Origin: Cytophagales bacterium | GTDB lineage: Bacteria > Bacteroidota > Bacteroidia > Cytophagales > Spirosomataceae | Assembly: GCA_013298025.1 (NCBI GenBank) | Contig: JAAFJE010000015.1 | Span: forward strand, 1-64,000 | Direction of reading: 5' to 3' | Length of the DNA stretch: 64,000 bases | Part shown: positions 1 to 64,000 of the stretch, piece after piece | Layout: each line of letters opens with the position of its first letter | Position numbering within the stretch: position 1 is the first letter of the stretch | Made by a program: the position numbers and the translations under genes | The notes under the pieces: generated by a model | What the model saw: only the letters and a program-made list of their open reading frames with translations | The model's database searches: none | What the model was told of the DNA's origin: nothing

Positions 1-320
1 AATGGAGTAGCAAAAAAACGAGTTAGGCGACGGTAATGAGAATTAGCTAAGGTATCATTCTTATCTGTAATCACACCAACTTGATTTTTAAGTTTGTTGA
101 GATTTACATTTTCTTTAACAATGATACTACAAATAATAACAAACAAGGTTTTTAACAATGTTTGTTGGCTTTTGGGTAAATCAGTCTTAAATTTGTCCAA
201 AAGCGAGACTAGAAGTTGTTGTTGGGTTTTCACACATTCACAACAACTTTTTTCTCGCTTTTATTCATTTTGTCCAGTAATCAGATAATTTTGTACAGAT
301 ATAATTAAACATCAACAATT

Positions 321-782
321 ATGAAAAAAAATATAGTAAATAGTGTATTGGTTTGGTCTTTAGCAACTGTTATTGGTTTAGGTTTGGTGCGAACATTGCC
401 CGCAGAAAAGTTAACTTGGGAAATACTTAAAGATGTTTCTTTCAAAAAGAAATGGTATGCCCAAGAATCTATTTTTATGCTTTACCCCACATTTGGACCA
501 AGCGTAAAACGACTCGAAAACAAAGATGTGACCATCAAAGGCTACGTGATTCCTGTAGATGCCTCTACCAATATGTACGTACTTTCGGCTTTTCCTTATA
601 GCCAATGCTTTTTCTGTGGCGGTGCAGGCCCCGAATCGGTGATGTCGCTCAAGCCTAAAAAAGGGTCAAGTAAGAAATACAAAACTGACGAAATGCACAC
701 GTTTACAGGCAAGCTGAAACTCAATGCCGACGATATTTATGAAATGAATTATATTTTGGAAGAAGCCGAATTACAAGAATAA
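321..782 (+). CDS. hypothetical protein with N-terminal signal/TM segment (possibly DUF3299-like)
   Basis: 153-aa ORF with N-terminal hydrophobic segment and 'VTIKGYVIPVD...CFFCGGAGPESVM' region. Confidence 0.6.
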   Translation: MKKNIVNSVLVWSLATVIGLGLVRTLPAEKLTWEILKDVSFKKKWYAQESIFMLYPTFGPSVKRLENKDVTIKGYVIPVDASTNMYVLSAFPYSQCFFCGGAGPESVMSLKPKKGSSKKYKTDEMHTFTGKLKLNADDIYEMNYILEEAELQE

Positions 783-840
783 CTTCACGCTAAGGTTAAA
801 TTTTAAGTATTTTTCTAATAAAGTGTTGGATTTTAAACAG

Positions 841-863
841 GGTCTCGTTAGTTTAGCGAGACC
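841..863 (+). terminator. stem-loop between 321-782 and glpD
   Basis: GGTCTCGTTA-gtt-TAGCGAGACC, 10-bp stem with one G-U; weak T-tract. Confidence 0.4.
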
Positions 864-885
864 TTTGTCATAAATACGCATAACA

Positions 886-2463
886 ATGAATCGAAACAAA
901 CAACTCGAAAAACTTAAAAATACCCCACAATATGATATTTGCATTATCGGCGGAGGTGCAACTGGTGCGGGTATAGCCTTAGACGCAACCTTGCGAGGGT
1001 TGAATGTTTTGTTGGTAGAAAAGCAAGACTTTGCCGCACAAACGTCTTCTAAGTCCACCAAATTGATTCATGGAGGTGTGCGATATTTGGAACAGGCCGT
1101 CAAAAAACTGGATTGGGAGCAGTACAAAATGGTACGTAAGGCGTTGAAAGAAAGAAGTATTTTATTACAAAATGCTCCTCATCTTACTCGTCCGTTGGCC
1201 TTACTTACGCCCTGCTTTTCGTTGATAGAAAGTGTGTATTATGCCATCGGCTTAAAGATGTATGAATGGATAGCTGGCAGCAAAAACATCGAAGCGAGCC
1301 AATGGCTTTCTAAGAAAAAAGCGTTGTCGCTCATTCCCGAACTGAAAAAAGAGCGGCTGCATTCGGCAGTATTATATTACGATGGACAACTCGACGATGC
1401 CCGCTATTGCTTGGCACTTATCCAAACAGCCGAGCAAAAAGGAGCAACGGTTATCAACCATATTCAAGCCTTAAAATTTGGGAAAAACGAAGATAACGGT
1501 CGCTTGAAATCGGTTTGGCTCAAAGACTTATTGCATCAAACCGAATACCACATCAGTGCCAAGGTGTTTGTCAATGCTACGGGCCCTTTTGCCGACCATA
1601 TTCGCAAACTGGCAAACCCCAAACTCAAACCTCGCATCAAGGTGAGTAGAGGAGCTCATATTGTTTTACCACAACAGTATTTACAAGGCAATACAGCCAT
1701 ACTTGTCCCCAAAACAGACGACGGACGTGTCATTTTTATGATTCCTTGGCAAGACCACTTATTGGTTGGAACAACCGACGAAGCCGATACGCTTTCAGAA
1801 ACGCCAGATTTAGAACCAGCCGAAAAAACCTATTTGATAGATTACGTCAATCGGTATTTGGCAACCAAAGTATCGGAAGATGCCGTAACCGCAGGCTTCG
1901 CTGGGCAACGCCCCTTGCTCGAAGCCCAATTACATACCGCCTTAGATGCCGAAACTAAATCGTTGGTGAGAGACCACGAGGTAGAAATAGACCGCCGTTC
2001 TCGTTTGGTGAGTATCATGGGAGGCAAATGGACAACCTACCGCCTCATGGCAAAAGACACGGTTGATGTGATTTTTGAAAATATTCTAAAAAAAGAAAGT
2101 CCTGCTTGTCAAACCGATACGCAAGTATTGTTTGGTGGTGTACATTATATATTTGACGACTGGCAACACCTGTGCAAGCACTATGCCATTTCGCCAGCTT
2201 CTGCCCAGCACCTCATGCGTAAATATGGCACATTGGCAAGTAGTGTACTGGCTTTGAGCCACGACGACAACAGTCTTTTAGCTCCTTTGGTAGAAGGACA
2301 TCCTTTTATCAAAGCGGAGGTTGTTTATGTTGTACAGGAAGAAATGGCGTGTTCGGTAGATGACGTATTGATACGTCGCTTGGGTCTGGGGCTACGAGAT
2401 GCCAAGGCAGCCGCCCAAGCACGCTCTTTCGTAACTCAAATACTCAAACAAATTATCGGCTAA
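886..2463 (+). CDS. glpD: glycerol-3-phosphate dehydrogenase (FAD-dependent)
   Basis: 525-aa ORF; 'DICIIGGGATGAGIALDATLRGLNVLLVEKQDFAAQTSSKSTKLIHGGVRYLE' is characteristic of GlpD. Confidence 0.93.
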   Translation: MNRNKQLEKLKNTPQYDICIIGGGATGAGIALDATLRGLNVLLVEKQDFAAQTSSKSTKLIHGGVRYLEQAVKKLDWEQYKMVRKALKERSILLQNAPHLTRPLALLTPCFSLIESVYYAIGLKMYEWIAGSKNIEASQWLSKKKALSLIPELKKERLHSAVLYYDGQLDDARYCLALIQTAEQKGATVINHIQALKFGKNEDNGRLKSVWLKDLLHQTEYHISAKVFVNATGPFADHIRKLANPKLKPRIKVSRGAHIVLPQQYLQGNTAILVPKTDDGRVIFMIPWQDHLLVGTTDEADTLSETPDLEPAEKTYLIDYVNRYLATKVSEDAVTAGFAGQRPLLEAQLHTALDAETKSLVRDHEVEIDRRSRLVSIMGGKWTTYRLMAKDTVDVIFENILKKESPACQTDTQVLFGGVHYIFDDWQHLCKHYAISPASAQHLMRKYGTLASSVLALSHDDNSLLAPLVEGHPFIKAEVVYVVQEEMACSVDDVLIRRLGLGLRDAKAAAQARSFVTQILKQIIG

Positions 2464-3460
2464 GATTGGCAAGGGCTTTTTCTACAATGGTATCAATATC
2501 ATGAGCCATGTCGTTGGTCGTCATATCCACTCGTATATCGGGGTCAATGCCTACTTCGATGTCTTGTTTTTGACTATTACAAAAAGCCATTGCCGAAAAA
2601 CGATACAGCCAACCATTGAGTAGCTCGCCACCAATAGGGCCTGCACCGCCGCCACCTGTTTTATCGCCAATCAAAGTTACTTGGGGTAAGTCTTTCATCG
2701 CAGCGGTAAACATATTGGCTGCACTAAAGGTGTGTCTGTTGACCAGCAACATTACTTTATTAGGATAATATATGCTAGAAGGAGCAACAGTTACGGGGAT
2801 ATAAGTACTAAAATCGTTAGGGTCTGCACTTTGCTTGCTGTAAGTATAACCAATTGTTGTAGAATGTTCAATAAAATATCTCACCAATAACCGAATATTC
2901 TCAACCGAACCTCCCCCATTATCACGAATATCTATGATTAGACCATTGGTATGGCTGAACGATTTGATGAGCGCATCCCAATCGTCGCTACTGAGGTCGG
3001 TGGCAAAACTGCCATAATACAAATAACCGATATTATTGGCTAAAATGGCTGTTCTTACCTTTGTGCCACAGCCCGTTTTGAGATAGCCTTTGGTAAGTAC
3101 ACTGTCGCTAAAATTATGGGCGTATCCGTTGAATAGCCCTTGATTGGTATAATAGCTATAAGTGACATTGGTATTAGGGATATGCAAGTTGACATGCCCA
3201 TCTTTAAGCTCGTTGAGCATTTGTGCTAAAATATTGAAAAAAGTACTCGCATTTTGTTGGTTGTTCACTTTGGCTTTGTATTTGTCATGAATGACGTTCC
3301 AATCAACATTTTTGATTTTAAAATAACAGTATTTTCCGTTTATCTCCTTCCAAAGTTGTTCAAATACAGCCTCGTTTGTGTTGCTTGGATTAGGTTCTAT
3401 GAGTAATTTTTCGCAACTACACAAACAGAATAGTAAGCTAAAATAGAGTATAATTTTCAT
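2453..3460 (-). CDS. S41 family C-terminal-processing-like peptidase, lipoprotein
   Basis: lipobox-like 'LFCLCSCE' N-terminus; 'GLIIDIRDNGGGSVENIRLLVRYF', 'VNRHTFSAANMFTAAMKDLPQVTLIGDKTGGGG'. Confidence 0.85.
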   Translation of the reverse strand: MKIILYFSLLFCLCSCEKLLIEPNPSNTNEAVFEQLWKEINGKYCYFKIKNVDWNVIHDKYKAKVNNQQNASTFFNILAQMLNELKDGHVNLHIPNTNVTYSYYTNQGLFNGYAHNFSDSVLTKGYLKTGCGTKVRTAILANNIGYLYYGSFATDLSSDDWDALIKSFSHTNGLIIDIRDNGGGSVENIRLLVRYFIEHSTTIGYTYSKQSADPNDFSTYIPVTVAPSSIYYPNKVMLLVNRHTFSAANMFTAAMKDLPQVTLIGDKTGGGGAGPIGGELLNGWLYRFSAMAFCNSQKQDIEVGIDPDIRVDMTTNDMAHDIDTIVEKALANLSR

Positions 3461-3472
3461 AGAAAAATGTTT

Positions 3473-4306
3473 TTAAAATTCAACAATACGCCCAATTCCT
3501 ACAGAGGTATTACTTAAAATAAAAGCCGATGGCTCGTTATAGCGTTTAAAATACCAATTGATGCCCAACCGCCAGCGAACAAAGCGGGGCTGATGTTTAT
3601 GCGTATATTTGGCTCGGGGACTAAAATCAATATTTACGCCATTGGTCACAGACAAAAACTGATTGACGCTTCCAGCATAAATATAATATGGAAGATTATC
3701 CCAGAAGTTTTGCCTAAAATAAATCCCATGAGAATACCCCGAACGACCCAATACACTTACCAAAGAACTCCGAAAAACGTCCTGAAATTGTAATAATCCT
3801 CCAAATATTTTAATTTTTTTTTGAAAAAATAAACAAAATCCTAGATTAATTCCTGCATCGAGTGAAAGTTCATTATTACCATAACTCAGGGAATAAATAT
3901 TAGAGGTTCTCGATGCAAAAATGGCATTAGCAAAGCCACCAACATAGCATTTGCCTTTGTCGTTGTGGGCGATATTATACATTTTACTGTAATAAAAATT
4001 CCCTTCGTTGCTCCAAATTCTCAGGTAATAGGGCATTTGAGGAATAGCCACCCGTACCGTAAAAACCTTGCTAACAAGGCTTTTGGTGGTACTTTTTTCC
4101 CATTTCATAATAGCTCCAAAAGTAGGTAAATCATACACCATCGGATTCAAATAATCGTCTCGAAAAGTGGTACGACCAACTTCTAACATCAGCACTTTTT
4201 TACGTAAAACAGCTTCGGAATCGGCTGTTTCTTGTGGCAACGGCGATGCACATAAGCTACCTAGCAAAATTGATAATACAAAAATCATCGTATAAGGTTT
4301 ACCCAA
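3473..4306 (-). CDS. hypothetical outer-membrane beta-barrel-like protein
   Basis: signal peptide; alternating aromatic/hydrophobic strands, terminal aromatic Phe (..GIGRIVEF). Confidence 0.5.
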   Translation of the reverse strand: MGKPYTMIFVLSILLGSLCASPLPQETADSEAVLRKKVLMLEVGRTTFRDDYLNPMVYDLPTFGAIMKWEKSTTKSLVSKVFTVRVAIPQMPYYLRIWSNEGNFYYSKMYNIAHNDKGKCYVGGFANAIFASRTSNIYSLSYGNNELSLDAGINLGFCLFFQKKIKIFGGLLQFQDVFRSSLVSVLGRSGYSHGIYFRQNFWDNLPYYIYAGSVNQFLSVTNGVNIDFSPRAKYTHKHQPRFVRWRLGINWYFKRYNEPSAFILSNTSVGIGRIVEF

Positions 4307-4593
4307 AAGCAGTAATTGAAAAATTGGTCAGGAAATTTATGTTGAGACTTTAGTGGAAGAAAAGAAGTGTCAAATTAAGGAATTTATTCAATATTTTACA
4401 AAAAAATAAAATCGACAAATGTAAATGAGGCTGTGCGAAAGGTGATAAAATCGTTCATTTTTGATTTTAGGTGTCGGATTTCGGATTTGTTGAATACTTT
4501 TTTGACCTATTTTATAAAAAATGTAAAGTATTTGCTCACATTTCCGAAATCCTCAATAGAGCTAAAATTCTCGTGTCACACGAGTCGAATAGT

Positions 4594-5745
4594 TTATTTT
4601 TTCAAGATTTCTCGTGCTATTACCATTTTCTGTATTTCGGAAGTACCCTCATAAATCTGCGTAATTTTGGCATCACGCATCATGCGTTCTACATGAAATT
4701 CTCGAACAAAACCATAGCCTCCATGAATCTGCACCGCTTCCACAGTGGTGTTCATGGCAACCGTCGAGGCAAACAACTTCGCCATCGCTGCCGATTTTAC
4801 ATAATCTTGGTGCAGGTCTTTGTCGAGTGCCGCCCGATAACACAGCAAACGTGCCGCTTCTATCTGTGTAGCCATATCGGCCAACTTGAATTGTATGGCT
4901 TGGTGTTCGGCGATGGCTTTCCCAAAGGTTTTGCGTTCCTGTGCATAATTCAGTGCCAATTCATAAGCTCCGCCAGCAATGCCCAAAGCCTGGGCAGCAA
5001 TGCCAATGCGGCCACCGTTGAGGGTATTCATGGCTAGTTTAAAGCCAAAACCATCGTTGCCAATGCGGTTTTCTTTGGGTACTATTACATCGTTGAAATG
5101 TATGGCATGGGTATCGGAACCTCTGATGCCGAGCTTGTTTTCTTTTTTACCAACCTCAAACCCTTTCCATTGCTTCTCTACAATCAGACAATTGATGCCT
5201 TTATGCTTGAGGGCAGGATGCGTTTGGGCAAACACCAAAAATACATCGGCACGACCGCCGTTGGTAATCCAGTTTTTAGTACCATTCAATACATAATGGT
5301 CGCCTTTGTCTTCGGCGAAAGTTTGTTGCGAGGTGGCATCAGAGCCTGCTTCTGGCTCTGAAAGGGCAAATGCACCTAAGATTTCGCCCGTGGCAAGACG
5401 TGACAAATACCGCTCTTTTTGGCTTGGCGTACCAAAATGCTCTAACCCATAGCAGACCAACGAATTATTGACCGACACCATCACACCAGCCGAAGCATCT
5501 ACTTTCGAGAGTTCTTCTACCGCCAACACATACGAAATGGTGTCCATACCACCGCCACCATATTCGGGCGAAACCATCATTCCCATCAAGCCCATCTCGC
5601 TCATTTTCCGGACCAGTTCATCTGGAAAATACGCTTGTTCGTCCCGTTCAATCACGCCAGCCCACAATTCTCGTTGAGCAAAATCTCGAACAGCCTGCTG
5701 TACGGCAAACTGTTCTTCTGTCAATAGCAAATTACTTGTATTCAT
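4594..5745 (-). CDS. acyl-CoA dehydrogenase
   Basis: 383-aa ORF; 'FALSEPEAGSDATS', 'YVLNGTKNWITNGG', 'ERKTFGKAIAEHQAIQFKLADM', 'QIHGGYGFVREFHVERMMRDAKITQIYEGTSEIQ'. Confidence 0.95.
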   Translation of the reverse strand: MNTSNLLLTEEQFAVQQAVRDFAQRELWAGVIERDEQAYFPDELVRKMSEMGLMGMMVSPEYGGGGMDTISYVLAVEELSKVDASAGVMVSVNNSLVCYGLEHFGTPSQKERYLSRLATGEILGAFALSEPEAGSDATSQQTFAEDKGDHYVLNGTKNWITNGGRADVFLVFAQTHPALKHKGINCLIVEKQWKGFEVGKKENKLGIRGSDTHAIHFNDVIVPKENRIGNDGFGFKLAMNTLNGGRIGIAAQALGIAGGAYELALNYAQERKTFGKAIAEHQAIQFKLADMATQIEAARLLCYRAALDKDLHQDYVKSAAMAKLFASTVAMNTTVEAVQIHGGYGFVREFHVERMMRDAKITQIYEGTSEIQKMVIAREILKK

Positions 5746-6066
5746 AGTTTAGTTTTGAGTAAAATAAAAGTTTGTTGAAATATTATTTTTTTAATAATGC
5801 CACAAAACAGAAAAGGAAAGTTTTTGTAACATATTACCGCTATTTTATGGTTACGAATAAGATTTTTTTAACCTAAAAAAACACCTGTCCTCTCTAATGT
5901 AATGTGTAGGTTCAGGAAGGCGTATGTACAAACGCCCAAAGCCATAATAACACAAGAAAGGTGCAGTGTAATCGGTTGCAATAAAATCTTTTTTAAGCAT
6001 CAAACCGCCCTTACAGCAGCTACAAGGCTGTATCAATAGCCTTTGGGGAGAGGTATTCAAATATAC

Positions 6067-6092
6067 AAAATAGTATGCAAGCATACTATTTT
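6067..6092. promoter_or_regulatory. 26-bp palindrome in the intergenic region upstream of mreB
   Basis: AAAATAGTATGC-AA-GCATACTATTTT, perfect 12-bp arms. Confidence 0.5.
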
Positions 6093-6355
6093 TCACATAA
6101 AAAAAATTATACATTTTGTTCGTAGAAAAAGGCTTTTCTACAACTTTCTCTCTAATTTTGTACTTTAGCAAGAAATAAGGCAGGCAGAAAGGTTTGGCAT
6201 AATCTAAACTTTTCGATAACTTGCAATAAAACTTATTTTTTGCTAAAAAATAGGCATTCAACCTGTCAAAATAGTTAAGTTTTCATTCACTGATAGCCAT
6301 TAATTGTAGTAAATATTTTCGTTAAGATTTAAAACAAGATTTAAGCACTGAAACA

Positions 6356-7381
6356 ATGGGATTATTTAATTTCCTAACTTCCGACATAGCAATTGATTTG
6401 GGTACAGCCAATACCCTCATTATTCATAAAGACAAAATTGTGGTTGATGAGCCTTCTATCATCGCCTTAGATAAAGCCACCAACAAAGTATTAGCCATTG
6501 GGAATAAAGCGATGCAAATGCACGAAAAAACCAATGAAAACATCAAGACCATTCGCCCCTTAAAAGATGGCGTAATTGCCGACTTTACGGCTGCCGAATT
6601 GATGATTCGTGGCATGATTAAGATGATTGACACGGGCAATCGCTTTTTTACGCCTTCGCATCGCATGGTGGTATGTATTCCGTCGGGGATTACCGAAGTA
6701 GAAAAAAGAGCGGTAAAAGATTCTTGCGAACACGCAGGAGCGAAAGAAGTATATATGGTGCATGAGCCCATTGCGGCAGCTATTGGGATTGGCATCGACA
6801 TTGAGCAACCCAACGGCTCGATGATTGTGGACATTGGCGGAGGTACAACCGAAATTGCTGTAATTGCCTTGTCAGGTATTGTTTGCGAGGCTTCAGTACG
6901 CATTGCTGGCGATGTATTTACACGTGATATTGTTGATTATATGCGTCGTGAACACAACCTTTTGATTGGAGAGCGTTCGGCGGAGCTAATCAAAATAGAA
7001 GTAGGTTCGGCATTGCCAGAGCTAGACAACCCTCCTGCCGATTATGAAATTCGTGGTCGTGACTTAATGACGGGTATTCCGAAAGAAATCAAGGTGACGT
7101 ATTCGGAAATTGCGTATTCCTTAGATAAATCTATTTCTAAAATTGAAGAAGCCGTGATGAAAGCCCTAGAGGTATCGCCACCAGAGCTTTCTGCGGATAT
7201 TTATCATAATGGCATCCACCTGACAGGTGGAGGTGCGTTGTTGCATGGACTCGACAAGCGTATTGCCAACAAAACGAAATTACCGATTCATATTGCCGAC
7301 GACCCATTAAGAGCGGTTGTAAGAGGAACTGGCGAAGTATTGAAGCATTTAGACCACTACAAGCCCATTTTGATTTCGTAA
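6356..7381 (+). CDS. mreB: rod shape-determining protein MreB
   Basis: 'FNFLTSDIAIDLGTANTLIIHKDKIVVDEPSI', 'MIVDIGGGTTEIAVIALSGIV', 'LTGGGALLHGLDKRI'. Confidence 0.97.
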   Translation: MGLFNFLTSDIAIDLGTANTLIIHKDKIVVDEPSIIALDKATNKVLAIGNKAMQMHEKTNENIKTIRPLKDGVIADFTAAELMIRGMIKMIDTGNRFFTPSHRMVVCIPSGITEVEKRAVKDSCEHAGAKEVYMVHEPIAAAIGIGIDIEQPNGSMIVDIGGGTTEIAVIALSGIVCEASVRIAGDVFTRDIVDYMRREHNLLIGERSAELIKIEVGSALPELDNPPADYEIRGRDLMTGIPKEIKVTYSEIAYSLDKSISKIEEAVMKALEVSPPELSADIYHNGIHLTGGGALLHGLDKRIANKTKLPIHIADDPLRAVVRGTGEVLKHLDHYKPILIS

Positions 7382-7447
7382 GTAAAATAGTAGCATTAAC
7401 GAGCAGCAGGCTTGCTGTTTTCGTATATCAAAGTATATAACCCTAGG

Positions 7448-7488
7448 TGAATGAGAGAATGATAGCAGGCTCTCATTCATTTTTTTTA
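7448..7488 (+). terminator. rho-independent terminator-like hairpin between mreB and mreC
   Basis: TGAATGAGAG...CTCTCATTCA 10-bp stem followed by T-tract. Confidence 0.7.
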
Positions 7489-7510
7489 AGGACAAATCCT
7501 TTCTTGTGCC

Positions 7511-8362
7511 ATGTATAAATTATTCCAGTTCATTTCAAAGCAACGGGCTTTTATCATGTTCGTACTTTTGGAGGTACTGAGTTTGTGGTTTTTCTATTCG
7601 TATAACAACTACCCCAACGCCGTTTTATTCAATACCACCAACTTTTATATTGCACAGGCGTTAAAAACATCTAATTCTATCAAGGCATATTCTCGACTCA
7701 GCGAAGTAAACGATACCTTGGCTTTAGAAAACCAACGTTTGAGAGAAGCCCTTATGCGACTACAGGCGGCACAATTGGTACAGCCCAAAGTCAATTATAA
7801 GGCCGATTCGATGGTGGCGGCACGCTTCCAGCCAGTTGTTGCCAAGGTACTAGACCTGAGTACCAACCAGTTTAATAATTATATTACCATTGACAAAGGC
7901 ACAGCCGATGGCCTAGCACCGGGCATGGGCGTGATTTCGTCGAGTGGTGTTGTGGGTAAAATCAAGTCGTGTAGTCAGCATCTTTCTATCGTGATTTCTA
8001 TTTTACATACCGAATACACTATGTCAGCCAAAGTACGCCGCAACAATGAAATAGGTTCGGTGAAATGGGATGGTAAAAACCCAGAATTGGTTGAAATGAC
8101 CGACGTTTCACGCTATAAGCAAGTAGTGGTACGAGATACGATTGTCACCTCAGATTTCAACTATGTATTTCCTCCAGATATTACGATTGGCTACGTGACC
8201 AAAGTGGGCGTAAAAAAGGATATGACTTTTCATGATATACAGGTGCGTTTGGCTACCAATTTCAATTCTCTTTCGTATGTGTATGTGATAAAAAATAAGT
8301 TGGAGAAAGAGTTGAAAGAATTGGAAGAACAACCCCTAAACAATGTTCCGTCTAAAAAATAG
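7511..8362 (+). CDS. mreC: rod shape-determining protein MreC
   Basis: position after mreB; N-terminal TM, 'AARFQPVVAKVLDLSTNQFNNYITIDKGTADGLAPGMGVISSSGVVGKI'. Confidence 0.93.
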   Translation: MYKLFQFISKQRAFIMFVLLEVLSLWFFYSYNNYPNAVLFNTTNFYIAQALKTSNSIKAYSRLSEVNDTLALENQRLREALMRLQAAQLVQPKVNYKADSMVAARFQPVVAKVLDLSTNQFNNYITIDKGTADGLAPGMGVISSSGVVGKIKSCSQHLSIVISILHTEYTMSAKVRRNNEIGSVKWDGKNPELVEMTDVSRYKQVVVRDTIVTSDFNYVFPPDITIGYVTKVGVKKDMTFHDIQVRLATNFNSLSYVYVIKNKLEKELKELEEQPLNNVPSKK

Positions 8363-8473
8363 CGACAGTTTTGTTTTCATTCAAGCAGCATTAGAATTGA
8401 TTTATAAAAGGTATAATTATTTAAAAATCAATAGCTTAATTTTGCAATTCACTATTCAGCACTCATACTTAGG

Positions 8474-8980
8474 ATGACTTCTCGTAATATTATTCCGCAG
8501 GTTTTGATATTTATTTTTTATTTGTTGTTGCAGGTATTTTTTGTTAGACAATTAGTCTTCTTCAATTATTCCTTTTGTTTTGCATACATCGCCACTATTT
8601 TACTTTTACCTTTTGAAACTACCCGTTTACAATTGGTTATTTTGGGCTTTGTGGCAGGGATTTTTGTAGATTCCTTCTATAATACAATTGGAGCTAATGC
8701 GGCGGCGGCTACGCTTATCGCCTATTTGCGTCCTAGCATTATCACCTTGCTTACGCCCCAAAGAGGCTACGACGAGCGTCAAACCCTTACGATGCGTTCG
8801 ATGGGACTTTCATGGTTTTTATCCTATATTGGCCTGTTGGCGTTTATTCATCATTTTGTCCTTTTTATGCTCGAAGCATCGAATTGGGGCTTGTTTGTAC
8901 CTGTGTTAATCAAAACGCTTGCCAGTGTACTTTTTACAAGTGTGGTAATCGTGATTATGCAATTATTTAGAAATGATTAG
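8474..8980 (+). CDS. mreD: rod shape-determining protein MreD-like membrane protein
   Basis: 168-aa multi-TM protein directly downstream of mreBC. Confidence 0.8.
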   Translation: MTSRNIIPQVLIFIFYLLLQVFFVRQLVFFNYSFCFAYIATILLLPFETTRLQLVILGFVAGIFVDSFYNTIGANAAAATLIAYLRPSIITLLTPQRGYDERQTLTMRSMGLSWFLSYIGLLAFIHHFVLFMLEASNWGLFVPVLIKTLASVLFTSVVIVIMQLFRND

Positions 8981-9095
8981 GTACGAATGTAGAATTGTGA
9001 ATTGTGCATTAGTGTTTTAATTTTCAGTATCTTATATCTTAAATTAACATTAAATTTACACGAATTTACTTCTAAGTTATATAGAGCTTCTATTC

Positions 9096-9128
9096 AAAAA
9101 AATCCACTCTTGAGGGAGTGGATTTTTT
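9096..9128. terminator. bidirectional rho-independent terminator between convergent mreD and 9154-9342
   Basis: AAAAAATCCACTC-ttgagg-GAGTGGATTTTTT. Confidence 0.85.
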
Positions 9129-9153
9129 AGTACTATTCAGCAATGCAATGGCT

Positions 9154-9342
9154 CTAGTGTTTGGGGCAACCGCAATCTTTTTTACGAAAAAGTCCCCAAA
9201 GAAATCCTTTTTTACGTCGTCTTTTATAACGAGCATTGGTACTGGCACTTTTGATAACAGTACGCTTATTGGTCGATGTCGCCGCCTCTGTTTCAAGACT
9301 TAAACAAGAGAGTATCAATCCTAACAAAAGAAGCTTTTTCAT
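9154..9342 (-). CDS. small secreted basic Cys-containing protein
   Basis: 62-aa ORF with signal peptide and 'KRRRKKGFLWGLFRKKDCGCPKH' C-terminus. Confidence 0.55.
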   Translation of the reverse strand: MKKLLLLGLILSCLSLETEAATSTNKRTVIKSASTNARYKRRRKKGFLWGLFRKKDCGCPKH

Positions 9343-9438
9343 AATAATGCTGTGTTGAGTAAATAAAAAACTAACGAAATAATTCCTAACATATTGCCTT
9401 GGCTATGCTTGAAAGCATTGATATACAATATCTTGATG

Positions 9439-10926
9439 CTAACTTAGCTTGTCGGCAATGGCCCTATCGTTCGACAAACGAGGGACTTTGTTTTGTCCGC
9501 CCAATTTTCCTTGCGATTTCATGTAATCAATAAAGGCATTCGGTGCAAGTACCTTTATTTTGAGGCGTTGAAGGATATTGCCTGTAATCAAATCGTCGTA
9601 ATACACGTTCAACTCGGCGAGGCGTTTGTTGAGTGCTTCGGCAAAGGAATCGAGGTTTTGCGGCAATTTCCCAAACTCAATAAACCATTCGTGGTAAGGC
9701 AAACCTCCTTCGGGAGGCGTTACTTGAGGGGCAACGGTAAACTCGGTGATTTCTACTTCGGGGTGCTGTTCCATGGCATACAACATGGCTTTTTCTACTT
9801 CTTCGCCAATCACGTGTTCGCCAAAAGCCGAGATAAAATGCTTGATGCGGCCCGTTACGACGATTCGGAAAGGATTGAGCGAAACAAATTTTACGGTATC
9901 GCCAATAGAATAGCCCCAAAGCCCAGCGTTGGTATTCATGATGAGGGCATAGTTTACGCCCAATTGTACTTGTCCGATATGCAAACGCCGAGGATTAGGC
10001 TTGAAATAATCTTCGGTTGGAATAAATTCATAAAATACCCCCGAATTAAGTAAAAGCAATAACCCTTCGGCTTGTTGAGAATCTTGGTAAGCAATAAAAC
10101 CCTCAGAAGCTGGATACGTTTCGATGCCATCGATTTTTTTGCCAATCGACTCAAATAATTTGGCTCGATACGGCTCAAAGTTGACACCGCCATACACAAA
10201 CACCGAAAAATGTGGAAATACATCTTTGATAGCCTTGCCTGTACGGGCTTGAATGCGGTCGAAATACATTTGTACCCAAGGCGGAATGCCCGAAATTAAA
10301 GCCATATCTTGGCTGAGGGTTTCGTCGATAATTTTATCAAGCTTGGTTTCCCAGTCGTCTATGCAGTTGGTGGCATAACTCGGCATTTGGTTGCTTCGCA
10401 GGTAGGCTGGCACGTGATGGTTGACAATGCCCGACAGCCGGCCCACAAAAACACCGTGCTTCTGTGTCATTTCGGGCGAACCCGACAAGAATATCAATTT
10501 TTTATCTAAAAAAGCACTATTGCCCGTTTCATGCACATAGCTTAACAAGGCATCACGTGCACCATTGATATGAAAAGGAATAGATTCTTTAGAAATCGGA
10601 ATGTATTTTACGCCCGACGTTGTGCCTGATGTTTTGGCAAAATAAAGCGGTTGTCCTTGCCATAATACATCTTTCTCGCCTGCCACCACTCGCTCGATAT
10701 AAGGCTTCAAGCCTTCATAGTCGTTGATTGGTACATTTTGCACAAAGTCTTGATACGACTGGATTTGAGCAAATTGATGGTCTTTGCCAAAAGCAGTATG
10801 AGCCGCCGATGCCAACAACGACCGAAGTAATTGCAATTGAGTTTCAACGGCGTTTTGTTCCCATTTACGTCGTTGCTTGATAACATAAGCAGCAAAAGGC
10901 TTTGCCAAAAAGGCTCGTATTCCCAT
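9439..10926 (-). CDS. GH3 auxin-responsive promoter family protein (acyl-adenylate-forming fold)
   Basis: 'QPLYFAKTSGTTSGVKYIPISKESI', 'YPASEGFIAYQDSQ', 'LWGYSIGDTVKFVSLNPFRIVVTGRIKHFISAFGEHVIGEEVEKAM'. Confidence 0.9.
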   Translation of the reverse strand: MGIRAFLAKPFAAYVIKQRRKWEQNAVETQLQLLRSLLASAAHTAFGKDHQFAQIQSYQDFVQNVPINDYEGLKPYIERVVAGEKDVLWQGQPLYFAKTSGTTSGVKYIPISKESIPFHINGARDALLSYVHETGNSAFLDKKLIFLSGSPEMTQKHGVFVGRLSGIVNHHVPAYLRSNQMPSYATNCIDDWETKLDKIIDETLSQDMALISGIPPWVQMYFDRIQARTGKAIKDVFPHFSVFVYGGVNFEPYRAKLFESIGKKIDGIETYPASEGFIAYQDSQQAEGLLLLLNSGVFYEFIPTEDYFKPNPRRLHIGQVQLGVNYALIMNTNAGLWGYSIGDTVKFVSLNPFRIVVTGRIKHFISAFGEHVIGEEVEKAMLYAMEQHPEVEITEFTVAPQVTPPEGGLPYHEWFIEFGKLPQNLDSFAEALNKRLAELNVYYDDLITGNILQRLKIKVLAPNAFIDYMKSQGKLGGQNKVPRLSNDRAIADKLS

Positions 10927-11181
10927 TATAAAATAAGTTGTGTGATGGTATGCAAAACAGTTGTGTAACCTCTGTTGAAGTAGTTCTGTCTGATTAGCCT
11001 CAAATTTAAGAGGAAAGTTGGGTTAACTCTATATTTTTTCCATGAAAAGATTATTAAAGAATACTATTTCTATAGAATTAATTCCAAAAATAACCATAAA
11101 CCCATTCATCTTAGGTTCGGACAAATAGGGAAAGTCTTTCATCAAAAAATAAAGTTAGTCCAATGCTGGCATCCAACATAC

Positions 11182-11766
11182 CTACTCAATGCCCATATTG
11201 AAGCTTTTGCGGTGCAAGGGAGTTATGCCATGTTGTGCAATAGCCTTGCGGTGATGCGGCGTAGGATAGCCCGCATTTTTTTCCCAGCCGTATTGTGGAT
11301 AGCTCAGGGCAAGCGTTTCCATGAGGTCGTCACGGTAGGTTTTTGCCAAAACAGAAGCGGCGGCAATTGCCAAAAATTTACTATCGCCTTTTACAATACA
11401 AGTATGGGGTATCATCGGATAATTCGGAAAGCGGTTGCCGTCAATCAACAAATGTTCGGGGCGGATGCTCAGTTGGTCTATGGCCAAGTGCATGGCTTTC
11501 ATACTGGCTTTCAGGATATTGATTTGGTCTATTTCAGTTTGCGACACCTCTGCAATCGCCCAAGCCAAGGCATCTCGCTGGATGTCGAGCCGTATGTTTT
11601 CTCGTTGTTTTTTACTCAATTGTTTAGAATCATTGAGCAAGGGATGCTCGTAATATTTGGGTAAAATAACCGCCGCCGCTACTACTGGGCCAGCCAAGCA
11701 TCCTCTGCCTACTTCGTCGAGTCCTGCCTCAAGGAGCGATTCGTTGTAAAAACTTTTTAAAGCCAT
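11182..11766 (-). CDS. rnhB: ribonuclease HII
   Basis: 'LEAGLDEVGRGCLAGPVVAAAVILP', 'LNDSKQLSKKQRE', 'AAASVLAKTYRDDLM'. Confidence 0.95.
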   Translation of the reverse strand: MALKSFYNESLLEAGLDEVGRGCLAGPVVAAAVILPKYYEHPLLNDSKQLSKKQRENIRLDIQRDALAWAIAEVSQTEIDQINILKASMKAMHLAIDQLSIRPEHLLIDGNRFPNYPMIPHTCIVKGDSKFLAIAAASVLAKTYRDDLMETLALSYPQYGWEKNAGYPTPHHRKAIAQHGITPLHRKSFNMGIE

Positions 11767-11807
11767 TTTTAGGTAAAAATAAAACAGTTGCTAAAAGAAC
11801 CTCAAAG

Positions 11808-12356
11808 TTACTCGGAATTTAGCCCATATTCTGTATCAAGTAGTATTACATATTTATTAGCTTTAAATAATTGATTCAAATCATTCATCATGTATATCAT
11901 TTGCCTCACATTGGTCTTCAGAAGCTTTATTTCTGCTTGTGTAATACAGTTGGGCGTGTCATCGGGTATTCTAAAGTATGGATAAATAAACCAACAATAG
12001 GCGGTCTTTTTTGTTCCCTTCGCTATTTCCCACTGCCCTTCTGTTGCTTTGATATTTTCAAGTATTTGTTGGGTGACAAAAGAAGGTAAATTGCCTGTGT
12101 GCTTGATGCTATCTACTTGGTTTTTCCCATTAACCCTAAAATAGAAAACAGCCCAAGTGGGTTTACATTCGGCTATCTCAGGAGGAGGAATATTTTGCAT
12201 TAAGTAATAGTTGATATATGCTGGGCGACCTTTTATATTCCTTTCCTGCATTGGCGGAGGAAAGGAAAAATTTTGAGCAAAAGCCCTACTGGTCAATAAT
12301 AAGAAGGCTATTATACTTTTAATTACAAGCTGGGTAATGTACGTTTTCATTTTCAA
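11808..12356 (-). CDS. hypothetical secreted protein (TonB-C-like fold suspected)
   Basis: signal peptide '...FAQ'; paralog-like to the pseudogene at 13503-14174; 3' end duplicated at 13360-13442. Confidence 0.5.
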   Translation of the reverse strand: MKMKTYITQLVIKSIIAFLLLTSRAFAQNFSFPPPMQERNIKGRPAYINYYLMQNIPPPEIAECKPTWAVFYFRVNGKNQVDSIKHTGNLPSFVTQQILENIKATEGQWEIAKGTKKTAYCWFIYPYFRIPDDTPNCITQAEIKLLKTNVRQMIYMMNDLNQLFKANKYVILLDTEYGLNSE

Positions 12357-13310
12357 TCACTTGTCTTTTTTCATAAATACAGGAGCAAAAGTATTGTCTT
12401 TTTCTGGATAAAAATACTTGCTATAGGTTTTGCCGATTATACCAATGTTAGGGTCAAAAATAATATCAAAATAGCCATTCAAATACCAGTCTTCACAATC
12501 ATAGCTAATACCATCTATCCATTCATTACAACCATTCAATAATACGTCTTGAATAATCCAAAAATAATACAGCCCACTTTTATCTCTTTTGTGCAAATAA
12601 ATGTGATTTTTATAAAGCCCCGTGGGAGTATATTTTTCAATACTAAATTGATTCACGGTGTCTTTTGGAAAAAACATACGTTTGTTTATGTCTAAACTCA
12701 TTAAATCTTGTCGAAGGTCTTTGGAAGATTCAAACAGATAAAGTTCAACTAGACAAGCCCCTACATTTTGCATATAACCAGCAGGCGTTTCATTCAAAAA
12801 ATACCCCCATCCGTTAGAACTTGCATTTTTAGGATATGTTGGATGTTCAGAATGCCTGTATGGGTGTAAATAGGTAGGAATATACTTTCTTTCCCATGTA
12901 ACTATGTCGAGAATAGAGCGATATACATAAGAAATAGGGATATTAAATTTGTTATATTTCGTCGAAGCCAAAGTCGTATCAAATTTTGTAAAAGTTGGAA
13001 TCCTGTTTCTCCTTTTAGGCATATATGACAACAATAAAAGATAACTATTGGGCGTGCTAGGTTCACAGAAAACAATATTGCTATCTTCTGTACTTTTGAG
13101 CCAAATATTCTGTACCCAAACCTCATTGCTATCGCTTTTCAACTTAATCATAGGATACTTTTGACTCACACTATCTGGTATAATTAATCTTTTTTGGAAA
13201 CGTTGGCTAAAAGTGGTATAGCCCAAAAAGCAAACGATAGCTAGTGTACAAAACAGAGGTTTTATAAGCATAAAGGAGAACCATAAGAGGATTGATACTA
13301 TTTTTTTCAT
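12357..13310 (-). CDS. hypothetical protein with N-terminal TM/signal
   Basis: continuous ORF to 13334; more likely ATG at 13310 (MKKIVSILLWFSF); abuts 11808-12356. Confidence 0.5.
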   Translation of the reverse strand: MKKIVSILLWFSFMLIKPLFCTLAIVCFLGYTTFSQRFQKRLIIPDSVSQKYPMIKLKSDSNEVWVQNIWLKSTEDSNIVFCEPSTPNSYLLLLSYMPKRRNRIPTFTKFDTTLASTKYNKFNIPISYVYRSILDIVTWERKYIPTYLHPYRHSEHPTYPKNASSNGWGYFLNETPAGYMQNVGACLVELYLFESSKDLRQDLMSLDINKRMFFPKDTVNQFSIEKYTPTGLYKNHIYLHKRDKSGLYYFWIIQDVLLNGCNEWIDGISYDCEDWYLNGYFDIIFDPNIGIIGKTYSKYFYPEKDNTFAPVFMKKDK

Positions 13311-13359
13311 AGTTGACTTTAGGTTGACAAGCATTCACAAAGTATTAAAAAAGAAGAGG

Positions 13360-13499
13360 TTATTCTGTATTTAATCCATATTCTGTATCAAGTAGTGTTA
13401 CATATTTATTAGCTTTAAACAATTGATTCAAACCATTCATCACTTGTCTTTTTCTGGATACCAATACTTGCTATAAGTTTTGCCGATTATACCAATGTT
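13360..13499 (-). pseudogene. chimeric remnant: 3' part of 12357-13310 homolog fused to 3' end of 11808-12356 homolog
   Basis: 13444-13499 matches 12395-12450 (3 mismatches plus a few at the ends); 13376-13442 matches 11824-11890 (3 mismatches in 67 nt); translates to MNGLNQLFKANKYVTLLDTEYGLNTE*. Confidence 0.8.
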
Positions 13500-13502
13500 G
13501 CC

Positions 13503-14174
13503 CTAATCTCGTGAAAAAGCTGTCAGAATAGGGCTAAGAACCATTCCGACAAACTTTTCTTGAGAAATCTGAAACCTCTTAAATGGTTCGTAAGGGACAG
13601 TTGCATATTCACTGCCCGTAAATTTGATTAGAGCAGCAAAGTCTTCTTGCATTCTTGCGTAATTTGGGAGTGAAACATCTAAATCATTCATAGGTATGCA
13701 GCCATTTCTATTCATAAAAAGATAAATGGGTTGTAGAAACGTAAGGCTCGGATTGGCTTTTTTACAGTTTTTAAGATTCCACATCGACTGGGTATCCATA
13801 ATTGCTTTCCGAACAATATTGATAATGGCGGTATCTACAATATTCTCAGAAAATTGTAGGTTTTTGATAGCTCCTGTTTTGTTGTCTAATTCAAAACGAA
13901 CGGTGAATATGAAATAATAGCACTTTTGATACGTCGATTTTTCCAACCCATTGTAAATATTATATGCAATGATGTGTTATGGCTGTAGCCTAAGATTATT
14001 CATAAGCGGTAATGCTTGTGCCAGTAGTTTACAAGAAAAAAACAGGGCAAGAAAAAGGTGGAAAATGACTTTTTTCAGGAGAGTTTTTAGGAAACAATTG
14101 AAAAATAGCCTGTGCTGTAGATTCGACATGACTTGGTAATAGGATTTAAGCTTAGAGTGATATTTTTTCTTCAA
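13503..14174 (-). pseudogene. secreted hypothetical protein interrupted by one in-frame TAA (13977-13979)
   Basis: ORFs 13977-14174 and 13503-13946 share one reading frame: ..FFSCKLLAQALPLMNNLRLQP*HIIAYNIYNGLEKSTYQKCYYFIFTVRFELDN..; upstream part has a signal peptide, downstream part has the mature domain. Confidence 0.7.
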
Positions 14175-14223
14175 ACATAAATATTTTTAGCGAAATACTC
14201 AATACTATTGACGTATAAAATAA

Positions 14224-14253
14224 TGCGTCCTATACCTTTCAGCACAGGACGCA
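14224..14253 (-). terminator. stem-loop downstream of 14278-15450
   Basis: TGCGTCCT-N14-AGGACGCA 8-bp stem. Confidence 0.4.
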
Positions 14254-14277
14254 GGGATGTCGGTATTTTGGGCTTTA

Positions 14278-15450
14278 TCAAGGATTTAAGAGCAAAAGCA
14301 TTTCTGAGGCTTGCCAAGCATTCATAGGCGAAACTTTCACGTCGGCCCAAATGGTATTTATTACCGAAAGATTACTATACTTAGCCTCTGGCGATTCGGC
14401 TTCCCAAGTCAAGGGATATTCTCTCAGCGATAACATTCCATTGTTTTGTTTAAAAAAATGGTCTGTTGCCCATATAAAATGGGGTAAATTCATCCCCAAT
14501 GTATTATCAAGCATAGTTCCAGCCACGTAATCTTGTCGATAATCCCACCAAAAAAGCGTTCCATACGCATCTTGTACCGCAGGAATTTTGTATTTATCGG
14601 GTAAGCCCAGTGCTTTCAAACCGTACTTGAGCCATTTGGTCTGATACACCGGATGCAATGCCATGTCGGTGCGGCCAGCAATATAGCCTCCTTTGTCAAA
14701 GTTATCGGCTTCGTCTAAAATCTTATTGATGAGCGGATGCCCCTTTGCCGACACCGCTCCCAACATATAAAGCACTTCGCCTAAATTATCAGCTTCGGCG
14801 TAGCCGTTGTTGTTGCGGTCGAAAGGGCTGTTGAGATTTTTTATCCAGTCGGCAATTTGGTCTAAATTATCCGTTTTTGCCAAAGCCATTGTCATCATGG
14901 CGGCGGTTCTGTACCACGGTTTTTGATAAACCAAAAAATTGGGCAAAGGCTTTCCTTCGTCGATATTCATGAGTATTTCATGGTGTAATACTTTAGAAAT
15001 CAAGGGAAAGCGAGCATTGCTAAAGTTGGGTAAATTGAGGCTCGATTCGGCAAAAATAATTTGCAAGCCATTTTCATACGCATAAACACCTGTAGCATCT
15101 TCGACAATATCGACGGTCTTGCCATCTTGTAGCTCTAGGTGTACCCAATACTCGGAAGGCACAATCAACGCCGTTTTCACTTTCCAACGACGCAGCGACT
15201 TCTGGGTTTTTAGGTCGATAAGCTTGCCATCTCGGTAAAGCAGTTTAGGGCGGTTGCCCATGCCAAAAAAGAAAAACCTTGCTTCTGGAAGATTGCGTTT
15301 TTTAGGATATTCCTTTCTTAAAGAAGCCAATTCTTCTCGGTACAACAACAAGGTTTTTTCGGCTTTTTGAAGCGTATAAATTTGCCCCAAAGCCATGCGG
15401 AAGCCCAATAATAAAAATGAGCAGAGGGTTACGGTAAGTACTTTTTTCAT
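14278..15450 (-). CDS. hypothetical secreted protein
   Basis: ORF to 15507; signal peptide begins at ATG 15450 (MKKVLTVTLCSFLLLGFRMALGQ). Confidence 0.6.
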   Translation of the reverse strand: MKKVLTVTLCSFLLLGFRMALGQIYTLQKAEKTLLLYREELASLRKEYPKKRNLPEARFFFFGMGNRPKLLYRDGKLIDLKTQKSLRRWKVKTALIVPSEYWVHLELQDGKTVDIVEDATGVYAYENGLQIIFAESSLNLPNFSNARFPLISKVLHHEILMNIDEGKPLPNFLVYQKPWYRTAAMMTMALAKTDNLDQIADWIKNLNSPFDRNNNGYAEADNLGEVLYMLGAVSAKGHPLINKILDEADNFDKGGYIAGRTDMALHPVYQTKWLKYGLKALGLPDKYKIPAVQDAYGTLFWWDYRQDYVAGTMLDNTLGMNLPHFIWATDHFFKQNNGMLSLREYPLTWEAESPEAKYSNLSVINTIWADVKVSPMNAWQASEMLLLLNP

Positions 15451-15544
15451 GGGTTCTCTGAATGTATGCTGACTATACAAGTGATTGAATATAAATAATT
15501 CTTGCACAAATTCAGCAGTTATCCAGATTTATCCCCAATAAATC

Positions 15545-16273
15545 CTAAATTCTTTCAATATTATCCTCTTTTACCAAAGGCATAGACACATATTTCAACA
15601 AAAGTTGGGCCAATACCACCACATCTTCTTGGCAATAACGTATAATCTTGTCGATGTCTTTTTCATGGTGATAGGTGCTGTTGACCAATTCGCCACTGAG
15701 TTCTACCTTACTGCTCGGAATCCCAAACAAGGCTGCCAGCAAGTCTAGTGAAGTATAATGCTTTTTATCGCCAAATTTCCACATTTCGAGCGTATCGAGG
15801 TGCGGAATTTCCCAAGGCTTTCTACCCGATAGTTGCAAGGCCAAAGGAATCTGAACATCGTTGACCAACATTCTACGGCACAAATACGGAAAGTCGAATT
15901 CTTTCCCATTATGTGCACACAGCGTAAGGGTTTTGGGGTTGAATTTGCTTTCTAGCAATTCTTTCAATTGGGTGAGTAGTACTTTTTCGTCGGGGTCGTA
16001 CAGGGTTTTTACTTTGAGCGAAAGTTCTTGTTGCTCATTCCAATGCAAAAAACCTAGCCCAATCACAATCACTTTCCCAAATTCTGCATAAATGCCCGCT
16101 CTTTCAAAGTAAAAATCGGCTTCCGACAGCTCGCTGGGGTTGTACAAATAGCTTGCTTTTTTACGCCAAAAAGCTTGCATAGCTGGTGGCACTTGCTCGA
16201 AATGACTATGAGCAGACACTGTTTCGATGTCGATAAAGAGAAGATTTTTTAGATTTTTAGCTAAATCAAACAT
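15545..16273 (-). CDS. 3'-5' exonuclease, DnaQ-like/PolB-type predicted exonuclease
   Basis: 'LLFIDIETVS', 'LCAHNGKEFDFPYLCRRML', 'YCQEDVVVLAQLLL' exonuclease motifs. Confidence 0.85.
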   Translation of the reverse strand: MFDLAKNLKNLLFIDIETVSAHSHFEQVPPAMQAFWRKKASYLYNPSELSEADFYFERAGIYAEFGKVIVIGLGFLHWNEQQELSLKVKTLYDPDEKVLLTQLKELLESKFNPKTLTLCAHNGKEFDFPYLCRRMLVNDVQIPLALQLSGRKPWEIPHLDTLEMWKFGDKKHYTSLDLLAALFGIPSSKVELSGELVNSTYHHEKDIDKIIRYCQEDVVVLAQLLLKYVSMPLVKEDNIERI

Positions 16274-16296
16274 GATTCGTAGAAGGTTATAATGAT

Positions 16297-16704
16297 TTAT
16301 TCATGTAAAACTGCACTCAGGTTCAACTGGTGAATAAATATAAGGTTTTCTTCTCGAATACTTTCAGGAACAAAGATAAATTTTTTATCAAAAATCTGAT
16401 TGCCAATATAATAGCTCACCCAATATTCATTTGTAATATGAAAAACATCGGGAGAAATGGGTTCGACTTTTACGATGGTTTCGCCTGGAATTTCTTTGAA
16501 AAAATACCGTAGCGATGTGGTTTTAATTTTATGACCATCGGGGTCGGCACCATAGCCTCGTGCCGTGACAAAAACGGTATCAATGGGTGTTTTCAGACGG
16601 TTGATTAAAAATACTTCCCAAAGGGCGTTGCCTTGCTCGTCGAACTGCCTTGCTACGGCTACTTTGATGCCATCTACGGTCGGAAATACAATATCTTTTT
16701 TCAT
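16297..16704 (-). CDS. hypothetical protein
   Basis: 135-aa ORF in a compact gene run. Confidence 0.55.
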   Translation of the reverse strand: MKKDIVFPTVDGIKVAVARQFDEQGNALWEVFLINRLKTPIDTVFVTARGYGADPDGHKIKTTSLRYFFKEIPGETIVKVEPISPDVFHITNEYWVSYYIGNQIFDKKFIFVPESIREENLIFIHQLNLSAVLHE

Positions 16705-16789
16705 AAATGCTTGAGCGTTGAAATTACTTCAAAATCATACGTTTTTATTTTATCTGTTGAAAAATAGGATAAAAAATAACGAGGTTAAC

Positions 16790-17500
16790 TTAGGATTGAA
16801 AATCAAAAATTTCTTGCAAATGCTTGAGCATCAAGCTCTCTACTTCGTCCATTGCCAAGGGGCGTTGAAGTTCTAAGGCAAGTGAAGTAACGGCTTTGTC
16901 GTCGATACCGCAAGGAACAATGTGACCAAAATACGTTAAATCCGTATTTACATTAAAGGCAAATCCGTGCATCGTCACCCAACGGCTTGCCTTTACGCCC
17001 ATAGCACAGATTTTACGGGGATTTTTTTGTTCGATGTGGTCGAGCCATACGCCCGTTAGCCCGTCTATGCGTCCGGCAGCGATGCCGTAGTCGGCACAGG
17101 TTCTGATAACCGCCTCTTCCATGCAACGCATATATCGGTGGATGTCGGTAAAGAAATTTTCTAAATCGAAAATCGGATAGCCCACCAATTGCCCTGGCCC
17201 ATGATAGGTGATGTCGCCACCACGGTTGATTTTATAATATTGGGCCTGATGCTGGGCTAGTCCTTGTTCGTCTAACAACAAATGTTCTGGTTTGCCACTT
17301 TTGCCTAGCGTATAAACGTGTGGATGTTGGCAAAAAAGCAAGTAATTGGGCGTAGGTTGCCAAGCTTCTTCCGAAAGTTGTTTGTTTTGAAGCTTGATTG
17401 TTACAATTTCGGCATGAAGTTTTTCTTGATAGTCCCACGCCTCTTGGTAAGCTATCAAACCCAACTTTTGGAAATTAACCCATTTATTTTGTATCATCAT
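16790..17500 (-). CDS. lipB: octanoyltransferase LipB
   Basis: 'INRGGDITYHGPGQLVGYPIFDLENF', 'KICAMGVKASRWVTMHGFAFNVNTDLTYF'. Confidence 0.95.
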   Translation of the reverse strand: MMIQNKWVNFQKLGLIAYQEAWDYQEKLHAEIVTIKLQNKQLSEEAWQPTPNYLLFCQHPHVYTLGKSGKPEHLLLDEQGLAQHQAQYYKINRGGDITYHGPGQLVGYPIFDLENFFTDIHRYMRCMEEAVIRTCADYGIAAGRIDGLTGVWLDHIEQKNPRKICAMGVKASRWVTMHGFAFNVNTDLTYFGHIVPCGIDDKAVTSLALELQRPLAMDEVESLMLKHLQEIFDFQS

Positions 17501-17534
17501 CTATTTCAATAGTAAAAATATAACAAAAATTGAT

Positions 17535-17888
17535 ATGGCAGAACACCTAGATTTGGGCAAGCAAGCCGAACAACTTGCCGCCACTTTTTTACAAGAAAAA
17601 GGCTACACGGTTGTAGCACGCAATTTCAGATTCGGCAAGGCCGAAATAGATTTAATCGTAAAGAAAGGCATTTTTCTTGTCTTTGTAGAAGTAAAAGCAC
17701 GCAAAAACGTTCAATTTGGTATGCCCGAAACAGCCGTGGGCAAGCACAAAATCGCCTTGGTGAAGCGAGCCGCCGATTTTTATGTATTCAAAATCAATTG
17801 GCAACAGCAAATTCGATTCGACATCATTTCTGTCACTTTTGTAAGAGATGAGCCGCAGGTCACTCATTTTGAAGATGCCTTTTATTAA
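17535..17888 (+). CDS. YraN family (UPF0102) endonuclease-like protein
   Basis: 'GKQAEQLAATFLQEKGYTVVARNFRFGKAEIDLIVKKGIFLVFVEVKARK'. Confidence 0.92.
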   Translation: MAEHLDLGKQAEQLAATFLQEKGYTVVARNFRFGKAEIDLIVKKGIFLVFVEVKARKNVQFGMPETAVGKHKIALVKRAADFYVFKINWQQQIRFDIISVTFVRDEPQVTHFEDAFY

Positions 17889-17891
17889 ATG

Positions 17892-18629
17892 TTATTTTTC
17901 CAACACAAAAATCATGCGGGGGGAATGTGCTTCTTGAAAATCTCCCAAATGATAATCGCCAAAAATGTGTTTGAGGTGCAAGCCTGCCGCATCGAAATAT
18001 TTTTGAAAATCGCTGCGGGTAATGGCTTGTACTTTTTCCTGAAAATGATACGATTTACCTTGGTCTTCAAACTGAATATCTTTGATGATAAAGCCAGCTT
18101 GTTCAAACTTACGAATCTCAAAATCAATGCCTTCTACACTTTTTACTTGGTATGCCACCAATTGTTGTAAGACCAAATTGGTATTGAAAAAATCCATGAC
18201 AAAAATGCCTCCCTTGCGTAAATTGCGAGCCGCCGCCTGAAAAGCCCTGATGTTTTCGGCATCGTTTTCGAGGTAGCCAAAACTGGTAAACATATTCAAA
18301 ATAAAATCGAAATAACGTTCTTCAAACACCTCACGCATATCGTGTACAAAAAAGTGAAGTTGCTCATTTTCAAACTTTTGAGCATACGCTATGCTTTGCG
18401 GAGAAAGGTCTATGCCCGTTACAGAAAAGCCTTTTTGGTTCAAATAAATCGCATGACGACCCTTGCCACAGGCTAAGTCCATGATATGATGCGTTGGCTC
18501 TATGTGCAGAAATTGGGTAAGCTGGTCGATGAACGCACGGGCTTCCTGTTCGTTTCTTTCTTGGTAAAGAATATGATAATAAGGCGAATCAAACCACGTA
18601 CTGAACCATTCCTTTTTCATGAAAAACAT
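17892..18629 (-). CDS. class I SAM-dependent methyltransferase
   Basis: 'HIMDLACGKGRHAIYLNQKGFSVTGIDLSPQSIAYA'. Confidence 0.9.
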   Translation of the reverse strand: MFFMKKEWFSTWFDSPYYHILYQERNEQEARAFIDQLTQFLHIEPTHHIMDLACGKGRHAIYLNQKGFSVTGIDLSPQSIAYAQKFENEQLHFFVHDMREVFEERYFDFILNMFTSFGYLENDAENIRAFQAAARNLRKGGIFVMDFFNTNLVLQQLVAYQVKSVEGIDFEIRKFEQAGFIIKDIQFEDQGKSYHFQEKVQAITRSDFQKYFDAAGLHLKHIFGDYHLGDFQEAHSPRMIFVLEK

Positions 18630-18803
18630 TGATTAACGATGGGCAACATTCCCTTTCGATTTAGTAGCTTGAAACCAACAATTTTGTTGAGATATACCTA
18701 ACTTTGTCTAAATCATACTGGGGCATTTCCTTTTTACTAAAAATAATACCTAGTATTTTACGTTTGCAAAAGTAATACATTAGCCATTGACTGCGTGCTT
18801 TCT

Positions 18804-19808
18804 ATGAAAAGTTTATCCATATTGCTGCTGTTTCTTGTGTGTGCTTCGGTTGCCTTGGGGCAGCAAGAAGAGTTTAAGACCAATGCCAAACCCAAAGTAG
18901 ATACCTCTGCCCGTCGCAAAGGATTGCTGGCGAGCCTGCTCGACGACAATGTTTTCGATAACCTCAACCAAGCCAAACAGGGCGTAAAAGACTTGAAAAG
19001 TGACCTGAAAAAAAACAAAGAACAGACCGAAAAACTGGGGGCATTTACCAGTGATTTGGCGAGTGATTTGGGGCTAAAGGTGAAAAAAAACAAGGCTAAA
19101 ACCAAGGAAAAAAAAGGGAAAAAAGACGAATACGAGGGCATCAAATTTGAACGTCGCATTGGCGAATACGGCACAGGAAGCCGCTTTACAGTAGAAGAAA
19201 TCAACGTATTACGCAACCCAGACGAAGCCCAACCAAGTATATATGCCAAAGAAATTTGGTGGTACGACCCCAAATTGAGAAGAATCACCAATGCCGTCCG
19301 CAAAGACCCCGACTATGGCGAAATTTGCCACGGCCCTTACCGCAAGTACGTGAATGATGCCTTGGTCGAAGAGGGCTTCTTTTATGTAGGCGTAAAAGAT
19401 GGTCGGTGGGAAAATTACAACCAAGATTTTATTTTACTCAACAAGGAAAAATATAAAAAAGGCTTCTTGTCCGATGCCCACATTACCTATTATGATGCCC
19501 AACAAAAGAAAATAAAAGCGGTTGTGCCTGTGCTATTTGGCAAAGTAACAGGCGAATACAGGGCTTTTTACGAAGGCGGACAACTGCAAGAAGAAGGAAA
19601 ACTCGACGACAGTGTAAAGGTAGGGCGTTGGCGACAATACCATCAATTTGGGGCAATGGGCCGACTCAAAAAAGAGACTTTATACGGCAAAGATAAGTTT
19701 GACAAAGCAGAACCCATCGTTTTGCAAGAACGTGACGAAAAGGGCAAACTCATCTACGAAGCGCCCAAGCAAGTGAAGAAAAAAATTGATGACGACGACG
19801 ACAATTAG
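18804..19808 (+). CDS. secreted hypothetical protein with MORN/YwqK-like repeats
   Basis: signal peptide; 'YRAFYEGGQLQEEGKLDDSVKVGRWRQYHQFG' repeats. Confidence 0.65.
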   Translation: MKSLSILLLFLVCASVALGQQEEFKTNAKPKVDTSARRKGLLASLLDDNVFDNLNQAKQGVKDLKSDLKKNKEQTEKLGAFTSDLASDLGLKVKKNKAKTKEKKGKKDEYEGIKFERRIGEYGTGSRFTVEEINVLRNPDEAQPSIYAKEIWWYDPKLRRITNAVRKDPDYGEICHGPYRKYVNDALVEEGFFYVGVKDGRWENYNQDFILLNKEKYKKGFLSDAHITYYDAQQKKIKAVVPVLFGKVTGEYRAFYEGGQLQEEGKLDDSVKVGRWRQYHQFGAMGRLKKETLYGKDKFDKAEPIVLQERDEKGKLIYEAPKQVKKKIDDDDDN

Positions 19809-19809
19809 C

Positions 19810-21279
19810 ATGGAACATATTCCACAGGTCGATGCCCTTATGCAACAAGCGGCGTTGGCGTACCCGATTTACAGAAAGGTTTCGGGCAAACAAAAAGCGG
19901 CTTTTTTACGCCTCATTGCTACAGGCATAGAAAACCTAGGCGAAACGCTCATAGAAACGGCACATCTCGAAACCCATCTACCTCACGACCGCCTCAGAAG
20001 CGAGCGACAAAGAACCCTTTTTCAATTAGAAATTTTTGCTCAACTCCTCGAAGAAGGTTCTTGGGTTGAAGCTCGCCTCGATATGCCCCAACCCGAACGT
20101 TTGCCCATACCCAAACCCGACGTTCGGAAAATGTTGATGGGCATTGGCCCTGTAGTGGTGTTTGGGGCAAGCAATTTTCCTTTTGCCTATTCTACGGCTG
20201 GAGGCGATACCGCTTCGGCGTTGGCCGCCGGCTGTCCGGTGGTTGTCAAAGGGCATCCAGCCCATGCCCAAACCTCTGCGATGGTTGCCCAAGCTATCAG
20301 CCAAGCTGTACAAGAAGCTGGTTTGCCACAAGGAGTCTTTGGGCATATTGAGGGGCATAGCTTTGCTATCGGACAAGCCCTTGTGTGCCATCCCGAAACC
20401 AAGGCTGTTGGCTTTACGGGTTCGTTGGTGGGAGGGAAAGCCCTTTTCGATTTGGCCAATCAACGCCCTCAGCCTATTCCTGTCTTTGCCGAAATGGGCA
20501 GTATCAATCCTGTTGTGTTGTTGCCTGCTCGCTTAGAGGCTCAAGCCGAAGCACTCGCCTTGCAATATGCCCAGTCTATTACCTCGGGCGTAGGACAATT
20601 CTGTACCAATCCGGGCTTGCTCATAGGTATCAAAAGTGAAGCACTCGACCGTTTTTTAGCCGCTTTGGGGCAACATATCGCCCAAACAGCCCCAGCAACG
20701 ATGCTTCATGCAGGAATTTATCAAAATTTTGAAGGGAAAAAAACAGTCGTCACCGCCCAAGAAGGTGTGACCATCGCAGCCGAATCGGGGATAGCCAAAA
20801 CGGGGATTATCCAAGCACAAGCAACCATAGCCACGGTTGATGCTGATACATTTTTAGCCAATCCGACCTTGCATCAAGAAGTGTTTGGCCCGTTTTCGCT
20901 CTTGGTGCAATGTGCCAATAGCCAGCAACTAGTCACCGTAGTAGCACACTTAGAAGGGCAACTTACGGCTACCATTATCGCCAACGAAACCGAACTATTG
21001 GAATATGAAGATGTAGTAGAAAAGCTACGAAATATATGTGGACGGCTCGTTTTTAATGGCGTGCCAACAGGCGTTGAAGTAGGCTTTGCGATGCAACACG
21101 GAGGCCCGTTTCCTGCCAGTACCGATGCTCGCTTTGGGGCAGTAGGCCCCGATGCCATCAAACGATTTGTGCGACCCGTGGCTTACCAAAACTTTCCAGA
21201 ACAATGGTTGCCCGACGAACTAAAAAAAGAAAACCCCTTACAAATCTGGCGGATTGTAGAAGGGGTTTTCACAAAGTAG
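19810..21279 (+). CDS. aldehyde dehydrogenase (NADP+), alpha-ketoglutaric semialdehyde dehydrogenase-like
   Basis: 'VVVFGASNFPFAYSTAGGDTASALAAGCPVVVKGHPAH', 'SGVGQFCTNPGL'; likely start ATG 19810 (ORF opens at 19786). Confidence 0.9.
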   Translation: MEHIPQVDALMQQAALAYPIYRKVSGKQKAAFLRLIATGIENLGETLIETAHLETHLPHDRLRSERQRTLFQLEIFAQLLEEGSWVEARLDMPQPERLPIPKPDVRKMLMGIGPVVVFGASNFPFAYSTAGGDTASALAAGCPVVVKGHPAHAQTSAMVAQAISQAVQEAGLPQGVFGHIEGHSFAIGQALVCHPETKAVGFTGSLVGGKALFDLANQRPQPIPVFAEMGSINPVVLLPARLEAQAEALALQYAQSITSGVGQFCTNPGLLIGIKSEALDRFLAALGQHIAQTAPATMLHAGIYQNFEGKKTVVTAQEGVTIAAESGIAKTGIIQAQATIATVDADTFLANPTLHQEVFGPFSLLVQCANSQQLVTVVAHLEGQLTATIIANETELLEYEDVVEKLRNICGRLVFNGVPTGVEVGFAMQHGGPFPASTDARFGAVGPDAIKRFVRPVAYQNFPEQWLPDELKKENPLQIWRIVEGVFTK

Positions 21280-21421
21280 TTACAAAGCAAGGATACGAAC
21301 AGGCTCAGAGGACTGGGATAATAAACCTAATATTTCACAAAAAAACGAGATAAAGTCACTTACGCTTTTCGGATTTTTTTGTAAAAGATATTTGCAAATA
21401 TGTTGTATCTTTTTGATATAT

Positions 21422-21457
21422 TTTTATTTATATTTACAATAAAAAATATAAATAAAA
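21422..21457. promoter_or_regulatory. AT-rich inverted repeat immediately upstream of the LysR-type gene
   Basis: TTTTATTTATATTT-acaataaa-AAATATAAATAAAA, perfect 14-bp arms ending 3 nt before the ATG. Confidence 0.45.
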
Positions 21458-21460
21458 TTT

Positions 21461-22375
21461 ATGAATTATACATTACATCAACTTCAAGTATTTTTGAAGA
21501 TTACCCAAACGCAAAGTATCACAAAAGCGGCTGAGGAATTGCACCTTACGCAACCAGCGGTGTCGATACAACTCAAGAATTTTCAAGACCAATTTGATAT
21601 TCCTCTGACAGAGGTAGTGGGGAGAAAACTTTTTGTAACAGACTTTGGCAAAGAAATTGCCGTAGCTGCCGAAAAGATTTTACATGAAGTACACGAAATC
21701 AACTATAAAACATTGGCGTATAAGGGGCAACTCACGGGGCGTTTGGTGATTTCGGTGGTTTCGACGGGCAAATATGTGATGCCTTATTTTTTACCAGATT
21801 TCTTGCAAAATAATCCGGGCGTTGATTTGAAGCTAGATGTAACCAACAAAACGAAGGTAGTAGAAAACTTAGAAAAAAACGAAGTTGACTTTTCGTTGGT
21901 ATCGGTACTGCCTGAAACATTGCAGATTGAAAAAGTACCTTTGATGCCCAATAAGCTCTTTTTGGTTGCTCCTAGTCGGGTGCAATTCAAGCAAGAAGAC
22001 CTCTTTACGAGGCTACCGCTCATTTATCGAGAAAAAGGCTCTGGTACAAGACACGTAATGGAATCGTACTTGTCGCAACAGCAAACCAATGTGCCCAAAA
22101 AACTGGAACTTACCTCCAACGAAGCCGTAAAGCAGGCCGTTTTGGCAGGATTGGGCTGTTCGATTATGCCATTGATTGGTATTGGGCGAGAACTACAACA
22201 AGGCGATTTACAAATTATTCCGCAAGAAGGCTTGCCCCTGCAATCTACTTGGCATTTGGTGTGGGCCAAGGGCAAAAACCTTTCGCCAGCAGCCAAGGCG
22301 TTTTTACAATACATTCAAACTGATAAAGATAGAATTATCAAAGAGCGGTTTTATTGGACAGAAAAATATACCTAG
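21461..22375 (+). CDS. LysR family transcriptional regulator
   Basis: N-terminal HTH 'LHQLQVFLKITQTQSITKAAEELHLTQPAVSIQLKNFQDQF'. Confidence 0.93.
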   Translation: MNYTLHQLQVFLKITQTQSITKAAEELHLTQPAVSIQLKNFQDQFDIPLTEVVGRKLFVTDFGKEIAVAAEKILHEVHEINYKTLAYKGQLTGRLVISVVSTGKYVMPYFLPDFLQNNPGVDLKLDVTNKTKVVENLEKNEVDFSLVSVLPETLQIEKVPLMPNKLFLVAPSRVQFKQEDLFTRLPLIYREKGSGTRHVMESYLSQQQTNVPKKLELTSNEAVKQAVLAGLGCSIMPLIGIGRELQQGDLQIIPQEGLPLQSTWHLVWAKGKNLSPAAKAFLQYIQTDKDRIIKERFYWTEKYT

Positions 22376-22392
22376 GCTTCCATTCAATGGCG

Positions 22393-22429
22393 GATGATTG
22401 ATGTCTGCTAAAATTCAACATCAATCATC
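22393..22429. terminator. hairpin between convergent LysR and GH16 genes
   Basis: GATGATTGATG...CATCAATCATC perfect 11-bp stem. Confidence 0.5.
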
Positions 22430-22450
22430 AATCATCTGTTTACTCACGGT

Positions 22451-24055
22451 TTATTGATATACCCTGATATAGTCCACTTCCATCGTGCTTGAAGTGAAAC
22501 TAGGGTCGATTGTACCGCCAAAATTACCTCCCATAGCAATGTTGAGAATAAAGAAGAAATCCTTGTTGAAAGGTAAAGTACTGTTATTGGCAAAGGTATA
22601 ATACAGCTTATTGTCCACATAAAAATTGATGCTCGAAGCCGACCAATCGACCGAATAAATATGAAACTCGGTAGAAGCACTGCTAATAGTCGTATTGCCT
22701 CCGTCGGCATTGCCCCCCGAATGGTTGGGATGATGCAACGTGCCGAAAATTTTATTTGGCTGATTACCCACCATTTCCATAATGTCTATTTCTCCACAAG
22801 CAGGCCAGCCTACGGTTTGGATATTCGAGCCAAGCATCCACAACGCAGGCCAAGTGCCTCCGCCCGAAGGCAATTTTGCCCTAATGTCAACCCTGCCGTA
22901 GGTGAATGAATATTTGTTCATCGAAAGCAAACGAGCCGAAGTATAATTATAGCCTTGGTAGCTCTCTTTTTTAGCCGTAATTTTCAATACGCCTCCTTGC
23001 ACTACTACGTTGTCGGTGCGGTTGGTATAATACTGCGACTCGGCATTGCCCCAGCCGTTATTATTGCCCAAATCGTAGCCCCAAACACTCGGATTGGGTG
23101 CACCGTCGGTATTAAATTCTTCTGACCAAACCAATTTTTTCTCCGTGGTATTCGACGATTGTTTGGGCTTCAATTTCATATACCAAGCATTACCGTCTAT
23201 CCCAATATTACGTAAGGTCATGCTGTTTTCTGACAAAGACAAAATTTCATACGTTGTGCCGCCTGTTCCGAAATTTACGATGCCATTGCCTGGTACAATA
23301 AACTGCACCCTGGTTGAATTGGCTGAGGTAGAAGCCGAAGTAGCAGGCGTAAAAGTCAGGTTTTTTGTGCCACTGGTATTCAAATCATAACAACCATCGG
23401 GGCCGGCGAGTCCATAAAAATTGGTAGCCGCAGCAATCAATGACGACTGTCCTTTGTTGTCGAGCGTCATCGTAATCTGGTTGTTGGCTGTTTTACTGAA
23501 AGTTATTTCGTCGTCGTACAAGCAAGCTGGGCGTGTGTTGGGTTCGGCCGCGTACCAGATGGGCGAAAAGCCATCGGCAGGCCCTACGCCTACGTGTCCT
23601 ACGGCGTTGTTGTCTGTTACCCACACTTTCGAGCCACTACCTGTGAGCGTACTCAAAATTGCTGAGGGTATTTCAAAGGCAACAAATACTTTTACTTTCT
23701 TGCTCAACGTTGTGGTTGCTCCGCCTGTGCCTATGGCATTGACCGACACGGTGTATTCGTTGGTGCCAGGCGTAACGTATTTGTAGGCGATTTTGCCCGA
23801 AGGAACCATCTGTGCATTGCCATCGCCAAAGTCTATTTTATACGAAATTGCCTGATTGGCTTGAGCGGTAAAATTCACGCTTCCTGTTCCATTGCCGTTT
23901 GGATTGCTGGCATCAACGCCTACGATGTCGGCTGTAACGGCCAAACTGGTGGGCGTTACAATATCACCAAAAGTAAATTCTGCTTGTTTGCAGGCACTAA
24001 AGCCTAGCGTACTTGCCAAAAGAAATAAGGCTATTGATTTTATATTTGTCTTCAT
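22451..24055 (-). CDS. GH16 family glycoside hydrolase (beta-glucanase/laminarinase-like) with PKD-like domain, lipoprotein
   Basis: GH16 catalytic signature 'GEIDIMEMVG'; 'LPSGGGTWPALWMLG'; lipobox 'LGFSACK'. Confidence 0.92.
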   Translation of the reverse strand: MKTNIKSIALFLLASTLGFSACKQAEFTFGDIVTPTSLAVTADIVGVDASNPNGNGTGSVNFTAQANQAISYKIDFGDGNAQMVPSGKIAYKYVTPGTNEYTVSVNAIGTGGATTTLSKKVKVFVAFEIPSAILSTLTGSGSKVWVTDNNAVGHVGVGPADGFSPIWYAAEPNTRPACLYDDEITFSKTANNQITMTLDNKGQSSLIAAATNFYGLAGPDGCYDLNTSGTKNLTFTPATSASTSANSTRVQFIVPGNGIVNFGTGGTTYEILSLSENSMTLRNIGIDGNAWYMKLKPKQSSNTTEKKLVWSEEFNTDGAPNPSVWGYDLGNNNGWGNAESQYYTNRTDNVVVQGGVLKITAKKESYQGYNYTSARLLSMNKYSFTYGRVDIRAKLPSGGGTWPALWMLGSNIQTVGWPACGEIDIMEMVGNQPNKIFGTLHHPNHSGGNADGGNTTISSASTEFHIYSVDWSASSINFYVDNKLYYTFANNSTLPFNKDFFFILNIAMGGNFGGTIDPSFTSSTMEVDYIRVYQ

Positions 24056-24095
24056 TGTTTTTCAAGAATAAAATGTAAAAAATGGATGGGTGCTT

Positions 24096-25673
24096 TTATT
24101 GAAGCAACAAATCGTCGAACAAAAACGTAAAGTTTGCCGAGCCGTCACCTACCGTGCCGAGGTCGAAAATAAGTACCACTTTTTGGTAAGATTTACTGGC
24201 ATTAATCGTACTATAATCGAAGATTAGTTCTTCCCAAGCATTGGCTTTGGTGGTACTTACTTCTTTTTCAAAGCTCACGTTTCCATCGGTAGCGTTTTCT
24301 ACTTTCAATAAAACCTTCGCTCCTACACGAGGCGAATACACTTTCATTTTGAAAGTTTTTTTCGTAGAAAAATCAATAGGAGCATCGAGAGAAATGTATG
24401 CACCGCCCCAAGGTTGTCCTGCGTATTTAATCATTTTTCCTACTTTTGCCGAAGTATTGATACCCGTTTTCTGAGGATTGTCCACCACGCTTGCACTACC
24501 GCCATCAAAATTCAAGAAGTCGTATTTTAAAGTAGCCGATTCAAACGTAAGCGGAATGCCCAGACTTTCGACAGGGGTAGGGCTGTACAAACGGATGTCG
24601 TCGAACAAAAACGTAAAGTTTGCCGAGCCGTCGCCCACCGTGCCAAGCTCGAAAATAAGCACAATTTTGTGGTATGCTTTAGAGGCATCTATCGCACTGT
24701 AATCGAAGGTCAATTCTTCCCAAGCATTGGCTTTAGTGGTGCTTACTTCTTTCTCAAAACTGATGCTTCCGTCGGTCGCATTTTCTACTTTTAGTAAAAC
24801 TTTTGCTCCAGCACGAGGCGAATACACTTTCATGCCAAACGTTTTATTGACTGAAAAATCTATCGCCTTGCTGAGACTGATAAGGCTACCGCCCCAAGGT
24901 TGACCAGCATACTTGACCATTTTACCCACTTTACTAGAAGTATTGATGCCATTGCTTTGTGGATTGCTTACCACCGTTACAGCACCGCCATCGAAATTGA
25001 GGAAATTGTAGTTTTGACCTGCTATTTCAAAATCCAAAGGCAAGGCAACAGGACTCACAATACTAACATTTTGGCTAACCGTCGTACTGGCTACACCGCC
25101 ACTGAGAGCCACCACTTTAACCGTAAAAGTTCCCACCGCATTATAGGTATGGCTTACGGTTTGACCTTCGTTGAACGATACTGGCACTTCGTTGGCATCT
25201 TCGCCGAAATAAACTTTAAAGTTGGTTTCGTATTGGGCTTTTGCCGTAACGTTTACTTTGCGGGCATCGCTTGGGTCGATGGTCGCCGTCATTTCTACTT
25301 GTTCGGGAGCTTTGAACGATACCGTTAAAGGCAAGGTCGTTTCGGCACTTTTTCCTGCTACGTTGAAACCTTTGATGGTTACGTTGTGCGTACCTTCGGG
25401 GTATTTCCACTGCACTTTCCCTCCGGGATTTACGTTGGCGGCTGTGGTATTGGCTAAACCAGAACCTACCGTAAAATAGGCTACACCTTCGCCATTGGGC
25501 GTAATGGTGACAAGCCCTGTGTTGTCTTGTGTGATTTCAAACAAAGCCGCCAATTTGCTAGGCGTACTGGCTTTGTCCACAAAAGCGATGTCGTTGTATA
25601 GTTTGTCTTGGCAAGCGGTGAGTACCACCAACATTGCCAAACATATACTTGTTAAAATATGTCGAATATTCAT
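24096..25673 (-). CDS. SusE/SusF-position surface glycan-binding lipoprotein with PKD-like and tandem C-terminal CBM-like domains
   Basis: lipobox 'VVLTACQ'; located between susD and GH16; two highly similar ~162-aa repeats. Confidence 0.75.
   Translation of the reverse strand: MNIRHILTSICLAMLVVLTACQDKLYNDIAFVDKASTPSKLAALFEITQDNTGLVTITPNGEGVAYFTVGSGLANTTAANVNPGGKVQWKYPEGTHNVTIKGFNVAGKSAETTLPLTVSFKAPEQVEMTATIDPSDARKVNVTAKAQYETNFKVYFGEDANEVPVSFNEGQTVSHTYNAVGTFTVKVVALSGGVASTTVSQNVSIVSPVALPLDFEIAGQNYNFLNFDGGAVTVVSNPQSNGINTSSKVGKMVKYAGQPWGGSLISLSKAIDFSVNKTFGMKVYSPRAGAKVLLKVENATDGSISFEKEVSTTKANAWEELTFDYSAIDASKAYHKIVLIFELGTVGDGSANFTFLFDDIRLYSPTPVESLGIPLTFESATLKYDFLNFDGGSASVVDNPQKTGINTSAKVGKMIKYAGQPWGGAYISLDAPIDFSTKKTFKMKVYSPRVGAKVLLKVENATDGNVSFEKEVSTTKANAWEELIFDYSTINASKSYQKVVLIFDLGTVGDGSANFTFLFDDLLLQ
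24115..25020 (-). repeat. tandem intragenic repeat, period 486 bp
   Basis: 24115... and 24601... start with the same TCGAACAAAAACGTAAAGTTTGCCGAGCCGTC and stay alignable for >400 nt. Confidence 0.8.
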
Positions 25674-25705
25674 GAGTTTCTAAAATAAAAGTGAGTACTT
25701 ACAGC

Positions 25706-27205
25706 TTAATAACCAGTGTTTTGCACTAAACCAGACACATCAATTTCGGCTTGTGGAATCGGGAAAAGCTCATGCTTGCCTGTTTTAAAGCCACTGATTT
25801 TGGTTGCGGCTTGTCCTGTGCGAACCAAATCGAAAAAGCGGTCGCCTTCCATGCCTAGTTCGAGGCGGCGTTCTTGCCAAATGGCATCTCTGAGGCTTGT
25901 GCCACTGGCCGTAATATCGTGCGAGGTATTGCCAAAAGCTCTTTGGCGTACTTTATTGAGATAAACCCGTGCGGTAGCGTCGTCGGGACTAGCCTTGCGG
26001 TTGAGGGCTTCGGCGTACATCAAATACACATCTGCTAGGCGAATAATACGCTGATTGTTCAGGTAATTCAACTCAATTTGTCCGCTTGTTTCACCTTTGC
26101 GAGGCAAATATTTTTGGTTGTAAAGTCCAGTGTTTTTATAAGGAGCAACCTGATACGTAATATTAAAACTTGGATTAGCCGTTTTGTAGGCTTCAATATT
26201 CAAGCACGTAACATCTTTGCGTACATCGCCAGCTTCGTAAGCATTGGCGAGGTCTTGGGTGGGCAAATTGGTACTCCAACCAGCCGCATAAGGGCTATTG
26301 CCTGTGAGTCCTCTGATACCACATTGCTGTACCGCATAATTGCCTTGTCCACGTGTCACAGCACCCCAGTTGTAATACGGCGAAGTATTAGAATATTGGA
26401 TTTCAAAAATTGATTCTGCACCATTTTCGCCTGCTTGTAAAAAGATACTGGCAAAATTGCTCACGAGGCTATAAGGGCCATCAATGACGCTTTTGAGGGT
26501 AGTAGCAGCCAAATCAAATTTGTTTTGATACAAATACACCTTGCCTAACAGGGCTTGTGCGGCATATTTGGTAATACGACCATTTTTAGGGTCGGTGCTA
26601 GGCAATGCAGTAATGGCGTTGCTAAGGTCTTTTTCGATTTGGGTATAAACTTGTACAGGCGTAGCTTGTTTGAGCGTTCGAGAGTCGGCAATGCCTAATT
26701 TTTTATCCACAAACAAAGGCACATTGCCAAACATTTTTACCAAAGTAAAATAATAATAGGCCCGTAAAAAGGCTACCTCGCCGTACATGGCTTCTTTTCC
26801 CGTAAAATTCACGGCAACGCCTGCGGGATTCAGGTCTTTGTATTGGTACAAATAATTGGCTCGATTGATACCCTCGTAGCAAGCTTTCCAGATTTCGGCT
26901 AAAGTTCCGTTTTGGCTATTGGTCGTAAGGTCGTCGATATTCTGTAAATCAAGTACATCGGAGGCGTTTTCACCACCCGAAGCGGCATTGTCTGAGGCTA
27001 TATCGCCGATAGGCACAACCTGATTTGTCCATTGAAGGGGCGTATAAACGCTCACCGCCATGCTTTGATAATCGGCTTCCGACTTTAAGTAATCGGCATC
27101 GGTTACTCTGTAGTCGTCTTTGGGGCTATAGTCCACCCATTCGGTGCAACTACCACACAATAAGCCTATTATAATAAATGGATATATGTATTTTTTCGTA
27201 TTCAT
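25706..27205 (-). CDS. RagB/SusD family nutrient uptake outer membrane protein
   Basis: lipobox 'LLCGSCTEW'; 'EAMYGEVAFLRAYYYFTLVKMFGNVPLF', 'AIWQERRLELGMEGDRFFDLVRTG'. Confidence 0.95.
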   Translation of the reverse strand: MNTKKYIYPFIIIGLLCGSCTEWVDYSPKDDYRVTDADYLKSEADYQSMAVSVYTPLQWTNQVVPIGDIASDNAASGGENASDVLDLQNIDDLTTNSQNGTLAEIWKACYEGINRANYLYQYKDLNPAGVAVNFTGKEAMYGEVAFLRAYYYFTLVKMFGNVPLFVDKKLGIADSRTLKQATPVQVYTQIEKDLSNAITALPSTDPKNGRITKYAAQALLGKVYLYQNKFDLAATTLKSVIDGPYSLVSNFASIFLQAGENGAESIFEIQYSNTSPYYNWGAVTRGQGNYAVQQCGIRGLTGNSPYAAGWSTNLPTQDLANAYEAGDVRKDVTCLNIEAYKTANPSFNITYQVAPYKNTGLYNQKYLPRKGETSGQIELNYLNNQRIIRLADVYLMYAEALNRKASPDDATARVYLNKVRQRAFGNTSHDITASGTSLRDAIWQERRLELGMEGDRFFDLVRTGQAATKISGFKTGKHELFPIPQAEIDVSGLVQNTGY

Positions 27206-27252
27206 ATTCGAGAAGCAAACCTTTGTGTTTACTATTTTTAGTAAAAATTAAA

Positions 27253-30200
27253 CTAGAATTTTACGTCAAGTCCAAACGACCATGTGCGTGCTTGTGGATA
27301 TACGCCACGGTCAACACCTGTGTCGAGGATACCGCCCGGAATTTCGGGGTCATAGCCCGAATAACGGGTGAAAGTATAAGCATTTTTCACTTGTGCGTAC
27401 AGGCGTATCTTGCTGAAAACTTTGTTGGGTGTCAAACGACTAGGCAAGGTATAGCCAAGTTGAACGTTTTTAATTTTTATAAAAGAGCCATCTTCTACGT
27501 AGCGGTCGGAAACCCTAATATTGCTATTGGCATCGACAAAGGAGAAACGAGGACGAGTAGCGTCGTTGGTTGAGCCTTCGCCTGTCCAGCGACCCAATAC
27601 ACTGCGGGCTTTGTTAGAATAAATGGCATTTCTCTCATAAGCACGATACACGTCGTTGCCTACAGAAGCGTAGGTAAACATGGTAAAATCGAAGTTTTTG
27701 AGGCTCAAACTCAAGTTCCATCCCATCGTAAAATCAGGGAAAGGATTGCCAATCACAGTTTTATCGAGGTCGGTAATTTTTCCATCTTGGTTGATGTCCA
27801 CAAAACGAATATCGCCGGGTACAGCCCCTGTTTGGGTAGGTGCTTCGCTGATTTGGGCAGCATTTTGAAATAAACCTGCGGTTTTGAAACCATAGAAATA
27901 GCCCGGTGCATAGCCTTGTTGGAAACGGGTCACGTTTTGCGATTGTCCGTTGAAATAATAGCCTCCCGGAATAATCGCCGTGCCGTCTGAGTTGGTTGCC
28001 GTTACAAGGTTTTTGGCTGTAGTAAAGGTCACATTAGTACTTAATTGTCCTTGTTTGCCAATGGCGTGTGTAAAGCCCAAATTCAGGTCGATACCGCTAC
28101 TTTTAGTCGAGCCGATGTTGGCAGTAGGGGCTGCGGCCGCTCCCAAATACAAAGAAATAGAAGGCGTAAACAGCAACCCATCCACCGATTTATCAAAGTA
28201 ATCAGCCGAAAGCGACCAATGTTTTCCTACTCTAATATCGAAGCCTACATTGCTTTGGATTTGTTTTTCCCAGCGTAAAGTGGTATTGGCATAAGAGCCA
28301 ACAGTAGAGCCACTTACAAAAGAATTTCCGAAAGTATAACCATTGCTATTGGCATCGCCAGCGTAGCTTGGTCCACCCGAAATAATACCCACATATTGCG
28401 GACTCACGTTTTCGTTACCGATAGTTCCGTAGCTTCCTCTGATTTTAAGGTAATCAATCAAGTCCACGTTGAAAAAATCTTCGTTAGAAACCACCCAGCC
28501 CAACGAGCCAGCGTAGAAATTGGCAAATTTATTATCAATTCCGAAGGCATAAGAACCATCTCTTCGGGCTGAAAACGATACCAAGTATTTATCTTTCCAA
28601 TCGTAGTTGATACGGCCAAAGTACGAAAGGTTTTTACGAAAATACTGGCTATTGCCCATGGTTACAGCATTGACGTTATCGGCGGTATTGATGCCCGTAG
28701 CAGCCGTGATGTCGGCAAAATCCCATGAGTTAAAAGGCACATCTTGGCGAGAACCGTTGGTTTCGTCACCAGCGATTTTAGCCAACGAAAAGCCTAGTAC
28801 TGTTTCAAAATGATGTTGGTCGGCAAGCGTAAAATTGTATGTTCCAAATGTTTCAAAAGTATAAGTATTGTCGGTTCTTTTCGATTCATATACGCTATTG
28901 TGGCGACCTGTAACGGTAGAGCCATCGGCGTTCATGGTATTTTCAACGTTGAGTGGGCCATAAAAAACCAAGGGCGTAAACGACTTGAAGGTATTGTTCC
29001 AGTTGGTATAGCCAAAGCGAGAAGCCAAGGTTAGGTTTTTGATTACTTCGTATTGTAATTCTAATTTCCCATACCATTTGTTGCCATTGCTTTGGTTGTA
29101 GTTGTTGTCGAGTTTGGTTAATGGATTAAAAATTTCAGAAAGTAATAAATTACTAAAACCATATTTACCCACGGTATTGGATACATTGTTGTAAATAGGT
29201 ACAGTTGGGTCGAAGTTGAGGGCACTGCCTATGATAGAGTTGAAGGAGTTTTCTTGTACACCCACACTTTGAATATTGACAAAACTTGTATTGGACAACA
29301 ATTTCACTTTTTTACTCAATTGAAAAGTGAGGTTAGACGTAAAATTGAGTCGATTGAAATTTGAGTTTTTTCCTCCACCCACAATACCATCTTGCCCTGT
29401 GTAGCCACCCGAAACAAAGTATTGCACTTGCTCGCTACCACCTCTGACCGAAACATTATGCGATTGTAAAGGAGCTTCTTTAAAAATTTGTTTTTGCCAG
29501 TCTGTACCAACACCTACCGCAGACAAATCTTTGAAAATCAATCCTCCACCCGACAAAGTGCTACCTTCATTCAGCAAGGCGGCATATTCGGTTGCATTGA
29601 GTACGCCAATGGTATTCATCACTTGTTGTACACCGTAGTTGGTACTAAAACTCACCTCTGCTTTTTGGTTTTTTGCTCCGTTTTTCGTTGTTACAACAAT
29701 CACGCCATTGCCTCCTTTCACCCCATAAATGGCTGTAGTAGCGGCATCTTTCAATACGTTCATCGACTCTATATCGGCGGCATTGATGGCGTTGAGGTCA
29801 TTGAGTGTTTGTGGCACACCGTCGATAATCACCACGGGGTCTGTACCCGAAAAAGAAGGAATACCTCTGATAAGCACCGTTGGTTTTGAACCAGGCGAGC
29901 CATTAGAAATCACCGTTACGCCCGAAGCTCTTCCTTGCAAGGCATCTTCAGGGCGAACAGGACGCAACCGCTCGATGTCGGCCGCTTTTACAGTAGCGAT
30001 TGCCCCAGAAACATTGGTTACTTTCTGCGTACCATAGCCCACCACTATCACTTCGTTGAGGTTTTTGGTATCGGGATTAAGGCTAATGTTGACCACCGCA
30101 CGATTGCCTACGGTTACTTCTGCCTTGATATACCCTACTGACGAAACCACCAACACGGCTTTTTCGTTGGGAACAACCAGACTGTAGTTTCCGTTTTCGT

Positions 30201-30762
30201 CCGAAACAGTGCCTTGGCTCGTACCTTTGATGGCAATGCTTGCCCCCGGAATACCGTCGCCTTTTTCGGCATCCGTGATTTTCCCTTTAATGCTTTGGGC
30301 AAGGGCGTTGTCGGTAGCATTGCTCGTTTCCGAAAAAACAGCTTCGGCACTCAAACGTTTGAGTAATATTTTTCTGTCCACCACTTCATACGAAAGTTTT
30401 AGGGGACTAAGCAGGTTATCTAGTAAAATTGAAAGTTTTTCTTTTTTAGCACTGATACTCACCTTTCTACCCGAAGCAATCAATTGCGGGCTATACATAA
30501 ATTTCACATGAGCCTCTTGTTCGAGTGTTTCTAACACCTTTTCAAACGATTGGTTGGAAGAGATAATACTCACCTTTTGGTCGAGTAAATCTTGAGCTTT
30601 GACATTCCCAGCGTTGGCAATAGAAATGCACAACACCGAGATAAGCATCTGCACGAAGGAGATTCGCATAATCTTGATAGGAATCTTAGTGAATTGTCGT
30701 TTTTTTGACATAATTTTGATTGGTTGGTTGAAAAAACTGACATAAAGCATCCTGTCCATCAA
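27253..30762 (-). CDS. SusC/RagA family TonB-linked outer membrane protein with STN domain
   Basis: 'GKITDAEKGDGIPGASIAIKGTSQGTVSDENGNYSL', 'LNEVIVVGYGTQKVTNVSGAIATV', TonB plug/barrel; N-terminal STN-like region. Confidence 0.97.
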   Translation of the reverse strand: MMDRMLYVSFFNQPIKIMSKKRQFTKIPIKIMRISFVQMLISVLCISIANAGNVKAQDLLDQKVSIISSNQSFEKVLETLEQEAHVKFMYSPQLIASGRKVSISAKKEKLSILLDNLLSPLKLSYEVVDRKILLKRLSAEAVFSETSNATDNALAQSIKGKITDAEKGDGIPGASIAIKGTSQGTVSDENGNYSLVVPNEKAVLVVSSVGYIKAEVTVGNRAVVNISLNPDTKNLNEVIVVGYGTQKVTNVSGAIATVKAADIERLRPVRPEDALQGRASGVTVISNGSPGSKPTVLIRGIPSFSGTDPVVIIDGVPQTLNDLNAINAADIESMNVLKDAATTAIYGVKGGNGVIVVTTKNGAKNQKAEVSFSTNYGVQQVMNTIGVLNATEYAALLNEGSTLSGGGLIFKDLSAVGVGTDWQKQIFKEAPLQSHNVSVRGGSEQVQYFVSGGYTGQDGIVGGGKNSNFNRLNFTSNLTFQLSKKVKLLSNTSFVNIQSVGVQENSFNSIIGSALNFDPTVPIYNNVSNTVGKYGFSNLLLSEIFNPLTKLDNNYNQSNGNKWYGKLELQYEVIKNLTLASRFGYTNWNNTFKSFTPLVFYGPLNVENTMNADGSTVTGRHNSVYESKRTDNTYTFETFGTYNFTLADQHHFETVLGFSLAKIAGDETNGSRQDVPFNSWDFADITAATGINTADNVNAVTMGNSQYFRKNLSYFGRINYDWKDKYLVSFSARRDGSYAFGIDNKFANFYAGSLGWVVSNEDFFNVDLIDYLKIRGSYGTIGNENVSPQYVGIISGGPSYAGDANSNGYTFGNSFVSGSTVGSYANTTLRWEKQIQSNVGFDIRVGKHWSLSADYFDKSVDGLLFTPSISLYLGAAAAPTANIGSTKSSGIDLNLGFTHAIGKQGQLSTNVTFTTAKNLVTATNSDGTAIIPGGYYFNGQSQNVTRFQQGYAPGYFYGFKTAGLFQNAAQISEAPTQTGAVPGDIRFVDINQDGKITDLDKTVIGNPFPDFTMGWNLSLSLKNFDFTMFTYASVGNDVYRAYERNAIYSNKARSVLGRWTGEGSTNDATRPRFSFVDANSNIRVSDRYVEDGSFIKIKNVQLGYTLPSRLTPNKVFSKIRLYAQVKNAYTFTRYSGYDPEIPGGILDTGVDRGVYPQARTWSFGLDVKF

Positions 30763-30807
30763 GAATCTTGATGAAAAAAGCCTGAGAAACTTTAGGATGT
30801 ACTATAA

Positions 30808-30843
30808 AGTCGATGGTGTTGGTAGCACCGTCGGCTTTTTTTA
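30808..30843. terminator. terminator-like hairpin between fecR-like and susC-like genes
   Basis: AGTCGATGGTG-ttggtag-CACCGTCGGCT (11-bp stem, 2 G-U) followed by T7 on + strand. Confidence 0.6.
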
Positions 30844-30951
30844 TGGGTAATAGATTATTACCTATTACTTACTTGGAGGAGATTTCGATTTATAGAAAAT
30901 AGACATAGTTAAAATTTGGTTTTTAGATTGTTTTTAAGATTGCTTTGAAAA

Positions 30952-32049
30952 TTAATTGCAAGGCTTGCCTTGAATCACAATGGTATTATCGTGGATTTCG
31001 TAAGAAGCTTCAATGACCTCACAAATCAGGCGAATTTTTTCGTACAAAGGCTCGTCACCAAGCGATGCCGTAAGCTCACAGGCTTTCATTTGCTCTTCAT
31101 TGTACTCAATTTCAACATGATACGTTTCTTCTAACGTGTGAAAAACCGTAGCCAAAGGTGTATGTTTAAACTCAAATAGCTGTGTTTGGATAGTCGGTAG
31201 GGCTTGCAAAACTTCTGTACTTGGCAAAGATTTTTGCAAGGCAAGTTGGGTACGAAGCAAGGTTGCTTGCTGATGTGGCAACAAAGTGGCTTGCAGCACT
31301 TCTTTTTGGCTTTGAGATTTATGGGTATAAACCCACACTTTACCCGTTTTTACAATTACTTCAACTTGGGCATCCTGGTCGAATGCTTTTATCGTAAAAC
31401 TTGTGCCTAATACTTTTGTTATCAATTCATTAGCATATACGTAAAAAGGCTTTTTCGGATTTTTTGCCACTTCAAAAAATGCTTCTCCCGACAGCACAAC
31501 CTTGCGAGCGGTATCGTCGAAAGTCGTTGGATAACTCAAACGGCTATGAGGCTGTAGCAATACCGAGCTACCATCTTCGAGCGTAATGAGCATCGCCTGA
31601 CTTCCCGTATTTACTTGCTCGAATACTTTTTGGGCAGGTACAACTTGGGCTACCGTTTGAAGGTACAATTCGGAAGGCTGGTGGCGTACACGCAAATAGA
31701 CAATCCATGCAAGACCGATGAGCAAGGCCATACTCGCAGCCCAAGCAATGGTTTGTTTGGTGAAAAGTTTGATGCGGCGAGGTGGTTGCTTTTGGGCTTC
31801 TTTTTGATTGGCAGCAGCTACGATTTCGGCTACCGCTACGACGATTTCGTTATCCGAAATTTCGTTTTGGGCATTGCGGAGCGTCCATACGGTTTTTTTA
31901 GCTAAAGCAATTGTGGGTGCTTGTTCGGGGTGGTCTTTGAGCCATTGTGTCCAAAACGCATTGGCAAGCGTATTGGGTTGCAAAACCCATTCCCGAAAGA
32001 AATCGTCCATTGCAAAGTCGTTAGCCGTAAAATTTCTGTAATCTAACAT
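30952..32049 (-). CDS. FecR family anti-sigma factor
   Basis: 'DGSSVLLQPHSRLSYPTTFDDTARKVVLSGEAFFEVAKNPKKPFYVYANELITKVLGTSFTIKAF' FecR domain; central TM. Confidence 0.93.
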   Translation of the reverse strand: MLDYRNFTANDFAMDDFFREWVLQPNTLANAFWTQWLKDHPEQAPTIALAKKTVWTLRNAQNEISDNEIVVAVAEIVAAANQKEAQKQPPRRIKLFTKQTIAWAASMALLIGLAWIVYLRVRHQPSELYLQTVAQVVPAQKVFEQVNTGSQAMLITLEDGSSVLLQPHSRLSYPTTFDDTARKVVLSGEAFFEVAKNPKKPFYVYANELITKVLGTSFTIKAFDQDAQVEVIVKTGKVWVYTHKSQSQKEVLQATLLPHQQATLLRTQLALQKSLPSTEVLQALPTIQTQLFEFKHTPLATVFHTLEETYHVEIEYNEEQMKACELTASLGDEPLYEKIRLICEVIEASYEIHDNTIVIQGKPCN

Positions 32050-32438
32050 AGAATAACTTGTATTTTTTTGCCCTATGCTAGAAATAGCCCGCTACTTGGC
32101 CTAGATACTCACTTTTGTTAATATTTTTTTTGAAAAAGGTCAATTTGATTGCAAGGCTCTATTGGATGCCGTCCTAAAGAACGTAAATCTTCCAACACTA
32201 ACTTAACAAGTCCTGAAAAGAAAGGAGCTTAAATACAGCCACTTAGGAAAAGCAATTTAAACATATCAGATGTTTTAAAATACACAAATTTATAAAAGTG
32301 CTGGTCTGAAAATCCCACAGTCAAAATTTATTGACAATTGTTAAAATTCACACTGTAACACTACCACACATAATTACCGACGAAATGATAAACCTAAACT
32401 TTCCAAAAGAAAAATTAAGCAGCGATACGATATGCAAT

Positions 32439-32482
32439 GAGGTTTTATCGTTTCAAATAGATAAACGAAACGATAAAACCTC
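32439..32482. repeat. inverted repeat in intergenic region between M28 peptidase and fecR-like gene
   Basis: GAGGTTTTATCGTTT-N14-AAACGATAAAACCTC perfect 15-bp arms. Confidence 0.6.
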
Positions 32483-32532
32483 TCAGAAGTTAGGTAGCAA
32501 AACAAGGCATTTGAGGTAGATAATGCCTGGTG

Positions 32533-33537
32533 TTATTCTTGGTAGAGCGTCGTAAGAACGGTTTGCCCCACGGCTTTCAAGGTTTTTTTGTCAATCACCT
32601 GCATATTGTCGTCGTGCGTATGGTGATAACTACCAAAGGTTTTAGGGTCGTTTGGTCGAAGTTCTACAATATCTATCATTTGAATCTTGCCTACTTCATT
32701 CACAAAAACGTGGTCATCGGTAAGTCCGCCAGCATCGTGGTCGATAAACAGTGAGCCATAGCCAAGGCGGTTGGCAATGTCCCATACATTGCGTACAATC
32801 AGAGGGGCATACTGCATAGACATTCCTTCGTGTGGAAACACTGCTCCTTTAGCTCCTACCATATCGAGCAAGATACCATAGTATGCTTGGTAATTGTCTT
32901 TGTGCTTATGTGCCGCCCAATACTGCGAGCCCAAGCACCACCATACTTTATCAGAACTTGGGGCATCGTAGCCTTCTGGTTCGCCCGTGTCTTCGGCATC
33001 GAATAGTACAAAGTCGATGCCTACGTTGGGTTTGGTTTGTGCCGTATGAATAGCCCTTGCTATTTCCAACAAAATGCCTACGCCACTAGCACCGTCGTTG
33101 GCACCGTCGATGGGTTTGTTTTTATCGGTATCGTCTTTGTCGGCTATAGAGCGAGCATCCCAGTGAGCTGCCAACATAATGCGTTTGGTAGCAGTAGGGT
33201 TGATACTGCCAATAATATTGACGGCTTTGAGTTGTTTGCCATCGTAGGTAGTAGCCGTAAAGGGTTGTTCGGTTACTTCACATCCAAATTTTTTGAATTG
33301 GGCTACGAGCCAATTGGCACAAGCCCGGTGGGCTGCGGTATTGGGTACTCGTGGACCAAAGGCTACTTGGGCATCTACAAAATGATACGCCGAGTCGGCG
33401 TTGAAATCGGGGGCAGCTACAAGAGGCGTTTCGGTACTGGTACTGGTTTCTGACGATTGGCAAGACTTGAAATACACGGCCACGCCCGAAAGTAAAAATA
33501 TGCCTAGGAGTCCTAAAGCAATGGTTGATTTTTTCAT
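32533..33537 (-). CDS. M28 family peptidase (glutaminyl-cyclase-like)
   Basis: 'RIMLAAHWDARSIADKD', 'GANDGASGVGILLEIARAI', 'VLFDAEDTGEPEGYD'. Confidence 0.9.
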   Translation of the reverse strand: MKKSTIALGLLGIFLLSGVAVYFKSCQSSETSTSTETPLVAAPDFNADSAYHFVDAQVAFGPRVPNTAAHRACANWLVAQFKKFGCEVTEQPFTATTYDGKQLKAVNIIGSINPTATKRIMLAAHWDARSIADKDDTDKNKPIDGANDGASGVGILLEIARAIHTAQTKPNVGIDFVLFDAEDTGEPEGYDAPSSDKVWWCLGSQYWAAHKHKDNYQAYYGILLDMVGAKGAVFPHEGMSMQYAPLIVRNVWDIANRLGYGSLFIDHDAGGLTDDHVFVNEVGKIQMIDIVELRPNDPKTFGSYHHTHDDNMQVIDKKTLKAVGQTVLTTLYQE

Positions 33538-33540
33538 GAA

Positions 33541-35445
33541 TTATTTTTCAAATAAATGTGCGATGTCGGTTAAACTCAAAATTTTCATCGTTACAGCACC
33601 ACTGGGGGCATAACTTGGCGTTGACGAAGCAAAGAGTTGTTCTACCAACGTATTCATTTCTTGATTGGTCAAACGACTGGTGCCAAATCGACCAGCCGAG
33701 CGTTTGGCCATCGAACGGGCTAAATTTTCGGTTTGGTCAATCGACAACTCCGAAGCGTTGCGTTTGAATTGGTCTAACAAACCTTCTATCATTTCTTGCT
33801 CGTTTTCGTCGGGCGAATCGGCAGGAATACCGTTGATGACAAAAGCATTTGGTCCAATTACACTCAGGTCGAAGCCCAAAGCTTTGATGTCGTCTTGGAT
33901 AGATTGCAAGAGGTGGAAATCGCCAGGCGATAAATTAACGGTTGTTGGAAATAAAAGTTGTTGCGATGCACCGTTATTCTTTTGCAAATGTTGTTTGAAT
34001 CGTTCATACAAAATACGCTCATAAGCGGCACGCTGGTCGATGAGCAACATACCCGATTTTACCTGCGAAATGATATAGCGGTTATGAATCTGAAAAGTGG
34101 TGGCTTCGGCATCTTGTGTGCCATGCTGTGGCCGCACGGCTGAAAGTTCGTTGGCTTTGCTTTTCATTGTAAAAGGCTGTGGGCTGTCGGTTTCGAAGCC
34201 TAAGTTTCCTTGCTGATGGGCTGTGTTTCGTTCAAAGTCGTCGGTCGAATGGTTGAGTCCTTCGTATAGTTTATTCCAGTGGCTCAGGTTCGTTTTTTCT
34301 CTGGGCGAACTTTCGGTACGGGTAAAATTATTGCTTGTATTGTTTACGTCGTTGTTTGCCTTGCTCGGAATAGTGGCAGAAGGATTGAATGTAAAAAACT
34401 GATTAGAATAGTTGATGTCTGTTTCAAAGTCTAACGAAGGCGTGAGGTTATGCTGGCTCATGGCTCTTCTTACGGCCGCTTGCACAATGGCATATACGGT
34501 ACGCTCATCGTCGAATTTGATTTCGGTCTTGGTTGGATGTACGTTGATGTCGATATGAACGGGGTCTATTTCTATAAACAGCACATAGAAAGGGTGCGTT
34601 CCTTCGGGAATGAGTTCCTCGAAAGCCGACATCACCGCATGGTTGAGATAACTATTTTTGATAAAACGATTATTGACAAAAAAGAACTGCTCGCTGCGGT
34701 TTTTTTTGGCAAAATTGGGCTTGCCCACTACACCTCTTACGGTGACAAAGGGCGTTTCTTCTTCGCAAGAGGCCAATTGCTCACGGTAAGCCTTGCCAAA
34801 TAAATCGACGATTCGGCGGCTGAGTTTACCCGTCGATAGGTTGTACAATTCGGCATCGTTGTGGTACAAAGAAAAGCCTATATGCGGATTCGCCAAGGCT
34901 ACTCGCTGAAACTCTTCGATGATATGCCGCATTTCTACAGGGTTAGATTTCAGAAAGTTACGACGTGCAGGAACATTGTAAAAAAGGTTTTTTACCTGAA
35001 TGCTCGTGCCAACGGCGGTGGCGGTGGCTTCTTGTGCTTTTAGCTCGGAAGCTTCTATGCGTATAAGCGTACCAAGCTCTTCTATAGGGCGACGGGTTTT
35101 TAATTCTACCTGTGCTACCGCCGCAATAGAAGCCAAAGCTTCGCCTCTAAAGCCCATTGTACGAATTTTGAACAGGTCTTCGGAGGTACGAATTTTAGAG
35201 GTAGCGTGGCGTTCAAAGCATAAACGGGCATCGGTTTCAGACATTCCCTTGCCGTTGTCAATCACTTGAATCAGCGTTTTGCCCGCTTCTTTTACAAAAA
35301 GCTGTATGAGCGTTGCCTCTGCATCTATGGCATTTTCTAACAACTCCTTCACTACCGATGCAGGTCTTTGTACTACCTCACCAGCGGCAATCTGGTTCGC
35401 AATCGAATCAGGAAGCAGTTGAATTATATCTAACATTTGTCTCAA
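33541..35445 (-). CDS. mutL: DNA mismatch repair endonuclease MutL
   Basis: 'IIQLLPDSIANQIAAGEVVQRPASVVKELLENAIDAEAT', 'TMGFRGEALASIAAVAQVELKTR'; start may be ATG 35436. Confidence 0.97.
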   Translation of the reverse strand: MRQMLDIIQLLPDSIANQIAAGEVVQRPASVVKELLENAIDAEATLIQLFVKEAGKTLIQVIDNGKGMSETDARLCFERHATSKIRTSEDLFKIRTMGFRGEALASIAAVAQVELKTRRPIEELGTLIRIEASELKAQEATATAVGTSIQVKNLFYNVPARRNFLKSNPVEMRHIIEEFQRVALANPHIGFSLYHNDAELYNLSTGKLSRRIVDLFGKAYREQLASCEEETPFVTVRGVVGKPNFAKKNRSEQFFFVNNRFIKNSYLNHAVMSAFEELIPEGTHPFYVLFIEIDPVHIDINVHPTKTEIKFDDERTVYAIVQAAVRRAMSQHNLTPSLDFETDINYSNQFFTFNPSATIPSKANNDVNNTSNNFTRTESSPREKTNLSHWNKLYEGLNHSTDDFERNTAHQQGNLGFETDSPQPFTMKSKANELSAVRPQHGTQDAEATTFQIHNRYIISQVKSGMLLIDQRAAYERILYERFKQHLQKNNGASQQLLFPTTVNLSPGDFHLLQSIQDDIKALGFDLSVIGPNAFVINGIPADSPDENEQEMIEGLLDQFKRNASELSIDQTENLARSMAKRSAGRFGTSRLTNQEMNTLVEQLFASSTPSYAPSGAVTMKILSLTDIAHLFEK

Positions 35446-35707
35446 GATTTACGCAGAAAAAAATATTTTTCTACTAGACATATCCCCAAGGCTATGCTTG
35501 TAGATTGGCGAAATTACTCTACTAAGTTCGGCATAAAGCCAAGTATTCCCAACAAAAAAAGGAAAATAAAACGGATTTTTGTCCAATGCTGATGATTTCT
35601 AGTCAAAAGAAAACTATTTTTGAGTAGTTTTTGTTAACGAAGGAAATCCATACCAACAGACAATCATTTTTAGGTTTTCTTCCTAATCCATTCAATTCCA
35701 ACGAAAG

Positions 35708-36298
35708 ATGTTACGTTCACAAATATTCATTTATACCGAATCGACTCCCAATCCAAACTCAATGAAGTTTGTCCTCAATTTCGAGTTAGCACCCGAAGGG
35801 GCTTCGTTCGATTACGCCTCGCCTGCCGAAGCCATCGTCGAAGGAAAACATTCGCCTTTGGCAGTCGAAATTTTTGGCTTTGATTTTGTTAAAAGAGTGT
35901 TCATTTCTTCCAACTTTGTGACTATCACCAAAGACGATAGTGCCAAATGGGAAGACGAGCTTTTTCAGCTTAAACAATTTTTGAAGAAATTTTTTGAAGA
36001 TAAAAAAGAGGTTTTTGCTCAAAGTACCATCACCTCGCATGAAAAGCCTCAAGCAACAGCCGACACCGATACAGTCATTAAAATCAAAGCGGTTTTAGAC
36101 GAATACGTAAGACCAGCCGTAGAATCTGATGGCGGAGCAATCAACTTTCATTCGTTTGAAGAAGGCACAGTAAAAGTGTTATTACAAGGCTCTTGTTCGG
36201 GTTGTCCGTCTTCGACCATGACCCTAAAAGCAGGTATCGAAAACCTCCTCACACGCCTTGTACCCGAAGTAAAAGAAGTGGTAGCCGAAGGCGTATAA
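35708..36298 (+). CDS. NifU/Nfu family iron-sulfur cluster carrier
   Basis: N-terminal Nfu_N 'FIYTESTPNPNSMKFVLN'; C-terminal 'VLLQGSCSGCPSSTMTLKAGIENLL' CxxC. Confidence 0.93.
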   Translation: MLRSQIFIYTESTPNPNSMKFVLNFELAPEGASFDYASPAEAIVEGKHSPLAVEIFGFDFVKRVFISSNFVTITKDDSAKWEDELFQLKQFLKKFFEDKKEVFAQSTITSHEKPQATADTDTVIKIKAVLDEYVRPAVESDGGAINFHSFEEGTVKVLLQGSCSGCPSSTMTLKAGIENLLTRLVPEVKEVVAEGV

Positions 36299-36313
36299 GC
36301 TTTTTTGTTTTTT

Positions 36314-36364
36314 AAAATCACGGGTTCAATTTACTGATTTATAGCAAATTGAACCCGTGATTTT
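36314..36364. terminator. bidirectional terminator between nfu and CobW-like gene
   Basis: perfect 19-bp stem AAAATCACGGGTTCAATTT / AAATTGAACCCGTGATTTT, flanked by A/T tracts. Confidence 0.85.
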
Positions 36365-36422
36365 CTTTTGCTTCCTAGCAAACTTCGAGTTTGTTCAAGG
36401 CTAATAGCCTATTATTTCTTTT

Positions 36423-37436
36423 TTACAAAATACATTCCATTATTGAAGTTTCTAGGGCTTTCCAGTCGATGTTTTCGGTAGCGATGAGTTCAAGACGGCT
36501 ATCTCGTCGATACGCCACATCGTGTGTCGATGGCATTCCTTCCACACAGTTGTACACATACCAATCTTCGCCCGTTCTGAAAATTCCTTTGGCCCGATGA
36601 ATATGATTTTCGAGGTATAAACGCACCACAAGCTGGTTGAGTTTATTGAGGTCGAAGATTTCTTTTGGCGAAAAAATCCAGCCACAAGTATAGCTTCCCA
36701 AGCCTTTGCTGGGTTTGCGAATAGGCTTACCCACCCGTGGAATTTGCTGTAAAAGCACCGATTGTAAAGGTGTGCTTTGCCGAGGCGTTTCGTGCTGATG
36801 TGCCGTGGGGTATTGTGCCATGCGGCTTTCGTCGGTACTCAAATACAGCCATTCGGGTTTGATTTGGGCTTGCTGTACTCGGTCGATAATCCATTTGGGC
36901 GGATACAGTTCTTCGGCGTATTCCCAGAAAAAATCTAAAGCCTCTTCGTTACAAAGGTCTGTTTTGTTGGCCAACAGCACATCTGCCAACGAAAGTTGGT
37001 CGAGGTACGTACCATCGTGTAAAAACCTTTCTTTGCAAAGCTGTGCCGGATTGACCAGACATATACAAGCTTCTATACAAACTTCCGAAGCAAAAGGGGC
37101 TGTTCTGAGCATATCGAGAATGCTGGCTGGATGTCCCATGCCTGTAGGTTCGATGAGGAGGCGTTGCGGACGAAGTTGGTGGATGATTTTTCTTATATTT
37201 TCATACATTTCGTCTGCTGCCGAACAGCATATACAACCGCCTTCTACCGCTACCACTTGCAAGGAGGCGTTGGCATTGGCCGAAAGTGTAAGATGGTCGA
37301 TAGACACTTCGCCAAAATCATTTACCAAAATAACCCATTGTTCGTCAGTGGGTTTTTGTTTGAGTAAATGCAGGATAGCAGTGGTTTTGCCTACGCCCAA
37401 ATGTCCTGTGATGATATTGACAGGAATTTTATTCAT
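36423..37436 (-). CDS. CobW/COG0523 family GTP-binding protein
   Basis: 'VNIITGHLGVGKTTAILHLL', 'VEGGCICCSAADEM' CxCC motif, 'LANKTDLC'. Confidence 0.92.
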   Translation of the reverse strand: MNKIPVNIITGHLGVGKTTAILHLLKQKPTDEQWVILVNDFGEVSIDHLTLSANANASLQVVAVEGGCICCSAADEMYENIRKIIHQLRPQRLLIEPTGMGHPASILDMLRTAPFASEVCIEACICLVNPAQLCKERFLHDGTYLDQLSLADVLLANKTDLCNEEALDFFWEYAEELYPPKWIIDRVQQAQIKPEWLYLSTDESRMAQYPTAHQHETPRQSTPLQSVLLQQIPRVGKPIRKPSKGLGSYTCGWIFSPKEIFDLNKLNQLVVRLYLENHIHRAKGIFRTGEDWYVYNCVEGMPSTHDVAYRRDSRLELIATENIDWKALETSIMECIL

Positions 37437-37548
37437 ATTTCAACACTTGTTTTTTACTGTTGTATAGCACGGGTTTTGATTGCGGATTTTGGGTTACTTC
37501 CCTTATCCGCAATCAAAAAATATTCGCCTAGCCCTCAAACGTAATTGA

Positions 37549-38718
37549 TCATTCTTCTCCGCCACTCATTAAGGCAAAAAGAATAGAGGCGTTCTTCAAT
37601 ACAATGGGCTGTGTAACCGTTTTTTCGGATATAATTTCTACAAAACCGTTTTCAGCAACGCCCAACTTGACAGGCACAGCTTGATAGGTATTGGTTTTGA
37701 TTTGTACAAAAATAAAGCCACCTTCGCCTCTTCTGACAATCGCTTCTTCTGGAAGTGTGGGTACAGCCCTACTGCCTACCTTGATTTTAGTATTGACGTA
37801 CTGCCCCACTACGAGCTTTTGCTCTAGGATTTCGTTGTCTAAATGCCCGTGTACCAAAATCGCCTTGGCTTGTCCTTCGATGGTTTGCCCTATCAAAATG
37901 ACTTTACCCGTCACGGGTTTGTCAGATAGCACAGGATTTTCTAGTACTAACGTTTGGTTGAGTTGTACTTTATTGGCATCTTTTTCAAAAACATTGAGTT
38001 CTAAATGCAAGTGTTCTCGGCTTACCAATTCTACTAATACATCGCTTGGAGCAATGTTTTTTCCGTTGTTTACATACACCATTTTGGTATAACCCGTAAT
38101 AGGCGACAGCACTTGAATGGTGGGCGTAATATGTCCTTGACGCAATTGGGCAAGATTACAACCAATGAGTTTGAGCTTCTCTTCTAAGCCATTGATGAGG
38201 GCTTTAGTAGTTTTGAAATCGGCATCTATTTGTTGGAGTTTTTTCTTTGAACCAACATTTTCTTGGTTGAGGGTTTCTTGTCGGTTTAAGTCTTGTGCCT
38301 GAAAGGCATTTTGACTTAATGCCTGCAAATACTCTTGTTGTAATTGCACATATTCTATGCTTTGTACAGTTGCCAACACTTGTCCTTTGCGTACTGGCGT
38401 GCCGGGCAGCAAGCTGATATTTTTAATAAAACCATTAATGGGTACACTGAGCGAAATCATTTGTTGCGGAGGCACTTCTACTTTGCCATTGGCGGTGATG
38501 TTTTCACTGAGTTGTTTGATGACAAAATTGCCTGTGGGTAATGCCAAATGTTGGGCTTGTTCGGCACTTACCACAACTTGTGGCTCAGACGCATTGGCGG
38601 CTTCGGAAGTGGCGGTTTCTTGGGTTTTATCCGTGTTTTTTTGACAAGCCAATATAAGTACATTTGCTACAATGGCTATATATATACGCATTTTATTCAT
38701 GACCAATGAGTGTTTCAA
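37549..38718 (-). CDS. efflux RND transporter periplasmic adaptor (CusB/CzcB-like)
   Basis: lipobox 'VLILACQ'; 'ITANGKVEVPPQQMISLSVPINGFIKNISLLPGTPVRKGQVLATVQS'; start may be ATG 38700. Confidence 0.9.
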   Translation of the reverse strand: MKHSLVMNKMRIYIAIVANVLILACQKNTDKTQETATSEAANASEPQVVVSAEQAQHLALPTGNFVIKQLSENITANGKVEVPPQQMISLSVPINGFIKNISLLPGTPVRKGQVLATVQSIEYVQLQQEYLQALSQNAFQAQDLNRQETLNQENVGSKKKLQQIDADFKTTKALINGLEEKLKLIGCNLAQLRQGHITPTIQVLSPITGYTKMVYVNNGKNIAPSDVLVELVSREHLHLELNVFEKDANKVQLNQTLVLENPVLSDKPVTGKVILIGQTIEGQAKAILVHGHLDNEILEQKLVVGQYVNTKIKVGSRAVPTLPEEAIVRRGEGGFIFVQIKTNTYQAVPVKLGVAENGFVEIISEKTVTQPIVLKNASILFALMSGGEE

Positions 38719-41700
38719 TTTGAATAATAACTTGATTAAACTGTTGCATTTCAGCTACATATTGCTCTTTTATTTGCCAAGCTTGCGTGATATTTTGTAC
38801 AAATTCTACGTACTCAATATCGCCAGTTTGGTAGCTTGTATGGGCTGTTTTCAACATTAAGTCGGCTTGTGGAATAGCCGATTGCTGGTAGTATTGAATA
38901 GACTGCCAGAGTTTATCTTTTTGGATTTCGAGGGCAGTCAATTCTTTTTGCCATTGAGCTTGTACCAAGGCTGTATTGTCACGAGCTATTTGCTCGTTGA
39001 TGCCTGCGGCTTGGACTCTTGCCTTTTGGGCTTTGGCAAAAATCGGAATATTGATGCCCGCTTGGATATAGTTTTGATTGATGTGGTTTTCAATACTTTG
39101 GTTAGTCAAGCCAATTCTAAAATCGGGTTTTTGCTTGGCTATTTCAAGTTGGGTCTGAAAACGTGCCACCGTTTGCTGTTGTTGGGCGATGTCCACCACT
39201 GGACTTTGGGCTAAAGCGTTTGTTTTGTCATATACAACCAAAGGTTTTTGCCACGGAATATTGCTTTCAATTACAAAATTTGCAGGTATTTGTAGTAAAA
39301 AAGCGAGTTGCTGATACACATTTTTTTCATCAGCCTTGAGTCCTTGTCTGCGGTTTTGAATTTCTCGCAGGCGTGTTTCGGTTGCTACTTTTTCAAGTAA
39401 ATTGGTTTCCCCTGTTTTATACCGCAAGCTTGCTGCACGCAAGGCACTTTGGTACAGGCTGTCTTGTTGCAACAAAATACCTTGGAGTTGCTGTAGGCTT
39501 AGAATATGGTAGTACAAACTTTTTACCATGCCTCTTACTTGATTTTTGGTAAGTGCCAACCGCTTTTCGGCCGTAAGTGTATGGCTTTTCAGCAATTGTG
39601 CCTGTGCTTTGTACAAGGAAGGCAAGGCAAAACCTTGTCCGAAACTCAACGTAAAGTCGTTATTACTAAAGGTTTGGGTACGCCCAAACTGGGCATCCAT
39701 GCTGGTTTTGGGCAGTTCGATGGCTGTTTTTTCCAACGCTTGCGTACTGGCTATTTCCAACGAACCTAGCTTGATGGCTTGGTTGTTTTGCAAAGCCAAT
39801 GCCATACACTCGTCTAAGGTGAGGGGCTTTTGGGCTTGGAGCTTGGTCGAAAACAACAGCCCTCCAAGCAACAACACAGCCATTTTGCCTTTATTTTTTA
39901 GATGAAAAGTAGTAGTCGTAAAAATGCTATAAATCACAGGCAATACCACTAAGGTCAGTAAAGTAGCTGAAATGAGCCCACCGATAACCACCGTTGCCAA
40001 GGGGCGTTGTACTTCTGCCCCAGGCGAGTGCGATAAAGCCATCGGTAAAAAGCCCAGCGAAGCCACCGAGGCGGTCATGACTACTGGACGAAACCTCGTT
40101 TTTGTCCCCACAATGATGCGTTCATAGACTTGCTCAACGCCTTGTTGGGCAAGCGTATTAAAATAGGCAATCAGCACGATGCCGTTGAGTACGGCTACCC
40201 CAAACAACGCAATAAAGCCAATGCCTGCCGAAACCGAAAAGGGCATATCTCGTAACCAAAGTGCCAAGATGCCTCCAATGGCAGAAAGCGGAATAGCCAC
40301 AAAAATAATAAGGGCTTCTTTGAATGACTGGAAAGTAAAAAACAACAAAGCAAAAATCAGAAATAACGCCACTGGAACAGCTATCGAAAGGCGTGATTTG
40401 GCAGCATTGAGGTTTTCAAAAGCACCCCCGTATTCGATGTTGTAACCCGCAGGTAAATCGACTTTTTTCTGTAAAACCTGTTGGATTTCTTTGACCAAAC
40501 TTTCTACATCTCGGTTTCGCACGTTAATACCAATCGTGATACGGCGACGGGCATTGTCACGGGCGATTTCGGTAGGGGCATCTTGGTACGACACCGTTGC
40601 CACTTGCGACAAAGGAAGACGACCGCCATTGGGCAAATCGACGTATAGCTCGCTCACATTCTGAATGTCTTTTCTGAAAGTAGAATCCAAACGTACTACT
40701 ACGCCAAAGCGTTTTTCACCTTCATATACAAAGCCTGCTTCTTCGCCTGCAAAAGCTGTTTTGATAACAGCATTTAAGTCGCTGATTTTAAGCCCATATT
40801 GGGCTATTTTGGCTCGGTCGTATTGCACCACAATTTGTGGCACACCTTCTATTTGCTGTACTTTCAAATCGCCTACTCCTTGGATTGGAGCGATGAGTTT
40901 GGCACAGGCTTGGGCTTTTTCGTATAAAACACCCAAATCTTCTCCGAAAATCTTGATGGCTACATCCGATTTTACGCCAGCAATGAGTTCATTGAAACGC
41001 ATTTGGATGGGCTGTGTAAACTCGAAATTGACACCCGGTAAAACCTTCAAGGCTTCGTCCATTTTTTCCGCCAATTCTTCCATCGAAGAAGCCTTTTTCC
41101 AATGTTGTATATCTTTCAATTCGATAATCAAATCGCAGGCATTAATTCCCATAGGGTCGGTCGGAATCTCGGATGTGCCAATTCTCGATACCACTTGGCT
41201 CACCTCGTCGGGGAATTGCGACAAAACTATTTGTTGGGCTTGGGTATTGACCTTGACACTCTGCGAGAGCGAAGCATTGCTGTGCAGCAGGGTTTCTACG
41301 GCAAAATCGCCTTCGTTGAGTTCTGGGATAAATTCGCCACCCAACTGGGTGAAAACGCCCAAGCTTCCCACAAACAATGCCAAGACGGTAAATACCGTGA
41401 TTTTTTGGTGTTGCAGCACCCAACGAATAGCAGGTTCGTAAAAACGGTACAGAAAATGAATGATTTTATCGGAAATGGTTTCTTCTACTTTGATGTTTTT
41501 GCTTAATAAAAGCGACGACATCATCGGAACATACGTTAATGATAATAGCAAAGCACCAATAATGGCAAAGCCGACGGTTTCGGCCATTGGGCGGAACATT
41601 TTGCCCTCAATGCCCGTCAAGGCTAAAATAGGAAGATAAACAATGAGGATAATGATTTCGCCGAAAGCGGCCGATTTACGAATATTTACCGCCGAATGAA

Positions 41701-43021
41701 ATACTTCGTCGTTCATTTCTTGCTGGGTAAGTCGGAGCGTACCTGCGGCACGTGCCCTGTCGTGAAGGTGATGAATGATGGCTTCTACAATAATTACAGC
41801 ACCATCGACAATCAAACCAAAGTCGATAGCACCCAACGACATCAGGTTGGCCGATACGCCAAAGAGATTCATCATGCTAAAAGAAAAAAGCAAACAAAGC
41901 GGTATAACCGAAGCTACCACAATACCAGCCCTCAGATTTCCTAGTAAAAGAACCAAGACGAATATCACGATAAGCCCACCTTCCACCAGGTTTTTTTCTA
42001 CCGTTCCAATGGCTTTATCAATCAGTTTACTGCGGTCGATAAATGGCACAATTTTGATGCCTTCGGGCAAAGATTGCTGAATATGGGCAAGGCGTTGTTT
42101 TACCTCTTTTACTACTTTTTGAGCCGATGCCCCTTTCAGTAATAAAACAATGCCTCCTACGGCTTCGCCAGTGCCGTTGCGGGTCATAGCTCCGTAACGA
42201 ATGGCATGACCAAACTGTACGCTTGCCACGTCTTTGACCAATACGGGTAGTCCGCCTCGGTTGGTAATCACAATATTGCCAAGGTCGTCGAGGCTATTGG
42301 CCATTCCTTCGGCACGAATAAAATAGGCATCTGTTCCTTTCTCAATATAACTCCCCCCTGTATTGGCATTGTTTTCTTGCAAAGCCTTAAATACGTCGGT
42401 GATGCTGAGGTTGGCTGCACTGAGCCTTTCGGGATTAATCGCAACTTCGTATTGCTTGAGATTGCCCCCATACGAACTTACCTCTACTACGCCTTTGATG
42501 CCTAAGAGTTGCCGTTTGACAATCCAATCTTGAATGGTTCGCAAGGTAGTAAGCGAATAATGTTGACTAAAAGCGGGGTCAACAGCAAGGGTATATTGAT
42601 AAAACTCGCCCAAGCCCGTAGTAATAGGGGCAAGTTCGGGGCGACCTGCCCCAGCTACCAAGTTGGGTTCGGCTTCTCTGATTTTTTCGGTGACTTGCTG
42701 TCGGGCTTTTTCAATCGGTACGTCGTCGTCGAATACAACGGTAATAATAGACAAACCCATGCGAGAAAACGAGCGAATTTCTTTCGTATTCGGTACGGTA
42801 CGGAGTGAAATTTCTAAAGGAATCGTAATAAACTTTTCCACTTCTGTGGCAGGTAACGCTGGCGATTGCGTAATTACTTGTACCTGATTGGAGGTAATAT
42901 CGGGCAGGGCATCTACCGTTAATTGCGAGAGCGATACACCGCCCCACACAACCAACGACAATACCACGAGTCCGATAATCAGCTTGTTATGGATGCTGAA
43001 TCGAATCAATGAATCTATCAT
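38693..43021 (-). CDS. CusA/CzcA family heavy-metal RND pump fused to a TolC-like outer membrane factor
   Basis: RND core 'ALPDITSNQVQVITQSPALPATEVEKFITIPLE' followed by 'MAVLLLGGLLFSTKLQAQKPLTLDECMALALQNN' OMF domain; ORF to 43138, likely start ATG 43021. Confidence 0.93.
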   Translation of the reverse strand: MIDSLIRFSIHNKLIIGLVVLSLVVWGGVSLSQLTVDALPDITSNQVQVITQSPALPATEVEKFITIPLEISLRTVPNTKEIRSFSRMGLSIITVVFDDDVPIEKARQQVTEKIREAEPNLVAGAGRPELAPITTGLGEFYQYTLAVDPAFSQHYSLTTLRTIQDWIVKRQLLGIKGVVEVSSYGGNLKQYEVAINPERLSAANLSITDVFKALQENNANTGGSYIEKGTDAYFIRAEGMANSLDDLGNIVITNRGGLPVLVKDVASVQFGHAIRYGAMTRNGTGEAVGGIVLLLKGASAQKVVKEVKQRLAHIQQSLPEGIKIVPFIDRSKLIDKAIGTVEKNLVEGGLIVIFVLVLLLGNLRAGIVVASVIPLCLLFSFSMMNLFGVSANLMSLGAIDFGLIVDGAVIIVEAIIHHLHDRARAAGTLRLTQQEMNDEVFHSAVNIRKSAAFGEIIILIVYLPILALTGIEGKMFRPMAETVGFAIIGALLLSLTYVPMMSSLLLSKNIKVEETISDKIIHFLYRFYEPAIRWVLQHQKITVFTVLALFVGSLGVFTQLGGEFIPELNEGDFAVETLLHSNASLSQSVKVNTQAQQIVLSQFPDEVSQVVSRIGTSEIPTDPMGINACDLIIELKDIQHWKKASSMEELAEKMDEALKVLPGVNFEFTQPIQMRFNELIAGVKSDVAIKIFGEDLGVLYEKAQACAKLIAPIQGVGDLKVQQIEGVPQIVVQYDRAKIAQYGLKISDLNAVIKTAFAGEEAGFVYEGEKRFGVVVRLDSTFRKDIQNVSELYVDLPNGGRLPLSQVATVSYQDAPTEIARDNARRRITIGINVRNRDVESLVKEIQQVLQKKVDLPAGYNIEYGGAFENLNAAKSRLSIAVPVALFLIFALLFFTFQSFKEALIIFVAIPLSAIGGILALWLRDMPFSVSAGIGFIALFGVAVLNGIVLIAYFNTLAQQGVEQVYERIIVGTKTRFRPVVMTASVASLGFLPMALSHSPGAEVQRPLATVVIGGLISATLLTLVVLPVIYSIFTTTTFHLKNKGKMAVLLLGGLLFSTKLQAQKPLTLDECMALALQNNQAIKLGSLEIASTQALEKTAIELPKTSMDAQFGRTQTFSNNDFTLSFGQGFALPSLYKAQAQLLKSHTLTAEKRLALTKNQVRGMVKSLYYHILSLQQLQGILLQQDSLYQSALRAASLRYKTGETNLLEKVATETRLREIQNRRQGLKADEKNVYQQLAFLLQIPANFVIESNIPWQKPLVVYDKTNALAQSPVVDIAQQQQTVARFQTQLEIAKQKPDFRIGLTNQSIENHINQNYIQAGINIPIFAKAQKARVQAAGINEQIARDNTALVQAQWQKELTALEIQKDKLWQSIQYYQQSAIPQADLMLKTAHTSYQTGDIEYVEFVQNITQAWQIKEQYVAEMQQFNQVIIQIETLIGHE

Positions 43022-43205
43022 CTTTGTTGAAATGCTGTAATGAAAAAATAGTTTTTTGACTGATGCCCCCATTCGTTTTGTCGAAACAGTTGGTAAAGGC
43101 ATAGCTATGGGCAAGGCATCATAAATGCTTTGGCGCATGGCATGGATGAAAACTACAGGAAGAAATGCCGATTGCTAACGTCAAACGCACAAGGGGGCAT
43201 TCATA

Positions 43206-43601
43206 CTAACGGAATCGGGGTGGATTGAGCAGCGTAGAGGTCATAGAAAAACGGTAGAGGTTTTTCCAAACAAAATGGGCATCGGTAAAAGCCTTTACGA
43301 TGGGTTTAAAAACCAAGGCAATTTGATGAAATGCAGGCAACACAAAAGCATGAACCGCCTGAGAGTCTAAGCTTGGCAAATGCGAATGTGAGTGCTTTGC
43401 CGTTTTGGTGTGCTTAGAAGTTGCAGAATAGTGCATACTCAAAAACGCTAAGAAAGAAAGGTCTTCTTTTTCAAGGGTTTTGTGCATTTGATAATGCTTG
43501 AGCAATTCACCCACTTTTACCAATTGCAAAGCATCCCCTTTCGGAAGAAGGCTTCCGAGCAGGATGAATACACTGAGAAAGATGGCTGTGCATGATTTCA
43601 T
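43206..43601 (-). CDS. small secreted His-containing hypothetical protein upstream of metal pump
   Basis: 131 aa, signal peptide, 'HTKTAKHSHSHLP' cluster. Confidence 0.6.
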   Translation of the reverse strand: MKSCTAIFLSVFILLGSLLPKGDALQLVKVGELLKHYQMHKTLEKEDLSFLAFLSMHYSATSKHTKTAKHSHSHLPSLDSQAVHAFVLPAFHQIALVFKPIVKAFTDAHFVWKNLYRFSMTSTLLNPPRFR

Positions 43602-43933
43602 GTGCCAAAAATACAGGATATTTTATAGATGCTTGAAACCTAGGTCTATTTTTTTAAACTTTTTCGATAAACCAGCAAAATTCTTCTACGAATACGCCCA
43701 AGCGTTGGTAAGAGTTAGGCAGGCTATGGCATAACCATCCTTTTGTGAGTATTCTTACGCATATTGATGTTTTTTAAGAAAAAATCAATTAGAATAATGC
43801 AAAAAAATCTTGTAATATTAAGATTTTATTAAATATTTGTAGTCAGAATATAAAGCAGTACTACAAGGCTATAACAAAATATACTTAGCCTTGTGTTGAA
43901 TCTTTTCCAAACAAAACCATTGACCATACAATC

Positions 43934-44455
43934 ATGAAACAGTTGCTTCTTTGGGCAGGCATCACGGTGTTGATGGCTGCTTGCAGTACCTCCAAATTGG
44001 CGGTACAAGCCAATAATGATTTCTTTTTAGGTAAAAATTTTAATCAAACGTATCAGGTAATCATCAATCAAGGGGAGTCTATTTTAAGTACACAGGCACA
44101 AGATGCCATTACCGAGGAAATAGATAGACAAATGCAGGCAAGGGGTTTTAGAAAAACGACCGAAATGCCCGATATTGTGATTATTTTTTCGGCGTATCAC
44201 AACAAAGTAAAACTCAAAGACAGCCGTAAACTCGACGAAGCATCTAACGCCGAATGGACAACCCGTAAAATGACGCTGAAAGGTGGTACATTGATGATTC
44301 AGATGATTGACGAAAACCTTAATAAACCCGTGTGGCTCGGTACAGCTTCTGGATTTTTATCGAGAGAAGTGGCACTAGAAGAAAGAATGGCAAAGGCAAT
44401 TACACGCAGTATTTTCGACGAATATAGAGGCGTTGCTTATGGCTATTTACAGTAG
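43934..44455 (+). CDS. DUF4136-like lipoprotein
   Basis: lipobox 'LMAACSTSK'; 'ITEEIDRQMQARGFRKTTEMPDIVIIFSAYHN'. Confidence 0.8.
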   Translation: MKQLLLWAGITVLMAACSTSKLAVQANNDFFLGKNFNQTYQVIINQGESILSTQAQDAITEEIDRQMQARGFRKTTEMPDIVIIFSAYHNKVKLKDSRKLDEASNAEWTTRKMTLKGGTLMIQMIDENLNKPVWLGTASGFLSREVALEERMAKAITRSIFDEYRGVAYGYLQ

Positions 44456-44968
44456 TTAAGCGTAGGTGAGTTGTTCTATAAGTGCTTGATGTGCAGGGTA
44501 TAACAAGGAAAGGGTAGTACGATTGGCTAGTTCAAAATCGGCAAAGTCGAAGCCAGGTGCTACCGTACAACCAACCAAGCTGTAGGCACTTGTGGCATGA
44601 GGCCGAGAAGCAAACCAACACCCTGCTGGGACAACTGCTTGAAACACTTCGCCTTGGCTGGGATTGTTGCCTAAAACGATGGTTTCTAGTTGTCCAGACG
44701 GATGAATAACATAAATACTGAGGCTACCACCAGCATAAAAGTGCCACATTTCGTCGGCTTGAATGCGATGAAATGCAGAAAAATGATGGTTTTCTAGTAA
44801 AAACAAAATACCTGTAGCGAAATTTCTAGTTCCTTTGAAACGGCTAGGAAGTGCCTCTACAGGTATTGTTTCGTGGGCTCGGTAGGTTTCTACAAAATAC
44901 CCACCTTCGGGGTGTGCTTGCATTTGAAAATGCTTTACCCAATAATCGGCTGAAAAGGATGGTTGCAT
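44456..44968 (-). CDS. cupin domain protein (DUF985-like)
   Basis: 'HFQMQAHPEGGYFVETYRA', 'GTRNFATGILFLLENHHFSAFHRIQADEMWHFYAG'. Confidence 0.88.
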   Translation of the reverse strand: MQPSFSADYWVKHFQMQAHPEGGYFVETYRAHETIPVEALPSRFKGTRNFATGILFLLENHHFSAFHRIQADEMWHFYAGGSLSIYVIHPSGQLETIVLGNNPSQGEVFQAVVPAGCWFASRPHATSAYSLVGCTVAPGFDFADFELANRTTLSLLYPAHQALIEQLTYA

Positions 44969-44987
44969 TGTGTTGTTGTTAAAAGTT

Positions 44988-45443
44988 TTACTCTCGTTCC
45001 ATGCTGCGTTTTACATCTTTTTCTTTGATGCTTTCTCGCTTGTCGTACAATTTTTTACCTTTCGCCAAGGCAATATCAAGCTTGGCAAAACCTCTGTCGG
45101 AAATAAACAAACGAGTAGGCACAATCGTAAGCCCTTGGTCTTTGAGTTTTTCCTGCAATTTTTTCAACTCCTTTTTGGTGAGCAACAATTTGCGGTCACG
45201 CAAGGGGTCGTGGTTGTAATACGTACCTTCGTTGTACTTCGAGATGTTCATCTGGCGAATGTACAAGGCCTCGTCCATAAACAAACAATAAGCATCTGTC
45301 AAATTCACCTTTCCTTGTCTAATCGACTTAATTTCAGTGCCTTGCAGCATGATGCCAGCCGTAAAATGGTCGATAAAATAATACTCGAAAGAAGCCCTTT
45401 TGTTTTTGATAGATACGTTTTTTTCGATTTTTTCTTTTGCCAT
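44988..45443 (-). CDS. smpB: SsrA-binding protein
   Basis: 'NKRASFEYYFIDHFTAGIMLQGTEIKSIRQGKVNLTDAYC', 'KGKKLYDKRESIKEKDVKR'; true start ATG at 45443, longer ORF is spurious. Confidence 0.95.
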   Translation of the reverse strand: MAKEKIEKNVSIKNKRASFEYYFIDHFTAGIMLQGTEIKSIRQGKVNLTDAYCLFMDEALYIRQMNISKYNEGTYYNHDPLRDRKLLLTKKELKKLQEKLKDQGLTIVPTRLFISDRGFAKLDIALAKGKKLYDKRESIKEKDVKRSMERE

Positions 45444-45561
45444 AATTGTATGTATAAAAAATGATAGAATGTAATTTTTTCGATAAAGTAGAAAATATGT
45501 ATAGCCAAAAAAGCCACACAGAGCAATCTGTATGGCTTTGTGTGTGTACTGCGAATGCAAA

Positions 45562-46167
45562 TTATTTCTTAGGAGCTGTACCTTTTTTCTCGGCATATTC
45601 CTTGTTGAGGCCTTCAATAATTTGTTTGGTAACATCTACCGACTCGTCAGCAAATAAGATACCGCCGCCATTGGTACTGTATCCCAACACAAATTCGTAT
45701 TTGTTTTCGGCATTGTGTTTTTTAATATACTCACGGATATTTGAGTATAATTCTTCTTGTTTTTTCGCTTGTTCTTGAGCCAAAGCCGCTTGTTTTTGTT
45801 GGCTATATTGTTGCAATTCAGACGCTTTTTTACGCAACATCATGTCGGCAGCTTGCAATTCGGCTTGCGTCATGGCTTGTGCTCTTTGTTGAATCGCTGC
45901 TCCTTCGGTTTGCAAAGCACGCTCACGTTGACCCAAATCTACCTGTAAACGGTATCCTTTGTTTTCAAATTCTTTTTGTGCGTCTTTGTAAAATTGGTAG
46001 TTTGTCAACAAAGAATCTGTGTTTACGTAAACTACTTTTTTTCCAGCAACGGTTGCCTCTGTGGTAGTAGCAGTAGTGGCTTGTTCTTTATTTTCACTTT
46101 TATTGCAAGAAAGTAAGCTTGTTGCAATCGCTAATCCTCCACACAAAATTAGAGATAATTTTTTCAT
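45562..46167 (-). CDS. OmpH/Skp family periplasmic chaperone
   Basis: start MKKLSLILCGG at 46167; 'VVYVNTDSLLTNYQFYKDAQKEFENKG...LRKKASELQQYSQQKQAALAQEQAKKQEEL'. Confidence 0.88.
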   Translation of the reverse strand: MKKLSLILCGGLAIATSLLSCNKSENKEQATTATTTEATVAGKKVVYVNTDSLLTNYQFYKDAQKEFENKGYRLQVDLGQRERALQTEGAAIQQRAQAMTQAELQAADMMLRKKASELQQYSQQKQAALAQEQAKKQEELYSNIREYIKKHNAENKYEFVLGYSTNGGGILFADESVDVTKQIIEGLNKEYAEKKGTAPKK

Positions 46168-46257
46168 TTTTAAATTGTTAAAACATTGATAAAAGCGTCG
46201 AATGTACGACAAAAAAGGTTTGCAAAGATAGCATTTTTTGCATCGAAACAAAGCAGA

Positions 46258-46372
46258 AATAGATAATTTGATAATTTGGAAATTTGAGAATTGGGGAATG
46301 TGATAATTTGGGAATTTGGAATTTAAAGGTGGGAAATGAAATTTGAAAATTTGGGGATTTAGAAATAAACTA
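46258..46372 (+). repeat. degenerate short tandem-like array of (G)AATTTGG/ATTTGGG units
   Basis: 'gataatttgataatttggaaatttgagaattggggaatgtgataatttgggaatttggaatttaaaggtgggaaatgaaatttgaaaatttggggattt'. Confidence 0.65.
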
Positions 46373-46591
46373 ATTACTAAATTTTCGTACAAAATTAATT
46401 CTAATTAAAGAGTCTAAGTTTTTGAAAGTGGGGCTTTAAATCCATCATCAACAATTAAGTGAAGTAAGAAAGCGTTCGAGTTATTCAGGATTGTTGATTC
46501 TAAAAATATCTAAAGAATACAAAAAATTATCATTAATTCAGTGTGAAACTGTTAATTTTGAACTTAATACGAAAAATATTCATAGCAAGTT

Positions 46592-48400
46592 ATGCAGTTA
46601 ATCAACTATATCAAAATAAGTAACTTCAAAGGTTTCAGTGAAAATATTAAAATTGATTTTAGCCAGCCTTCTGTGCTTATTGGTCCAAATAATTCAGGGA
46701 AAACGAGCATTCTCCAAGCACTGTGTATGTGGAGTATGGGTATAAAAACATGGTTTCAAGAAAAAGGACATGGTAAAAGTAAAAGTAAAATTGGCACAAG
46801 TATCAACCGACTAAATATTACACAAGTACCAATAAAGGAATCAAAGTATTTTTGGAAAAATGCAACAGTAAGAACAGGTACGGTAAATACCGAATTAAAG
46901 ATTACAGTTGGATTGGTATTTAGAGGAGAAATCAAAGAGTGCACCATTATTTTCAAGTACTTCAATGCTGAATCCATTTACTGCTTTCCCGATGAAATCT
47001 CATCTGCTGATACAGAACTTGTGAAATATGCCAGTGAATTAGATATAAAAATTTTATATCCAATGTCTGGAATTGCTAAAGAAGAAGCCCTTATTACTGA
47101 GGGTAGAATTGACGTGCTGGTTGGTCAAGGGCAAACGTCAGAAGTACTGAGAAACCTTTGTTATAAGGTAATAGAGAATGACGAAAAAAATGAAACAAAA
47201 GATTGGGATATTGTTACAGATTTGATGAAAAAGTTATTTGATATTACATTATTGAAGCCATACTTTAATGTAACACAAGGAACTGTAGAGTTATCTTATT
47301 TAACCAGAGAAATTACCTCTTCCAAAAGTAGTTTGGATATAGGGCTAAGTGGGCGTGGACAGCAAGAGATGCTTTTATTAATATCCTATATTTACACACA
47401 CAAGAAGGCTATTTTATTACTTGACGAACCAGATGCACATCTTGAAATATTGAGGCAAAAACAAGTTTTTAGTCTATTGAAACACCTTGCTGAACAAAAT
47501 GAAAACCAGATTATTATTGCTACACATTCGGAAGTAATTTTAAACGAAGCTTCCGAAAACAACCTCATGCTTTTACTTAACGGAGATGCAATTAACCTGG
47601 CTGATTCATCTAAAAAAACAATCAAAGCAGCTTTAAAAGATTATGGATTAGAACATTATTACAAAGCAAAAGTTTGTAAGTCAATTCTTTATACTGAAGG
47701 TAATACGGATATTGAGATGTTAAGAGCTTTTGCTATTAAGCTTCAACATCCTGCTAAGAAAGTATTAGATGAAAAGCTTTACTCGTACTATATCGCAGAT
47801 AACGAACCTAATTCATCTTTAGATAACCAATTCAATATTGCTTCTGGTTATTACCAAAGTGCTAAAAAACACTTTCAAGCCATAAAAAGCTGTGTGCCTG
47901 ATTTCAAAGGAATAGGAGTTTTTGACGGAGATAATGCCAACAGAAATGATGAAATTAAGCCTGATTTAGCATTGATTTATTGGAAGAAGTATGAGTTTGA
48001 GAATTACTTTGCTTTTCCATACATTATCGAAGGCTATGTTTTGAAATACTTTCAAGAGCAGAAGAAAAGCGAAATTGAACTTGAAGCTATCAAAAACCTT
48101 ACTATTCAAGCTATTAACAAAGCTGTCCTTTCAGAATTACTTAATAATAATCAAGAAGCATTTGTTGGTTATGAAAAAATTTCAGGAGAATTACAGAAAG
48201 AATTATTTAAGAATTTTCTCTCTACAAAAAAAGCCAGCCAGTTTTTAGAAGTATGTTTTCAAAATATTGCTCAACAGTTTTCCTTGCCGAACCTTCTGAA
48301 TAAAGGTAATTATTACGAACTGATTGCCTTTATCGAACTCAAAGATATTGACCCAGAAATAAATAAAAAGCTTGATTATCTGGTCGAATATCTAACGTAA
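46592..48400 (+). CDS. OLD-like AAA ATPase / TOPRIM nuclease
   Basis: Walker A 'IGPNNSGKTSILQAL', signature 'GLSGRGQQEMLLL', Walker B 'ILLLDEPDAHLE', 'IIATHSEVILNEA', C-terminal TOPRIM-like 'YTEGNTDIEMLRAF...GIGVFDGDNAN'. Confidence 0.85.
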   Translation: MQLINYIKISNFKGFSENIKIDFSQPSVLIGPNNSGKTSILQALCMWSMGIKTWFQEKGHGKSKSKIGTSINRLNITQVPIKESKYFWKNATVRTGTVNTELKITVGLVFRGEIKECTIIFKYFNAESIYCFPDEISSADTELVKYASELDIKILYPMSGIAKEEALITEGRIDVLVGQGQTSEVLRNLCYKVIENDEKNETKDWDIVTDLMKKLFDITLLKPYFNVTQGTVELSYLTREITSSKSSLDIGLSGRGQQEMLLLISYIYTHKKAILLLDEPDAHLEILRQKQVFSLLKHLAEQNENQIIIATHSEVILNEASENNLMLLLNGDAINLADSSKKTIKAALKDYGLEHYYKAKVCKSILYTEGNTDIEMLRAFAIKLQHPAKKVLDEKLYSYYIADNEPNSSLDNQFNIASGYYQSAKKHFQAIKSCVPDFKGIGVFDGDNANRNDEIKPDLALIYWKKYEFENYFAFPYIIEGYVLKYFQEQKKSEIELEAIKNLTIQAINKAVLSELLNNNQEAFVGYEKISGELQKELFKNFLSTKKASQFLEVCFQNIAQQFSLPNLLNKGNYYELIAFIELKDIDPEINKKLDYLVEYLT

Positions 48401-48413
48401 TTTTGTGCCATTC

Positions 48414-48566
48414 ACTAGGGCAAACGCATGAAAGAGATTGTGTCTGTTTTTGAGCAAATTTTATTGGGGTGTCAACTTTTACTAAAAACTCAAAAGTGTC
48501 AAACTTCCGCTTTTTGTAGGCTTCTAACGTGGCTCTTTTAAAATAATCTCATGCGTTTGCCCTAGT
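48414..48566. mobile_element. MITE-like non-coding element with perfect 18-bp terminal inverted repeats
   Basis: ACTAGGGCAAACGCATGA (48414-48431) / TCATGCGTTTGCCCTAGT (48549-48566), 153 bp total, no ORF. Confidence 0.7.
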
Positions 48567-48624
48567 CCTTGAAAGAATACTTTTTGTTTTACATACTATT
48601 CAAACTATCAAATGCTCCCATTTT

Positions 48625-48981
48625 CTATCTCCTCATGCTATTTCCTGCCCAAGCTGCCAAGCCACCCGTAAGAGCCGCTAAGACACTTGCTACCAACATG
48701 AGTAAATAGGCATTGCCTTGGAGTGGAAGAATTTGGGCAACTTTATTGCTCAAAATTCCTTCGGTACGTACATGAATGAGCCAAGCATAACCAAACCAAA
48801 GTGCAAAATTGCCGATAAAGCCTGTCCAAAAGGCAAACCTTTTTGTGGTTTTGATGAAAAAAGCGGTGGCAAAACCTGCTATCGCCAAACTCCACCAAGG
48901 TAAATAGCTTTGCAAGAGAAAGCTGCTAACCAAAAGAATGATGCTAAAAAGTATATGTTGTTTCGTGAAAAAAGACTGCAT
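48625..48981 (-). CDS. hypothetical membrane protein
   Basis: 118 aa with about four hydrophobic segments. Confidence 0.6.
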   Translation of the reverse strand: MQSFFTKQHILFSIILLVSSFLLQSYLPWWSLAIAGFATAFFIKTTKRFAFWTGFIGNFALWFGYAWLIHVRTEGILSNKVAQILPLQGNAYLLMLVASVLAALTGGLAAWAGNSMRR

Positions 48982-49014
48982 GGTGATGTTTTTTTTAACG
49001 TTATGTTGGAAACC

Positions 49015-51465
49015 TTATTCTTTTGAGAACACAAGTTTTTGCTTGATTCTATCTGACGATTGTTGGGGATTTTGTAAAAATAATAACGGTTTCAGTTCGC
49101 CTTTCCGCCAAGTTTCAATCAAATCGTCGTAATGCCAACTGCCCGGATTCCCCGATTGTCCGCCCGGATATACGCCGTAGCCTTGTACGCCACCTTGGGT
49201 AGCCAACTGCACCACCATCCGCCACGACGGGCCTGTGCGTTCGGTGGTTGCATTCACAATACCTGCTCCTCCTCCAATAGTTACGTTCATTTTACTGAGG
49301 GCATCCATGCCCGGAATCAGGTGTTTGATGTCGGTCGATTTATACTTGCTCCATTGCCAAGCTTCGCCCAAAGGTGCTTTTTGCCATTTTTCTAAGCTAT
49401 CCAAACTTGCACTAAGGCTGTTGCTTACCAATTGTTCGAGGGTTTCGGTAGATTTGGTTTGCGTGTTATCGAACCAAGCTGCTTTCGGATTGCTCTTTAT
49501 TAAGGCCAATGTTCTGTCCACGCTTGGGTATTTCATCGGAATTTTTTCGTCAAAATCGAAATCATCTTTCCAAATGGCATCTTGCAACAGTTGCATCCAG
49601 ACTGTAAAAATGGTTGGGGCTATTTCGTTGGCATTATTTTCTAAATTCCATTGTTTGATAAGCTCCAAGGCCTTGGCTTGTTTGGCGTTGGGTTTGGCTA
49701 ACAGGCTCGTTAGCACTGGTCGCCAGTCGGCTGCTCGGAGGTTGTAGTTGTCGTTTTGTAATAAACGAAGGCTATCTGTTGTGGCTTTTTGCATCGAGCC
49801 AAGTCTGGCGTTGATGCGTCGGCCACGCTCGGCAGGAGCAAATTCCCAGTTGATATAATAAGGATATTGTGGGTCGGTAGAAAACTGATTCGCCGAACTC
49901 ACAAATCCTCTGCTCGGATTTTTCACGTGCGGATTATGCTCATGCGGAATGTATCCTTGCCAATCGGCTTGAGGATTTGTACCGTCTAAAATGTATTTAC
50001 CTTGTTGGGGGGCTTTCAAGGGAAAACGACCATTGACCCATAAAGCAACATCATTTTGGTTGCTGGCAAAAACAAAATTTTGGGCAGGAGCAGCGTAATA
50101 GCTGAGGGCTTTTACGTAATCGTCATAATTTTTGGCACGGTTGAGCAGGTAGAACGTTGTGACTTCCTGTGAACTTTCGTGGGCAATCCAACGCAAGGCA
50201 TGGCCCGTAGGAATGTTTTTACGCAAAGGTTTTTCGTGGTCGAGATACACAATTGGCCCATGATGGGTATATAAAACAGTATCGACCAAGGTTTTACCTC
50301 CTTTGACATGGTAGATTTCGAGGCGTTTTTGGATTTTTTTCCAACGACCATCGTGCCAATATTCATTCAAAGAAGCGTCTTTAAACTTTACTTCGTACCA
50401 GTCTATTACATCGGCACCCACGTTGGTTACACCCCATGCGATGTCGTTGTTGAAACCAATAATTACATTGGGGCTACCGGGCATTGTAGAGCCATACACA
50501 TTGATGCCTGGTGCGTGCAATTGAATTTGGTACCAAATAGAAGGCAAACTAAGCGTAAGGTGTGGGTCGTTTGCTAAAAGCGGTAAACCCGTAGCCGATT
50601 TGCTACCTGCCACCGCCCAGTTGTTTGAGCCAATGCCTTTGTCCCGTTCGGTTTGTGCTTGAAAACTTCCCCGACCTACAAAGTCGATGGGAGCTTGTGG
50701 TATGGGTACGGGCTTGAAATCGAGGGGCGTTCCAGCAGGAATGATGGGACTTTCTTGAAAAGGATAATTCGGAAATAAATCTTCGGCGATGGCTTTGCCG
50801 TATTTGCGTAAAATATTGGTCATGCGTAAATCGTCTGTACCAGAAGCCAAGACAAACGACATATTTTTGAGGAACAAGGCACTTTTGAGCGGAGTCCAAG
50901 GCTCTGGAGCGTAGCCCAATAGTTTGTATTCAAAAGGATAATCTCTTGGCGACAACGAGGCAATATAGGCATTAATTCCTTCGGCATAAGCTTCGAGTGC
51001 CGCCTTGGCACGAGGGTCTTTCATCATGCCTTCCAGCGATTTTTCGGCTCCATACACAGCTCCCATACGGCGTTGGTAGCGGTCGCTTTGGAGCATTAGT
51101 TGGTCTTTGCCTTCGCCAATGATTTCGGTAAGCCTGCCAGCCGCATAATGCGTCTGAAACTCCATTTGCCAAAGGCGGTCTTTTGCCGTAACATAGCCTT
51201 GGGCAAGGTATAAATCATGGTCGTTTTGGGCAAAAATATGAGCAACGCCCATTTCGTCATATTGTACATTAATGGGAGCTTGTAAGCCTTTGATGGCTAA
51301 GGTTGTGGAGTTGGCTGCTGCTTGAGGGCTTTCGGCATTTGCCCAGAAGCCTGTAAAAGGGCTAAGAAAATTACCCAAGGGCGGAACAGTCCCCCAATTG
51401 CGATTCAGTGCATAACAAAGGGCAATGCACAAGCCCAAGGATACAAAAGCCTTGAGTTTTTTCAT
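49015..51465 (-). CDS. penicillin acylase family protein
   Basis: 'GIGSNNWAVAGSKSATGLPLLANDPHLTLSLPSIWYQIQLHAPGINVYGSTMPGSPNVIIGFNNDIAWGVTN'. Confidence 0.95.
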   Translation of the reverse strand: MKKLKAFVSLGLCIALCYALNRNWGTVPPLGNFLSPFTGFWANAESPQAAANSTTLAIKGLQAPINVQYDEMGVAHIFAQNDHDLYLAQGYVTAKDRLWQMEFQTHYAAGRLTEIIGEGKDQLMLQSDRYQRRMGAVYGAEKSLEGMMKDPRAKAALEAYAEGINAYIASLSPRDYPFEYKLLGYAPEPWTPLKSALFLKNMSFVLASGTDDLRMTNILRKYGKAIAEDLFPNYPFQESPIIPAGTPLDFKPVPIPQAPIDFVGRGSFQAQTERDKGIGSNNWAVAGSKSATGLPLLANDPHLTLSLPSIWYQIQLHAPGINVYGSTMPGSPNVIIGFNNDIAWGVTNVGADVIDWYEVKFKDASLNEYWHDGRWKKIQKRLEIYHVKGGKTLVDTVLYTHHGPIVYLDHEKPLRKNIPTGHALRWIAHESSQEVTTFYLLNRAKNYDDYVKALSYYAAPAQNFVFASNQNDVALWVNGRFPLKAPQQGKYILDGTNPQADWQGYIPHEHNPHVKNPSRGFVSSANQFSTDPQYPYYINWEFAPAERGRRINARLGSMQKATTDSLRLLQNDNYNLRAADWRPVLTSLLAKPNAKQAKALELIKQWNLENNANEIAPTIFTVWMQLLQDAIWKDDFDFDEKIPMKYPSVDRTLALIKSNPKAAWFDNTQTKSTETLEQLVSNSLSASLDSLEKWQKAPLGEAWQWSKYKSTDIKHLIPGMDALSKMNVTIGGGAGIVNATTERTGPSWRMVVQLATQGGVQGYGVYPGGQSGNPGSWHYDDLIETWRKGELKPLLFLQNPQQSSDRIKQKLVFSKE

Positions 51466-51772
51466 GGTTAATGGTTTTGTTTAGTTTGAAGAATCACTTT
51501 TGCTAAACAATCTCAAAACTGTTTAGCCAACAAAAGCTACGAAATAGTAACTAAAAATAAGAAGAAAAGATGAAGTTTTTGTAGGAAAAAGATAAGAAGG
51601 CACGAAAGTTTTCGAGCTAAGGGGATTTTGAATAACTGATAAAAATACCTTTTTTGTCTAAAAAGGCATTTGACACATCCGAGCATTAGCGGTTTTATCC
51701 TCTTTTGTACAAAATGCTTGGAGTAGAAATGAATAAATGGCGTAAGCAACGCCATTTATTCAGGAAATATAT

Positions 51773-52846
51773 TTACATGGCGTTGCCTTCTTTCAAACGC
51801 TCGGCGTTTTCGGCAATGCGTAGTTGTTCGATAAAATCGCCAATTTCGCCGTCCATTACTACTGGTAAATTATACACCGTGTAGCCAATGCGGTGGTCGG
51901 TTACTCGTCCTTGTGGATAGTTGTAGGTACGAATTTTATCGGAGCGGTCGCCCGAGCCAATCATCGAGCGGCGATTCCCTGCAATAGCCGATTGTTGTTT
52001 TTCCAATTCGATTTCATACAAACGAGAACGCAATACGGTCATGGCTTTATCGAAGTTTTTGATTTGCGAACGCTCATCTTGGCATTGTACCACCAAGCCC
52101 GTTGGAAGGTGCGTTACCCGCACAGCCGAGTAAGTGGTGTTTACCGATTGTCCACCAGCACCCGACGAACAGAACGTATCTTTCCGAATATCGTTCATAT
52201 TGATGACCACATCCACTTCGTCGGCTTCGGGCAATACTGCCACCGTAGCCGCTGAGGTATGGATACGCCCTTGCGATTCGGTGGCAGGTACTCGTTGCAC
52301 CCGATGCACGCCCGATTCATATTTCATTTTACCGTAAACATCTTCGCCTTGAACACTCACGACAATCTCTTTATAGCCTCCCGATGACGCTTCGGTATAG
52401 TCCATAATTTGAAACTGCCAACCCTGCGTAGCACAAAAACGTTGGTACATTCTAAACAAATCTCCCGCAAAAATACCTGCTTCGTCGCCTCCTGTACCCG
52501 CTCTTACTTCAAGAATGATGTTCTTAGAGTCGTTCGGGTCTCTAGGAATAAGCATTTCTTTGAGCATTTGCTCCATTTCATCTTTTTTAGGAAGTAGCTC
52601 GTCGAGTTCTGCTTTGGCTAATTCCCGAAATTCCTCGTCTTTTTCGGTCGCAATTACCTCTTTCGCCGAATCGATGTTAGACAATACATTTTGGTAAGTT
52701 TTGTATTGATTAACAATCTTCTCAAGGTCTTTATATTCTTTGCTGATGGTTTTAAACTTCTTCATATCCGAAACAATTTCGGGTTGCGTAATTTGTTGTG
52801 CAACTTCTTCAAAGCGTTCTCGGATGGCTTCTAACTGTTCTATCAT
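51773..52846 (-). CDS. prfA: peptide chain release factor 1
   Basis: GGQ motif '[25 protein letters not shown]'; no PxT/SPF RF2 pattern; '[26 protein letters not shown]'. Confidence 0.96.
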
Positions 52847-53027
52847 TGGATTGTATTATTATGGCTTTGGGATGTTTTGAAACAACCTAGTAATTAGGGT
52901 GCAAAGATACAAAAATCTTTGCCATTCCATAGGGGTTGTGGTATCTACTTCTTGTCTAGTAAACAGATACCTCGGCTTAAACTTTGTTGGTGTAAAATAG
53001 TCTAAGTCATAGCAACGTTTAAAAGGA

Positions 53028-53070
53028 AAGAGCGTTAAAACCTGCCGAAAAGGTTTGGTAACGCTTTTTA
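53028..53070 (+). terminator. terminator-like hairpin in the 52847-53094 intergenic region
   Basis: AGCGTTA + AAACC ... GGTTT + TAACGCT, followed by TTTTT. Confidence 0.6.
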
Positions 53071-53094
53071 CTGATATAATCCATTTACTTTAAC

Positions 53095-53334
53095 ATGATA
53101 AAGCCAATGAAAAACTATAAAAGTATAGCTACAGTGCTATTGTTTAGTGTAGTGCTGTTGGCATCGGCTTGCGTAACGCACGTCCACGACAGAAATTATG
53201 GCTATCGCTATAGCCGACCTTATCCATACAGAAGATACGTAGTCGTACCTCCACCACGGGTGATAGTTGTGCCTAGTCATCGCTATTATCCGCCACGCTA
53301 TTCGTATCGCCATCGTTCGTATAGAAAATGGTAG
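53095..53334 (+). CDS. small Tyr/Arg/Pro-rich lipoprotein
   Basis: lipobox 'VLLASACVTH'; 'YGYRYSRPYPYRRYVVVPPPRVIVVPSHRYYPPRYSYRHRSYRKW'. Confidence 0.65.
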   Translation: MIKPMKNYKSIATVLLFSVVLLASACVTHVHDRNYGYRYSRPYPYRRYVVVPPPRVIVVPSHRYYPPRYSYRHRSYRKW

Positions 53335-53349
53335 GTGTAAAATCTTATC

Positions 53350-53379
53350 AGCTCAAATCAAGTGATTTGAGCTTTTTTT
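53350..53379 (+). terminator. rho-independent terminator after 53095-53334
   Basis: AGCTCAAATCA-ag-TGATTTGAGCT + T7. Confidence 0.85.
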
Positions 53380-53414
53380 GTGTTTTGCCTGTATCTTTGT
53401 CAAAAAAAAGAACC

Positions 53415-54056
53415 ATGAATAAGAGGCTTTTACTATTCAGTATTTTCGGTGTATATGCCCTGTGGGCTTGCGATTTCAACAAACGTCTCGATACTTCGGG
53501 CGTAGTACAAGAGCTTAAAGAACGACAGGTAAAAAGGGTAAACAGTGCACAAGTAACGACCTTAGTAGATGAATGGGGCCACGTGATTGTAGCAAAATTG
53601 AACCAAGATTTGGTCAAAAGTATCCAGCAAAAAACACAGATAGACTCGCTGCAACGCTTGTATCGGGTGACAATCCAACTCGGAAGCCCCCTAAAGCTAC
53701 AAGCTCCCGATTTGGGTAATAAAGTCAATCAAACCCTCGATGCGTATCAATACAATGCCGAAAATCACCTCGATGCCATCGACAACATCCAAGCCAGTGA
53801 CGATGGCGAATACCTGTATTTTTCGTCGCCTGTGGTGTTACAAGACCAATTCAAAGGCATGAAAACAACGGATATTCAGGCATTGGCACAAGCCACCAAG
53901 CTTGATAGCTTGGCATTTCGCAAGAAAGGCGATATGCTTGGTTTATGGCTTATTCGGTTTACCAAAAAGGAAGTGATACGCTTGGTTGATGTGAAAAGTT
54001 TACAAAAACTACAGGTAAAAATCGGTACGGAAGCACAGGAAGGAGAAAAAAAATAA
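53415..54056 (+). CDS. hypothetical lipoprotein (DUF3365-like suspected)
   Basis: start ATG 53415, lipobox 'YALWACDFNK'. Confidence 0.55.
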   Translation: MNKRLLLFSIFGVYALWACDFNKRLDTSGVVQELKERQVKRVNSAQVTTLVDEWGHVIVAKLNQDLVKSIQQKTQIDSLQRLYRVTIQLGSPLKLQAPDLGNKVNQTLDAYQYNAENHLDAIDNIQASDDGEYLYFSSPVVLQDQFKGMKTTDIQALAQATKLDSLAFRKKGDMLGLWLIRFTKKEVIRLVDVKSLQKLQVKIGTEAQEGEKK

Positions 54057-54131
54057 GCCTCATACAGCCCTATTGCCTCAAACTTTTTGCCTTCGTAGGT
54101 GTTACAATGCTATCAACTATCCCTTTGTACT

Positions 54132-54821
54132 ATGACATTTGAGGCAATTCAACACTATTTGCAACGCAATCTCAAAGGCATTTGTCTATTGTTACCGATG
54201 ATGTACCTTGCAGGCATCATTGGCTTGCAGTGGTCGGTGAGCCGTGCATTTTTCCAAGTATTATCGCCTTATAATCTCTGGTTTTCTTTGCTGTTGTTGC
54301 TGGGTTTTCATCGAGAATATAACCGAACCTTTGGGCTATTTCTGGTTCTTTGCTTCTGTACGGGCTTGGGTATCGAAATTGTGGGCGTACACACAGGCAT
54401 GGTGTTTGGGGATTATCAGTATGGCAAAACATTGGGAATAAAAGTATTAGAAGTGCCTTGGGTCATTGGGGCAAACTGGCTACTATTGGTGTATAGTTCG
54501 GGGGTATTGGTTAGTCCGTGGCTTGTGCCTTGGACGACTACGCCTTTGAATAAAGCCTTGCTTGGAGGCTTGCTCACGGGCATTATCATGACGGCTCTGG
54601 ATGTGTTGATAGAACCCGTTGCGATTCAACTCGACTTCTGGACTTGGGCTACACCGTATATTCCTTTGCAGAATTATTTGGCGTGGTTTGTTATTGCCAG
54701 TGCATTGGGCTTTGCCTTTCAAATGATGGTTACGAAAAAAGAAAACCGAGTAGCCTTGTTGCTATTGGGTTTGCAGGTGTTTTTCTTTCTGAGTCATACG
54801 CTTGCTTTTAGGCTGTTGTAA
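54132..54821 (+). CDS. carotenoid biosynthesis (CruF-like) membrane protein
   Basis: 'GLGIEIVGVHTGMVFGDYQYGKTLGIKVLEVPWVIGANWLLLVY', 'ALDVLIEPVAIQLDFW'. Confidence 0.85.
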   Translation: MTFEAIQHYLQRNLKGICLLLPMMYLAGIIGLQWSVSRAFFQVLSPYNLWFSLLLLLGFHREYNRTFGLFLVLCFCTGLGIEIVGVHTGMVFGDYQYGKTLGIKVLEVPWVIGANWLLLVYSSGVLVSPWLVPWTTTPLNKALLGGLLTGIIMTALDVLIEPVAIQLDFWTWATPYIPLQNYLAWFVIASALGFAFQMMVTKKENRVALLLLGLQVFFFLSHTLAFRLL

Positions 54822-55683
54822 TTTTTGTAGTCATGCTTTGTTGGGCTTTGCGGTATCCTAAAGGACTTTGGTCGATGATAGCCTTGAATTGTTTGTTGAA
54901 ATGCGACACATTGCCAAAGCCACTTTCAAAACACACTTCGGCTACTTGCTTATCGGTTTTACTCAACAAATGACAAGCGTGCTTGATTTTAAAGTCTGTT
55001 ACTACATCGAGAAAAGTTTTATTCGTAATTTTCTTAAAATAACGACAAAACGCCGTTTCGGTCATGTTGGCCAGTTGAGCGGCGGTTTCCAACTGTACGT
55101 CTTGGGTATAGTTTTCGATGATATAAGCATACACTTTATTGATGCGTTGAAGGTCGCTGGTATCTAGTTTGGGCAAAGGGTTTTGCACGTCTAGTAAGGT
55201 GTATTCGTTTGAAAGGGCAATGGTATTGAGCAAATCTATTAGCCCCAGTATTTTATGCAAAGGCGAGGCATTGAGCAAAAAATGGAGCTCTCGGGCAATG
55301 CGGTCTCGGGTTTTGCCTTGTACCCAAATCCCTGCTTGAGCTTTTGCCAATAATTGCCTCACGTGTTTGGTTTCTGGCAAATCAAAAAAATCTTTTCCTA
55401 CAAAATTTTCTTGAAATTGCACCACAATTGATTGAGCTTGGTTGTCGGTTGTGGCGTTGTTTTTCCAACAATGGGCTAAGTTGGGGGCAAGCAATACCAA
55501 ATCGCCTGCCTGAAAATCGGCAACATGATTGCCCACGTATCGTTTGCCGGTACTTTTTACGATGTACGTAAGCTCAAACGAAGCATGATAATGATAAGGG
55601 GTATCGAAAAAAGGTAAGCTAAACTGCCTAAAAAGTACAGAAGGATGGGCTTGTGTTGTGGGTTGTGCGATGTTGGCATTCAT
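54808..55683 (-). CDS. AraC family transcriptional regulator with N-terminal cupin domain
   Basis: C-terminal 'ETAAQLANMTETAFCRYFKKITNKTFLDVVTDFKIKHACHLLSKTDKQVAEVCFESGFGNVSHFNKQFK'. Confidence 0.93.
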   Translation of the reverse strand: MNANIAQPTTQAHPSVLFRQFSLPFFDTPYHYHASFELTYIVKSTGKRYVGNHVADFQAGDLVLLAPNLAHCWKNNATTDNQAQSIVVQFQENFVGKDFFDLPETKHVRQLLAKAQAGIWVQGKTRDRIARELHFLLNASPLHKILGLIDLLNTIALSNEYTLLDVQNPLPKLDTSDLQRINKVYAYIIENYTQDVQLETAAQLANMTETAFCRYFKKITNKTFLDVVTDFKIKHACHLLSKTDKQVAEVCFESGFGNVSHFNKQFKAIIDQSPLGYRKAQQSMTTKITTA

Positions 55684-55869
55684 ATCGTTTAGATTACCTA
55701 ATTGCGTAAATAGTAAGCAAATATCATGGTAAAAATGCACAATTATTGGGAAAAAATGATAAAATACGCCCGAAAAATATGCTCGTTTGGGTGATTTTTA
55801 GGCAAATAAAAACATTTTTACTTTTTCCATACCTACAAGATAGGTGCTGTTGTTTGCGGCATACCCCAC

Positions 55870-55908
55870 AACGCCTTCCTAGATTTTATTCGGAGGGCGT
55901 TATTTTTA
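55870..55908 (+). terminator. terminator-like hairpin upstream of prfB promoter region
   Basis: AACGCCTTCC-N12-GGAGGGCGTT 10-bp stem (one G-U) followed by ATTTTTA. Confidence 0.6.
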
Positions 55909-55912
55909 TAAT

Positions 55913-55920
55913 TATCTTTG
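55913..55920 (+). promoter_or_regulatory. Bacteroidota-type -7 element (TATCTTTG) upstream of prfB
   Basis: TATCTTTG matches the TAnnTTTG consensus, 33 nt before the ATG. Confidence 0.5.
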
Positions 55921-55953
55921 CAAATTCATTTTCACAAAAACAATCTATTACAG

Positions 55954-57028
55954 ATGACAAGAGACAGGTTCAATGACCTGAAAGCCAGAGTAGAGGCTTT
56001 GAGGAGGTATCTTTGACTACGATAATAAAAAATACCAGATTTCAGAATTAGAAACCATCACCCTCGACCCAGCGTTTTGGAACGACCCTAAAAAGGCCGA
56101 AAGTATCATGCGACAAATGCGTGAACTGAAATTCTGGACTGATGGCTATGACCAAACCGCTACTTTTTTAGGCGATTTAGAAACGATTTTCGAGTTTTAT
56201 GACCTAGGCGAAGCCAGTGAAGCGGAGGTAGATGAAGAGGGTAGAAAATTAGAAAATAAACTGAGTGAATTGGAGTTCCGCAAAATGATGTCGGACGAAG
56301 GCGATAATATGTCGGCTGTCTTAGAAATCAATGCAGGAGCGGGCGGCACCGAATCGCAGGATTGGGCGGCTATGCTGATGCGGATGTACCTTATGTGGGG
56401 CGAAAAAAATAACTTCAAAGTGCGTGAAGTGGACCACAACGATGGCGATGTAGCTGGTGTGAAGTCGGTAACGCTCGAAATAGATGGCAGTTTTGCGTAT
56501 GGTAATTTGAAGTCGGAAAATGGCGTGCATCGCTTGGTCAGAATTTCCCCTTTCGATTCCAACGCTCGCCGACACACTTCGTTTGCTTCGGTGTATGTAT
56601 ATCCTTTGGCCGACGATACCATCGAGATTGATGTAAACCCTGCCGATATTGAATGGGATACTTTCCGCTCGGGTGGGGCTGGTGGACAAAACGTAAACAA
56701 AGTAGAAACAGCGGTACGTCTTACCCACAAGCCTTCGGGGATTATCATTGCTTGTCAACAAGAACGCTCGCAGTTGCAAAACAAAGAAGTCGCTTTGCGT
56801 TTGTTGAAGTCGAAACTGTACCAAATCGAAATAGAAAAACGCAATGCGGCTCGTGCAGAAGTAGAGGCAGGTAAAAAGAAAATAGAGTGGGGCTCGCAAA
56901 TTAGAAGTTATGTACTAGACGACAGAAGGGTAAAAGACCATCGTACCAATTATCAAACGTCTAATACCGAAGCCGTACTCAATGGTGAAATCAACGATTT
57001 TATCAAAGCTTATTTGATGGAGCAGTGA
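55954..57028 (+). CDS. prfB: peptide chain release factor 2, programmed +1 frameshift
   Basis: ATG 55954; codon 21 is TGA (56014-56016) in AGGAGGTATCTTTGAC; +1 frame is continuous with ORF ending 57028; GGQ '[20 protein letters not shown]', SPF motif '[14 protein letters not shown]'. Confidence 0.97.
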
Positions 57029-57117
57029 TGGATTAGGTAGTGTAATTTTCAGAAGCCCTACTTGAAAGACAGACAGCCAAAATTTGACTACCTTTGTAAC
57101 AAAAAATATAGCACTTC

Positions 57118-58287
57118 TTGAAAGTTGAACAAAACATAGAAAGATTAAAATACTTGCTGTCATTGCTAAAAATGTCAGTTGAAGAGCTATTATCTATAAT
57201 CAGCGTAGGACTTAAAACCCCTATTACAAAGGAACAAATTTTTACAACAAATATTGAACTTGCACATTTAAAACGAATTGATAAGATTTTTAACAAAGGC
57301 ATTCACTATTATTTAGACCCAAAATCACCCGACATTTCAAAAGACGCAAGCATCTTTTTTAGGAAAACGACATTTGATGTTGACTTGAATTTAGGAGCAA
57401 GAAAAATTGTAAATCACTTTGAAGAATTTAACATTTCTCTTTCTGCCATTGCCGAACTTTCCGACGTTAAATTTGAACGACTGCTGCCCATTTTCAAAGT
57501 TAGCAACAGTCCTAAAAACGTAGCAAATGAAATTAGGCAATTAATAGCCCCAGAATTTAAAGACAAACCCAAAGAATATTTGACGGAACTAATAAAAAAG
57601 TTAGCTGAAAAAAATATTTTAGTTTTTGAATTTGTAGAAACTTGGAATAAGAAAGACAAAGCCAATATTGACGGTTTTTTTCTCAAACCAAATGTTATCG
57701 TATTAAAGAGATACCAAATTTCTTTCAAAAGAGAAATCTTTACACTTGCGCACGAATTAGGGCACTATCTTTTAGATGAAGAAGAAATAGACAAAATTGA
57801 ATATGAGGATTTAGCCAATCAAAATTTATCAAAAATTGAAAATTGGTGCAATGACTTTGCCTACTATTTTTTGAGCGGAGAATTTGAAAAAATTATTGAA
57901 ACTATTGATAACTCAACTGCTCAAAATGATTATAATATTGACTTGGTTCAACGTATTTCCGAAAAAACTCATTTAAGCAGAATAGCAATTTTTACCAAGT
58001 TGCTATTACTTAATAAAATTAGTCCAGCAAATTATAAAAAAGTCAGAAACGAATTTGAAGAAGAGTTCAGAATTAAAAATGAGGAATTAAAAAAACAAAG
58101 AGAGTCAGATAAACAAAATGGAATAAATACTGGAGGCTCGACACCCGTTCCTATAAAATCCCCTTTGCTTGTTTCTACAATTCAAACAGCATTTTATGAA
58201 GGTGTGATTAACGAATATGAGTTTTGCAAAAAGCTAAATATTAAACCCGATAAAATAGATAGTTTTCTCTATGAAAGTAGTAATTGA
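57118..58287 (+). CDS. ImmA/IrrE (M78) family metallo-endopeptidase, antitoxin-like
   Basis: zinc-peptidase motif 'HELGH' in 'IFTLAHELGHYLLDEEE'; TTG start; overlaps next CDS. Confidence 0.88.
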   Translation: MKVEQNIERLKYLLSLLKMSVEELLSIISVGLKTPITKEQIFTTNIELAHLKRIDKIFNKGIHYYLDPKSPDISKDASIFFRKTTFDVDLNLGARKIVNHFEEFNISLSAIAELSDVKFERLLPIFKVSNSPKNVANEIRQLIAPEFKDKPKEYLTELIKKLAEKNILVFEFVETWNKKDKANIDGFFLKPNVIVLKRYQISFKREIFTLAHELGHYLLDEEEIDKIEYEDLANQNLSKIENWCNDFAYYFLSGEFEKIIETIDNSTAQNDYNIDLVQRISEKTHLSRIAIFTKLLLLNKISPANYKKVRNEFEEEFRIKNEELKKQRESDKQNGINTGGSTPVPIKSPLLVSTIQTAFYEGVINEYEFCKKLNIKPDKIDSFLYESSN

Positions 58288-58846
58288 CACCAGCTCATTA
58301 TTGTCGTTGGTTCGTTATTACTTGCCATTTGACAAAAAGAAAATATTGTTTGAAATCATAAAAGCAAAGGTTGCTAATGGCCAAATTATTGCCATAGATA
58401 AAATAATCGAAGAATGCGAATACACGTCCAAAGGACTTGTCCTAGAAACGCTTTCATTTCTAAATGATAGAACCTTTAACAAAACTTATAAACTTCCGCT
58501 CAATACAGCGTTTGTACTACCACCTGCACCAGCCAAATTTTACAGAATGGTTGACAATAATTTCGTTGTCGCAGTTCAAAGAGCAAGACTTAGTGAAGCA
58601 CAATATGACGCTGTGAAAAATGACTTTATGAACTCTGCTGATATGAAAATGATTTTGACAAGTTTGAATCTTAAAATTGATAACCCAACAGAAGACATAT
58701 TTCTTGTTACAGAAGAAACAGAAGCAAGTAATGACCATAAAGTATTTAAGAAAATTCCTGCAATTTGCTCGCAGTTAGACATAACGACAATCAATATTCA
58801 GCAACTCCTTGACAAACTTGAAGGAGTGAATATTGAAATTAGATAA
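58271..58846 (+). CDS. PIN-like domain protein (DUF4411-like), putative toxin nuclease
   Basis: N-terminal 'MKVVIDTSSLLSLVRYYLPFDKKK' and 'IFLVTEETEASNDHKVFKKIPAICSQL'; 17-nt overlap with the M78 gene. Confidence 0.8.
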   Translation: MKVVIDTSSLLSLVRYYLPFDKKKILFEIIKAKVANGQIIAIDKIIEECEYTSKGLVLETLSFLNDRTFNKTYKLPLNTAFVLPPAPAKFYRMVDNNFVVAVQRARLSEAQYDAVKNDFMNSADMKMILTSLNLKIDNPTEDIFLVTEETEASNDHKVFKKIPAICSQLDITTINIQQLLDKLEGVNIEIR

Positions 58847-58854
58847 AACTATAT

Positions 58855-58972
58855 CTAACAGCAATTTGGCAAAAGCAAGGCAGATGAAAGTAATTGAATT
58901 TCTGTATTTCTTCAACATTTCTACAATATTTAGGCTGACGGATTTCAAGGCACGTTCGCCAAAATCGGCTAA
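58855..58972 (+). repeat. imperfect palindrome (attC-like element 1)
   Basis: AGC(58860-58862)/GCT(58968-58970) and TTTGGC(58865-58870)/GCCAAA(58958-58963); begins CTAACAGC right after the PIN stop codon. Confidence 0.4.
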
Positions 58973-59008
58973 GGCTCATGATAATAACGATACGACATAC
59001 AAAAAACA

Positions 59009-59944
59009 ATGGCAATTTTTGAAATCGACAAAGGGAAAGCAAAACGGGTACGACTGAGTGATTTTAAACTCGAAAAGGATTTGCAAAGACTAATTGAGGA
59101 CAATGTAGAAACGATTTTTAACTGTCTTTTTATTGCAACAGAGTTTTCGACAGGCAATATTCACTCAGGAAGAATTGACACTTTAGCACTTTCGGAAGAC
59201 AATAATCCAGTAATAATTGAATACAAAAAAGTTGCTTCATCAGACCTTATAAATCAAAGCCTTTACTATTTACATTGGATTAAAGACCATAAGGGCGACT
59301 TTCAAATTGCAGCAAATAGAGCATTAGGAAGAAATGTTGACGTTGATTGGTCAGACATAAGAGTAATTTGTTTAGCTCCTGAATACAAAAAGTATGACTT
59401 GCACGCAGTTCAAGTAATGGGAGCAAACATTGAGCTTTGGCAATACAAAATATATGAAAACGGAATTTTAAATATAGAAGAAGTTTTCAAAAGAACAACG
59501 TCAAATCAAGCCACAGAGGAACTCGTTGGCAAAAATCCTGTAATGATTGAAGCAGGAAAAAAAGCTGCCTTGACAAGAAAAACAGCGACATATACCATTG
59601 AAGAACACTTTGAAAATCTTGACGACAATATTCTTGAACTATTTAACGCCGTGCGTGACTTCATTGTCACCATAGACAGTTCAATAGAAGAAACGCCCAA
59701 GAAACATTATATTGCTTATAAAACAAGCCAGAACTTCGCTTGCTTACAGACCTATAAGAAAAAGTTGACATTGTATTTAAAGCTAAACCCAGACGAAGTA
59801 AACCCAATGCCAAGCCAAGGAAGAGACGTTAGGGGAATTGGACACTTTGGAACGGGTGACTTTGAATTGACAATTAAAGACCTAAATGACTTTGAAGAAA
59901 CGAAATATTTGATAAATGAAGCGTATAAAAACATAGGCGGATGA
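59009..59944 (+). CDS. PD-(D/E)XK nuclease-like (DUF91/NucS-like N-terminus) with DUF5655-like C-terminus
   Basis: 'GNIHSGRIDTLALSEDNNPVIIEYKKVAS' (D...ExK pattern); C-terminal 'KLTLYLKLNPDEVNPMPSQGRDVRGIGHFGTGDFELTI'. Confidence 0.8.
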   Translation: MAIFEIDKGKAKRVRLSDFKLEKDLQRLIEDNVETIFNCLFIATEFSTGNIHSGRIDTLALSEDNNPVIIEYKKVASSDLINQSLYYLHWIKDHKGDFQIAANRALGRNVDVDWSDIRVICLAPEYKKYDLHAVQVMGANIELWQYKIYENGILNIEEVFKRTTSNQATEELVGKNPVMIEAGKKAALTRKTATYTIEEHFENLDDNILELFNAVRDFIVTIDSSIEETPKKHYIAYKTSQNFACLQTYKKKLTLYLKLNPDEVNPMPSQGRDVRGIGHFGTGDFELTIKDLNDFEETKYLINEAYKNIGG

Positions 59945-59960
59945 TAAGGAAAACTACCGC

Positions 59961-60048
59961 TAACAATTGGGCTAAATTGTAAAATGCAATAGGAATAGCA
60001 CGGACTTTTATCCCAAAACCTCACCCACCGCCAAGCCTTGTTCGTTAT
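59961..60048 (+). repeat. imperfect palindrome (attC-like element 2), 5' boundary of the R-M module
   Basis: TAAC-AA-ttg-GGCT (59961-59973) pairs with AGCC-ttg-TT-c-GTTA (60034-60047); 60006-60048 shared with 62307-62349. Confidence 0.55.
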
Positions 60049-60143
60049 CGTCAACCTAAACGACAACGGTGCATACATGAAACATATTGATAAATGATAA
60101 GAAACAAGAATAGACAGACAACGATTTTAGTATCTTGGAAACG

Positions 60144-61364
60144 ATGAAAGTATTAGACACATTTGCAGGGGCAGGCGGTTTTAGTTTAGGTTTTCACCTC
60201 ACTGGACAATATGATATTATTGGTGCTATTGAATATGACCAATGGGCAGCAGATACCTTTAAATACAACCATCCTGAATCAACCGTTCTAGTTGGCGACA
60301 TACAAGAGTATAGCGAAGAGTTTTTATTGGAAACCTTCCATGACAAACCTGACATTATATTAGGTGGTCCTCCGTGTCAAGGTTTTTCAATAGCTAACAG
60401 AAAAGCTGGCGACCCTGCTGACCCGAGAAATTCATTATTTAAGGAGTTCGTAAGACTTGGAAAAATCTTTAAACCCAAAATAATGATAATGGAAAATGTT
60501 CCTAATCTAATAAAAGCAAGAACCCACGACAAAGAACTTGTGATTGATATTATCATTCAAGAACTTGAAAAGTTAGGGTATTATGTTTATCACACAATCT
60601 TAAATGCAACGGACTATGGCGTTCCTCAAATTAGAAAACGACTTATTGTTATTGCCTCAAAAGATAAATTGGATAATCCTTTTCCCGAACCAACACATTC
60701 AATCGAAAGCAACCTCAATACTTTATTCAATACTACTCTTCAAAAAACTCCGACTTTGTGGGACGCAATCTCAGATTTACCTCAAATTGAAGCAAGAGAA
60801 GGAGCAGAAGAAATGAACTATGAAGCACCCGCAAAAAATGCTTTTCAAAAGTATTTACGTGGACATGCTGATAAAGTTTATAATCACGTTGCAATGAAAC
60901 ATTCCCAAAGAATGGTTGAACGATTTGCTTCAATGAGTTGCGGAAATTCTATATCTGATGTCCCCGACCATTTAAAGCCATTTAAAAGAAATGGAAATGG
61001 GGAGTTTTCAGAAAAATTATATGACCAAAATAATAGAAGAATGCACCCCGACAGACCTTGTCATACCATCGCAGCCTCTTTTTATGCAAATTTTGTTCAC
61101 CCTTTCAAAAACAGAAATTTTACACCAAGAGAAGGAGCAAGAATTCAAACATTCCCCGATTGGTATGTATTTCAGGGAAAACCAACGGTCGTTAGTCATA
61201 AACTTTTACAACGAGAAGGTAGAGATGAAGAAAAACACCTTTGCCAATATAATCAGATTGGCAATGCGGTTCCACCACTTTTGGCAAAAGCAATAGCGGA
61301 AAATATTTTATCACAACTAACAATACAGCAAGACGAAAAATGTTTGTTCACGGAGATAATTTAA
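60144..61364 (+). CDS. DNA (cytosine-5-)-methyltransferase
   Basis: 'VLDTFAGAGGFSLGF', 'GGPPCQGFS', 'MENVPNL', 'QIGNAVPPLLAKAIAENI'; likely ATG 60144. Confidence 0.96.
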   Translation: MKVLDTFAGAGGFSLGFHLTGQYDIIGAIEYDQWAADTFKYNHPESTVLVGDIQEYSEEFLLETFHDKPDIILGGPPCQGFSIANRKAGDPADPRNSLFKEFVRLGKIFKPKIMIMENVPNLIKARTHDKELVIDIIIQELEKLGYYVYHTILNATDYGVPQIRKRLIVIASKDKLDNPFPEPTHSIESNLNTLFNTTLQKTPTLWDAISDLPQIEAREGAEEMNYEAPAKNAFQKYLRGHADKVYNHVAMKHSQRMVERFASMSCGNSISDVPDHLKPFKRNGNGEFSEKLYDQNNRRMHPDRPCHTIAASFYANFVHPFKNRNFTPREGARIQTFPDWYVFQGKPTVVSHKLLQREGRDEEKHLCQYNQIGNAVPPLLAKAIAENILSQLTIQQDEKCLFTEII

Positions 61365-62209
61365 AGCAAAAAGAATTGCATAAAGAGAAATATACAGACC
61401 AAGAAGCTAAACAGTTCCTCGCTGAAATTCGCATTGAGTATGACAAATGGAATAAAGCAAATGAAGAATTAAAAGGTCCTTTTTCTGCCACTGAAGAAGG
61501 CGACTCTGAAATCATCAATAAAAGAGTTCAACTCTTTTCCGATTATAAAGAATTTATTGACCAACAGAAATACGCTGAAAAGTTTGACTCACGTTCAAAC
61601 TTACATTCGTCAGTTTTGGAAGAATTTATGTTCTATTTGTTTAGAGATTTAGTTTATGAGTTTTCAGCGTCTGCAATTTTAGGAAAAGCTCATACTTTCA
61701 AAGATATATTTTTCAATTCAACTTCCTATAAAGAAATGGTCACAAGACCAAATGCAAAAGTTGAAAAGAAAGACCACGACTTTATTATTGGGGTAAACAT
61801 ACAAGCTAAAATGAATTGTGATGGAAGTGCCGATGCAGAATTACACAACTGGCAAATTCCAGCAGTAGCAATTGAATGTAAAACGTATCTGGATAAAACA
61901 ATGCTTGAAGGTTCGTCAACTGCTGCCGAACAATTAAAACATCGAAATCCTAACGCAATTTATATTGTAGTTGCAGAGTGGCTTAAACTGACAGAACAGG
62001 TAAACTTAAAGAAATTTAAGGTTGACCAAATCTATGTTTTGAGAAAACAAAAAAATACAGACAGAGAATATCGTTATGCTGACACCTACAAGAAAAACCC
62101 AATTTTTGAAGACGTTGTTCAGCACCTTTTTGACAAAGTTCGCAATCACTTAACTTCTGACTGGGAAGGGGGGATAAGTTACGGACTACAAAAGGGATAC
62201 TTAATGTAG
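61340..62209 (+). CDS. type II restriction endonuclease, PD-(D/E)XK (Bpu10I-like family suspected)
   Basis: 25-nt overlap with the C5 methyltransferase; 'KKDHDFIIGVNIQ...VAIECKTYLDKTMLEGSSTAAEQLK' D...ExK active-site pattern. Confidence 0.78.
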   Translation: MFVHGDNLKQKELHKEKYTDQEAKQFLAEIRIEYDKWNKANEELKGPFSATEEGDSEIINKRVQLFSDYKEFIDQQKYAEKFDSRSNLHSSVLEEFMFYLFRDLVYEFSASAILGKAHTFKDIFFNSTSYKEMVTRPNAKVEKKDHDFIIGVNIQAKMNCDGSADAELHNWQIPAVAIECKTYLDKTMLEGSSTAAEQLKHRNPNAIYIVVAEWLKLTEQVNLKKFKVDQIYVLRKQKNTDREYRYADTYKKNPIFEDVVQHLFDKVRNHLTSDWEGGISYGLQKGYLM

Positions 62210-62261
62210 CCAATGACGAAAGAAGAGCCTCCGCTGTTTAGCATAATGGCGAAACAATTCG

Positions 62262-62350
62262 TATAACAGCTTTGTAGTGGGTTTAAGAGAAGCTCTTCTA
62301 ATGATGTTTCATCCCAAAACCTCACCCACCGCCAAGCCTTGTTCATTATA
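62262..62350 (+). repeat. imperfect palindrome (attC-like element 3), 3' boundary of the R-M module
   Basis: TATAA(62262-62266)/TTATA(62346-62350) and GTAGTGGGT(62274-62282)/ACCCACCGC(62324-62332); 3' arm near-identical to element 2. Confidence 0.55.
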
Positions 62351-62416
62351 ACCTTGATTTCGGAATGTTGAAAAAGTAAATCAACTATCCGCCACGATTA
62401 ATTTGTTGAGAATACT

Positions 62417-64000
62417 ATGTTGTTGAGAAGAATATTTTTGTGTTGTGCTGTGATGCTGGGCTGTTGTTGGCTGGCCGATTTAGATGCCCTTTCCAACGAT
62501 TTGGCTTATGCCCGCAAACGACGCAAACCGCATAAGAAATCGAAAAGATATGTGCGAAAAGTAGTGGTGTCGGCCAAGCCTATTTTTTTTGATTCCTTGG
62601 CTGCCCCTCGTTTCAATATCCAAAGCAACCTTAGCGAAACGGCTTGGGTCGATAGCGTATTTGCGACCCTCAACGATGACCAAAAAATCGGACAGTTCTT
62701 CATGGCGGCGGTGCATCCCAACAACGGACAGGCTCATCTTCGACGCATCCAAGGACTGATAGACAGCTACGGCGTTGGTGGGGTTATTTTCTTTAAAAGT
62801 GACCCTTATCTGCTTGCCCAGTTTAACAACCAGTTGCAAGCCATTGCCAAAGTTCCCTTACTTACGTCTATCGACGGCGAATGGGGCTTGGCGATGCGGA
62901 TGAAATATACGATGGCTTTTCCGAAGCAAATTACCTTGGGTGCAATACAAGATAATTCCTTGATTTTCAGAATGGGACAAGAAATTGCTCGTCAATGTAA
63001 AAGACTGGGGATTCATCTCAATTTTGCTCCAGTGGTGGACATCAACAGCAACCCCAACAACCCTATTATTGGGCATCGTTCTTTTGGAGAAGTGCGGGAA
63101 AATGTAGCCGAAAAAAGTGTAGCCTATATGCACGGCATGCAACAAGAACAACTCATTGCCTGTGCCAAGCATTTTCCGGGCCACGGCGATACGCATGGCG
63201 ATTCGCACCGAACCTTGCCGCAGTTGGCCTACAATATAGAACGCCTCAAAGAAGTGGAATTGTACCCGTTCCAAAAACTGATTCAAGATTCTATCAAATC
63301 TATGATTGTTGGGCATTTACAAGTGCCTATTTACGATTGGAAACCAGCTACGCTTTCCCAAAATATTGTCACCAATTTGCTCAAAAACGAAATGGGCTTT
63401 AAAGGGCTGGTGATTACCGATGCCCTTAATATGCGAGGCGTACATACCGAAGGCTATGTGCCAGGAGGCGTTGATTTACAGGCATTTTTGGCAGGAAACG
63501 ACATTTTACTTTGTTCCGAAAATATCCCCGAAGGCATTCGTCGTATCAGAGAAGCGGTGCTATCTGGTGCTATCACACAAGCCGAGGTAGATATGCGTGT
63601 AAAAAAGATTCTACGGGCTAAATATTGGGTAGGCCTGCATCATTTTAATTACATCGAAACGCAAGGTTTACAAGCCGATTTGCATACACCCGAAGCCAGT
63701 AGCATTCGGCAGGTACTTTTCAATCATGCCATTACACTGGTCAAAGATGTACCGAATCTTGTGCCTTTACAAACAAGCAGTAAGTTGGTCAGCATCAGCG
63801 TTGATTCACACATAGGAAATAGTTTCCAACAAGCCCTTGGTACTTTTGCTTCGTTTCAACAATATGCCATTGATGGCAAAACCAATGAGCGTCATTTCAA
63901 CGATATATTACGTAAAATCGACTCTACCCAAACGGTTGTGGTGAGCATTCATCGCATTTCTAATAGTCCTTATGCCCATTTCGGCATTGGCTATGCTTTA
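62417..64000 (+). CDS. glycoside hydrolase family 3 (beta-N-acetylglucosaminidase-like), truncated by window end
   Basis: own translation from ATG 62417: 'LNDDQKIGQFFMAAVHPNNGQ', 'PLLTSIDGEWGLAMRM', 'CAKHFPGHGDTHGDSHRTLP', 'GLVITDALNMRGV'; ORF open at 64000 and so missing from the supplied track. Confidence 0.9.
   Translation, partial: MLLRRIFLCCAVMLGCCWLADLDALSNDLAYARKRRKPHKKSKRYVRKVVVSAKPIFFDSLAAPRFNIQSNLSETAWVDSVFATLNDDQKIGQFFMAAVHPNNGQAHLRRIQGLIDSYGVGGVIFFKSDPYLLAQFNNQLQAIAKVPLLTSIDGEWGLAMRMKYTMAFPKQITLGAIQDNSLIFRMGQEIARQCKRLGIHLNFAPVVDINSNPNNPIIGHRSFGEVRENVAEKSVAYMHGMQQEQLIACAKHFPGHGDTHGDSHRTLPQLAYNIERLKEVELYPFQKLIQDSIKSMIVGHLQVPIYDWKPATLSQNIVTNLLKNEMGFKGLVITDALNMRGVHTEGYVPGGVDLQAFLAGNDILLCSENIPEGIRRIREAVLSGAITQAEVDMRVKKILRAKYWVGLHHFNYIETQGLQADLHTPEASSIRQVLFNHAITLVKDVPNLVPLQTSSKLVSISVDSHIGNSFQQALGTFASFQQYAIDGKTNERHFNDILRKIDSTQTVVVSIHRISNSPYAHFGIGYAL

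Follow-up and report, generated by a model that had tools for sequence, protein, structure and literature searches.

Surveys of integrons list hardly any for Bacteroidota, namely In0 elements and a single complete integron, that of Salinibacter ruber (PMC9024848). A specific insert is considered essential to the function of the integron integrase IntI (PMC8138268), and genes named 'XerD' or TpnF adjoin the resistance gene tet(X) (PMC8635130, PMC7494873, PMC11194056). The window analysed here, a stretch of 64,000 nucleotides from a Cytophagales bacterium (contig JAAFJE010000015.1), contains three defence modules, each followed by a short element. Very likely these elements are attC-like recombination sites of a Bacteroidota integron-like cassette system, of which the three modules constitute a partly decayed, CALIN-like outlier. 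We class the system with the integron kind, though not as an IntI integron. No account of it was found in the literature searched, with preprints and many journals outside the search, and it is apparently undescribed so far.

Defence modules and their elements in the window

The modules lie between prfB (56108..57028; + strand, like all window features listed below), which is 93-94% identical in four congeners, and a GH3 glycoside hydrolase gene (62417..63999, running past the window end), which is 65-67% identical there. In 4/4 congeners GH3 directly follows prfB with no intervening gene, so the modules are an insertion. As the preliminary description held, they are three in number, co-oriented and related to defence, with Pfam and PADLOC matches at 57118-58846, 59009-59944 and 60135-62209. 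The first comprises an M78 (IrrE-like) peptidase with a TTG start (57118..58287; PF06114, E 1.2e-7), for which the RmrA/capP matches in PADLOC are weak, and a DUF4411, PIN-like protein (58271..58846; PF14367, E 8.9e-14). The second is a DUF5655 protein (59009..59944; PF18899, E 7.6e-15) assigned by PADLOC to PDC-S18 (E 6.4e-110). The third consists of a C5 cytosine methyltransferase (60135..61364; PF00145, E 3.5e-70), whose true start is likely the ATG at 60144, as the L260 homologue begins MKVLDTF, and a Bpu10I-family restriction endonuclease (61340..62209; PF09549, E 3.6e-29).

An element starts about 6-53 nt downstream of the last stop codon of each module, in agreement with the earlier observation. 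In BLAST-type searches with whole elements, conservation was confined to the 3' arm, and a covariance model was therefore built. The first element, E1 (58847..58980), is certainly an attC-like site: it scores 39.2 bits with covariance model R1 (E 1.4e-6 over the window, 1.2e-4 genome-wide and 1.3e-7 unfiltered over 5.5 kb), and its 3' R' box is degenerate. E2 (59952..60056; R'' GCTAAC, R' CGTTAT) is probably one, scoring weakly with the family model at 13.7-13.9 bits (E-values 0.4 and 0.03). E3 (about 62254..62361; R'' GTATAAC, R' CATTATA instead of CGTTATA) is possibly another; it is undetected by the family model and has a 43-nt 3' half in common with E2 (62307-62349 versus 60006-60048, 95% identical). 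Both E2 and E3 seem to be degenerate or chimeric copies.

The three copies had been described as imperfect palindromes. As a structure this is not confirmed in the window, where single-stranded folding is not significantly better than that of dinucleotide shuffles (z +1.4 to -1.7). Our palindrome detector at its threshold returned nothing in the window, an Rfam search of the elements gave no match, and neither did an exact 20-mer scan of genome contigs. Complementarity between R' and the following R'' is not kept between successive window elements (3/7 from E2 to E3, read by eye).

These weak or absent model scores for E2 and E3 fit an ordinary defence hotspot, which acquired its genes through homologous or other recombination and in which E1 is the sole real site and the other two are unrelated or hitch-hiking repeats. 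So do the close homologues of modules 2 and 3 in other genomes (87% and 85% identity), which have no element: for two of the three modules, other genomes carry the genes alone, a finding the preliminary description had named as counting against its proposal. Such a hotspot nevertheless appears the less likely account of the locus, since behind each of the three modules an element is placed and oriented as in a cassette, the 3' arm of E2 and E3 (CCGCCAAGCCTTGTTCGTTA-like) recurs elsewhere in the same genome, in relatives and in the G002 array, and the insertion starts just past prfB and ends at E3. Congeners differ too much in the prfB-GH3 spacer for the junctions to be placed to the base. On the preferred reading, the window elements belong to a widespread Bacteroidota gene-capture system, operating like an integron with a different integrase, and have in part decayed. 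The proposed cassette array stands in part: a Bacteroidota cassette system is supported, its attC-like sites departing from the canonical consensus and its integrase being encoded at a distant place in the genome, but the window locus is no clean array, E1 alone being well preserved.

Sites, recombinase and platforms beyond the window

The same genome contains 41 elements at E<=1 with the covariance model, and of 396 Bacteroidota genomes searched, 154 have elements at E<=1e-8; as anticipated, the elements repeatedly border different genes. The tyrosine recombinase expected elsewhere in the genome is encoded on contig C12 (2000-3625, 541 aa), followed by an attC-like element and cassette-like genes. 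Related recombinases stand at the head of arrays of co-oriented cassettes; in a congener, about 18 co-oriented genes extend over 19 kb behind its recombinase. Contigs C12, C28 and C31 of the genome studied here terminate within arrays or beside them.

Elements in intact arrays are palindromes that covary across copies, located 3' of cassette genes, the median distance between the stop codon and R'' being 10 nt. The covariation score in A1 is 0.518, versus 0.169 when shuffled and 0.07-0.13 when slid. Among 40 pairs of consecutive elements there are 35 in which R'' of the second element is complementary to R' of the first at 6-7 of the 7 positions. The mean match is 6.15 of 7 versus a permuted mean of 3.0 (maximum 3.9 among 10,000), seven detector hits having been taken out by hand beforehand; within one element it is 3.2. 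Seeds of the covariance model came in part from the array loci, namely from four out of 35. This complementarity across the cassette is the integron cassette signature, and the plasmid cassettes aadS, tet(X2) and lnu(I) display it at 7/7. Canonical RYYYAAC/GTTRRRY cores are poorly matched, as had been remarked for the window: the full GTTRRRY occurs in 4/51 R' boxes, the consensus being GTTRG, in which GTT never varies because the detector was built to require it.

Short palindromes behind genes, many per genome, could also be MITEs, REP-like repeats or transcription terminators. This explanation is most improbable: R'' complements the preceding R' across a gene and not inside an element, strand and position relative to the recombinase are strict, attI junctions fall at GTT, and the elements have no T run or Rfam match. 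For intact arrays it is refuted by the cassette-boundary signature. On the recombinase strand, 93 element matches lie downstream in 272 kb versus 2 upstream in 583 kb (75 loci).

The recombinases beside arrays form their own clade. A canonical IntI integron remnant (CALIN), with IntI elsewhere or lost, would share the AAC/GTT cores, the palindrome 3' of each gene and the cassette boundaries, all of which follow integron logic, and the best PDB match of the recombinase by sequence is IntI4, the top match by fold being IntI 2A3V. Such a remnant is nonetheless very unlikely, as none of 201 family genomes passes the integron-integrase cut-off (TIGR02249; 216 bits for the C12 recombinase versus 265), GTTRRRY fits few R' boxes, and the IntI insert (~42 aa) is absent from all Bacteroidota recombinases measured, the spacing from KGxxxR to HxLRH being 64-70 residues in array recombinases versus 106-107 in IntI. 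The N-terminal domain of the C12 recombinase corresponds to no Pfam family. The most probable fold matches of the N-terminal repeats are HARP and XPB damage-recognition domains (Foldseek probability 0.87, E 0.15), while the sequence match to HARP PF07443 has a Pfam E of 0.04, below significance; no paper was found linking HARP to a tyrosine recombinase.

Downstream of the recombinase, a hairpin followed by GTT is found in 27/64 loci versus 1/186 shuffles. This attI-like site is a short perfect hairpin, and platforms are 97-100% identical up to the GTT and near random beyond it. Comparison of sequences thus demonstrates the structure of the sites and their covariation, the cassette boundaries at C^GTT and the divergence of attI at GTT. 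An SSB gene adjoins the recombinase in 15/64 loci, and with so few adjacent cases SSB was dropped as a universal partner.

A platform consists of a tyrosine recombinase gene, sometimes an adjacent SSB gene, then the short-hairpin attI-like site and a co-oriented cassette array. Each cassette usually holds one gene or a small operon with a 118- or 180-nt palindromic site. We propose that one strand of this site folds into a hairpin. The recombinase would bind this folded strand and be responsible for catalysis, presumably cutting directly 5' of GTT, so that cassettes would leave or enter as circles, attI being preferred; the HARP-like repeats and SSB may also play roles. The window modules would represent a partly decayed outlier distant from the platform.

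Distribution and implications

Elements are present in 92 of 116 genomes with a recombinase versus 62 of 280 without a detected one (p=1.6e-26); the remaining 24/116 have a recombinase but no element at the threshold used. The linkage and polarity of elements relative to the recombinase, and the co-occurrence of the two across the phylum, are established at the level of genome sequences. On plasmids, elements sit behind tet(X), aadS, lnu(I) and floR. We lean towards regarding the system as a separate, phylum-wide integron type, in which a HARP-fused recombinase lacking the IntI domain acts on folded single-stranded sites in about one third of Bacteroidota species, and as the source platform for tet(X) and other Bacteroidota resistance cassettes.

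If the proposal is true, a cassette system that can be detected in ~40% of the Bacteroidota genomes sampled has escaped integron surveys, the probable reason being that integrase and sites both fall outside their search models. The IntI insert would then be dispensable for cassette recombination as such, and a second solution for the recognition of folded DNA would exist. The system would also explain the shuffling of tet(X), aadS, lnu(I), floR/estT and others in Bacteroidota, and account for the identity of the 'XerD' gene before tet(X3).

Comparison with described systems

The Bacteroidota system resembles IntI integrons (class 1-3 and chromosomal) in having a tyrosine recombinase next to an array whose cassettes hold one gene each and share one orientation, a palindromic site 3' of each gene with AAC...GTT cores and the boundary at GTT, an attI-like site, and resistance genes among the cassettes. 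Unlike IntI, the recombinase lacks the IntI-specific additional domain, carries HARP-like N-terminal repeats, in some cases with an SSB partner, and is co-oriented with the array; R' boxes follow the consensus GTTRG in place of GTTRRRY, the sites bear extra unpaired bases on one arm only, and the attI site itself takes the form of a short perfect hairpin. The HARP domain of SMARCAL1 (PF07443, PDB ID: 4O66) is among the most probable fold matches of these repeats, with E-values of 0.04 by sequence, below significance, and 0.15 by Foldseek. In Acinetobacter, the truncated 'XerD' that precedes tet(X3) shares 75% identity with the recombinase over 238 aa. What separates it from Xer is that it is most similar to the array recombinases of Bacteroidota and has an attI-like site and a cassette behind it. 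The window locus may be compared to a CALIN, which takes two or more recognisable sites around cassettes with no integrase close by, in that its sites and cassettes lie away from an integrase, but the sites are of the Bacteroidota type and just one of the three is well preserved.

The insertion between prfB and the GH3 hydrolase gene

Five co-oriented genes forming three modules lie between prfB, which ends at 57028, and a GH3 hydrolase gene, which starts at 62417. These encode an M78 peptidase with a DUF4411 protein (module 1), a DUF5655 protein (module 2, PDC-S18 in PADLOC), and a C5 methyltransferase with a Bpu10I-family endonuclease (module 3). As noted in the preliminary description, each defence module is followed by one attC-like element (E1, 58847-58980; E2, 59952-60056; E3, about 62254-62361). 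Since prfB and the GH3 gene are neighbors separated only by non-coding DNA in all four congeners, the synteny comparison identifies the modules as an insertion.

The elements had been described as palindromes. As single strands, E1, E2, and E3 do not fold significantly better than shuffled sequence; thus, the palindrome claim is supported by the element family, whose alignment has a covarying stem, rather than by the window copies. The proposed cassette array is likewise borne out in part. E1 is a member of the family and E2, by its sequence, a probable one, with correct R'' and R' boxes (5' AAC-bearing and 3' GTT-bearing, respectively) and arms that no longer pair well. E2 and E3 have a common 43-nt 3' half (95% identity); the R' box of E3 is missing its G, and the E2-E3 R'/R'' signature, read by eye, is 3/7, which is not above chance. 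The idea that relatives would not carry the modules without elements did not hold for two of the three modules: homologs of the module 3 pair (87% for the endonuclease) and of the DUF5655 gene (85%) occur element-free in other genomes. An integrase acting in trans had also been suggested as a possibility, and the same genome encodes a 541-aa tyrosine recombinase on another contig (C12:2000-3625). The most fitting reading of the locus is a CALIN-like outlier in partial decay, with the platform (in this system, a recombinase gene and attI-like site heading an array) in trans on C12. The cassette-system reading as a whole rests on comparison; no earlier description of the system was found among open-licence PubMed Central papers.

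Recurrence of the elements and the associated recombinase

Imperfect copies of the 3' arm CCGCCAAGCCTTGTTCGTTA are present elsewhere in the genome (contigs C23, C10, and C3) and in relatives. Another genome (G075) contains a solitary perfect inverted repeat of the conserved arm (AACAAACAAGGCTTGGCGAAA/TTTCGCCAAGCCTTGTTTGTT) 3' of a gene (L030:1479-1521). On C23, direct repeats close to an element give repetitive ORFs on both strands (L003:35-455). The covariance model R1, run on Bacteroidota genomes with rough E-values (shortened calibration), yields 41 matches at E<=1 in the window's genome (best 1e-16), 33 in the congener G002, and 7-21 in other congeners.

Among 201 family genomes, no integron integrase scored above the curated cut-off, and the best genes under it were long tyrosine recombinases near elements. 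In G002, a 554-aa recombinase gene stands at the head of a region of about 19 kb in which some 18 genes share one orientation, and the intergenic regions hold elements such as CTAACAGCAGTTTGGC...GCCAAGCTGCGAAACGTTAG. A 115-aa SSB gene lies just before the C12 homolog; behind it, near the contig end, come a PDDEXK_2 gene, an element, and a Gp49-like (HigB-type) gene. Shorter homologs with fewer N-terminal repeats likewise head arrays.

The recombinase alignment, used for a pattern scan of public genomes, identified 75 loci. Almost all are Bacteroidota by title, and the handful of MAGs titled as other phyla probably carry a wrong assignment. R1 finds 95 recombinase-strand matches (E<=1) in these loci, 93 of them downstream (272 kb) and two upstream (583 kb); six hits on the minus strand mirror plus-strand ones through the palindromic symmetry. 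A downstream match is present in 35 loci, about 31 of them independent, as at least four gave model seeds. In 396 evenly drawn Bacteroidota genomes, the recombinase (E<=1e-60) occurs in 116 and elements (E<=1e-8) in 154; elements are found in 92/116 genomes with the recombinase vs 62/280 others (odds ratio 13.5, p=1.6e-26, genomes treated as independent).

Cassette boundaries and the attI-like site

A palindrome detector demanding only AAC, GTT[AG], and paired arms revealed arrays of 3-11 elements in most recombinase loci examined (about 0-1 in shuffles), with spacing classes near 118, 180, and 80 nt. The alignment A1, built from 32 elements of the 118-nt class, shows strong stem covariation: the score is 0.518, compared with 0.169 after shuffling and 0.07-0.13 after sliding, and there are 150 vs 59 double changes. 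The right arm has about five extra nucleotides ahead of GTT (e.g., AAAAC) and the left arm almost none. The loops contain repeated motifs like GAACTTTNGTGCT, and the 180-nt class resembles the 118-nt class with extra loop sequence.

Integron crossover takes place at GTT, and R'' of each site should complement R' of the preceding one, the two being ends of a single cassette. Scored over 7 nt outside those used in detection, after seven hits of poor geometry had been dropped by eye, R'(n)/R''(n+1) agreement averages 6.15 of 7 over 40 consecutive pairs (35 at 6 or 7). Boxes within one element match at 3.2, and permuted pairs at a mean of 3.0 (maximum 3.9 in 10,000). Several pairs in the genome's other arrays (C28, C31, C23) reach 7/7.

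Behind the recombinase gene, or its SSB gene, lies a short hairpin (e.g., ATATACGCAA-TTGCGTATA), followed by 2-10 nt and GTT; a stem of at least 9 is present in 27/64 loci vs 1/186 shuffles. In two pairs of near-identical platforms (L184/L187 and L174/L182), identity is 97-100% as far as the last base ahead of GTT and 62-70% beyond; random 120-mers give about 60%. Between G002 and Arcicella aurantiaca, identity drops from 92% to 63% at GTT. No other observation speaks as directly for cassette insertion at attI as this divergence.

Resistance cassettes and the recombinase protein

Acinetobacter plasmids carry a truncated recombinase (75% identity) upstream of tet(X3), with an intact attI-like site in between and a left half-element past tet(X3). 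In the A. indicus plasmid NZ_CP041297.1 (L242:6690-8241), where the truncated copy corresponds to the 'XerD/TpnF' gene, the unit is not a clean single cassette because R'' of the 3'-truncated element does not match the attI R'. In Bacteroidota plasmids (L249, L250, L251, L252, and L254), elements lie directly 3' of tet(X2), tet(X), aadS, lnu(I), and a RelE/HTH pair, and floR is followed by one after about 100 nt; the boundary match is 7/7 for aadS, tet(X2), and lnu(I). An element also stands behind floR, next to ISVsa3, in a Salmonella IncC plasmid (L245:2984-3189), so that, together with floR, a site of the Bacteroidota type seems to have moved into a plasmid of Enterobacteriaceae. The xerD-tet(X3) arrangement was noted in PMC7494873 and PMC8635130, and tetX-catB11-IS91-XerD and aadS-XerD in PMC11194056; the passages of these papers on the arrangements recognize no integron.

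The N-terminal ~260 aa of the recombinase are predicted to form three ββ-α-ββ-α repeats (AlphaFold2, mean pLDDT 84). Their most probable Foldseek matches, none with a significant E-value, are to the HARP domain of SMARCAL1 and to damage-recognition domains of XPB, and the modeled repeats might read folded DNA. An SSB gene adjoins the recombinase in 15/64 loci. In G052, a 370-aa ORF (L076) joins an SSB start to the recombinase catalytic part, as if a deletion had taken out the N-terminal repeats; elements still follow it.

For the catalytic part, IntI (2A3V) is the best match both by sequence and by predicted fold, and the usual catalytic motifs are present (GLR, KGKKDR, HTLRH, LGH, and YTH). 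In the tree, which has long branches, the Bacteroidota recombinases constitute one clade (99/97) separate from the reference proteins (two IntI, three Xer). Between KGxxxR and HxLRH, where IntI holds its additional domain, IntI has 106-107 residues; the Bacteroidota recombinases have 64-70 residues there and lack the stretch with that domain.
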